DNA of 37,977 bases from Bacteroidales bacterium (GTDB lineage: Bacteria; Bacteroidota; Bacteroidia; Bacteroidales; Salinivirgaceae): assembly GCA_012519055.1 (NCBI GenBank), contig JAAYQU010000038.1, forward strand, positions 1 to 37,977, given 5' to 3'. The notes under the pieces are model-generated. The model was given only the letters and a program-made list of their open reading frames with translations. It was not told where the DNA came from and made no database searches. The translations under genes and the position numbers were made by a program. Shown here one piece after another: positions 1-37,977 of this stretch (positions are counted from its first letter, which is position 1; every line of letters begins with the position of its first letter).

Positions 1-17
1 GACCAAAATGGCTGACA

Positions 18-557
18 ATGATAAAAATAGTTGCATATACTAAAACTGTTGTGTTCAGTGTATTTCTAACTATTATTTGTAATTTATTAGTTGGGCAGAA
101 TAATATCACCTCTAAGATCAGAATTTTAAGGGGTTCAAATGTTGGCTTTAATTTTAACTCCTACAACCGAATTCAGAATGGCATAACCTATAATGATTTC
201 ACACAACTTCAACTCTATTTTAACGATACAGTAGCCGGAGGAATACCAAACCCGACATCACAAGGTTGGCAGTTAACTGTAAGAGCCTTGCAGCCAAATA
301 TTTCAGGAAGTATGACTACCTCCACTCTCCCATTAGAGTCTATTAAAATTACAATAAAGAAGAACGGTATAAATTACGGACCTTATGATCTTGGGGCAAC
401 TGAACTACTTCTTATCGATGGCCCAGATGCAACTCTCAATGATAATGTGGAAGTCAGTTACTCCTGCGGAACAGACTCGAACCCTAACTATAACATGATT
501 AATAAAGTTCCCGACTACTACGTTGTGGATATTGAATTTACACTAAAACCTCAATGA
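18..557 (+). CDS. Small secreted protein, possible pilin-like subunit
   Basis: I do not recognise the family. The 179-residue product starts with a hydrophobic signal peptide (about residues 1-26, ending in VGQ). The rest is rich in Thr, Asn, Ile and Tyr with alternating hydrophobic residues, suggesting a beta-sandwich secreted or surface protein. It contains only one Cys. Its stop overlaps the start of the large outer-membrane gene that follows (ATGA overlap), so the two are very likely co-translated. A small secreted beta-protein directly before an outer-membrane barrel with Ig-like and OmpA domains recalls a subunit and its export or anchoring platform, but this role is inference. The reading frame is open to the window edge. 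I chose the ATG at 18 because the signal peptide begins there and another frame closes at 13-15, which could be the end of an upstream gene. Confidence 0.7.
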   Translation: MIKIVAYTKTVVFSVFLTIICNLLVGQNNITSKIRILRGSNVGFNFNSYNRIQNGITYNDFTQLQLYFNDTVAGGIPNPTSQGWQLTVRALQPNISGSMTTSTLPLESIKITIKKNGINYGPYDLGATELLLIDGPDATLNDNVEVSYSCGTDSNPNYNMINKVPDYYVVDIEFTLKPQ

Positions 558-3500
558 AACATAATGTTAATACAGTTATATTATTTTTTATTTTGGTTTG
601 TTTAAAAAACGCTCCAACATTTGGGCAATTCTCATTTTTTGAAGAGCCTTATAATATGTTAGAGTCATCGTTTATTAAAGATAAAGAGGAAATTGACCCA
701 CAAACAAGTTTTTTTAATGTCCTAAAAGTAGTAAATCCAACCGACAGACGTTTGCGATTTGAAGTTAGTTTCGGTACTCCCGTGGGTTGGGTATTAATGG
801 GTGAACGAACACAATCGGTAGTGTTAGCTCCGGGGGAGACAAAGCTAATTCCTTTACGAATTTCTGCCAATGCTTATACAATGGGTGATATTGGCTACAC
901 AATTGTAGCCTCACTAAAAGATAATACAGGAAAAGTATTCAAAAACAGCTATTCATTTATCAATGTCCCCAAAAGAAGTGAAATTAAATATAAGCTACTA
1001 GAAAGAAATCTATATTTCGATCAGTACCTTAAAAACACCACATTGTCTATGAAGTTCTCAAACACTGGGAATGTAAACGAGTTAATATATGTAAGCATTA
1101 ATTTACCCCAAACCGTAACAATTGAAGGGGCACAAGACAATTCCTTTAAAGATGACTTTATCCTAAATTCAAACAAAGACACTATAGTCAATTACAATGT
1201 ACAACTAAAAAACAGCATTGAAGCTTACGAACAACAAAATCACGGATTATACGTCGAGGCAGGAAGTAAAGATACACTGTATAAATCAACTGTCTGGATT
1301 AAAAATCTAGACAGTAAGTACACACTAGAGATACCTGAAACTGATAGAATATTAGTTGCTGAGCTCGCTTTTTTAAATCTTTTTAGCGAAGGAAATCCTA
1401 TTTATGAAGGAGCATTTTGGGGTTCAATACATGGAAAGAATTCTCTTTTAGTCGACTATTTTTTTAGAACAATGGGAGAACAATTCTATAAAAAAGATCC
1501 TCTTATATATAACTACTCATACATTAAAACAATCCATAGAAACTGGGGCTTTAGATTGGGAGACTTAAATCAACCTGGAATGCTGACAGTCAACGGTAAA
1601 GGAGGACAGATTGATTTTAATCACAGAAGAATTAGAGCAACTGCTTCGGCAACAAAAAATTTTATAAGCGATATTACTGGGAAGGCAATAATAATCAAAA
1701 GTAAAATTAATAGAAGATTATCATTATCTGCAGGATATAGCCAAACTAAAAACAAAAACTACTCACAATCAAAAATGCCATCGGTAGGAGCAGGTTTTAC
1801 ATTATTTAAACACTATTCGTTAAAATTTGACTTAGGATATTCAATTACTGATAATCTTATCCAGAACGACAATAATCAGAAAAAAGGTTTTGGTGGGAAT
1901 GCCCTATTACAGATTAACTATCCTCGTTTTAGACTAAATTCAAGATTAATGTACGGTGAACCAAGTTTTGCAGGAATGCAAAGAGGCAAGATGGATTGGA
2001 ACAGCTATTTTGACTTAGATCTAAAAAATAGTCGTGGAATTTATGGTCGTCATAATGGTATTAACCAAGTACTACTTAACTTTAATAACTCTCCTCAAAA
2101 TATAGATAAAAGTATCTCTAATCATAACGTAAATATATTATACTACGCCCCCCTAACTAGTCAAGTCTCATACTCTGTTGGACCTTGGTACAATTACTTA
2201 GGAAGTAACTCCTTTTACCTATTCAATCCTGAACACTGGTTCGCGGTACATACATCTATGATAGATATTATTATTCGATATCGCAGTAACAGAACACCTA
2301 TAAACATAGGAGCAGAAGCTCGTGTTGGGGCAAGTCACATCTCTAAATACTCTACAGAGTACGGGGGATTTAATATATCAAATCTAAATCCTGAAAAAAC
2401 ATACCTAAATATGTATATTTCACTATATACAAATTTAAGAAACTGGAATTTTAATGCCGCATACTATCATGGACCATATACAATGGTAGAACACTACTCA
2501 AAATTTTATAATTATTTAAACCCAAAAACAGTACGACTTATCGGAGGATATAGAGTTCTGTTTTTCGAAAAGATATTTGAATACTCTGTTCGTGGAACAT
2601 ACTCTTATATAATACACGCTAAAACAAATCGTTTGGGGGTTAGTAATGAGTTGGTTGCTAGACCCGGTGGAAATTGGACGCTCTCACTAAGTAATTCAAT
2701 TGGTCATCAATCAACATTCGACAAGTTAACAGAAAATAAATACAAGTACAACAATTTGTATTTTGAATTTAGAATTCGTAAGGAGTTTGGCATTAACCAA
2801 CCAAAATTCAAATATCTAAATTTAGACCTTATTTTCTTTAAAGACCTAAACGGTAACGGCGTTAGAGATCCTAACGAACCTGGTGTTAGTAATGTTTTGG
2901 TTTCAATTGATAAAGATTGGGAATTGACCGACTCTCTGCTTGGAAAAGATAGACACGGAGAGTTTTATACCATGGAGTTTCTGTCTGATATAGACGGACA
3001 TGTAAGATATAAAAATATTCCCGATGGTTACTACACTGTAAACTTCACCCCTGTTGGTAAAAATATTGACAGCTTTGTGGCAGAAAGCTCACAACTTAGA
3101 TTACACCTAAAAAATTCAGATATAATTGAAATACCTTTCCAAGAAAGAAACAAAATATTTGGTCAAATAGTTATGAACCGTAGCAAGCTATCTAACCTTG
3201 GAACAATTGACATTTCAAATATTAAAGTTACCGCTGACGATGGTAAAGGTAAAATTTACTCGACACTTACTGACAAAAACGGACGTTTTGTTATTTATGT
3301 TCCAAATATTGAAAAATATACGGTTAGCATTAATAATATTTTTAGGGAACATTTTGAGTTAGAGCAAAACACATTTGATGTACAATTGAATGGCTACAAA
3401 CAATTTGAACTTTCCTTTATATTTACCGAAAAACAACGTCGTATCAATTTTGCACAACAAATTGATTTTAGTGGAGAAGGACAACAAATACAAGCCGTCA

Positions 3501-4114
3501 AACGTACTAATTTAGCAGGAACTGTTAAAGATGAGGCAACCTTTGCTCCAATTAAAGCTAATGTTAAAATTATTGATCAAGGGACTGGCAATACTATCAC
3601 AGAAACCGTTACAGATGGACGTTCTGGCAATTTCTATATGTCGTTTGTGTCAGGCGATAACTATCACTTAGATGTTACTGCAGAAGGTTATTGGTTCTAT
3701 TCCGAAGGGTTAATGGGAGAACAAATTTCAACATTCCTTAACTTAAATCGTGATGTTATGTTAACGGCGATAACAATAGGAAGTAAATTAACACTACACA
3801 ACGTTGTTTTCAATCGTAATGAATCAGGATTAAACGAAGAAGCAAGAGTTGAACTTTCTAAACTGCTAGATGTCCTAAACGCTAACCCAGGTATACAAAT
3901 TGAAATTGTTGGTCACTGCGATGATATTGAAGCCATTAACAATGTAGGAGTTGCTGAATCACGTGCGAAAGAGGTTATGAGATTTTTGGTTGAAAATGGC
4001 TACACCAATGTAACATCAAGAACAATGGGAGGAAGTGATCCTGTAATAAACGAGGCAACAGAAGAAGCACGTAGGATCAACCGCAGAGTTGACGCCATTG
4101 TTATAAGCAAATAG
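554..4114 (+). CDS. Usher-like multidomain outer-membrane protein with OmpA C-terminus
   Basis: This 1186-residue protein has a signal peptide (about 1-25). An Ig-like region of the NEW3/chaperone-like kind follows (about 45-250; VVNPTDRRLRFEV, LAPGETKLIPLRI). A long stretch of alternating aromatic and polar strands (about 280-750) is typical of an outer-membrane beta-barrel. An SdrD-B-like segment begins near 764 (DLNGNGVRDPNEPG). A second beta domain is followed by a CarboxypepD-regulatory-like domain (about 987-1070; LAGTVKDEATFAPIKANV). An OmpA-family peptidoglycan-binding domain ends the protein (about 1084-1186), with the GHCDD and ESRAKEVMRFL segments carrying the expected Asp and Arg. 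It probably sits in the outer membrane anchored to peptidoglycan. The barrel plus DxNxNG and carboxypeptidase-like domains recall alternative chaperone-usher ushers, but I see no diagnostic usher motif. A TonB-independent surface-assembly or porin role is equally possible. Confidence 0.75.
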   Translation: MKHNVNTVILFFILVCLKNAPTFGQFSFFEEPYNMLESSFIKDKEEIDPQTSFFNVLKVVNPTDRRLRFEVSFGTPVGWVLMGERTQSVVLAPGETKLIPLRISANAYTMGDIGYTIVASLKDNTGKVFKNSYSFINVPKRSEIKYKLLERNLYFDQYLKNTTLSMKFSNTGNVNELIYVSINLPQTVTIEGAQDNSFKDDFILNSNKDTIVNYNVQLKNSIEAYEQQNHGLYVEAGSKDTLYKSTVWIKNLDSKYTLEIPETDRILVAELAFLNLFSEGNPIYEGAFWGSIHGKNSLLVDYFFRTMGEQFYKKDPLIYNYSYIKTIHRNWGFRLGDLNQPGMLTVNGKGGQIDFNHRRIRATASATKNFISDITGKAIIIKSKINRRLSLSAGYSQTKNKNYSQSKMPSVGAGFTLFKHYSLKFDLGYSITDNLIQNDNNQKKGFGGNALLQINYPRFRLNSRLMYGEPSFAGMQRGKMDWNSYFDLDLKNSRGIYGRHNGINQVLLNFNNSPQNIDKSISNHNVNILYYAPLTSQVSYSVGPWYNYLGSNSFYLFNPEHWFAVHTSMIDIIIRYRSNRTPINIGAEARVGASHISKYSTEYGGFNISNLNPEKTYLNMYISLYTNLRNWNFNAAYYHGPYTMVEHYSKFYNYLNPKTVRLIGGYRVLFFEKIFEYSVRGTYSYIIHAKTNRLGVSNELVARPGGNWTLSLSNSIGHQSTFDKLTENKYKYNNLYFEFRIRKEFGINQPKFKYLNLDLIFFKDLNGNGVRDPNEPGVSNVLVSIDKDWELTDSLLGKDRHGEFYTMEFLSDIDGHVRYKNIPDGYYTVNFTPVGKNIDSFVAESSQLRLHLKNSDIIEIPFQERNKIFGQIVMNRSKLSNLGTIDISNIKVTADDGKGKIYSTLTDKNGRFVIYVPNIEKYTVSINNIFREHFELEQNTFDVQLNGYKQFELSFIFTEKQRRINFAQQIDFSGEGQQIQAVKRTNLAGTVKDEATFAPIKANVKIIDQGTGNTITETVTDGRSGNFYMSFVSGDNYHLDVTAEGYWFYSEGLMGEQISTFLNLNRDVMLTAITIGSKLTLHNVVFNRNESGLNEEARVELSKLLDVLNANPGIQIEIVGHCDDIEAINNVGVAESRAKEVMRFLVENGYTNVTSRTMGGSDPVINEATEEARRINRRVDAIVISK

Positions 4115-4196
4115 ATGCTAATCTATTGAATTCCCTTTATTAAATAGTATTTGTAAATATTTTTACAGAACATAACAAAAAATCAAAAAAACATTA

Positions 4197-4204
4197 TACC
4201 TTTG
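4197..4204 (+). promoter_or_regulatory. Bacteroidota -7 promoter element
   Basis: TACCTTTG matches the Bacteroidota -7 consensus TAnnTTTG exactly and sits in the typical context ATTATACCTTTGC. No good -33 TTG lies at the normal distance. The only downstream unit on this strand is the short terminator-ended segment at about 4208-4299, so this promoter seems to drive a small RNA. Confidence 0.6.
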
Positions 4205-4207
4205 CAA

Positions 4208-4299
4208 TGATTGGCAAATCATAGCGGATAAGTCAATTGAATGAAAAGCTCTCAAATGAAGTGTACGCGACTTACTCAAAGGTCGCGTGCATTTTTTTT
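4208..4299 (+). ncRNA. Candidate small RNA with intrinsic terminator
   Basis: A consensus -7 element ends at 4204 and a GC-rich terminator with eight T residues ends at 4299, defining a transcript of about 90 nt. It begins with a small hairpin (TGATT-GGCA-AATCA, 4208-4221). TAAGTC at 4229-4234 can pair with GACTTA at 4269-4274, which overlaps the left arm of the terminator, so two folds compete. No credible protein is encoded: short ATG frames give 5 and 24 codons, and the longer one runs through the terminator. The next gene lies on the opposite strand, so it is not an ordinary leader. It matches no RNA family I know. Confidence 0.45.
4262..4299 (+). terminator. Rho-independent terminator
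   Basis: TGTACGCGAC (4262-4271) pairs with GTCGCGTGCA (4282-4291) as a ten-base-pair stem with one G-T wobble and a ten-base loop. It is followed by TTTTTTTT. It ends the candidate small RNA and would also stop read-through from the upstream outer-membrane gene. Confidence 0.8.
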
Positions 4300-4310
4300 G
4301 CAACTAGTAA

Positions 4311-4357
4311 GCTAAAAATCAGAATGTTGTAGAGATGTCATAATATGGCTCTCTACC
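4311..4357 (+). repeat. Dispersed palindromic repeat, degenerate copy
   Basis: This is the most decayed of four copies of one element in the window. It shares the left flank (AAAATCAGAATGTTGTAGAG) with the copy at 16671 and keeps the outer arms GTAGAGA and TCTCTAC, but the inner palindrome has lost pairing. No T-run follows on this strand. Confidence 0.6.
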
Positions 4358-4388
4358 GAGCGAAAATTTAAAATCCGTGCCAGTGTCA

Positions 4389-7040
4389 TCAAGGTTCCAC
4401 AACTATTGAATGCGTAGTTTTTGAAGTGTCTGTCTCAATAACAAACAGATATATCCCATTTGGCCAATTTTCTATACAAAGTTCTGAAATGGATGTTTGA
4501 GATTCAATAATTTTCTCCCCCAACAAATTGTAAACCGTTACTTTTTCGGGTATCTCTGAAAAACGTACCGTTTTATTTGCAGGATTAGGATAAATAATAA
4601 TACCTGATTTATTGAATTCTGATATCGAAGAGTAATAATTACGGAGATTTTGTACGTGTTGCTCGATTTGTAACACGTGACTATCTGTTAAAAATGCAAA
4701 CCTAATTAAGCGCGATTGAGCGGGTGGTAAAACATCTATTTTGGCACTTGTTAAATGCGCAGGTATTGTTTTTTCTAATGCATAAGTCATTTCTCTTGAA
4801 CTATTTAACGCTTGCCACATCTCTTGTGTGGTAAAGTTATCTGTTATATCAATTCCTTGTGGCGAAACTCCTGTATCGAAAGAGTAGTTGTTAAAGCTTT
4901 CTGTATCAGACAAAATAGCCAAACCATGCGTGTATGGATATATATCAATGCTTTTAGTAGTGACCAATTGCAACTGTCGATTTGTTGTAACAACTGCACC
5001 TGTTCGAACAATCCAATTTGCAAACATCCCAACTCTTATGTTTTCAATTGCCGCATCTGTGACATTTGTTACCGTAACCTCATATATAATAGCCTCACTC
5101 AACGGGTAGTCGCTTCCTGTATAAGCTGTTACCTGATAATCTAAACCTACCGAATTCGGCGAATTAATATCAGTAAAATAAGCCGTGGCTTGTTGCAATG
5201 TCATGTTTTCTTCATGGGAAACAGCTCTGTTTGAAGTAAAGTCAGCATTATCAAAAACTCCTCTAACAACTTTAACTTCCGATTTTCCTACAATTAATCC
5301 TACATCCCACATCAAAGAGCTTGAATTTCCTTTTCTAAATCCATTACCTGTTAGCGGCGATAAATTGTGATATGCAGGTTTTCCGACATTTGACAGGGTC
5401 ATTTTCATATCAAACATATCTATATCATACCATGATTTTTGGGTAGATATTGTCCTTACCGTACTGTAATTTCGACCATCAACGCTATATGTAAAGCGAA
5501 TTGGTATAAGTAAATCTAAAGTGGTGTTTGCGTCAATAATCAGACGTATATTATAATCCTCAAGTTGAACGATATCACCAGATTGCCAATTATTTACTGT
5601 AAATGTATTATTCGCAATGGAAACATACTCCGACAGTGGCAATATTGTTACAGCAACTCCGTTTTTTGAACACAATAAGTTTTTCAACTCTCCTTTTAAG
5701 CGATAAGTCTCGTTAGGGCTAACTTCCTCGGCATCAATAATTTTTGTAGGAATATTCAAGTAAAGCAGATTTGTATCAGATACAGCATTAAACATATCAA
5801 CCCTCCCCGCTCCCATTTTGTCTATATAAGGAACGTTTGCTGGCATGGTGTCTAACCACATTGCTGTTGCTTTTATTTGTGCAGCAACTTGATATGGATT
5901 CAAATGTGGTCGTAAAGATTTTACAACAGATGCAACTCCCGCCACTATCGGCGCAGCATTCGATGTGCCTGAAGTTGACGAATAAGTATTCCCAAAAGCT
6001 GTTGAAAGAATATTTTGTCCCGGTGCAGCAATATCTATTCGGTATCCGTACGTGCTTCCCTCCCACTTGTGATCGAATTGATTTGACGCCAAAACAGATA
6101 CAACTCCCGGATATGAAGCAGGATAGTAAAGATTTTCATTACGGCTGTTCCCTGCTGCAGCAACAACCAATACACCCAACTCATCAACAACATATCTAAT
6201 AACTTCTCTTCCGAGATTGCTGGGCATTACTCCTCCCCATGAACATACAATTATATTACAACCATGCTCGGCAGCATAAACAACACCCTCATATGATGAC
6301 TTTAACAACCCATTGTTACTCATTATTTTAACAGGTAAAATCTTAACCTCCGGTGCCACCCCGGCTATACCTACTTCATTATCTGATTTTGCTGCGACTA
6401 TTCCAGCCACTCCCACCCCATGAGGATTTACATCTGCGGTCACATTGTAGTTGTTTTCGGCAATATTCCACCCCATAAAATTGTCGATAAAACCATCACC
6501 GTCATCATCAATTCCATTTACTGGATCTAAGTAATTGTACGCAATTTGATCAACTAATTCAACATGTGTGGGATCAATGCCTGTATCAACAATTCCTACT
6601 ATTATGGTGCTATCTCCCATGCTTATATTCCAAGCTTCAAAGGCACTTATTAAATCGAGATAATACTGTGAGCCTACTAACGGATCATTAGGTTCGTAAA
6701 ATAGTTCTTGACAATCGCGGTACTCTATCCACTCAATAAAATCAAACTCTTGTATATATTTAAAAACTCTACCATCGTCGGGATTTGGCAATTTTACAGA
6801 TAAAATATTCCAAATTTTTGTCTCACTACCGCGATTGATGACGTTTTTTTGAAATAAAGGCTTAACACTAAACGACTTGTGCGATATTAAATCCTGAAAG
6901 TCTTTGATATATTGCTCTGATTTAACTTTAACCAATATCTCAGAATAATCAACTGACGGTTGTCCATGCAAAACTAATGGAGACAACAAAACTACGCATA
7001 GTAGTTTTAATAGACAATATGCTACTATTCTTACTCTCAT
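4389..7040 (-). CDS. Secreted subtilisin-like serine protease (S8) with T9SS sorting domain
   Basis: The 883-residue protein has a signal peptide (1-26, ending LHGQ), an inhibitor_I9-like propeptide (about 33-110) and an S8 peptidase domain (about 145-420). The catalytic triad is Asp152 (GIVDTGID), His207 (NPHGVGVAG) and Ser360 (SGTSNAAP); the oxyanion Asn is 298 (AAAGNS). A DDDGDGFIDN loop near 178-187 probably binds calcium. A beta-rich region of about 350 residues follows. The last 70 or so residues (from IIIYPNPAN) are a type A type IX secretion sorting domain, so the enzyme should be exported by T9SS and attached to or released from the surface. It is transcribed alone and converges on the small-RNA region. 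Its substrate cannot be read from sequence. Confidence 0.93.
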   Translation of the reverse strand: MRVRIVAYCLLKLLCVVLLSPLVLHGQPSVDYSEILVKVKSEQYIKDFQDLISHKSFSVKPLFQKNVINRGSETKIWNILSVKLPNPDDGRVFKYIQEFDFIEWIEYRDCQELFYEPNDPLVGSQYYLDLISAFEAWNISMGDSTIIVGIVDTGIDPTHVELVDQIAYNYLDPVNGIDDDGDGFIDNFMGWNIAENNYNVTADVNPHGVGVAGIVAAKSDNEVGIAGVAPEVKILPVKIMSNNGLLKSSYEGVVYAAEHGCNIIVCSWGGVMPSNLGREVIRYVVDELGVLVVAAAGNSRNENLYYPASYPGVVSVLASNQFDHKWEGSTYGYRIDIAAPGQNILSTAFGNTYSSTSGTSNAAPIVAGVASVVKSLRPHLNPYQVAAQIKATAMWLDTMPANVPYIDKMGAGRVDMFNAVSDTNLLYLNIPTKIIDAEEVSPNETYRLKGELKNLLCSKNGVAVTILPLSEYVSIANNTFTVNNWQSGDIVQLEDYNIRLIIDANTTLDLLIPIRFTYSVDGRNYSTVRTISTQKSWYDIDMFDMKMTLSNVGKPAYHNLSPLTGNGFRKGNSSSLMWDVGLIVGKSEVKVVRGVFDNADFTSNRAVSHEENMTLQQATAYFTDINSPNSVGLDYQVTAYTGSDYPLSEAIIYEVTVTNVTDAAIENIRVGMFANWIVRTGAVVTTNRQLQLVTTKSIDIYPYTHGLAILSDTESFNNYSFDTGVSPQGIDITDNFTTQEMWQALNSSREMTYALEKTIPAHLTSAKIDVLPPAQSRLIRFAFLTDSHVLQIEQHVQNLRNYYSSISEFNKSGIIIYPNPANKTVRFSEIPEKVTVYNLLGEKIIESQTSISELCIENWPNGIYLFVIETDTSKTTHSIVVEP

Positions 7041-7316
7041 TATCTCTATTTTCTTAAAAATATCTTGTATAAATTGCGGTAAAAATGCGAAAAAGGTTTA
7101 TATATTTTTTAAAATTTGGCATAATATTGCTATTATTGTAAAGAAAATGCCTTTAACCTGTTTTTATATTTTGGTAATAAAAGCAAATTTAAGAAATAAA
7201 AAATAACTAAGTGGTCAAACACAAAAAATAAACACAGAAACCATAATCTGAAACACAACAGCATGATTATAAGCAATGTAAGTTTCGTGTAATCTTAACC
7301 CTAAAAAATTAAGCAT

Positions 7317-8030
7317 ATGAACTGTATAATAATTGATGATGACAAGCTGTCACGGAAGTTAATTGAAAGTTTTATTGAAAAAACTGAGTTTCTCAATCTT
7401 ATTGGAAGCTACGAAAGTGCCATGGAATCATTAAAGGCGTTTGAAGGTCCCGAAAGTGTCGATTTAATTTTTTTAGATGTTGAAATGCCCGAAATGACTG
7501 GCTTGGAGTTTTTGAATACTCTTGAAAATCCACCACAAGTAATAATAATAACTGGCAAGGAAAAGTATGCTGTAGAAGCATTCGATTACGATGTTACCGA
7601 TTTCTTGCTAAAACCAATTTCCTTAACACGTTTTCTAAAATCAGTTAATAAAGCCAACAAATTGCACGGCGAAGCTATGCAAATGTCTGGGAATACTAAT
7701 GAAGAAATCTTTATAAGAAAGAAAAACTCAACACTTGTACGACTTTCATATGATGATATACTCTGGATAGAAGCACTTGAAAACTATGTTGTTATAAGCA
7801 CACATGATGAAAAGTTTACTATTCATTTCACAATGAAAGCCGTAAATGATAGATTTCCCGAATCACGTTTCAAAAGAGTACACAGATCGTACATTGTCAA
7901 TATAAATAAAATTAAGATGATTGAAGACAATGTTATTATAATTGAAACAAAACAAGGAAACAAAGTAATCCCCATTGGTAAATCATTTAGAGACAATCTT
8001 CTAAATGATATAAACCTTATAACAAAATAA
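7317..8030 (+). CDS. LytTR-family DNA-binding response regulator
   Basis: The 237 residues hold a receiver domain (about 1-120) with the acidic pocket IIDDD at 4-8, phospho-acceptor Asp54 (FLDVEMPEMTG), Thr in ITGK and Lys in LLKP. A LytTR DNA-binding domain (about 130-235) follows, with IWIEALENYVVI and RVHRSYIVNINKI. It belongs to the LytR/AlgR group, normally partnered by a LytS/YehU-type histidine kinase. No kinase lies in the window, so it is an orphan here. Its stop codon overlaps the ATG of the aminotransferase (TAATG), showing translational coupling. The 276 bases before it are AT-rich with no promoter I can defend. Confidence 0.93.
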   Translation: MNCIIIDDDKLSRKLIESFIEKTEFLNLIGSYESAMESLKAFEGPESVDLIFLDVEMPEMTGLEFLNTLENPPQVIIITGKEKYAVEAFDYDVTDFLLKPISLTRFLKSVNKANKLHGEAMQMSGNTNEEIFIRKKNSTLVRLSYDDILWIEALENYVVISTHDEKFTIHFTMKAVNDRFPESRFKRVHRSYIVNINKIKMIEDNVIIIETKQGNKVIPIGKSFRDNLLNDINLITK

Positions 8031-9235
8031 TGAACCAACGCGATTTATTCTTTAGGCACGTAGGACAAACATCACAATCGCCATTGGGCTTAGAAGTAGA
8101 GTACGCCGAAGGAATTTATCTATACGATAAGGCTGGCAAATCATATATTGACCTAATGTCAGGTGTTTCGGTTAGCAATATCGGACACAGACATCCTAAG
8201 GTTGTTGAGGCAATTAAAGCACAAGCTGATAAGTACTTACACCTTATGGTTTATGGTGAGTATATCCAAACACCGCAGGTGCAGCTTGCAAAATTGCTGT
8301 CGGAGGTTCTTCCACCGAAAATTGAGAGTATATATTTTGTAAACTCTGGTAGCGAAGCCATTGAGGGAGCCTTGAAATTGGCAAAACGTGCAACTGGTCG
8401 ATTTAATATCGTTAGCTGCAAAAATGCGTATCATGGCGGAACTCATGGCGCACTAAGCGTTATGGGAGACGAAATAATGCGTAATTCCTTTCGCCCACTC
8501 CTGCCTGGTGTGCGTCAAGTTGATTTCAATGTTCCTGAACAACTATCAGCAATTGATAATACAACTGCCTGTTTCCTGATAGAGCCTATTCAAGGTGAGG
8601 GAGGAATAATTGTCCCTGATAAAGAGTATATTAAACTTGCCCGTAAACGTTGCAACGAAACAGGTACACTACTTATTTTTGACGAAATCCAAACAGGATT
8701 CGGACGCACGGGGACCCTGTTTGCTGCCGAATATTTCGAGACCGCACCAGATATTCTCTGCATGGCAAAAGCAATGGGCGGAGGAATGCCAATCGGAGCA
8801 TTCGCAGCCTCACACAACTTGATGAACCAACTTACATTTAACCCAACCTTAGGACATATTACTACGTTTGGAGGTCACCCAGTTAGTTGTGCTGCTGCAA
8901 GAGCCTCACTGTCAGTTATTCTTGAAGAGAAACTTGCCGAAAAATCAGTCGCTAAAGGGAAAATGTTCGTAGATACACTAAAACATCACACAATCAAGCA
9001 GATAAGAGGCAAAGGGCTATTCTTAGCTGTCGATTTGATAGAAGAGATTGATATTTTTGAACTTATGACGGTTGCTATGACTCAGGGAATAATGATAGAC
9101 CCTTTTTTGTTTCGCCCAAACGCCTTCAGAATTGCGCCTCCATTAACAATTACAGAATCTGAAATTAAAGAAGCGTGCAAAAAAATAGTTAAAACCCTTG
9201 ATATCATATCAAATAAAATATCAAGGAGCAATTAA
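8030..9235 (+). CDS. Class III PLP-dependent aminotransferase
   Basis: This 401-residue fold-type I enzyme belongs to the acetylornithine/ornithine/4-aminobutyrate aminotransferase family. It has NSGSEAIEGALKLA (105-118) for PLP phosphate, EPIQGEGG (185-192), Asp218 in FDEIQTGFGRTG contacting the pyridine nitrogen, and Schiff-base Lys247 in MAKAMGGGMPIGAF. Length is normal for the family. Its substrate cannot be fixed: no arginine-biosynthesis or GABA gene is adjacent, and the partner is a response regulator. A generic omega-amino-acid aminotransferase is the safest call. The start at 8030 overlaps the previous stop by one base. Confidence 0.9.
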   Translation: MNQRDLFFRHVGQTSQSPLGLEVEYAEGIYLYDKAGKSYIDLMSGVSVSNIGHRHPKVVEAIKAQADKYLHLMVYGEYIQTPQVQLAKLLSEVLPPKIESIYFVNSGSEAIEGALKLAKRATGRFNIVSCKNAYHGGTHGALSVMGDEIMRNSFRPLLPGVRQVDFNVPEQLSAIDNTTACFLIEPIQGEGGIIVPDKEYIKLARKRCNETGTLLIFDEIQTGFGRTGTLFAAEYFETAPDILCMAKAMGGGMPIGAFAASHNLMNQLTFNPTLGHITTFGGHPVSCAAARASLSVILEEKLAEKSVAKGKMFVDTLKHHTIKQIRGKGLFLAVDLIEEIDIFELMTVAMTQGIMIDPFLFRPNAFRIAPPLTITESEIKEACKKIVKTLDIISNKISRSN

Positions 9236-9256
9236 TTGGATTTAGTCTATATCTGG

Positions 9257-9290
9257 ATTGCCAAAGATTCTCGAAAATTCCATATATTTG
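9257..9290 (+). promoter_or_regulatory. Promoter upstream of sucD
   Basis: ATTG at 9257-9260 and TATATTTG at 9283-9290 (exact TAnnTTTG) are separated by 22 bases, close to the Bacteroidota -33/-7 arrangement. The start codon of sucD lies 67 bases further on. Confidence 0.5.
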
Positions 9291-9357
9291 TATTCCTTTA
9301 AAAATCGCAATAACAAAAGGATTAGAACATTTAAAAACGAAATAAAATACACTTATT

Positions 9358-10233
9358 ATGAGCATATTAGTAAATAAAGATTCAAAAGTTATTATTCAAG
9401 GCTTCACAGGTAGTGAAGGTACTTTCCATGCCCAACAAATGATTGAATACGGAACCAAGGTAGTTGGGGGTGTTACACCAAAAAAAGGAGGAACAAAACA
9501 TTTAGACTTGCCTGTTTTTAACACTGTTGCTGACGCGCGCAAAGAGACTGGTGCTAACGTAAGTGTAATATTCGTACCACCAGCATTCGCAGCAGACGCA
9601 ATAATGGAAGCTGCCGAGGCAGGAATTGAAGTTATAGTAACCATTACAGAAGGTATTCCAGTTGCCGATATGGTAAAAGTCAAGGAATATATCTCAAAAA
9701 GAGATGTAACGCTTATTGGACCTAACTGTCCTGGAATTATTAGCCCAGGCGAAGCTAAGGTTGGTATAATGCCGGGATTTATACACAAAAAAGGCAATAT
9801 TGGTATAATATCTCGCTCTGGCACATTAACTTACGAAGCTGTTGACCAAGTAACCAAATGCGGTATGGGTCAATCTACATGTATCGGAATTGGTGGAGAC
9901 CCAATTATCGGAACAACCACATTAGATGCAGTAAAATTACTTATGGAAGACCCTGAAACCAAAGGTATTGTAATGATTGGAGAAATTGGCGGTAGCATGG
10001 AAACCGATGCAGCTCTGTGGATAAAAGAACATGGAACTAAACCCGTTGTTGGATTTATTGCAGGGCAAACGGCTCCAAAAGGAAGAAAAATGGGACATGC
10101 AGGAGCAATTGTCGGAGGAAAAGCCGATACAGCCGAAGCCAAAATGCAAATCATGCGCGAATGTGGAATTACTGTAGTTGAATCGCCTGCAAATATTGGT
10201 GTGGCAATGAAAAAAGCTCTTGAGGGCAAATAG
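9358..10233 (+). CDS. sucD: Succinyl-CoA synthetase alpha subunit
   Basis: The 291-residue subunit has an N-terminal CoA-binding Rossmann domain ([14 protein letters not shown], 11-24) and a ligase domain. The phosphohistidine is His247 in [14 protein letters not shown], matching the active-site His of E. coli SucD. GPNCPG (121-126) and the GIGGDP segment are also typical. It catalyses interconversion of succinyl-CoA and succinate with nucleotide synthesis, together with a beta subunit. In many genomes sucC directly precedes sucD, but here the upstream gene is an aminotransferase and the downstream one a transporter, so sucC must be elsewhere. It has its own promoter and is followed after 29 bases by the YfcC-type carrier. 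Confidence 0.95.
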
Positions 10234-10262
10234 TCACAACTAAAACAAAACACAACAAAAAA

Positions 10263-11867
10263 ATGCAGAAAAAAGTCCGGATACCACACACCTACGTCAT
10301 TGTTTTTGGATTTATACTCCTTGCAGCAATAATGACGTGGATACTCCCTGCTGGCGAGTTTGACAGAACTACAAAAATTACTGAGGGTGGCAAAGCACAA
10401 ACTGTAATTGTGGAAAATAGTTTTCGCACTGTAGAACAATCGCCGCAGACGTGGCAAGTGCTATCATCAATCTTTAATGGCTTTGTTAATCAGGCAAATA
10501 TCATTGTTTTCATTTTGCTTATTGGCGGTGCTTTTTGGATAATGAACTCAACGAAAGCCATCGACGTAGGCATTTTATCCTTTATTGAGTGGTCGAAAAA
10601 ATTGGAACAAAACAAGGTTCTAAAAAAGATAGGTGTCGATAATATAATAATGATTCTTATAATGCTCATGTTCAGTGCATTTGGCGCAATTTTTGGCATG
10701 AGCGAAGAGACAATAGCTTTTGTTATCATTATAGTTCCTTTGGCTATATCGATGGGATATGACTCAATTGTAGGGATATGTTTAGTTTACGTAGCCGCAC
10801 ACATAGGATTTGCAGGTGCTATGCTAAACCCTTTTACCATCGGTATAGCTCAAGGTCTATCCGACTTGCCTATCTTCAGCGGATTAGAGTATCGAGTTTT
10901 TTGTTGGTTGGTAATCAACGCAGTAGGATTTACGATTATCTTGCTTTATGCGCGAAAAATTAAGCGCAATCCTCAAAAAAGCATTATGTACGAAGCTGAT
11001 GAATATTGGCGCAATCGTGAAAAGATTGATATAGAGAATATTACTTACAATACTCCTTTAAGTGCTTGGATTAGCTTTATTGCGGTTTCAATAGCACTGA
11101 TTTTGTTTTCAGTTAATTACTACGACTCAACACTGTCAATAGGTAACACGGATTTCAACTTTCCAGCTGTTCCTGTGGCTACAGCACTGTTTATAATCTC
11201 TTCGATAATTGCTCTACGCAAATCTGTTCACTTCTATATTCTTAATCTACTGGGATTTACGATTATTTTCCTAATTATCGGAGTAATGGGATATCAGTGG
11301 TATGTAATGGAGATTGGGACGCTGTTTTTGGCAATGGGCTTAATCTCGGGAATTGCTGTAAACAAGTCAGCTAACGATATTACAAAGCTCTTTCTTGAGG
11401 GAGCAAAAGATATTTTCTCGGCGGCATTCATAGTTGGCTTAGCCGGTGGAATTATTGTGATACTAACAGACGGCAAAATTGTTGATACCATAATGAACGG
11501 ATTAGCCCATACAATGCGAGACTTTGGCAAAGCAGGTACACTGAGTGCCATGTACGGAATTCAAACAGCATTGAATATAATAATTCCTTCGGGCTCAGCA
11601 AAAGCGGCACTAACAATGCCTATTATGGCTCCTTTCTCAGATTTAATAGAGATTTCAAGACAATCAACTGTTCTGGCATTCCAGTTTGGCGATGGATTTA
11701 CAAATATGATTACTCCAACAAGCGGAGTATTAATTGGATGCTTGGGTATTGCTCGAATCCCCTACGACAAGTGGTTTAGATGGGTATGGCCCCTCATTTT
11801 AATATTAATTGTATTAGGATTGTTGTTACTCTTACCAACACTCTATTTACCATTACACGGATTTTAA
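10263..11867 (+). CDS. YfcC/DcuC-family membrane carrier
   Basis: The 534-residue polytopic protein has about a dozen hydrophobic segments and the family opening RIPHTYVIVFGFILLAA with ITWILPAGEF-like residues (IMTWILPAGEFDR). Further family-like stretches are FGMSEETIAF, GFAGAMLNPFTIGIAQG and IPSGSAKAALTMPIMAP near the C-terminus. Members are annotated as C4-dicarboxylate anaerobic carriers or amino-acid/peptide antiporters; the substrate of this one is unknown. Being 29 bases behind sucD suggests a possible dicarboxylate link, but this is only context. A lipoprotein gene follows four bases after its stop, so the three may form one transcript. Confidence 0.85.
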   Translation: MQKKVRIPHTYVIVFGFILLAAIMTWILPAGEFDRTTKITEGGKAQTVIVENSFRTVEQSPQTWQVLSSIFNGFVNQANIIVFILLIGGAFWIMNSTKAIDVGILSFIEWSKKLEQNKVLKKIGVDNIIMILIMLMFSAFGAIFGMSEETIAFVIIIVPLAISMGYDSIVGICLVYVAAHIGFAGAMLNPFTIGIAQGLSDLPIFSGLEYRVFCWLVINAVGFTIILLYARKIKRNPQKSIMYEADEYWRNREKIDIENITYNTPLSAWISFIAVSIALILFSVNYYDSTLSIGNTDFNFPAVPVATALFIISSIIALRKSVHFYILNLLGFTIIFLIIGVMGYQWYVMEIGTLFLAMGLISGIAVNKSANDITKLFLEGAKDIFSAAFIVGLAGGIIVILTDGKIVDTIMNGLAHTMRDFGKAGTLSAMYGIQTALNIIIPSGSAKAALTMPIMAPFSDLIEISRQSTVLAFQFGDGFTNMITPTSGVLIGCLGIARIPYDKWFRWVWPLILILIVLGLLLLLPTLYLPLHGF

Positions 11868-11871
11868 TATT

Positions 11872-12414
11872 ATGCGCAAACTATTAACATATACAATATT
11901 TTTGCTAACTGCTTTACTTATTGTTAGTTGTAAAAAAAAGGAGAAAGATATCAGTTTCTGTAATATTACAGTTGAAAACTACAGACCAGCATTCAATCGT
12001 ATTGCACTGTATAACAACGGATTATATCTTGAAAATATTTATAAGCATAAAATTGTCCTATTAGATAAAACGATTTTATCATCAGGCAACAAATTAACCG
12101 GTAAGGGCGATATATTAGAATTAACCCTATTAACATCAACACCAAACTCTCCAGAAGGAAGTTATAGTTTTTCTGAATTAGAAGAGGCAAACGTCCTTTT
12201 TAACGGTTATTTTGCAAAAGGATACAACTTCGATCAACAAAATATGATATCAATGTCAGTTATTAAGGGAGGTGAAATAGAAATTGCAACATATAACAAA
12301 GATCAGAGTTATAAAAGTATAACTGTAAAACTTAAAACAGTAACCGGTGACTCAATAAGGGGCTCACTCCTTCTTCCATTTTTTGTAACAACTAAAAAAG
12401 ATTTCAATAATTAA
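11872..12414 (+). CDS. Predicted lipoprotein of unknown function
   Basis: I do not recognise the family. The 180-residue product has a lipoprotein signal peptide with a lipobox-like LLIVSC (Cys20), followed by a charged KKKEKD stretch. The mature part is beta-rich with repeated short hydrophobic segments and has the look of a small periplasmic beta-barrel or beta-sandwich. No catalytic motif is visible. It begins four bases after the carrier gene, so it is probably co-transcribed with it. The next 200 bases are AT-rich and lead to the transhydrogenase promoter. Confidence 0.7.
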   Translation: MRKLLTYTIFLLTALLIVSCKKKEKDISFCNITVENYRPAFNRIALYNNGLYLENIYKHKIVLLDKTILSSGNKLTGKGDILELTLLTSTPNSPEGSYSFSELEEANVLFNGYFAKGYNFDQQNMISMSVIKGGEIEIATYNKDQSYKSITVKLKTVTGDSIRGSLLLPFFVTTKKDFNN

Positions 12415-12553
12415 TTGATAAGGCAAACAAGCTTAACATTATGATTTTTAGTCAGTTTTTGACAAATATCATACATAATAATTAGCTATAATTTAAGTCT
12501 AATATTTAATTGCCAAATCAAATAAACTACCCAAAATTTAATCTTTGTAAATA

Positions 12554-12585
12554 ATTGAAATATGACATGTTTTTTTGTACCTTTG
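12554..12585 (+). promoter_or_regulatory. Promoter of the transhydrogenase operon
   Basis: ATTG at 12554-12557 and TACCTTTG at 12578-12585 (exact TAnnTTTG) are 20 bases apart, the normal Bacteroidota -33/-7 spacing. It decides the start of the first gene: a TTG at 12575 would put the first codons of the gene inside the promoter, so the ATG at 12617 is used instead. Confidence 0.7.
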
Positions 12586-12616
12586 TGCAATTTTAGTAAC
12601 AAAATTTATTAATATT

Positions 12617-13774
12617 ATGATTATAGGTATTCCAAAAGAAATTATGCCGGGAGAAGCTCGCGTTTCAGCTACCCCCGAAACAGTGAAAAAATTTGTTGCA
12701 GACGGTGCCAAAGTTTTGGTTGAAAAAGATGCAGGCATCGGCTCTTTCTTTAGCAATGAAGCTTACAAAGAGGCGGGTGCAACTATTATTAACTCGGCTA
12801 AAGAGGTTTTTGAAAAGTCAGACCTCATACTAAAGGTTAAGGAGCCGCAATTCAATAATGAGTTCAATGCTCACGAGGTTGACATGATGCATGAAGGACA
12901 GTATCTTGTAACATTCCTACACCCTGCAGCACCTGCAAACCACGATATGATTCGCAGTTTAGCTAAAAAGGGCGTTATTGGTCTAACTCTTGAAGGCGTT
13001 CCTCGCATATCGCGTGCACAAAACATGGACGGACTTACATCAATGAGTACTTGCGCAGGTTACAAAGGTATTTTGATGGCTGCTAATGCACTTCCAAAAT
13101 TCATTCCTCAGATGTTTACTGCTGTTGGTATGCTTCCTCCTTCAACAGTTCTTGTTGTAGGTGTTGGCGTTGGTGGATTGCAAGCTCTTGCTACCGCAAA
13201 AAGACTTGGTGCTGTTACTCACGCTGTTGATATCAGACCAGCTGCTATGGAGCAAGCAACAAGCTTAGGTGCAAAAGTATTCGACTTAGGCGTGCCTGCA
13301 GAACTTGCTATTGGCGAAGGTGGATATGCTAAATATCTTCCAAAAGAATGGCTTGCAAAAGAGAGAGAAAAACTCAACGAGATTTTGCCTCAAATGGATA
13401 TCGTTTTCCTAAGTGCTTTGGTACCAGGAAGAGTTGCTCCTATACTTATAACAGAGGATATGGTTAAGAGAATGAAACCAGGCTCAGTGATTATTGATAT
13501 TTCTATTGACCAAGGCGGAAACTGCGAAATTACACCTCCCGGAAAAACCGAAGTAAAACACGGCGTAACCATCTGCGGTATTAAAAACATTCCTGGAATG
13601 ATACCAACAAGTTCAACTCACATGTTTGCACACAACGTATATAGTTTTGTAAAAAACATGATGAAAGATGGAAAGGTTGTGATAGACAGAAGTGACGAGA
13701 TTATAAGTTCTACATTGGTTACAATTCAAAATGAAATCGTTCACGCTGGCACACGCGAAGCGATGAACATTTAA
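12617..13774 (+). CDS. pntA: NAD(P) transhydrogenase alpha subunit, NAD-binding domain dI
   Basis: This 385-residue protein is the soluble NAD(H)-binding component (dI) of proton-translocating transhydrogenase, in the split form (PntAA). It has the N-terminal AlaDH/PNT fold (IGIPKEIMPGEARVSATPE, 3-21), the RAQNMD loop (133-138) equivalent to the RQD loop contacting the nicotinamide, a Rossmann motif VGVGVGGLQALATAKRLGA (181-199), and Asp205 in VDIRP for the NAD ribose. NIPGMIPTSSTH near the C-terminus is also characteristic. All key dI residues are present, so NAD(H) binding should be intact. It is first in an operon with the two membrane subunits, though a hairpin separates it from the second gene. 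Confidence 0.95.
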   Translation: MIIGIPKEIMPGEARVSATPETVKKFVADGAKVLVEKDAGIGSFFSNEAYKEAGATIINSAKEVFEKSDLILKVKEPQFNNEFNAHEVDMMHEGQYLVTFLHPAAPANHDMIRSLAKKGVIGLTLEGVPRISRAQNMDGLTSMSTCAGYKGILMAANALPKFIPQMFTAVGMLPPSTVLVVGVGVGGLQALATAKRLGAVTHAVDIRPAAMEQATSLGAKVFDLGVPAELAIGEGGYAKYLPKEWLAKEREKLNEILPQMDIVFLSALVPGRVAPILITEDMVKRMKPGSVIIDISIDQGGNCEITPPGKTEVKHGVTICGIKNIPGMIPTSSTHMFAHNVYSFVKNMMKDGKVVIDRSDEIISSTLVTIQNEIVHAGTREAMNI

Positions 13775-13793
13775 ATTTACTAAATCTATAAAC

Positions 13794-13828
13794 AAAACCG
13801 ACTGTTTTGTTTTGAAATGGTCGGTTTT
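13794..13828 (+). terminator. Hairpin between pntA and the second pnt gene
   Basis: AAAACCGAC (13794-13802) pairs with GTCGGTTTT (13820-13828) across a 17-base loop, followed by ATTATTTTTC. It resembles a weak terminator or attenuator inside the operon and could lower expression of the membrane subunits relative to the NAD-binding subunit. An alternative TTG start at 13812 falls inside the loop, which argues for the ATG at 13845. Confidence 0.5.
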
Positions 13829-13844
13829 ATTATTTTTCGATGAT

Positions 13845-14156
13845 ATGAATCCAATTTATTTAATCTTAATTTTTATTGTTGCCACACTTGTTGGTTACTT
13901 TATTATTAAAAACGTGCCGAGCCTGCTGCACACCCCGTTGATGTCGGGGATGAACGCTCTGTCTGGCATTACCATTTTGGGAGCAGTAGCAGCCGTTGGT
14001 TTGTCGGTACTGTATGAAGACCAAAGTATTGTAATAGGACAAATTTTTGGTGGTATAGCCGTAATAGCTGCAACAGTAAACGTAGTAGGCGGATTTGGTG
14101 TTACACACCGAATGCTTAAAATGTTCAACAAGAAAAAGAAAGGAGGTAAGAAATGA
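13845..14156 (+). CDS. pntAB: NAD(P) transhydrogenase alpha-2 membrane subunit
   Basis: The 103-residue protein has three to four membrane segments and the conserved SGMNALSGITILGAV segment of the PntAB/12TM family. It ends in a basic MFNKKKKGGKK tail. It contributes the first part of the proton-conducting dII domain. The ATG at 13845 is preferred to an upstream TTG inside the hairpin. Its TGA overlaps the start of the beta subunit (ATGA), so these two are translated together. Confidence 0.92.
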   Translation: MNPIYLILIFIVATLVGYFIIKNVPSLLHTPLMSGMNALSGITILGAVAAVGLSVLYEDQSIVIGQIFGGIAVIAATVNVVGGFGVTHRMLKMFNKKKKGGKK

Positions 14157-16645
14157 TATCTCCAACACTATATTTAATAATTTGTGCCGTACTTTCGGTA
14201 TTAGTTCTGTTGGGTATTTCCATGATGAGCAAGGTAAAAACTGCTGTTATGGGAAACTTCATCAGTGCAGTATGCGTATTTGCAGGAATAGTTATCACAT
14301 TGCTATACAATGAAATAGTTACGGTAAAAAGTATATACATCTATATACTTATCGGAACTATTATTGGTAGCATGTTAGCTGTCAGAGTAAAAATGATTGA
14401 AATGCCACAGTTGGTAGCCTTGCTTAATGGAGTTGGCGGTTTGGCTTCGGCTTTAGTGGGGATTCTTACTTTGCTTGGAATAGGACAATCACCGGATCAA
14501 AATTATCCAATTTTTTCAGATGTAACAGCAGTATTGGCAATAGTTGTAGGTATTGTTACTCTTGTAGGAAGTTTAGTTGCAGCGGGAAAACTGCACAAAC
14601 TTTTACCCCAGAAACCTGTTATTTGGAAAAATCACGCCGTTATTCTTAACATTAGTCTTATCATTCTTACGATTACCGTACTCTACTCAGCCTTTGTTGG
14701 CAATATCATAAGTCGATCTGTTGATATTGCAATAATATTGATATTGAGTATCGGAGTAAGCACCCTTTTTGGATACGCTTTCTCTATCCGCGTTGGTGGT
14801 GCAGATATGCCTATTACGATATCATTACTCAACTCGCTTAGCGGTGTTGCCGGAGCAATTGCGGGTATGGCGATAAACGATATACTATTAGTTTCTGTTG
14901 GAGGTATTGTCGGAGCCTCGGGGTTGTTCCTAACTCAAATTATGTGTCGCTCGATGAACAGGAGTTTGATGGATATCCTTACCGGAAAAACATCTGTTGC
15001 TGGTAAAAAACCTACAAAAACACAACCTGCTGCTGAAACTAAAAAAGTGGATAAAACTGCAACCAAACAGACCTCATCTGAAGCTGTTTTGCAGAAAGCA
15101 AAATCGGTAATTATCGTTCCCGGATACGGAATGGCGTTGGCACAAGCGCAACATTTGGTTCGCCAGTTAGCCGACAAGTTAGAGAGCAACGGCGCACAAG
15201 TCCGCTACGCAATACACCCTGTCGCAGGACGTATGCCAGGACATATGAACGTACTACTCGCAGAAGCCGACGTCTCTTACGAACAGCTCTACGAAATGGA
15301 CGCAATAAACGACGATTTCAAAAACACAGATGCTGTCATCGTTATCGGAGCAAATGACGTTTTAAACCCAGCCGCACGTGATGCTGTTGACACTCCTATT
15401 TACGGAATGCCAGTATTGAACGTTGACCAAGCTAAAGAGATATTTATTTGCAACTTCGACCTTAATCCGGGTTATGCAGGTGTTGATAACCCACTTTATA
15501 AAAAAGAGTCGGGAGTTCATCTACTGTTGGGCGATGCCAAAGAATCGGTTAGTCGCTTGATTTCTATGTTAGATAGCAAACCCGTACAAAGTTCCGATTC
15601 GAGAGACCAAAAATCAGAAGTTTTGCAGAAAGCTAAATCTGTAATTATCGTTCCAGGCTATGGTATGGCGTTGGCACAAGCACAACATTTAGTTCGCCAG
15701 TTAGCCGACAAGTTGGAAAGCAACGGCGCAAAAGTCCGTTACGCAATCCACCCTGTTGCAGGACGTATGCCCGGACATATGAACGTATTACTCGCAGAAG
15801 CCGATGTATCTTACGACCAGCTTTACGAAATGGACGCAATAAACGACGACTTCAAAAATACTGACGCAGTCATTGTTATTGGTGCTAATGACGTTTTAAA
15901 CCCAGCCGCACGCGATGCTGTAGACACTCCAATATACGGAATGCCGGTATTAAACGTTGACCAGGCTAAAGAGATTTTTATTTGCAACTTCGACCTTAAC
16001 CCAGGTTACGCAGGAGTTGACAACCCACTTTACAAAAAAGAGTCCGGCGTTCATCTACTGTTAGGAGATGCTAAAGAATCTGTAAGTAAGTTGATTTCTT
16101 TGCTAGACAGTAAACCTGCACAAGGTTCAGGTGCAAAAAAGGATAATTCATCAGAAGTTTTAAAGAAAGCAAAATCTGTAATTATCGTTCCAGGGTACGG
16201 AATGGCACTGGCACAAGCACAACATTTAGTTCGCCAATTAGCTGACAAGTTGGAGAGCAACGGTGCAAAAGTTCGTTACGCAATACACCCTGTCGCTGGA
16301 CGTATGCCAGGACATATGAACGTACTACTCGCAGAAGCCGACGTATCATACGACCAACTATACGAAATGGACGCGATAAACGACGACTTCAAAAATACCG
16401 ATGCTGTTATTGTTATCGGTGCAAACGACGTTTTAAACCCAGCCGCACGCGATGCTGTTGACACTCCTATTTACGGAATGCCTGTATTGAACGTTGACCA
16501 AGCTAAAGAGGTGTTTATCTGCAACTTCGACCTTAATCCAGGTTATGCAGGAGTTGATAACCCACTTTACAAAAAAGAGTCGGGAGTTCATTTGTTACTT
16601 GGCGATGCTAAGGAATCTGTTAACAAACTGATAAATATGATTTAA
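14153..16645 (+). CDS. pntB: NAD(P) transhydrogenase beta subunit with three tandem dIII domains
   Basis: The product is 830 residues; E. coli PntB has about 462. Residues 1-280 form the membrane domain dII with typical MPQLVALLNG, GGADMPITISLLNS and LTQIMCRSMNRSL segments. After a Lys/Thr/Ala-rich linker, the dIII nucleotide-binding domain occurs three times: about 312-474, 490-652 and 669-830. Each copy has PGYGMALAQAQ, HPVAGRMPGHMNVLLAEA, VIGANDVLNPAARD and GYAGVDNPLY. The copies differ at only a handful of residues but at many synonymous codon positions. The 2'-phosphate-binding Lys-Arg-Ser of E. coli PntB (424-426) is Asn-Phe-Asp in all three (434-436, 612-614, 791-793), so NADP(H) binding is doubtful. 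The subunit should couple hydride transfer to proton movement; what the extra domains do is unknown. It overlaps the preceding gene by four bases and ends before a palindromic terminator. Confidence 0.95.
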   Translation: MISPTLYLIICAVLSVLVLLGISMMSKVKTAVMGNFISAVCVFAGIVITLLYNEIVTVKSIYIYILIGTIIGSMLAVRVKMIEMPQLVALLNGVGGLASALVGILTLLGIGQSPDQNYPIFSDVTAVLAIVVGIVTLVGSLVAAGKLHKLLPQKPVIWKNHAVILNISLIILTITVLYSAFVGNIISRSVDIAIILILSIGVSTLFGYAFSIRVGGADMPITISLLNSLSGVAGAIAGMAINDILLVSVGGIVGASGLFLTQIMCRSMNRSLMDILTGKTSVAGKKPTKTQPAAETKKVDKTATKQTSSEAVLQKAKSVIIVPGYGMALAQAQHLVRQLADKLESNGAQVRYAIHPVAGRMPGHMNVLLAEADVSYEQLYEMDAINDDFKNTDAVIVIGANDVLNPAARDAVDTPIYGMPVLNVDQAKEIFICNFDLNPGYAGVDNPLYKKESGVHLLLGDAKESVSRLISMLDSKPVQSSDSRDQKSEVLQKAKSVIIVPGYGMALAQAQHLVRQLADKLESNGAKVRYAIHPVAGRMPGHMNVLLAEADVSYDQLYEMDAINDDFKNTDAVIVIGANDVLNPAARDAVDTPIYGMPVLNVDQAKEIFICNFDLNPGYAGVDNPLYKKESGVHLLLGDAKESVSKLISLLDSKPAQGSGAKKDNSSEVLKKAKSVIIVPGYGMALAQAQHLVRQLADKLESNGAKVRYAIHPVAGRMPGHMNVLLAEADVSYDQLYEMDAINDDFKNTDAVIVIGANDVLNPAARDAVDTPIYGMPVLNVDQAKEVFICNFDLNPGYAGVDNPLYKKESGVHLLLGDAKESVNKLINMI
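15086..15574 (+). repeat. In-frame dIII repeat, copy 1
   Basis: This encodes residues 312-474 of the beta subunit. It differs from copies 2 and 3 at a few residues, such as Gln349 where they have Lys and Glu377 where they have Asp. The stretch AAC TTC GAC at 15452-15460 encodes the Asn-Phe-Asp that replaces Lys-Arg-Ser. Confidence 0.95.
15620..16108 (+). repeat. In-frame dIII repeat, copy 2
   Basis: This encodes residues 490-652, exactly 178 codons after copy 1. The linker before it (475-489, SKPVQSSDSRDQKSE) is partly repeated before copy 3 (SKPAQGSGAKKDNSSE), so the duplicated unit included the linker. Asn-Phe-Asp lies at 15986-15994. Confidence 0.95.
16157..16642 (+). repeat. In-frame dIII repeat, copy 3
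   Basis: This encodes residues 669-830 and ends the protein. It differs from copy 2 at a few residues (for example KEV for KEI, NKLINMI for SKLISLLD) but at many third codon positions. Asn-Phe-Asp lies at 16523-16531. Confidence 0.95.
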
Positions 16646-16670
16646 GGCGATTAGCAATTAAATGATTAAA

Positions 16671-16711
16671 AGTCAGAATATTGTAGAGACGGAACATGTT
16701 CCGTCTCTTTT
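16671..16711 (+). repeat. Dispersed palindromic repeat acting as terminator
   Basis: A shared left flank (AGTCAGAATATTGTAG) leads into a perfect 24-base palindrome, AGAGACGGAACA plus its complement, at 16685-16708, followed by TTTTGTTTTT. It is one of four copies in the window and probably ends the transhydrogenase transcript. Confidence 0.8.
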
Positions 16712-16715
16712 TGTT

Positions 16716-16733
16716 TTTGGGCTAAAGCCCAAA
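16716..16733. repeat. Short inverted repeat TTTGGGCT-AA-AGCCCAAA
   Basis: Eight-base arms surround two bases directly after the palindromic terminator. I know GGGCTAAAGCCC-type sequences as recurrent intergenic palindromes in Bacteroidota, but only one copy occurs here. The rest of the gap (16734-17000) holds no gene I can support. Confidence 0.5.
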
Positions 16734-16896
16734 GCATACACACAAATCTGCCAAGTGAAACCCTTTACTGAACAGACAAATTAAGGGAAATCTTTCTCTA
16801 AAGTCCTCTACTTCCTATCCTACTTAAGCTAATTTTTAACAATAGTTTTGTAATGAGAAATTAGCATACTATCCTCTCTGCTACCATCTTTTCGAA

Positions 16897-16917
16897 CTTG
16901 TCAGAATTTCCGACAGG
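16897..16917. repeat. Imperfect palindrome CTTGTCAGAA / TTCCGACAGG
   Basis: This imperfect palindrome of about 20 bases lies in the same gene-free stretch and is not followed by a T-run. It resembles a third class of short intergenic repeats, but no second copy is visible in the window to prove it. Confidence 0.35.
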
Positions 16918-17000
16918 TTGAGTTTTGCTCCAACACTCTCAGAATAAAAGATACTGTTCTAAAAATATGTACAAATACATTTAATCAGTGCTCCATATTC

Positions 17001-17039
17001 AAAACAAAAAGCCAGCTATACAACAACATAGCCGGCTTA
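17001..17039 (-). terminator. Terminator after purC
   Basis: On the minus strand AAGCCGGCTA and TAGCTGGCTT form a ten-base stem with one mismatch around a short loop (arms 17030-17039 and 17009-17019). The right arm runs into TTTTTGTTTT. It lies 26 bases past the purC stop. Confidence 0.75.
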
Positions 17040-17064
17040 TAACTATTTTGTACTAAGCACTTAT

Positions 17065-18018
17065 TTAAACAACATTGCTACTTAAAAAAAACTCAACATT
17101 CTTCCTAATACGCTCCTCAATATTCTCCCCCGCGCTGGCTTTGTGAAATTTTTCGCCTACGATGTTTTCGTAAAGCTCTATATATCTTTCACTTACGCTT
17201 TCAATATATGATTCAGTCATCTCCGGAACGGATTGTCCCTCTTTTCCTTGAAAGCCATTGGCTATAAGCCATTCACGCACAAACTCCTTGGAAAGCTGTT
17301 TCTGTTGCTCGCCTTTTGCCTGACGCTCTTCGTAACCTTTGGCGTAAAAATAGCGACTACTATCTGGAGTGTGTATCTCGTCTATAAGGATTATTTTTCC
17401 GTCAACCTTTCCAAACTCATATTTGGTGTCAACTAAGATAAGTCCCTTTTGTGCAGCCATTTCGGTTCCGCGTTTAAACAGCTCAAGGGAGATTTTCTCT
17501 AACTCGTTGTAGTCGGCTTCGGAGACTAATCCCTGTTTAATAATCTCCTCGCGGCTGATATCTTCATCGTGTCCCTCAACGGCTTTTGTTGTTGGAGTTA
17601 TTATGGGTTTTGCAAATTTTTGGTGCTCAATCATGCCATCAGGAAGACTTATCCCACACAGAGAACGTTTCCCTGACTTATATTCACGCCAAGCGTGTCC
17701 AGTCAGATATCCGCGCACAACCATCTCAACCATAAATGGTTCGGCTTTCAAGCCGACAGTTACCATGGGATCGGGTGTTGCAATTTTCCAGTTGGGAACA
17801 ATGTCTTTTGTGGCATCTAAAAATTTTGCTGCTATCTGGTTCAACACCTGTCCTTTATATGGAATGCCTTTGGGTAAAATAACGTCAAACGCTGATATCC
17901 TGTCGGTTACAACCATTACAAGAGTTTTGTTGTCGATATTATATACATCACGGACTTTGCCGTGATAAACAGATTTTTGCCCTTTGAAATTAAAATTGGT
18001 ATTTGTTAAAGCCCTCAT
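17065..18018 (-). CDS. purC: Phosphoribosylaminoimidazole-succinocarboxamide synthase
   Basis: The 317-residue SAICAR synthetase joins aspartate to CAIR using ATP in purine biosynthesis. It has the ATP-loop [13 protein letters not shown] (18-30), [32 protein letters not shown] (SAICAR signature 1 region), and [11 protein letters not shown] followed by [13 protein letters not shown] (signature 2 region). It is the longer form of about 310 residues common in Bacteroidota and yeast-like enzymes. It lies 16 bases downstream of phoH on the same strand, an arrangement I associate with Bacteroidota, and is followed by a clear terminator. Confidence 0.97.
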
Positions 18019-18034
18019 ATTTAAATTTTTACGA

Positions 18035-19021
18035 TTACTCTTTTGTTTTATCTTTCGTTTTGCTCTCCTTAGCTTTTTCCCTCTCTTTACTGTATGCCTT
18101 TACAATTTTGATAACTAATGGATGTCGCACAATATCTGTCTCATCAAGCTCAACAAAGCTGATACCTGCGATGTTTGCCAAAATTTTGTGAGCATGTACC
18201 AATCCACTCTTTTCGCTTACAGGCAGGTCGATTTGGGTGATATCGCCAGTGATAATAAATTTTGAATGCCGTCCCATTCGGGTAAGGAACATTTTAAGCT
18301 GATTTATAGTAGTGTTTTGCGCCTCATCGAGAATAACAAAAGCGTTGTCGAGGGTGCGACCGCGCATAAATGCCAGCGGAACTATTTGCACGATACCCTC
18401 CTCGATGTAAGACTCTAATTTTCTGGGAGGTAGCATATCGTTCAGGGCATCATAGAGAGGTTGCAGATATGGGTCGATTTTCTCCTTCAGGTCGCCGGGT
18501 AAAAATCCAAGTCGTTCGCCGGCTTCAACGGCAGGGCGGGTTAAGATAATACGCCTTACCTCCTTGTTCCTCAACGCTCTAACGGCAAGCGCAATTGCTG
18601 TATATGTCTTTCCGCTGCCAGCAGGTCCAATAGCGAAAAGCATATCATTTTTAAGATGTTCACTAACAATAAGTTGCTGATTTGCTGTCCTGGCTCTTAT
18701 AATTCTCCCATGATTGCCATAGACCAAAACATCTAAATCACTTTGCAGTTCAGCAGTTGACTTATGCGAATCGGAATCAGACAGGTTTACAATATCCTCA
18801 CTTTTTAAACTTCCAAAACGTTTGTAATGCTCAACAAAACGATAGTAGCGGTCGGTAAAAAAATCGACATCAGAAGGTTCGCCTATTACTTTGAGCAGGT
18901 CTCCACGCGCAATAAGTTTCACTTGTGGGAACAGTTGTCGAATAAGATCGAAATTAGAATTGTTTACCCCGTAAAGGATTACAGGTTCAATATCACAAAT
19001 TTCAATTATACGTTCAATCAT
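18035..19021 (-). CDS. phoH: PhoH-family ATPase
   Basis: The 328-residue cytoplasmic protein has the Walker A motif GPAGSGKT (132-139), [17 protein letters not shown] (161-177), and Walker [11 protein letters not shown] (228-237) followed by a [10 protein letters not shown] sensor motif. This is the SF1-like PhoH domain; members are linked to RNA metabolism. The N-terminal 100 residues are the usual KH-like extension. The C-terminus is unusually basic and acidic ([17 protein letters not shown]). It is first in a two-gene unit with purC and is divergent from the SAM-hydroxide adenosyltransferase-like gene. Confidence 0.95.
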
Positions 19022-19076
19022 AAAGTGATTAATAGTTCAAAATATGTTAATTTTGTAAAATACTTTTTAAGCCAAA

Positions 19077-19135
19077 AATTTATGTGAGCACAAAAATACA
19101 TAAATTCGCACATAAAATTGGAATTACATAAATTT
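19077..19135. promoter_or_regulatory. Cluster of ACATAAA-type sites in a divergent promoter region
   Basis: The 163-base gap between divergent genes contains AATTTATGT (19077), ACATAAATT (19098), ACATAAAATT (19110) and ACATAAATTT (19126). That is three direct copies and one inverted copy of nearly the same word. It may be a protein-binding cluster controlling phoH and/or the plus-strand gene. In AT-rich DNA chance similarity cannot be excluded. Confidence 0.3.
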
Positions 19136-19184
19136 AAAAACGTATAAACTCTGTACAAAACCAGACCAACATATTTACAAAGAT

Positions 19185-19955
19185 ATGAAGACAATAACCC
19201 TTATAACTGACTGGAACGATGACGATTACTTCGTCGGAGCGGTTAAGGGTTATATGTTATCGCATTGTCCTGATATAAAGTTAGTTGAGATATCGCACCG
19301 TGTGCCTTTGTTTGATATACAAAAGGCGGCTTTTATATTAAAATCATGCTACAACTCTTACCCTGAGAAAACTGTGCATATCAGCGGGGTTCGGGGTTTC
19401 AACAACAGAAAAAGTGCGTTACCTGTGGCTGTCAGCTACAAAGGTCAATTTTTTTTCGGATTCGACAACAAGGCATTTATTTCGATTTTCGACGACGACG
19501 AAAATCCCGAAATGTGGATGTTAAACAACCAAGAATCCACGTTTCCAGAGTTAGATCTGTTGCTTAAACCTGCTGCCAAACTGCTTAACGGCGAGGATAT
19601 AAACACTTTGGGTACTCCTGTGTCGGAGATGCCTTTTGTTGCAAAAATACGACCTGAGATAAGCGCAAAATTTATGGTCGGAAATGTGATGTATATAAAT
19701 GGTTATGGCAACGCAGTTACAAATATCACACGCAAAATTTTCGAGGATTTCATTGAGGATAAGCAATTTAGCATTACTGTTTTGAGACGTCAGAATGAAA
19801 TAACTAAAATTAGCGCTATAATCGATAGCCCCGAAGGAGAACTTTTTGCTATATTTAACACTTTAGGTTTGTTGGAGATTGGTCAAATGAATTATCGTTT
19901 AGACGAATCGGTTGGAGTTGGTTTATTGTCGAAAATCAGAATTGAGAAAAAATGA
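19185..19955 (+). CDS. SAM-hydroxide adenosyltransferase-like protein (DUF62)
   Basis: The 256-residue protein matches the DUF62/SAM hydroxide adenosyltransferase fold: an N-terminal TLITDWNDDDYFVGAVKG, a middle FFGFDNKAF (the usual G.DNG region), and a C-terminal domain opening with GNVMYINGYGNAVTNI. Family members split S-adenosylmethionine to adenosine and methionine using an activated water. Here the usual DPGVG motif with its catalytic Asp is replaced by HISGVRGFNNR, and the Asp of the YIDxFGN segment is Asn. It may therefore have altered or lost this activity; I believe the same deviation occurs in other Bacteroidota members. Its stop overlaps the ABM-domain gene by four bases. Confidence 0.8.
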   Translation: MKTITLITDWNDDDYFVGAVKGYMLSHCPDIKLVEISHRVPLFDIQKAAFILKSCYNSYPEKTVHISGVRGFNNRKSALPVAVSYKGQFFFGFDNKAFISIFDDDENPEMWMLNNQESTFPELDLLLKPAAKLLNGEDINTLGTPVSEMPFVAKIRPEISAKFMVGNVMYINGYGNAVTNITRKIFEDFIEDKQFSITVLRRQNEITKISAIIDSPEGELFAIFNTLGLLEIGQMNYRLDESVGVGLLSKIRIEKK

Positions 19956-20260
19956 TAACGCGAATTATTAAATTTAAGATAAAGCCTGATGCCGAGGGGC
20001 TTTTCGAGGAGCTTGTAAAACAGTTCAAAGATGAATTGATGTCGTTTGATGGGTTGCACCATATTGACATTCTACGCGAAAAAGAGAATCATATGAGTGT
20101 GTTTATTATTATGATTTTCAACACCGAAGCCAAGTTAGACCTCTTTAGGCGTTCGGAGTTGAACAAGGTAATTAAACAGCGTTTAAGAGATATTACAACC
20201 GAAGCCCCTTTGGCTTGGATGGTGGAAACATTTGATATTGAGGAAGCTAATGGATTCTAA
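19952..20260 (+). CDS. ABM-fold (antibiotic biosynthesis monooxygenase-like) small protein
   Basis: The 102 residues form a single ferredoxin-like ABM/Dabb domain: an N-terminal ITRIIKFKIKPD strand, GLHHIDILREKEN in the middle, and a terminal PLAWMVETFDIEE. Such proteins are usually dimeric; functions range from quinol oxygenation to heme handling, and none can be assigned here. It overlaps the gene before it by four bases and mazG after it by 11, so the three are tightly coupled. Confidence 0.75.
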   Translation: MITRIIKFKIKPDAEGLFEELVKQFKDELMSFDGLHHIDILREKENHMSVFIIMIFNTEAKLDLFRRSELNKVIKQRLRDITTEAPLAWMVETFDIEEANGF

Positions 20261-21050
20261 TAAAGAAAAAGCAGTCAAAAATTTTGGACATTTAATTGAT
20301 GTATTAAACGAGTTGCGCGAAAAATGCCCTTGGGATAAGAAACAGACGGTAGAATCACTCAGACAACTAACTATTGAAGAGACTTTTGAACTATCTGACG
20401 CTATATTGAGTAAAGAAGTGGCCGAGATAAAAAAAGAGTTGGGCGATATTTTACTGCATATTGTCTTTTATTCACGTATAGCCACTGAAAAAGAGTGGTT
20501 TACACTAAACGACGTTATAGAAACGTTGATAAAAAAACTTAAACACCGACATCCGCATATCTACGGAGATGTTGAAGCCAATGACTCTAAGACGGTTGAG
20601 GAGAATTGGGAAAAGATAAAACTTAAGGAGAAGGATCGCGAAAAGCGTGTTTTATCGGGTGTGCCATCTGGCTTACCTCCTATGATTAAGGCTTTTAGGA
20701 TACAACAAAAGGCACGCGGAGTTGGCTTTGACTGGGAATATCGCGAGCAGGTTTGGGACAAAGTGCAGGAGGAGCTTAACGAGCTAACCTACGAGTTCAA
20801 CAATCCCGAAAACAGCACCGAAAAGATTGAAAGCGAATTTGGCGACCTTATGTTTGCAATGATTAACGCCGGAAGGCTGTACGGTATTGACCCCGAAAAG
20901 GCATTGGAAATGACAAATCGTAAATTTATACAGCGTTTCAATTATTTGGAAGAACAGACTTTATTGAAAGGCAAAGACTTACACAATATGACTCTTGATG
21001 AAATGGAAGCAATTTGGCAAGAGGCAAAAAAAATTGAGAACAATGAGTAA
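20250..21050 (+). CDS. mazG: Nucleoside triphosphate pyrophosphohydrolase MazG
   Basis: The 266-residue protein contains two MazG domains. The first has CPWDKKQTVESLRQLTIEE (about 26-44) and KKELGDILLHIVF with the EExxE and ExxD metal-binding acids. The second has EELNELTYEF and SEFGDLMFAMINAGRLYGID. It hydrolyses (d)NTPs to monophosphates and pyrophosphate, a housekeeping role in Bacteroidota. I chose the ATG at 20250 giving MDSNKEK; a TTG at 20232 would add six residues of no family resemblance. The start lies inside the end of the ABM gene. Confidence 0.95.
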   Translation: MDSNKEKAVKNFGHLIDVLNELREKCPWDKKQTVESLRQLTIEETFELSDAILSKEVAEIKKELGDILLHIVFYSRIATEKEWFTLNDVIETLIKKLKHRHPHIYGDVEANDSKTVEENWEKIKLKEKDREKRVLSGVPSGLPPMIKAFRIQQKARGVGFDWEYREQVWDKVQEELNELTYEFNNPENSTEKIESEFGDLMFAMINAGRLYGIDPEKALEMTNRKFIQRFNYLEEQTLLKGKDLHNMTLDEMEAIWQEAKKIENNE

Positions 21051-21124
21051 TATAAAAACACCTAAAATATTAAAGAGTTTTACTTACTTTGCGCAAAATT
21101 TAAACTATTAACACTATCAAAAAA

Positions 21125-21745
21125 ATGGAAAAAATAAAGAATATTGCACTTATCGTTCTTGGAGTATTGGTAATATGGTTATTTATAGACAGATACGCTA
21201 TTTCCAAACACACAACATCCGCAGAAAATAAGACTGCAGTTGAAACCACTAAAGACTCTATTAGCACAAATATTAATATTGCATACGTTAACATTGATTC
21301 TGTGCTACTTACTTACGAGCAGTCCATAAAAATGAACGAAGACTTTATGGCTAAAAGGCAAAAAAGTGAAAATGAGTTTACGAAAAAGGCAAAACAGTTT
21401 GAAAAGGATTATCTTGCTTTTCAAGAAAAGGCACAGCGAGGCGGATTTCTGTCACAAGCATCAATGGAGATGCAACAACGGGAACTGTTAGAGCAAAAAG
21501 AGAGATTGGACAATTTAGAAGCAAAACTCACGGAAGAGCTAATGATTGAGCAACAACGCTTAAACGAAATTCTTTATGAAGCCATTGTAAGTTACGTCGA
21601 ACGCTACAACATGTCTGCTGGCTACGACTTAATATTAACAAACACAGGTCTTGGAACAATCATGCACGGCAATCCAAACCTAAATATTACTAACGAAATA
21701 GTAGAGGGTCTAAACGCCGAGTACAGAGCAGCCCAAAACAAATAA
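21125..21745 (+). CDS. OmpH/Skp-family periplasmic chaperone-like protein
   Basis: The 206-residue protein has an uncleaved-looking N-terminal membrane segment (about 6-22) and the OmpH opening IAYVNIDSVLLTYEQ near 55-70. A long charged coiled coil (about 80-150) precedes a terminal domain ending in LNITNEIVEGLNAEY, as in Skp. Family members hold unfolded outer-membrane proteins in the periplasm. A near-consensus -7 element (TTACTTTG) lies at 21084-21091. The glycosyltransferase gene starts nine bases after its stop. Confidence 0.88.
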   Translation: MEKIKNIALIVLGVLVIWLFIDRYAISKHTTSAENKTAVETTKDSISTNINIAYVNIDSVLLTYEQSIKMNEDFMAKRQKSENEFTKKAKQFEKDYLAFQEKAQRGGFLSQASMEMQQRELLEQKERLDNLEAKLTEELMIEQQRLNEILYEAIVSYVERYNMSAGYDLILTNTGLGTIMHGNPNLNITNEIVEGLNAEYRAAQNK

Positions 21746-21753
21746 CACTACAA

Positions 21754-23109
21754 ATGACGTTTGCCAACAACTACTTGATAGGGCAAAACCCACGATATAT
21801 TTCAACTCCCCCTGACAACTCGTTGTCGGGGGTTGTTGTTATTCCATGTTGCTCAGAACCAGACGTTTTAGAAAACGTAAAGCTTTTATGCCAATGTGAT
21901 CCGCCCGAGGGATTTATTGAAATTATTATTGTGGTTAATTTCCCCGAGGGCAAGCCAAAAGAGACACATGACTACAACAAAGAGATATTTGACCGACTTG
22001 TCGAATTTTCAAAGCAACTTAAAAACGACAAAATAAAAGTTCTACCCATTTGGCTCGGAGCTGTAAGAAAAAAGTTTGCAGGAGCCGGTTATGCCCGCAA
22101 GGTTGGCATGGACGAGGCTATTAGAAGATTTAACGATATCAACAGACCCGAGAACTTTATAATATCTTTAGATGCCGACACAACGGTTATGCAAAACTAT
22201 TTATCGGAGTTGGAGAAACTATTTTATAACAACAATTCTGTACGTCAAGCAGTTGTGCCTTTTGTGCACCCAAAAAAAGATATTGACAAGAGCCTATGTC
22301 ATGCAATAATGCTATATGAGCTTTATCTGCGATATTACAGATTGGCAATGGAGTATATTGGCTGGCAATGGGCTTATCACACCGTAGGTTCGGCTTTTGC
22401 TGTCAAGGCTTCGGTTTATGTTGAGCAACAGGGAATGAACCGAAAAAATGCAGGCGAGGATTTCTATTTCCTAAATAAACTATTTCCGCTTGGTGGAACA
22501 GTAATTGCAAATAATACAATGGTTTTCCCCTCAGCACGCTTTTCTGATAGAGTGCCGTTCGGAACCGGACCAGCATTAAAACAGATTATTGAAAACAGGT
22601 TTTCATACAAAACCTACTGTTTGCAAAGTATTTTAGATTTGCGATATTTTTTAGAAAATATCCAAACTCTATTTGGTGCAGATAGCTTATACATTGATAG
22701 TTACATTGATAACGCCCCCAAAGCATTAAGCGATTACTGGAAAGAGACAAACTTTATTGATAAAATAAACGAGTGTAACTCTAAATGTGCACATTTAAAC
22801 TCTTTCAACAAACGCCTACTAAGAAAGTTCGATGCATTTCAGATAGTCAAATATTTAAACTTTGCGCACGAAAATCACTATAAAAAAAGCGAGGTTTGCA
22901 AAGAGTTTGAACTTCTTGTTAATGAGCTGAAAGCCAACTCGCCAAAGCATGCAAAAATTATTGAAATCTATTCCAATACACAGAAAAGAACAAACGTTCC
23001 CGAGTTTAACGACACTCAGTCAATTTCTAAATGCCGCAGTCTATTAGATTTAGCGGAGCTTCTAGACAATATACCTTACCCTACACACAAAAAAATTGGG
23101 TGTCAATAA
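21754..23109 (+). CDS. Family 2 glycosyltransferase-like protein
   Basis: The 451-residue protein has a GT-A nucleotide-sugar domain. VVVIPCCSEPDVLENVKLL (27-45) is the N-terminal strand and turn, SLDADT (138-143) supplies the DxD metal site, and AGEDFYFLNKL (233-243) is the usual ED acceptor-base region. RVPFGTGPA follows. The C-terminal 170 residues are helical and unassigned. There is no obvious membrane segment. The acceptor is unknown, and no other cell-envelope sugar genes surround it. It follows ompH closely and is probably co-transcribed with it. Confidence 0.82.
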   Translation: MTFANNYLIGQNPRYISTPPDNSLSGVVVIPCCSEPDVLENVKLLCQCDPPEGFIEIIIVVNFPEGKPKETHDYNKEIFDRLVEFSKQLKNDKIKVLPIWLGAVRKKFAGAGYARKVGMDEAIRRFNDINRPENFIISLDADTTVMQNYLSELEKLFYNNNSVRQAVVPFVHPKKDIDKSLCHAIMLYELYLRYYRLAMEYIGWQWAYHTVGSAFAVKASVYVEQQGMNRKNAGEDFYFLNKLFPLGGTVIANNTMVFPSARFSDRVPFGTGPALKQIIENRFSYKTYCLQSILDLRYFLENIQTLFGADSLYIDSYIDNAPKALSDYWKETNFIDKINECNSKCAHLNSFNKRLLRKFDAFQIVKYLNFAHENHYKKSEVCKEFELLVNELKANSPKHAKIIEIYSNTQKRTNVPEFNDTQSISKCRSLLDLAELLDNIPYPTHKKIGCQ

Positions 23110-23192
23110 ATTAGTAACTAACACCAGACTGCAATAAAGTTCTTTGCTATTAATTTATAATGGTTTTCGAATGAGTCTATACGACTAATTGT

Positions 23193-24170
23193 TTATACTT
23201 CGAATCCGATAATTTTTCCTTTGGTCATTACAAGCTTATCGTCAAAATAAACATCGGGTTCTTTAACCAAACCATCTATGTGTGAGCTTACAGAAATACG
23301 ACCTCCCATTGAAAGGTTGTTACCAAAGGCTACGTGAATTGTTCCATAAACTTTCTCATCTTCTAAAATATGTCCAGTTAGAATTGCCTTGTAATTGGTT
23401 CCTATTCCAAATTCTGCTACTGCTCGTGCATCACGACCCGTTTTGTCTAACATCTCCTCTAACTGTTTTGCCTGTTTCCCACCTTTAATGGTTTCGGCAT
23501 ATCCATTAACAACCTCAATTACAATCGGTTCTTCCAACATTCCTATACCTGAAACTGAGCCGTCTATAACAACCTTTCCGTTTGATTTATCTTCCCACGG
23601 AGCTAAATATACCTCTCCAGATGGCAAGTTTCCACTTTCACCCTTTTCACGAAGCACACCCTTGCTTGGCAATATATTTCGACCTCCAATAGGCATTATT
23701 ATATCGGTACCTTTTGCGGTTACAACTCTAACATTTTGTACACCTTGAAGTTTCTCGATAATATAATCGGTAAGCGAAATTATTTTTTCATAATCGGCGT
23801 TTAAACAACGTATCATGGTATCGATATTAATTCCAGGCATTGTGCCAAATCTAACACCCTCTTTTGCAGCATTTCTGCGAGCATCGGTATGTGTAAGCGA
23901 TTTTGCAGTAGGGCAAACCACAACATCAACCTTTTTCATAAGCTCTGATATCAACGCTGGTGGCTCCTGACCATTAATTTCTCTCGATTTTATCTCTACC
24001 AATATCGATTCCTTGCACAACTCCTTCCCTACTTCGTGTAATGATTGTCCTATTTCGCGTTTAATTTCATCGGTAACTATTAATAGAGTTTCTTCAGGTT
24101 TAAGACCCATACAGTCGCGTAACGCTATTATTGAAGCATCTCTAAGCTCTTTTTTTTGTGTTTCAGTCAT
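23193..24170 (-). CDS. M29-like aminopeptidase
   Basis: The 325-residue protein resembles the thermophilic metalloprotease family M29 (AmpS/PepS), although full members are about 410 residues. It keeps NLPSGEVYLAP (181-191), AEFGIGTN with Glu253, HVAFGNN with His279, and HIDGLVKEPDVYFD with His297 and Asp299. These are the positions of the two-metal ligands in the family. It should be a cytoplasmic metal-dependent aminopeptidase. A related family carries 2,5-dihydroxypyridine dioxygenases, so the reaction is not certain. It is a single minus-strand gene between plus-strand units. Confidence 0.8.
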   Translation of the reverse strand: MTETQKKELRDASIIALRDCMGLKPEETLLIVTDEIKREIGQSLHEVGKELCKESILVEIKSREINGQEPPALISELMKKVDVVVCPTAKSLTHTDARRNAAKEGVRFGTMPGINIDTMIRCLNADYEKIISLTDYIIEKLQGVQNVRVVTAKGTDIIMPIGGRNILPSKGVLREKGESGNLPSGEVYLAPWEDKSNGKVVIDGSVSGIGMLEEPIVIEVVNGYAETIKGGKQAKQLEEMLDKTGRDARAVAEFGIGTNYKAILTGHILEDEKVYGTIHVAFGNNLSMGGRISVSSHIDGLVKEPDVYFDDKLVMTKGKIIGFEV

Positions 24171-24293
24171 AATATTGCGTGTTTTAATATTTACAATGTA
24201 TTGATATTCTACAAAATTGCAATAAAACTTTTAAAAACACAAATCTATGATTTTGAAATCGGAATTGCATACAGTCATTTTCAATATTAAATA

Positions 24294-24301
24294 TATCTTT
24301 G
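24294..24301 (+). promoter_or_regulatory. Possible -7 element upstream of fhs
   Basis: TATCTTTG matches TAnnTTTG exactly, 129 bases before the fhs start. The nearest TTG upstream is 26 bases away, too far for a normal -33, so the assignment is weak. The remaining leader is AT-rich without a clear structure. Confidence 0.3.
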
Positions 24302-24430
24302 TAATTGATAACAATTCCGATGTTATGTTGTTATAGTGTTATTTGGATTTTACAAAAATATTTGTTAACATAACTGTTAACTACTAGTGAAAAATAAATT
24401 TATAAATAAACAGTTAAATTGTATAAAAAA

Positions 24431-26104
24431 ATGAACAGTGATCAAAAAATTGCCAAAAATGCAAAAATGAAGCCGATAACTGAAATTGCTTCAAGCTTAG
24501 GCATTGACAATGAATTGATTGAGCAGTACGGTAAATATAAAGCTAAGTTACCATTATCACTTATTGATATGGATAATGTTGCTAAAAATTCGCTTATATT
24601 GGTTTCAGCAATATCGCCTACACCTGCAGGAGAAGGGAAAACAACGGTAAGTATTGGTTTGACTCAAGCCTTAAACCGAATAGGAAAAAATGCAACGGTT
24701 GTATTGCGTGAACCATCATTGGGACCTGTTTTTGGTATAAAAGGTGGAGCAACAGGTGGTGGCTATAGCCAAGTATTACCTATGGAAGATATCAACCTTC
24801 ACTTTACAGGCGACTTTGCAGCTGTTGAGAAAGCTCACAATCTGCTTTCTGCATTGATAGACAACAATATACACTCGAAAAAATATAGCTTAGGTATTGA
24901 TCCTCGTACAATAACATGGAAGCGTGTTATGGATATGAACGACCGCGCATTGCGTGATATCGTTGTAGGGTTAGGAGGTCGCTCAATGGGTGTGCCACGC
25001 GAAACAGGATTTGATATTACTGCCGCTTCAGAAGTTATGGCTGCACTTTGTCTCGCTAACGATTTGAATGATTTGAAAAACAAATTAGGAAATATCTTCG
25101 TTGGATTTACATACGACCGCAAGCCTATTTACGCCCGCGATTTGAAAGCCGAGGGAGCAATGGCTGCTCTTTTAAAAGACGCTATCAAACCCAACCTGGT
25201 ACAAACAATAGAAAACACACCAGCTATAATTCATGGTGGTCCATTTGCAAATATTGCACAAGGAACAAACACTGTAATTGCAACCCGAATGGGGCTTTCG
25301 CTTTCAGACTATGTTGTTACAGAAGCCGGATTTGGTTTTGACCTTGGGGCCGAGAAGTTTTTCGATATTAAATGCGGATACAGTGGGTTGTCTCCAAAAG
25401 CGGTAGTATTAGTAGCTACAATCAGAGCTTTGAAATATCATGGAGGAGTACCTATTGCTGATCTTAACAAACCTAATGTTGATGCTCTGGACAAAGGAAT
25501 TGAAAACTTGGATAAGCATATCGAAAACATCAGGAAATTTGGAGTAAAAGCGGTTGTTGCAATAAATCGTTTTACTGCTGATACCGATGAAGAGGTTAAG
25601 TTTATTATTGATCATGTAGCCGAGAAATATGGAGTAAAAGCCGTTGAGGCAAACGTTTGGGCAAAAGGCGGTGAGGGAGCTATTGACTTAGCCAACGAGG
25701 TTGTTAATGTTATTAGTTGTTGCACTGAAAAATACAAACCTCTATACGATTGGAATCAATCCGTAGAGGCAAAAATTGAAATCATTGCAAAGAAAATATA
25801 TGGAGCTGAAGCAATTGACTACACTCCACGCGCAAAAGCTGATTTAGAGAGCATTGCAAGATTAGGACTTGAACATCTGCCTGTCTGCGTTGCAAAAACA
25901 CAAAAGTCACTGTCGGATAATCCCGACTTGCTTGGCAGACCCAAAGATTTTGTAATAACCGTGCGAGCAATAGAGATAGCTGCCGGCGCAGGTTTCGTAA
26001 TTCCTATCACAGGCGAAATTATCAGAATGCCTGGACTTCCAGGTGTACCTGCAGCAAACAGTATTGATATTGATGAAAACGGCAACATTACTGGACTGTT
26101 TTAA
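24431..26104 (+). CDS. fhs: Formate-tetrahydrofolate ligase
   Basis: The 557-residue enzyme makes 10-formyl-tetrahydrofolate from formate, THF and ATP. It shows the P-loop PTPAGEGKTTVSIGL (63-77), REPSLGPVFGIKGGATGGGYSQ as two adjacent segments, the HFTGDFAAV folate-site segment, and the C-terminal GEIIRMPGLPGVPAA. Length equals that of bacterial Fhs. The ATG at 24431 is preferred; a TTG at 24419 adds only four residues. It feeds one-carbon units to purine synthesis (purC is in the same window) and is common in anaerobes. It is transcribed alone, ending just before a dispersed repeat. Confidence 0.97.
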   Translation: MNSDQKIAKNAKMKPITEIASSLGIDNELIEQYGKYKAKLPLSLIDMDNVAKNSLILVSAISPTPAGEGKTTVSIGLTQALNRIGKNATVVLREPSLGPVFGIKGGATGGGYSQVLPMEDINLHFTGDFAAVEKAHNLLSALIDNNIHSKKYSLGIDPRTITWKRVMDMNDRALRDIVVGLGGRSMGVPRETGFDITAASEVMAALCLANDLNDLKNKLGNIFVGFTYDRKPIYARDLKAEGAMAALLKDAIKPNLVQTIENTPAIIHGGPFANIAQGTNTVIATRMGLSLSDYVVTEAGFGFDLGAEKFFDIKCGYSGLSPKAVVLVATIRALKYHGGVPIADLNKPNVDALDKGIENLDKHIENIRKFGVKAVVAINRFTADTDEEVKFIIDHVAEKYGVKAVEANVWAKGGEGAIDLANEVVNVISCCTEKYKPLYDWNQSVEAKIEIIAKKIYGAEAIDYTPRAKADLESIARLGLEHLPVCVAKTQKSLSDNPDLLGRPKDFVITVRAIEIAAGAGFVIPITGEIIRMPGLPGVPAANSIDIDENGNITGLF

Positions 26105-26112
26105 AATTTTAT

Positions 26113-26182
26113 GGAACACAGATAACACGGATTAAACGGATTTACACGGATTTTTTATCTATGTAATTTTGTTTAATCCGTG
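26113..26182. repeat. ACACGGATT-type dispersed repeat, long copy
   Basis: Starting GGAACACAGATAACACGG, this stretch contains three short head-to-tail ACGGATT units. It ends with GTTTAATCCGTG (26171-26182), the exact complement of CACGGATTAAAC (26126-26137), so it can form a 12-base-pair stem. A shorter copy in the same orientation lies at 29035. I recall this sequence type as common between genes in Bacteroidota. Confidence 0.75.
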
Positions 26183-26243
26183 CTTTCTTTGTCCTAATTG
26201 CTGAATGTTTTGTAATTTAGCAAAGCAAAAAACATCATCATTA

Positions 26244-26717
26244 ATGAGAATATTGTTAAAACAAATATTTGCATTAACATTAGCAACCTTAACTCTCGTT
26301 ACAAGCGTAGGTATAAAGTTGTATTTCCATAAATGCCTGACATGTAATGTCACAGATATTTCTCTTGTTGACGAAGTTTCTGCATGCCACCAGCACCATT
26401 TGATACACCATATCAACCATAGCCACAAAGAAGAAAACCACAACTCAACACATAATGACGATGAGTGTTGTGTAATCACTAAGGCCTATATACAATACCA
26501 CTACAACAATACGGTAGAGCGTACTCTTGATTTATCTTATCAGTACAGCTTTGCAAAAGATATATTGTTTTGCATCAACACAGCAGATGCAGATGAAACT
26601 GTTGTTACAGAAGATTTTATCTACTGTTTTGTCAATCCCCCACCAATTATTATCTCAGGAATTGATTTGCTTAAATCGATTCATCAGCTAAAGTTTGATT
26701 ATTGTTTTCTTTCGTAA
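26244..26717 (+). CDS. HYC_CC_PP-like small secreted protein, probable metal locus
   Basis: The 157-residue product has an N-terminal hydrophobic signal or anchor (about 1-25), then YFHKCLTC, a histidine-rich stretch (CHQHHLIHHINHSHKE), DECC and a late NPPPII. The order H..C, CC, PP fits the small Bacteroidota HYC_CC_PP family, which I know as a neighbour of TonB-dependent receptors linked to metal uptake. The His/Cys richness suggests binding of copper, zinc or a similar metal in the periplasm; this is inference. The ATG at 26244 begins a proper signal peptide, whereas an upstream frame extension from 26205 would spoil it. The receptor gene follows after 98 bases. Confidence 0.75.
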   Translation: MRILLKQIFALTLATLTLVTSVGIKLYFHKCLTCNVTDISLVDEVSACHQHHLIHHINHSHKEENHNSTHNDDECCVITKAYIQYHYNNTVERTLDLSYQYSFAKDILFCINTADADETVVTEDFIYCFVNPPPIIISGIDLLKSIHQLKFDYCFLS

Positions 26718-26815
26718 CTGTTTTTTTATAAAACAGCTTAGTTAATATTCTAATATACAGAAAATTAACACTAACCTATATTCATACAGAAAATAATAAT
26801 TAAACACATAATCAA

Positions 26816-29029
26816 ATGAAGCAAAAAATTTCATTAACCATAATAATATTAGCACTGTTCAATATAGTGGCAAAAGCACAAGAACTAAAAGGCAGTGTAG
26901 TAACATCACATATGCACGGCGATCACGAACACGTTGAAACTCTTATCGGAGCAAGTGTTTACTGGGAAGGAACAACACATGGAGTTGTAACCGACACAGA
27001 CGGCAACTTTACATTACCCGTAACCACAAAACTTCCACACAAACTAATTGTAAGTTTTGTTGGATTTGAAACTGACACAATAGTGATCAGCTCGGTAAAT
27101 GAAAAAATTGTAGTCAACCTCAAAGAGAGTCAAGAGCTAAGCGAAATTGTTGTTAAAGCCAGAAAATCGGGTTCACACTATTCAAGAGTCGACCCTATAT
27201 TAACTAACGTGCTATCTGACAGAGAATTACAAAAAGCTGCTTGTTGTAATCTCTCTGAAGCTTTTGAAACCAACGCCTCTGTTGACGTATCATACAGCGA
27301 TGCCATGACAGGAGCAAAACATATACAGTTGCTCGGCTTAGCAGGCATTTACAGTCAAATGATGGCTGAAAATATTCCTACACTTCGCGGATTAGGGATA
27401 CCTTTAGGAATGTCATTTATTCCAGGTCCGTGGATGGAGTCGATTCAAGTAGCGAAAGGAACATCGAGCGTTGTAGATGGTTTCGAGGCAATAACCGGAC
27501 AGATAAACGTTGAGCTTAAAAGACCCGAAAATACCGATTTCGGACTAAACCTTTTTGTCAACGACTTCGGACGAATTGAAAACAGTCTGATATTTGCAAA
27601 AAAAATCAACCACGATTGGTCAACCATGTTAATGACTCATATTGAAAACCTTAGCAACAAAGTTGACCGTAATGGCGACTCGTTTCTCGACAATCCGTTA
27701 GTAAAAAAATTTAATATCACAAACCGATATAGATACGAAAAACACGGTGTATTGGAGTCTCGGTTTGGTTTCAGTCTTATGCAAGAAAAACGCGAAGGTG
27801 GCCAATTAGGATACTTTGGCGACAGCGCAGCTAATTTTTATGGCTTAGTCATTAACACAAATCGTTTTGAGGCGAATGCAAACAGTCGCTTTTTCGTCTC
27901 AAAACACTCTGATGCAATAATCGAAACGCGACTAAACTACACATATCACGAACACAAATCTTTTTACGGAATACGCGATTACAACGGAAACCAAAACACT
28001 CTGTACGGAAACATTATTTATGAAGATAAGATAAAATCGGAGTCGCACAAAATAAATGGCGGTGTGAGCTGTATCTATGATAAATATAATGAAATGTTCG
28101 ACACCACCGATTTTAATCGTGAAGATGTTATTCCAGGACTGTTTGGTCAATACACCTTTCATTATCATGAGCATTTTACAGGAATTTTTGGCGTTCGTGG
28201 CGATTATCACAACAAACATGGACTGTTTTTTACTCCGAGGGTTCACTTACGTAGCAATATTTTTGAGCACACAACCGTTCGTGGCTCAATTGGCAAGGGT
28301 TACAGGCTACCCAACCTGCTTGCCGAGAATACGGGGCTAATGATTTCAAGTCGCCAATTTATTGTACAAGAAGAGATTAAGCCCGAAGAGGCTTGGAACT
28401 ATGGGCTAAACCTATCTCAATCGTTTGTTCTGTTTAGCAACGAAGCCACAGTTACCGCCGAATATTACCGCACACACTTTGTAAATCAGATGATTGTTGA
28501 CGTTGACGCAGACCGAACACAAGTCCGTTTCTATAATCTTAACGGAAAATCGTTTGCCAACAACTACCAGATAGAGATAAAGTTGGAGCCTCTATTCCAG
28601 TTCGAGCTAACCGCGGCAATACGATACAGCGACGTCAAAACAACAATAAACGGTACCTTTCAACGCAAACCGTTTGTTAACAGCTATAAAGGGTTGATTT
28701 CCGGATCATACTTAACCGAAAACAAAAGGTGGCAATTCGATTTAACAGCACAGTTTAACGGTTCAAGCCGGATACCCGACACATCATGGCTTCCAGAAGA
28801 AATGCAAATGCCAGAAAAATCTCCCGAGCATATCTTGCTTAATGGACAAATAACCTTTCGCATAGGTAAATTTGATATTTACTGTGGGGCAGAAAATATT
28901 ACCGATTTCAAACAAAAGAATCCAATAATTGGAGCAAGTGACCCATTTGGCGGAAACTTCGACGCTTCAATGCTTTGGGGACCGATTGTGGGAAGAGTTT
29001 TCTACTTGGGGTTACGATATAAACTGTAG
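26816..29029 (+). CDS. TonB-dependent receptor, probably for a metal
   Basis: The 737-residue outer-membrane receptor has a signal peptide (1-21, ending AKAQ) and a CarboxypepD-like domain (about 22-110; GASVYWEGTTHGVVTDTDGNF). A plug domain (about 125-230) carries KAACCNLSEAFETNASVDV and VAKGTSSVVDGFEAITGQINVE as adjacent segments, followed by a barrel to the C-terminus (YLGLRYKL). Asp/Gly/His-rich MHGDHEH sits at the start of the mature protein. A plug with a Cys-Cys pair plus the His-rich upstream gene suggests transport of copper or another transition metal. Copies of one repeat flank the two-gene unit. It ends before a palindromic terminator. Confidence 0.9.
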   Translation: MKQKISLTIIILALFNIVAKAQELKGSVVTSHMHGDHEHVETLIGASVYWEGTTHGVVTDTDGNFTLPVTTKLPHKLIVSFVGFETDTIVISSVNEKIVVNLKESQELSEIVVKARKSGSHYSRVDPILTNVLSDRELQKAACCNLSEAFETNASVDVSYSDAMTGAKHIQLLGLAGIYSQMMAENIPTLRGLGIPLGMSFIPGPWMESIQVAKGTSSVVDGFEAITGQINVELKRPENTDFGLNLFVNDFGRIENSLIFAKKINHDWSTMLMTHIENLSNKVDRNGDSFLDNPLVKKFNITNRYRYEKHGVLESRFGFSLMQEKREGGQLGYFGDSAANFYGLVINTNRFEANANSRFFVSKHSDAIIETRLNYTYHEHKSFYGIRDYNGNQNTLYGNIIYEDKIKSESHKINGGVSCIYDKYNEMFDTTDFNREDVIPGLFGQYTFHYHEHFTGIFGVRGDYHNKHGLFFTPRVHLRSNIFEHTTVRGSIGKGYRLPNLLAENTGLMISSRQFIVQEEIKPEEAWNYGLNLSQSFVLFSNEATVTAEYYRTHFVNQMIVDVDADRTQVRFYNLNGKSFANNYQIEIKLEPLFQFELTAAIRYSDVKTTINGTFQRKPFVNSYKGLISGSYLTENKRWQFDLTAQFNGSSRIPDTSWLPEEMQMPEKSPEHILLNGQITFRIGKFDIYCGAENITDFKQKNPIIGASDPFGGNFDASMLWGPIVGRVFYLGLRYKL

Positions 29030-29034
29030 CAATT

Positions 29035-29072
29035 GGAACACAGATGACACGGATTAAACGGATTAACACAGA
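29035..29072. repeat. ACACGGATT-type dispersed repeat, short copy
   Basis: GGAACACAGATGACACGG begins this copy, six bases after the TonB-receptor stop. It matches the first 38 bases of the copy at 26113 with a few changes and lacks the complementary right arm. Both copies point the same way and bracket the metal locus. Confidence 0.75.
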
Positions 29073-29108
29073 CTTTTTAGTTAAAAAGTAAAATTTAAGA
29101 GCAATTAA

Positions 29109-29160
29109 CAACTAAATGTCAATGTATTGTAGAGACGTCATATTATGGCGTCTCTTTTTT
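29109..29160 (+). repeat. Dispersed palindromic repeat acting as terminator
   Basis: AGAGACGTCATA and TATGGCGTCTCT (29131-29155) form a 12-base-pair stem with one wobble around one base, preceded by the shared ATTGT flank and followed by a run of eight T. It probably ends the TonB-receptor transcript. Confidence 0.8.
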
Positions 29161-29182
29161 TTGTATGTGTTTAAAGTTTACA

Positions 29183-29236
29183 TACTGCTGTTTTGGCAGT
29201 TTAAAATTAAACAACTACTGACATTTTGGCATTTAA
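29183..29236 (+). promoter_or_regulatory. Tandem operator-like repeats upstream of hsp20
   Basis: Two similar words, TACTGCTGTTTTGGCAGTTT (from 29183) and TACTGACATTTTGGCATTT (from 29216), start 33 bases apart, about three helical turns. The first contains the inverted pair ACTGC/GCAGT. Placed just upstream of a sigma-54-type promoter, they are candidate activator-binding sites. Confidence 0.45.
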
Positions 29237-29252
29237 TTTAATATTTTTGCGA

Positions 29253-29268
29253 TGGCATATCTATTGCA
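29253..29268 (+). promoter_or_regulatory. Sigma-54-type -24/-12 promoter of hsp20
   Basis: TGGCAT (29253-29258), five bases, then TTGCA (29264-29268) matches the sigma-54 consensus TGGCAC-N5-TTGCA with one change and exact spacing. The start codon of hsp20 is 62 bases downstream. Confidence 0.6.
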
Positions 29269-29316
29269 ATATTGTTAGTAGAACAATAAATTAATTTAAC
29301 AATAACATTAAAATTT

Positions 29317-29322
29317 AGGAGG
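29317..29322 (+). promoter_or_regulatory. Strong Shine-Dalgarno site of hsp20
   Basis: AGGAGG lies eight bases before the ATG. This is unusual because nearly all other genes in the window have no Shine-Dalgarno sequence. It suggests very high translation of the heat-shock protein. Confidence 0.7.
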
Positions 29323-29330
29323 ATATTATT

Positions 29331-29762
29331 ATGTTACCAAGTATTTTTAACGAAGAACCAAGAATGACTTCACTTTTTGACTCAATTTTCAACGATCAGG
29401 TGATGCCAAATTTCTACAGAAGCGCAGCAGGTGGTTGCTCAAACGTAAACATTCTCGACAACGAGAAAGATATTACCATTGAACTAACTGCCCCTGGTTT
29501 CAAAAAAGAGCATGTAAACATTGACTTAAACAACGATGTCTTAACTGTTTCTGCAAAAATTGAGGAGAAAGACACAGAAGAGAAAAAAAATTACATTCGC
29601 CGTGAGTTCTGCTCAAGAGAGTTTAGCCGCAGCTTTTCAATACCTAACTATTTAGACCAAGAAAAGGTAACGGCATCACAAGATAACGGAATTATTTCAA
29701 TCGTAATTCCTAAAAAAGAACAAGCGATTAAAAAAGGACCACGTCAAATTAAAATTCGCTAA
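29331..29762 (+). CDS. Small heat-shock protein, Hsp20/alpha-crystallin family
   Basis: The 143-residue chaperone has an N-terminal arm (1-35, SIFNEEPRMTSLFDSIFND) and an alpha-crystallin domain (about 37-130) with ITIELTAPGFKKEHVNIDL and the NGIISIVIPKK end strand. The C-terminal tail IKIR holds the I-x-I motif that assembles oligomers. It binds unfolding proteins without ATP. A sigma-54-type promoter, tandem upstream repeats and a strong ribosome site point to sharply inducible expression. Palindromic repeats lie on both sides of the gene. Confidence 0.95.
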   Translation: MLPSIFNEEPRMTSLFDSIFNDQVMPNFYRSAAGGCSNVNILDNEKDITIELTAPGFKKEHVNIDLNNDVLTVSAKIEEKDTEEKKNYIRREFCSREFSRSFSIPNYLDQEKVTASQDNGIISIVIPKKEQAIKKGPRQIKIR

Positions 29763-29773
29763 ATCAACGCATT

Positions 29774-29801
29774 GTAGAGACGGAGCATGCTCCGTCTCTA
29801 C
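29774..29801 (+). repeat. Dispersed palindromic repeat, perfect 28-base copy
   Basis: GTAGAGACGGAGCA followed by its exact complement forms a perfect palindrome, then TTTTTG. It serves as the hsp20 terminator. Its right edge contains the complement of the TAG stop codon (29798-29800) of the convergent helicase gene. Confidence 0.85.
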
Positions 29802-31540
29802 TTTTTGTTACGGCTTCCTCGCGAGCTACGCTTGCCGTCGGAAATATTTTCACCTCTTTCCCTTGCTTTGCCACTACCTTTAAATACCTCAATATCAACA
29901 ATTACTCCGCGTACTGTTGCGCCAAACAGAGTGTTGGCAACCTCGTTAACATGTCTTGATGATACTTCAAAAACTGTATAGTTATCTGAGACATCAATTC
30001 TGCCGAAAGCTATATCGCGGTTTTTGGTGCGGTCGTTTATAAGACCTATTAAACGCGTTGGTTTTATACCGTTTTTACTTCCAAGATTAATCTTGAGTTT
30101 TGTAAATCCTTTAACATCAGAGCTACCAAAGCCTCTCGATGAGCGTTTACCTCCCCTACCATCATCAAATCTTTTCGAGTCTCTGAAGCCTCTCTCCTCA
30201 CGTTTTTTCGTATCTTGCTTAATATTAATGTCTTGTGCATCTTTGTAATACTCCAAAAATCTATTAAACTCTACCGATACAAACCTTTGGATTAGTTGCT
30301 CACGATCAAGCCATTGGAGTTTTTTATAAATTATATCAAGGTATGGAGCAACATCTGGATTTATCGTAATATTCTCGATTTTGTCAATTTGATTGAAGAG
30401 TCGTTTCTCACAAATCTCTCGCCCATTGGGCACTTTCACGTAATTAAACGGTTTTTTCAACAGACGTTCAAAATTCCTTATTTTATGCTGTTCACGTGAG
30501 TGAATTATCGACACAGACGTGCCACTACGTCCTACCCTACCTGTACGTCCGCTTCGGTGGATATAGACTTCAGGATCATCTGGTAAACTGTAGTTTATAA
30601 TATGTGTAAGGTTATCAACATCAATTCCACGTGCCGCAACATCGGTAGCAACTAAAATTTGCAAGTGTTTTTGTCTAAAACGTGCCATTACGTGGTCGCG
30701 TTGTGCTTGCGAAAGGTCGCCATGCAGAGCATCTGCGTTATAACCGTCAGCCATTAAGCCATCTGCAACCTCTTTTGTCTCTTGTCGTGTGCGACAAAAA
30801 ACAATGCAATATATTTTAGGGTTAATATCGCAAATACGTTTAAGTGCGGCATATTTATCTTTTGCCTGAACTAAATAGAAGTCGTGTTTAACATTATCAG
30901 CACCCGCATTACGTTTTCCAACTGCAATTTCGTGCGGATCGGTCATATACTTTTGCGCAATCCTGCTTATCTCCGCAGGCATGGTTGCCGAGAAAAGCCA
31001 CGTTTGCTTCTCTTTAGGCGTTTTGTCTAAAATAGTGTCCAAATCTTCAATAAAGCCCATGTTCAACATCTCATCGGCTTCGTCAAGAACAACACGTTTA
31101 ACATTTTGAAGTTTCAAGACTCCCCTATCTATTAGGTCAATAACGCGACCCGGAGTACCTACGACTATGTGACAACCACGTTTTAGCTCCTGAATTTGTG
31201 CGACAATATTTGCGCCTCCGTAAAGAGCCGCAATTCGAAGTGATTTAACAAACTGGGCGTAGTTTTTCAAATCTTTGGTTATTTGAAGGCACAGTTCTCG
31301 TGTAGGACACAAAACAATAGTCTGAACATAATTTAAATCACTGTCAGTAAGCTCTATAGCAGGCAATCCAAAAGCGGCTGTTTTACCTGTCCCTGTCTGT
31401 GCCAATGCTACAACATCTTTATCACTTGAAAGTAGAATAGGAATGGTTTCGGCTTGGATTGGTGTTGGCTTTATAAAACCTAGATCTTCAATTGCATCTA
31501 ACAGTTCCTGACTTAAGCCTGTTTCTAAAAATGATTCCAT
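29798..31540 (-). CDS. DEAD-box RNA helicase (DeaD/CsdA-like)
   Basis: The 580-residue ATP-dependent RNA helicase has the Q motif (FIKPTPIQAETIP, 22-34), AQTGTGKT (47-54), PTREL, DEAD (153-156), SAT (184-186), and HRSGRTGRVGRSG in the second RecA domain. After a linker rich in Arg, Lys, Asp and Gly (about 440-480), a DbpA-type RNA-binding domain follows (KLKINLGSKNGIKPTRLIGL, about 480-555), then a basic Gly/Ser/Arg tail. Such enzymes act in ribosome assembly, RNA decay and cold adaptation. The stop codon is supplied by a dispersed palindromic repeat, so the tail may have been trimmed. A leader of about 170 bases with a hairpin against the start codon suggests post-transcriptional control. 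Confidence 0.95.
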   Translation of the reverse strand: MESFLETGLSQELLDAIEDLGFIKPTPIQAETIPILLSSDKDVVALAQTGTGKTAAFGLPAIELTDSDLNYVQTIVLCPTRELCLQITKDLKNYAQFVKSLRIAALYGGANIVAQIQELKRGCHIVVGTPGRVIDLIDRGVLKLQNVKRVVLDEADEMLNMGFIEDLDTILDKTPKEKQTWLFSATMPAEISRIAQKYMTDPHEIAVGKRNAGADNVKHDFYLVQAKDKYAALKRICDINPKIYCIVFCRTRQETKEVADGLMADGYNADALHGDLSQAQRDHVMARFRQKHLQILVATDVAARGIDVDNLTHIINYSLPDDPEVYIHRSGRTGRVGRSGTSVSIIHSREQHKIRNFERLLKKPFNYVKVPNGREICEKRLFNQIDKIENITINPDVAPYLDIIYKKLQWLDREQLIQRFVSVEFNRFLEYYKDAQDINIKQDTKKREERGFRDSKRFDDGRGGKRSSRGFGSSDVKGFTKLKINLGSKNGIKPTRLIGLINDRTKNRDIAFGRIDVSDNYTVFEVSSRHVNEVANTLFGATVRGVIVDIEVFKGSGKARERGENISDGKRSSRGSRNKK

Positions 31541-31547
31541 AAATTTA

Positions 31548-31595
31548 AATTTAGTGGTGTAAAACCATTGAATTACAGATAACTACCACTAAATT
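31548..31595 (-). promoter_or_regulatory. Leader hairpin of the helicase gene
   Basis: AATTTAGTGGT and ACCACTAAATT form an 11-base-pair perfect stem with a 26-base loop, ending seven bases before the ATG on the minus strand. It could mask the start in the cold or be melted by the helicase itself, giving feedback control. It has no T-run and is not a terminator. Confidence 0.5.
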
Positions 31596-31714
31596 CTGCA
31601 ACTTCGGGAGTAAAACACAACTGCCAATAAAGGCACCCCTAATTGTTTGAGCCCAAATACATTAGGATTTAGCGGGTTGGATACTTGTAATAAATAGCTG
31701 AATTTTTCAGAGCG

Positions 31715-31744
31715 CAAATATGGGAATAATTTACGTCTTTCAAA
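31715..31744 (-). promoter_or_regulatory. Probable promoter of the helicase gene
   Basis: On the minus strand TTTG (31744-31741), 18 bases, then CATATTTG (31722-31715) fits the Bacteroidota -33/-7 pattern with one mismatch in the -7 element. It implies a leader of about 170 bases. Confidence 0.5.
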
Positions 31745-31959
31745 TAATAGTTTTAGGATTATATGATAAGATCTTTAGACAATCAGTCATTTCTATATTC
31801 GAACTGAAGCCCAAATAATATCGAACCATTAATGAATTAAGGAATATTAAATTTTGTGCAACCACAAGAGTCGCAACTGCTTTTAATTTTTATATTTCAT
31901 AATTGTTCATTGCACACTTCAACTACGCTCAGTGCAACGCATTGCTCATTGTTAATTGC
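31745..31959. other. Gene-free stretch with repeat-like sequence
   Basis: Together with the helicase leader this makes a gap of about 420 bases. No gene is supported. The part at 31903-31957 contains internally similar words built on CAATGAGCAATG and GCAATGAACAAT (minus strand) that look like an intergenic repeat remnant, but no other copy is present here. Confidence 0.35.
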
Positions 31960-32250
31960 TTAAAATATAAGTAGTAGAAGTATCCTAAAAAGAACAATTA
32001 TAACTATTGCAGGCAAAATACTTATTAACAGCACTATCCACCACGACACCTCGTTTTTAAAACTTTTGCGAACAAAAAACCTGACAACATAGTATGTTAA
32101 GGTAAACGCCAAAATATCAGACAGAAAATTAATAAAACTGAAAGTATCGAACGGCAAACATGTTTTTATACCAAACGCAATGATACGATATAAAATAAGT
32201 ATCAACACTATTGCAATTATAGGTTTCAGTCTATTTATAGTTTTTTGCAT
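31960..32250 (-). CDS. Small integral membrane protein of unknown function
   Basis: I do not recognise this 96-residue protein. It has three predicted membrane segments (about 11-28, 40-60 and 71-95) joined by short basic loops and no catalytic motif. It lies 21 bases downstream of mltG on the same strand, so it is probably co-transcribed with that cell-wall gene. The hydrophobic pattern and good start codon make it more than a chance frame. Confidence 0.6.
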   Translation of the reverse strand: MQKTINRLKPIIAIVLILILYRIIAFGIKTCLPFDTFSFINFLSDILAFTLTYYVVRFFVRKSFKNEVSWWIVLLISILPAIVIIVLFRILLLLIF

Positions 32251-32271
32251 AATTGTTTGTTTTGAATGATA

Positions 32272-33324
32272 CTACTTATAAATCCTCTTTTTATTTAACA
32301 GTTTCCTATACTTTTCTGCATTTGCATTGTGCTGACGTAATGTTTTGGCAAACACATGTGTACCGTCCATTTTTACAGAGGCACAAAAAAACAAATATTC
32401 ATGCTTTTGGGGATTTAATACGGAATTTATGCTCTGAATAGAGGGAATACAGATTGGTCCAGGTGGCAAACCTGTGTTTTTATAGGTATTGTACGGAGAC
32501 TCAACTGCTAACATTTTCTTTGTCACTCGTCGCACCGAGAACTTCCCTGTTGCAAAAACCACAGTTGGATCGGCTTGCAATGGCATATTTGCTTTCAGAC
32601 GATTTAGGTAAACACCTGCAATAGTTGGCATTTCGCTTGCAACAAAACTCTCTTTTTCAACAATCGAAGCTAAAATAGAGACTTCAATGGGAGTAAGATT
32701 TAACATCTTAGCTTTTTCTACTAGCTCTTGATTCCAAAACTTATCATACTCTCTTTTCATACGTTTTAGAAAAGCCATCGGCGTGTCAGTCCAATAGACT
32801 TGATATTTGTTTGGAATAAACATTGCGGGAAATGTCTCTTTATTAAACCCAAAACTTTCAATAACCTCATTATCAGACAGTTCTCTTTGTATATCTATGC
32901 TATCAAACATCATCTGGTTACCCAACTTCCCTGCCAGCTCATTTAAGTTGTTTAAACTGTTAAACACCACATTAATAGGAGTTTGCCTTCCATACTTAAA
33001 AGTATTAACCAAATCGTTTGCTGATATCGATCTTTCAAAAACGTAGCGTCCGGGTTTGAAGGATTTTTCCAAGTTTTTATATTTAGCGATACGTTCAAAA
33101 GCAAGATTATTCTCCAGTTTGAAACATCTATTGAGCATTGAATCCAACTCCTCCCACGATGTTTCTGGCGTAACATATATTGTGCATTTTTTTTCATGCT
33201 TAAATTTTACGGGTCTGTGGAATGTTATATAGTAAACCCAATATCCTGATAATGCAACTATTACCAAAAAAACTGAGGCTATTATTATGGACTTTTTGAG
33301 CGTAGATATCTGATTAAAAAACAT
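32272..33324 (-). CDS. mltG: Endolytic murein transglycosylase MltG
   Basis: The 350-residue protein has one N-terminal membrane anchor (about 11-32), a LysM-like/YceG N-domain, and the YceG catalytic domain. SILASIVEKESFVASEMPTI carries the VEKE catalytic-glutamate motif (222-225), then GVYLNRLKANMPLQADPTV and NTYKNTGLPPGPICIPS. It cleaves nascent glycan strands at the inner membrane and sets their length. I chose the ATG at 33324; a TTG at 33357 adds 11 residues before the anchor. The small membrane protein gene follows it. Confidence 0.93.
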   Translation of the reverse strand: MFFNQISTLKKSIIIASVFLVIVALSGYWVYYITFHRPVKFKHEKKCTIYVTPETSWEELDSMLNRCFKLENNLAFERIAKYKNLEKSFKPGRYVFERSISANDLVNTFKYGRQTPINVVFNSLNNLNELAGKLGNQMMFDSIDIQRELSDNEVIESFGFNKETFPAMFIPNKYQVYWTDTPMAFLKRMKREYDKFWNQELVEKAKMLNLTPIEVSILASIVEKESFVASEMPTIAGVYLNRLKANMPLQADPTVVFATGKFSVRRVTKKMLAVESPYNTYKNTGLPPGPICIPSIQSINSVLNPQKHEYLFFCASVKMDGTHVFAKTLRQHNANAEKYRKLLNKKRIYK

Positions 33325-33400
33325 ATTATACTTCACTTTTAACCAAAATGTCTCCAATCAATAATGACTGGAGACTTTGGTAAGATAACATATTAACTAT

Positions 33401-34864
33401 CTATTTTTTTAACGGTGCTTTTTGGATAACTTCAATTAAGAAGTCCCAGAATTTTTGAGTTGAACCTATATGTATTCTCTCATCAGGTGAGTGTACATCT
33501 CTTAAAGTTGGTCCGAACGATATCATATCTAAATCGGGATATTTTTTTAAGAACAACCCGCACTCTAAACCTGCGTGAATTGCTCTTACGAGTGGTTTCT
33601 TCCCAAAAAGATCTTTATATGCTTTTACTGAAATCTCTAAAATAGGGCTTTTAGTATTTGGCTGCCAACCGGGATAACCGCTTGAATGCTCAATTCCAGC
33701 ATCAGCAAGTTCAAAAACAGAAGCTACAGTTTGGGCGATTGCCTGCTTTTGCGATTCAACTGAACTGCGCTGACTTGTTGTGATTTCTATTCTGTTTTTA
33801 CCGATAAACTTTACAGATGCCAGGTTTGTTGATGTTTCAACAAGTCCGGGGATATCACGGCTCATTTCAACAACACCATGCCAAACACCATGTAGAGCAT
33901 TTAACAGTTTCTCCTGCGCTTTGCGATTAATAACATGTTTCGGCATATCTGCACTTGTAATCTCAACTAATACGTTTGGTTCTGTTGATTTTAACTCGTT
34001 TTTAATTTCTGTGTAAAATTTTTCGCATAGGTTTTTTAATGGTATGGAATCGCCTTTAGGAGCTACAAATATTACGGTAGCTTCGCGTGGTATGGCATTT
34101 CTAAGATTCCCTCCATCAAAAGAAGCTATACGCACATCGGTCAATTTTGATGCTTGCATCATAAAACGAGTGGCTATTTTATTTGAGTTGCCTAAGCCTT
34201 TGTCTATCTCATCACCAGAGTGACCTCCTTTAAGTCCCGATACTTTAAGTGCAAACGCCTTGCTTTTACTTGGAATGCTTTTTGGCGCATATTCGAGGAT
34301 TGCAACGGTATCTATACCTCCGGCACATCCAATAAAAATTTCTCCTTCGTCCTCGGAATCAAGATTTAACAATATTTTCCCTTTCATAAATCCCGGCTCT
34401 AGAGCGAATGCTCCGGTAAGCCCTGTCTCCTCGTCAACGGTAAAGAGACATTCGATATCGCCATGCTCTATTGTTTTTGACGCTAAAAGTGCCAACTGTG
34501 CAGCCATTCCAATACCATCATCAGCACCTAGAGTTGTGCCTTTTGCTTTTACCCATTCTCCGTCAATATACGGTTGAATAGCATCTTTTTCAAAATCAAA
34601 CTTCACATCTGAATTTTTCTCACAAACCATATCCATATGGCTTTGGAGTATGATTGTTGCTCGATCCTCCCACCCTTTAGTTGCAGGTTTTTGTATCAAC
34701 ACATTACCAATTTTGTCAACTTTGGTGGCTAAGTTGTGCTTTATGCCAAACTGTTTGATATACTCTATTATTTTCTCCTCTTTTTTTGAGGGTCGTGGCA
34801 CTGCACAAATCTCTTCAAAGTATTTCCATACTTCTTTTGGTTCTAATTGCGATAATTTTCCCAT
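33401..34864 (-). CDS. pepD: Aminoacyl-histidine dipeptidase
   Basis: The 487-residue cytoplasmic M20C metallopeptidase cleaves Xaa-His and other dipeptides. Two-metal ligands are visible: His76 and Asp78 in LQSHMDMVCE, Asp115 in LGADDGIGM, and Glu145-Glu146 in VDEETGLTG. The opening LEPKEVWKYFEEICAVPRPS and the GGHSGDEIDKG dimerisation-domain segment are characteristic. I prefer the ATG at 34864 (MGKLSQL); another ATG at 34882 would add six residues. Length is usual for PepD. It is 76 bases upstream of mltG on the same strand. Confidence 0.95.
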   Translation of the reverse strand: MGKLSQLEPKEVWKYFEEICAVPRPSKKEEKIIEYIKQFGIKHNLATKVDKIGNVLIQKPATKGWEDRATIILQSHMDMVCEKNSDVKFDFEKDAIQPYIDGEWVKAKGTTLGADDGIGMAAQLALLASKTIEHGDIECLFTVDEETGLTGAFALEPGFMKGKILLNLDSEDEGEIFIGCAGGIDTVAILEYAPKSIPSKSKAFALKVSGLKGGHSGDEIDKGLGNSNKIATRFMMQASKLTDVRIASFDGGNLRNAIPREATVIFVAPKGDSIPLKNLCEKFYTEIKNELKSTEPNVLVEITSADMPKHVINRKAQEKLLNALHGVWHGVVEMSRDIPGLVETSTNLASVKFIGKNRIEITTSQRSSVESQKQAIAQTVASVFELADAGIEHSSGYPGWQPNTKSPILEISVKAYKDLFGKKPLVRAIHAGLECGLFLKKYPDLDMISFGPTLRDVHSPDERIHIGSTQKFWDFLIEVIQKAPLKK

Positions 34865-34986
34865 TATTTTTATTTTAATCATTAAATTTCGACATCAGTG
34901 CAAAAATCGGATTAAATAAAACCATTGACCAATAACTAGAATCAATTTGTCCATTTTTTACACTTCGCATTTTATAAAGAATAGAA

Positions 34987-36099
34987 TCAAAGCTTTTGAA
35001 ACAGGTAATATAAACCAACAGCTGCACCTATACATAATATAACTGTAAATATAATTTTCCATACGCTGTATGGGCGTTCTCCTTGCACCTCTCCTGTACG
35101 AGCATTAACCAAAAATCTATAAACTTTCTTTTTAAATTTATAAACGCTGATATAAATTGGCAAAAGAATATGTTTAAACTTTACATCATTATAGTCTGTT
35201 GATTTAGAGGTAATTCTCTGATGATCTCCACCGATATCCTCCTTTATCAAAGTGTCTATTACTTGAGACATTACAGACTTCGCCTCATCGTATCCTTCAT
35301 TCAAATCTACCTGATAAGTCTCTGTTCTATAACCACTTAAAAAACGCTCATCGAACGGTGCCAAGTTTTCTAAGTCCCAGGGCTCAAGCCTGTCTGCATA
35401 TTTTTTTGGTAGTGATTTTGAGGCTAATACCAGAACATCATCAAAAAAATGATCAACTGATCCTGACACAAATGACCAGCGGGTCTTGACAACTGTTCGC
35501 GTTTTTGTTACTGGCTTGCCGTTTTCTGTTGTGGTATAGGTTTCAGTTGTGGTATAATCATCTCCGCGCATACCTCTGTATTTGGTAAAAGTTTCCGCAT
35601 CATACGTCCAAAAAGGGACATAAATGCCTTTTAGTGCTTCACTGTGTGTAACTTGTTTCTTCAACTTGTTAGGTACAAACCAAAGTTTTTTTATCCATGT
35701 TCTAAACTGCTCATGCGCCTTATTAATATCTATTTCAAAAGGCAAAACAGAACCGGGTTTTATTTGGGTTAAAGTCTCCTGATTTTGTACAACCAAAATA
35801 CTGCTACAAAACGGACATCTGTCCGATACAATATTCGGATCAAATGTTACGTGTGCCCCACAACTTTCACAACGTGTTGTGGTTATTGTCTGCTGCTCAA
35901 CATCTTCAGAAAGAGTGGCTGCATGTTCTTCAAAATCAAGCTCTTCGATTGCTAAGTCGCTCTCTTCAATTTCAATATCCGTACCACAATGTTCACATTT
36001 TAAGGTTGTTGTGCCGGGATTGTACAATAGGTTTCCACCACAAGATGGACACGTTACTTCGGCTTGATTACTTTTGCTTACTATTGGTTCTTCATACAT
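34987..36099 (-). CDS. Membrane-anchored double zinc-ribbon protein
   Basis: The 370-residue protein starts with two zinc ribbons: Cys17/Cys20 with Cys35/Cys38, and Cys77/Cys80 with Cys95/Cys98. They are separated by an acidic stretch. A middle domain (about 110-330) includes LKGIYVPFWTYDAET and WSFVSGSVDHFFDDVLV, and the C-terminus has one membrane segment (about 346-366). Similar proteins are often loosely annotated as helicase-like or TFIIB-type zinc-ribbon proteins; no helicase motif is present. It lies 126 bases downstream of the SPFH gene, a pairing I have seen before, suggesting a common membrane-stress or membrane-organising role. The function is unknown. Confidence 0.7.
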   Translation of the reverse strand: MYEEPIVSKSNQAEVTCPSCGGNLLYNPGTTTLKCEHCGTDIEIEESDLAIEELDFEEHAATLSEDVEQQTITTTRCESCGAHVTFDPNIVSDRCPFCSSILVVQNQETLTQIKPGSVLPFEIDINKAHEQFRTWIKKLWFVPNKLKKQVTHSEALKGIYVPFWTYDAETFTKYRGMRGDDYTTTETYTTTENGKPVTKTRTVVKTRWSFVSGSVDHFFDDVLVLASKSLPKKYADRLEPWDLENLAPFDERFLSGYRTETYQVDLNEGYDEAKSVMSQVIDTLIKEDIGGDHQRITSKSTDYNDVKFKHILLPIYISVYKFKKKVYRFLVNARTGEVQGERPYSVWKIIFTVILCIGAAVGLYYLFQKL

Positions 36100-36164
36100 T
36101 ATTTGGTTCGGTTTAGTTTTGTTATGATTTTAAATTATTAAACATTTATTAAGATTGACAAACG

Positions 36165-36210
36165 GAAACCTAACACCTTATAACTCTGAACTGTTACAGT
36201 GTTAGGTTTC
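36165..36210. terminator. Strong hairpin between SPFH and zinc-ribbon genes
   Basis: GAAACCTAACAC (36165-36176) and GTGTTAGGTTTC (36199-36210) form a perfect 12-base-pair stem. The plus-strand side is followed by TGTTTTATT; the minus-strand side by CGTTTGTC, a poor T-run. It probably ends or weakens the SPFH transcript before the next gene. Confidence 0.6.
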
Positions 36211-36225
36211 TGTTTTATTAATTGA

Positions 36226-37362
36226 TTAACCAACAGGAGGTGCTGGTGGCACAGGTGGCGGAGTTGCACCAAATATCGAAGCCAACTCGGGAACTTGTCC
36301 TGCAGCTATCCAGCTTGCCATTCCTTGTCGCCAAACTAATGTTTCAGGTGTCAACTGATTGCTAGCTACCATAGATGTTAATGTATTAATATCATACGGT
36401 CCTGCTTGTTGCCCATTTATTACTACATGAAACGCCAATACAGGAGGAACTGGAGGAGGTGTACCTTGTTGAGGCTGTTGAGGTTGCTGTGCTTGTTGTT
36501 GTGCTTGTCCCATAGCTCCCATCATTTGGTTTGCCATTCCAAAGCCCATACCCATACCCATTCCAGAAGCTGCTGCTCCGCCTGAAGGATTGTTTGCTGC
36601 CGCTGTCATTGCCTCACCTGTTTGATATTGGATAAATTTATTCATATCACCAATAATACCCATACTTGAACGCTTGTCTAGAGCCTCCTCAACCGCTGGT
36701 GGCAGAGTAATACTACTAATCAAAAATTTTGTAAGGTTAATGCCGTACTCTTCAAAATCGGGTCGGATTTGCCCCTCGCAATAAGATGACACCTCGTTAT
36801 AATTGGCAGCCATATCTAATACAGGTATTTTGCTTTCGCCAATAGCGTCTGTAAAACGAGTGATTGCAATATGTTTCAGTTGTTCGGAAATCTTTTCAGA
36901 AGTAAAGTTTCCATCGGTGCCGACTATACCTTTAATAAACTTGACTGCATCGGTAACCTGCATTGAGTAATTACCAAAAGCACGTATTCTGATTGGTCCA
37001 AATTCGGCATCGCGCAACATAACCGGATTGGGTGTACCCCATTTCAAATCGACAAACTGTTTGGTATTAATAAAATAGACTTCTGCCTTGAACGGACTAT
37101 TAAATCCATGTTTCCAACCCTTTAAAGTTGATAAAATGGGCAAGTTTTGTGTTTCTAAAGTGTACATGCCGGGTTGAAAAACATCGGCAATTTCACCTTC
37201 GTTAATAAATACCGCAACCTGCGATTCACGAACAGTTAGTTTTGCGCCATGTTTAATTTCATTGTTGTATCGCTCAAAACGATAAGCCATTGTGTTTTGT
37301 GTAGGGTCGAGCCATTCAATAATATCAATAAATTCGCCCTTAATTTTTGACCATAATCCCAT
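36226..37362 (-). CDS. SPFH-domain (virion core/YdjI-like) protein with GYF_2 domain
   Basis: The 378-residue protein has an SPFH-type domain (about 25-255) with VRESQVAVFINEGEIADVF and LDMAANYNEVSSYCEGQI segments like B. subtilis YdjI. A Gly/Met- and Gln/Pro-rich linker follows (258-308). A GYF_2 domain (311-362; GQQAGPYDINTLTSMV and VWRQGMASWIAAGQVPEL) precedes a proline-rich end. YdjI-like proteins sit at the membrane in phage-shock-type stress systems. The GYF_2 domain usually binds proline-rich peptides, and the protein carries its own proline-rich tail. Its partner is probably the zinc-ribbon protein downstream. Confidence 0.85.
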   Translation of the reverse strand: MGLWSKIKGEFIDIIEWLDPTQNTMAYRFERYNNEIKHGAKLTVRESQVAVFINEGEIADVFQPGMYTLETQNLPILSTLKGWKHGFNSPFKAEVYFINTKQFVDLKWGTPNPVMLRDAEFGPIRIRAFGNYSMQVTDAVKFIKGIVGTDGNFTSEKISEQLKHIAITRFTDAIGESKIPVLDMAANYNEVSSYCEGQIRPDFEEYGINLTKFLISSITLPPAVEEALDKRSSMGIIGDMNKFIQYQTGEAMTAAANNPSGGAAASGMGMGMGFGMANQMMGAMGQAQQQAQQPQQPQQGTPPPVPPVLAFHVVINGQQAGPYDINTLTSMVASNQLTPETLVWRQGMASWIAAGQVPELASIFGATPPPVPPAPPVG

Positions 37363-37778
37363 AGTGATTTTGTTTAGTTAGTTAATTATTTTTGTATTTA
37401 TTAGTTCACCAAAATATTACTTGATACAGTAGCCTTAAGATTTTAATTCTTTTTACTAGAAAAAGTCAAAAATAAGAATTTATTACTTCTTTTTGCACGT
37501 TAATTTGTTTTTTATACAATTAATTCAATTAAATGATAATTACAATATAAAGGGTCAAAGTACTTTTGATTTATTACTCAGATCTTTAACAAATCATTAA
37601 CATTTTTTACATTCCGATATATATCAAAACACACCCCCTTATTTTCAATATATTATAAAAATTTGCGGGAAATACCTACGCCCACTCCGTAAAATTACCT
37701 ATTGCATCATTAAGTTATTTTGTTTTAATTTACATTATCAAAAAATGACAATATATAATTAACTAAATATCAAATAAT
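37363..37778. other. Divergent intergenic region without a gene
   Basis: These 416 bases separate the SPFH gene (minus) from a secreted-protein gene (plus). They are very AT-rich. I find no promoter that matches the consensus well on either strand, no strong hairpin, and no credible small gene. Confidence 0.5.
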
Positions 37779-37977
37779 ATGAAGAAAATTTTACTATCAA
37801 CTTTATTGTGTATAGCACTATTTTTAACGGCTACAGCACAACAACAAGGTTTTAACTATCAAGCCGCCATACAAAAACAAGATGGCACAACACTTCAAAA
37901 CAAAGAGGTTAATTTACGGATTAGTCTGATTAACCAAAACAGCAGCTCCGTTTATTACTCTGAAACACACAACAGTA
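37779..37977 (+). CDS. Secreted protein, 5' part only
   Basis: The reading frame starts at ATG 37779 and runs off the window after 66 codons. It opens with a signal peptide (MKKILLSTLLCIALFLTATA, cleaved near AQ) and then QGFNYQAAIQKQDGT followed by VNLRISLINQNSSSVYYSET. This GFNYQA...LRISL...YSET start is a pattern I associate with large Bacteroidota surface proteins, often ending in a type IX sorting domain. The rest, including any sorting domain, lies outside the window. Confidence 0.75.
   Translation, partial: MKKILLSTLLCIALFLTATAQQQGFNYQAAIQKQDGTTLQNKEVNLRISLINQNSSSVYYSETHNS

What the first reader, a model, noticed from the sequence alone, without database searches (positions are those of the whole stretch)
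15086..16642. Transhydrogenase beta subunit with three tandem copies of the nucleotide-binding domain dIII
Known PntB proteins have one dIII behind the membrane domain. Here one membrane domain carries three, about 178 codons apart, with Lys/Ser/Gln-rich linkers that share residues. The copies agree at nearly every amino acid but differ at many third codon positions, so they are old enough to have diverged and are held by selection or gene conversion; this argues against an assembly fold-back. Because dIII moves or rotates between the NAD domain and the membrane in the catalytic cycle, three domains on one channel could raise turnover, allow binding of different partners, or serve as a local nucleotide store. 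I know of no described case.
Basis: partly seen in the sequence, partly recalled or inferred. Interest (0 to 1): 0.88.

Follow-up and report, generated by a model that had tools for sequence, protein, structure and literature searches.

The report
Transhydrogenase with three NADP-binding domains
A membrane enzyme that trades hydrogen between NADH and NADPH, described as carrying one NADP-binding domain per subunit, here carries three near-identical ones in a row, and relatives in several groups of anaerobic bacteria carry two to four, which offers a natural way to test how this moving domain works.

Summary
ORF 14153-16645 encodes an 830-residue PntB: one membrane domain, then three complete dIII (NADP(H)-binding) domains on 14-20-residue linkers, behind ordinary pntAA and pntAB genes. 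The copies are 94-97% identical in protein, 87-88% in DNA (dN 0.02-0.04, dS 0.6-0.8). It is not an assembly artefact: arrays of 2-4 dIII occur in dozens of assemblies of Bacteroidales and Clostridia, including a single-contig genome (three copies). In the family of Porphyromonas loveana all 17 intact genes found have 2-4. In 265 Pseudomonadota genomes with PntB no array was seen. Of 128 tandem dIII domains, 125 keep all 32 positions that are near-invariant in single-dIII proteins; in four related species each of the three copies has dN/dS 0.024-0.030. Copies within a gene are mostly homogenised (36 of 48 genes), and copy number changed many times. I read it as a multi-arm transhydrogenase whose interchangeable dIII domains serve the dI and dII docking sites, like the tandem lipoyl domains of pyruvate dehydrogenase E2. 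That mechanism is inferred, not shown. Eight paper searches found no description. New variant of a known kind.

The parts
12617..13774 (+). pntAA: dI, NAD(H)-binding subunit (385 aa from the ATG at 12617; the listed ORF starts at a TTG, 12575). Single dI.
   Evidence: Pfam AlaDh_PNT_N and AlaDh_PNT_C
13845..14156 (+). pntAB: first helices of dII (103 aa from the ATG at 13845; the listed ORF starts at a TTG, 13812)
   Evidence: Pfam PNTB_4TM; PDB relatives 9l76_B, 4o9p_C
14153..16645 (+). pntB: 830-aa beta subunit with three dIII domains; its start overlaps the pntAB stop
14153..15022 (+). dII membrane domain (aa 1-290): nine long helices in the model
   Evidence: Foldseek matches to 4o93_B and 5uni_B
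15023..15082 (+). linker dII-dIII1 (aa 291-310, 20 aa); aa 281-307 have pLDDT under 50
15083..15574 (+). dIII copy 1 (aa 311-474)
   Evidence: domain-model hit over 164 of 164 positions; translation
15575..15616 (+). linker dIII1-dIII2 (aa 475-488, 14 aa); aa 476-486 have pLDDT under 50
15617..16108 (+). dIII copy 2 (aa 489-652)
   Evidence: domain-model hit over 164 of 164 positions
16109..16153 (+). linker dIII2-dIII3 (aa 653-667, 15 aa); aa 654-663 have pLDDT under 50
16154..16642 (+). dIII copy 3 (aa 668-830), ends just before the stop codon
   Evidence: domain-model hit over 163 of 164 positions; translation

Best explanation
A split-alpha (PntAA-PntAB-PntB) transhydrogenase whose beta subunit has become a multi-arm protein. 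One membrane domain (dII) tethers three complete, equivalent NADP(H)-binding domains (dIII) by short linkers predicted to be disordered, six per dimer if it dimerises like known enzymes. Shown by sequence: all three are intact, each is under purifying selection, and in most genes the copies are homogenised, as expected if recombination (unequal exchange or gene conversion of a dIII-plus-linker unit) keeps levelling and resizing the array. Inferred: in the known cycle the one dIII of a protomer alternates between 'face-down' on dII, where NADP(H) exchanges and the proton step is coupled, and 'face-up' on dI, where hydride is transferred. With several dIII per protomer, one can sit on dII while another reacts on dI and a third waits loaded. 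The arms act redundantly, as the tandem lipoyl domains of pyruvate dehydrogenase E2 do, and relax the need for a single dIII to swivel back and forth.
For: Three whole dIII in one frame. Of 128 tandem dIII from 48 genes, 125 have no departure at the 32 positions near-invariant in the 88 genes scored single; the departures are one I-to-V in both copies of L021 and one G-to-E in L166 copy 1. Four related genes (L089, L090, L167, L168) keep positional orthology, and copies 1, 2, 3 have mean dN/dS 0.026, 0.030, 0.024 against 0.102 for the membrane domain; L022/L023 give 0.039 and 0.053 (membrane domain 0.017), L174/L173 copy 3 gives 0.038. First and last copies never differ at 74 columns and differ most often at the domain ends, so they look equivalent rather than specialised. 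Linkers between dIII are 14-41 residues, disordered in the model of the window protein; the normal dII-dIII linker is 14-19 residues (PMC5742237, passages). All 48 tandem genes have pntAA and pntAB in the locus, none with a second pntAA frame. In the family of Porphyromonas loveana 17 of 17 intact genes have 2-4 dIII. Face-up and face-down dIII are described in PMC5742237, PMC9529548 and PMC8551311 (passages); redundant tandem lipoyl domains in PMC8421416 (passages).
Against: Nothing here shows that extra copies dock on dI or dII, or that they raise activity. Purifying selection on each copy would also arise if a dead dIII merely poisoned the docking sites. Copy number changes readily (at least 26 changes on a tree of 108 genes) and many relatives have one, so the extra arms are not essential. 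In L022/L023 the dIII copies are not more constrained than the membrane domain. The structure model has pTM 0.49 and was made without PntA or a dimer, so it says nothing reliable about reach. The clade lacks the channel histidine at both positions known from structures, so even proton coupling is unproven.
Confidence: 0.45

Rival explanations
1. NADP(H) buffer or dosage: one dIII (the one next to dII) does the catalysis; the outer copies only hold NADP(H) tightly near the enzyme, or raise the local dIII concentration at dI for a non-coupled, cyclic reaction.
For: Isolated dIII binds NADP(H) with an apparent Kd under nM, far tighter than in the holoenzyme (PMC5742237, passage), so an undocked copy would tend to keep its nucleotide. 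The conserved dIII motifs are kept in all copies.
Against: A store that releases very slowly is a poor buffer, and cells hold far more free NADP(H) than enzyme (general knowledge). A pure binder would not need to keep the surfaces that meet dI and dII, yet the copies of the window stay 94-97% identical over the whole domain.
Confidence: 0.2
2. Recombination-driven, nearly neutral array: this PntB clade is prone to in-frame dIII duplication; unequal exchange moves the number up and down and conversion keeps copies clean, while extra copies give no benefit and are kept intact only because broken ones would interfere.
For: Copy number changes at least 26 times on the membrane-domain tree, 16 times between single and multiple (one row, L177, was mis-scored as single, so each number may be one too high). 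Copies within a gene are each other's nearest relatives in 36 of 48 genes. L027 carries one dIII that begins like copy 1 and ends like copy 2 of the otherwise near-identical L013, the footprint of a deletion or of an assembly collapse.
Against: In the Porphyromonas loveana family no intact single-copy gene was found beside 17 intact arrays (G924 and G909 re-checked), although deletion between copies should be easy. Positional orthologs are retained at membrane-domain dS of about 0.2 (L089 group, L022/L023) and, for copy 3 only, 0.76 (L173/L174), with dN/dS of 0.02-0.05.
Confidence: 0.28
3. Specialised copies: the three dIII have different roles, for example one always on dII, one always on dI.
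For: Position-specific fixed differences exist: 12 sites in L089/L090/L167/L168, 13 in L173/L174, 14 in L022/L023; two columns (315 and 457 in the numbering, one higher than the protein's) recur in all three groups.
Against: In the L089 group all 12 sites lie at the domain ends next to the linkers; in the other two groups they are scattered. The 74 columns that never differ between first and last copy in 48 genes hold the conserved motifs (middle copies were not in that count). Copies are homogenised in most genes.
Confidence: 0.06
4. Assembly artefact or fold-back.
For: Many short-read assemblies do break inside this repeat, so it is hard to assemble; scaffold gaps lie in the repeat of L036 and N runs in L045/L181.
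Against: Copies differ at about 12% of bases, mostly silent. The 48 distinct tandem genes come from dozens of assemblies, among them a single-contig 2.2-Mb genome (G345, 3 copies) and the named complete genome Petrimonas sp. IBARAKI (L013, 2 copies).
Confidence: 0.01

Closest known systems
Proton-translocating NAD(P) transhydrogenase with split alpha subunit (Thermus thermophilus type; PDB 4o9u)
   Same: Same three-gene make-up with dI, dII and dIII; conserved dIII motifs kept; Asp and Arg of the dII-dIII salt bridge kept.
   Different: Three dIII instead of one. Neither the Thermus channel histidine (alpha2 His42) nor the E. coli one (beta His91) is present; the window has Ser and Asn there.
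Single-dIII members of the same PntB clade (for example L044, L056, L059)
   Same: 54-63% identical to the window over the best segment. Of the 88 genes scored single, 81 have PntAA and 85 PntAB in the locus. The 52 in the clade lack the same channel histidine.
   Different: One dIII.
Tandem lipoyl domains of pyruvate dehydrogenase E2 (E. coli E2p, three lipoyl domains)
   Same: A varying number of near-identical carrier domains that act redundantly as swinging arms (PMC8421416, passages). Works like it, by inference.
   Different: No homology. dIII binds a nucleotide non-covalently and sits on a membrane channel.
Eukaryotic alpha-beta and beta-alpha fused transhydrogenases, including tandem whole nth genes in Porospora (PMC7614955, passages)
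   Same: Known rearrangements of the same domains.
   Different: There whole genes are tandem or subunits fused; no multiplied dIII within one chain appears in the passages seen.

Membership tests
PntB / proton-translocating NAD(P) transhydrogenase | PF02233 dII plus dIII, homologous to solved PntB | tested here: met
   1056 bits to PNTB against a cut-off of 31.7; PDB 9l76, 4o9u, 6qti by sequence and fold
PntB / proton-translocating NAD(P) transhydrogenase | PntA partner: dI and 4TM piece in the operon | tested here: met
   PntAA and PntAB directly upstream; present in the loci of all 48 tandem genes
PntB / proton-translocating NAD(P) transhydrogenase | Conserved NADP(H)-pocket motifs in dIII | tested here: met
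   The 32 near-invariant positions (PGYG, IH.VAGRMPGH, GA.DV.N and others) are intact in all three window copies. That these motifs line the NADP(H) pocket is recalled from the dIII structures
PntB / proton-translocating NAD(P) transhydrogenase | One dIII per beta subunit (usual form) | tested here: not met
   Three. This is the usual architecture, not a criterion of the Pfam family
PntB / proton-translocating NAD(P) transhydrogenase | Central channel histidine at the E. coli beta-91 (TM9) or Thermus alpha2-42 (TM3) position | tested here: not met
   Asn and Ser in the window; Asn and Ser/Ala in 100 of 100 clade genes, 48 tandem and 52 single. The review says the position may shift between species (PMC5742237, passage); a His in alpha2 'VTHRML' in 62 of 100 is the only partial candidate seen
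PntB / proton-translocating NAD(P) transhydrogenase | dII Asp-Arg pair (E. coli D213-R265) | tested here: met
   Window D218 invariant and R270 nearly invariant in a 23-row alignment; kept in 100 and 98 of 100 clade genes (whose numbering is one higher)
PntB / proton-translocating NAD(P) transhydrogenase | Hydride transfer coupled to proton translocation; dimer | not testable with these tools
   Needs protein
Tandem carrier-domain enzymes (PDH E2 type) | Homology to a lipoyl or biotinyl carrier domain | tested here: not met
   Pfam lists PNTB and weaker nucleotide-fold families (TPP_enzyme_M, ETF_alpha, and DUF2486 below its cut-off), no carrier domain. The first 24 Foldseek rows are transhydrogenase, later ones other enzymes, none a lipoyl domain among the 50 shown. 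Analogy only

The most novel reading that the evidence does not exclude
A natural series of one- to four-arm transhydrogenases in which dIII domains are exchangeable swinging nucleotide carriers: hydride transfer on dI and the binding-change/proton step on dII run at the same time on different arms, so that strict alternation of one dIII, as in the textbook enzyme, is not a requirement of the mechanism, and array length works as an adjustable gear. Since the clade also lacks both known channel-histidine positions, its coupling may be organised differently.
Probability: 0.35. Interest if true: 0.82.

Novelty: new variant of a known kind. Interest (0 to 1): 0.62.

Why it matters
How dIII moves between the hydride-transfer site and the proton channel, and whether the two protomers must work in opposite phase, is an open mechanistic question of transhydrogenase. 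Enzymes that carry 2-4 dIII on one channel, beside close relatives with one, are a ready-made experiment. They also show recurrent multiplication of one catalytic domain within a chain, with copies levelled by recombination over long times, and they warn that short-read assemblies of these genomes often break inside this gene.

Tried and rejected
Assembly artefact: rejected.

Single origin of tandem arrays: holding the 48 tandem genes together on the membrane-domain tree is rejected (p-AU 1.2e-58). The tree is a quick one with long branches, and the group was named after the data were seen; loss, transfer and repeated gain were not separated. L177, a frame-broken four-copy gene, was scored single. 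L036 and L040, incomplete arrays, were scored single, and L081.

Tandem dIII in classical PntB: 299 Pseudomonadota genomes were searched with PF02233, 265 matched. 253 have exactly one match, which excludes an array if extra dIII are reported separately, as they are in the window; at most five candidates were scored per genome. The 12 with more than one match, plus 3 others, were re-listed: separate full genes or fragments on other contigs, and in G1199 a 75-aa fragment 1.2 kb downstream; no array.

Rows dropped: the set of 136 intact genes leaves out truncated genes, genes with partial dIII hits and exact duplicates. L115, L116 and L192-L194 were not scanned for domains. Of the 95 order-level genomes with only distant matches, 22 loci (L093-L114) were scanned; the rest are judged from match range and frame length.

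Possible counter-example checked: the match G924:C14 looked like a lone single-dIII gene; its frame runs off the contig end just after the first dIII, and G909's runs off after the membrane domain.

Second structure job and complex modelling: not run; the tool predicts single chains.
Full report
WHAT IS THERE. Window 14153-16645 (+) is one open frame of 830 codons. Pfam identifies PNTB (1056 bits, three stretches). A PF02233 search of the window's own genome (2.71 Mb, 53 contigs; the window is contig C38) returns one full-length match and two dIII-only matches, all in this frame, and no other PntB. The dIII copies lie at 15083-15574, 15617-16108 and 16154-16642 (whose frame numbering is one higher than the protein's). 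PntAA (dI) and PntAB (4TM) precede it. The copies are 94-97% identical in protein and 87-88% in DNA, with dN 0.019-0.038 and dS 0.62-0.82. Judged by eye from the site map, the differences of each copy are spread along the domain, without an obvious recent conversion tract.

IT IS NOT AN ARTEFACT AND NOT UNIQUE. One scan of GTDB species genomes kept 80 loci (the query was the triple gene and the best 80 of 161 were kept, so arrays are over-represented). A domain count found 4 dIII in L011; 3 in L007-L010, L012 and L014-L018; 2 in L013, L019-L026, L028, L029, L031, L033, L034 and L045; at least 2 in L040 and L081, which are cut off. L036 has scaffold gaps inside the repeat and L045 an N run. Record titles name Dysgonomonas, Parabacteroides, Massilibacteroides, Petrimonas (a complete genome) and Porphyromonas loveana, and Clostridia/Firmicutes metagenome assemblies.

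HOW COMMON. Same order as the window: 393 genomes searched, 103 with a match. Eight carry the window's PntB clade (match of 57% identity or more), and seven of those have at least two dIII (G000, G301, G310, G193 and G345 three; G209 two; G280 at least two, contig broken); G001 has one. G345 is a single contig. The other 95 have only matches of 45% identity or less and frames of 585 aa or less; 22 of these loci were scanned and all have one dIII. Class of G400 (L016, Clostridia by its title): 391 genomes, 16 with a match, two with three dIII (G728, G400), 14 with one. Family of G402 (L018, Dysgonomonas): 101 genomes, 24 with a match; 8 intact arrays (four with 2, three with 3, one with 4), one fragment with at least two (G840), 14 with one (G877 cut at its front), one unresolved (G813). 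Family of G408 (L045, Porphyromonas loveana): 38 genomes, 32 with a match; 17 intact genes, 4 with two dIII, 8 with three, 5 with four; the other 15 are fragments or are broken by contig ends, N runs or frame breaks, and no intact single-dIII gene was found. Pseudomonadota: 299 genomes, 265 with PF02233, no array seen. Some genomes recur between these samples.

ARE ALL COPIES FUNCTIONAL? In 136 distinct intact genes (88 scored single, 22 double, 20 triple, 6 quadruple) I took the 32 positions that are at least 99% invariant in the singles. Of 128 domains from tandem genes, 125 have no departure. Mean identity to the single-dIII consensus is alike for first (0.775), middle (0.787) and last (0.780) copies. 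Within-gene copy pairs have a median dN/dS of 0.087 (97 of 118 pairs, those with dS between 0.1 and 1.5; highest 0.37). The best test is a set of four related three-copy genes that keep positional orthology (L089, L090, L167, L168): mean dN/dS is 0.026, 0.030 and 0.024 for copies 1, 2, 3, tighter than the membrane domain (0.102). Against a simple reading: in L022/L023 the copies (0.039, 0.053) are less constrained than the membrane domain (0.017); L013/L136 give noisy ratios on very few changes; and purifying selection shows only that a bad copy is harmful, not that an extra one is useful.

HOW THE ARRAYS EVOLVE. In 36 of 48 tandem genes even the least similar pair of copies is closer in DNA than any copy is to another gene of the set. 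In related pairs with equal copy number, such as window/L007 and L009/L010, within-gene dS (0.4-0.8) is below between-gene dS (1.5 to saturated). So copies are homogenised, or arrays rebuilt. At shorter distances (L089 group, L022/L023, L013/L136) positions are still orthologous; in L173/L174 only copy 3 is. Some dIII-dIII linkers are repeated exactly (L012, L018, L117, L162, L172), so the unit is dIII plus linker. L027, near-identical to L013 in the membrane domain, has one dIII that starts like copy 1 and ends like copy 2: a deletion by recombination, or an assembly collapse. On a membrane-domain tree of 108 genes copy number changes at least 26 times, 16 times between single and multiple (one row mis-scored), and one clade of tandem genes is rejected. 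The dIII tree puts L009/L010 with the Dysgonomonas/Parabacteroides group, whereas the membrane-domain trees put them beside the window and L007. dN agrees: window-L009 is 0.080 in dII but 0.14-0.17 in dIII, window-L007 0.092 and 0.04-0.05. The dIII part has therefore probably moved between lineages.

STRUCTURE. AlphaFold2 with 23 sequences: mean pLDDT 77, pTM 0.49, nine long helices, then three alpha/beta domains; 281-307, 476-486 and 654-663 below pLDDT 50. Foldseek's best matches are PntB structures 9l76, 4o9u, 6qti and 6s59, then dIII structures such as 1pno and 2fsv. The relative placement of domains is not reliable.

MECHANISM. Known enzymes are dimers in which dIII alternates between face-up on dI and face-down on dII, on a 14-19-residue linker (PMC5742237, PMC9529548, PMC8551311; passages). 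I propose that several equivalent dIII per chain let both sites be served at once, by analogy with the three redundant lipoyl domains of E. coli E2p (PMC8421416, passages). Equivalence is supported: 74 columns, conserved motifs among them, never differ between first and last copy in 48 genes. Docking by each copy, and any gain in rate, are inference. The main rival is a recombination-prone array with little benefit.

A SECOND ODDITY OF THE CLADE. At the channel-histidine positions known from E. coli (beta 91) and Thermus (alpha2 42) all 100 clade genes tested, 48 tandem and 52 single, have Asn and Ser/Ala. So do 15 of 33 genes outside the clade (Asn and Ser), so this is not tied to the arrays. 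What carries the proton, or whether coupling is kept, is open.

NOVELTY. Eight paper searches aimed at transhydrogenase (open-licence PMC only; most hits seen as listings) gave no paper describing more than one dIII in a chain. The nearest, PMC7614955 (passages), treats fused forms and whole-gene tandems in eukaryotes. Subscription journals were not searched. I file it as a new variant of a known kind.

Noticed in passing
window pntAB (13845-14156) and pntB (14153-16645); 100 clade genes: Neither known channel-histidine position (E. coli beta-91, Thermus alpha2-42) holds His; Asn and Ser/Ala instead in 100 of 100 clade genes. A His in alpha2 'VTHRML' occurs in 62 of 100.
   Followed up: partly
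L027 5001-6431 against L013: Membrane domains nearly identical, but one dIII instead of two; the single dIII is a chimera of copy 1 (front) and copy 2 (back): recombination deletion or assembly collapse.
   Followed up: partly
L028 4506-7088: The PntAB match lies in the same open frame as a two-dIII PntB, so PntAB appears fused to PntB.
   Followed up: no
L009, L010 against window and L007: Membrane-domain and dIII trees disagree, suggesting exchange of dIII segments between lineages.
   Followed up: partly
L019 and L021 (Massilibacteroides vaginae MV12, two contigs): Two separate two-dIII PntB genes in one strain.
   Followed up: no
L183, L184, L187, L189, L191: Contigs end inside the first dIII: short-read assemblies break at this repeat, so intact arrays are probably under-counted.
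   Followed up: partly
window 4389-7040 (-): Subtilase with a C-terminal Por secretion tail domain, consistent with a type IX-secreted protease of Bacteroidota.
   Followed up: no
window 554-4114 (+): 1186-aa protein with CarboxypepD_reg, SdrD_B-like and C-terminal OmpA domains.
   Followed up: no
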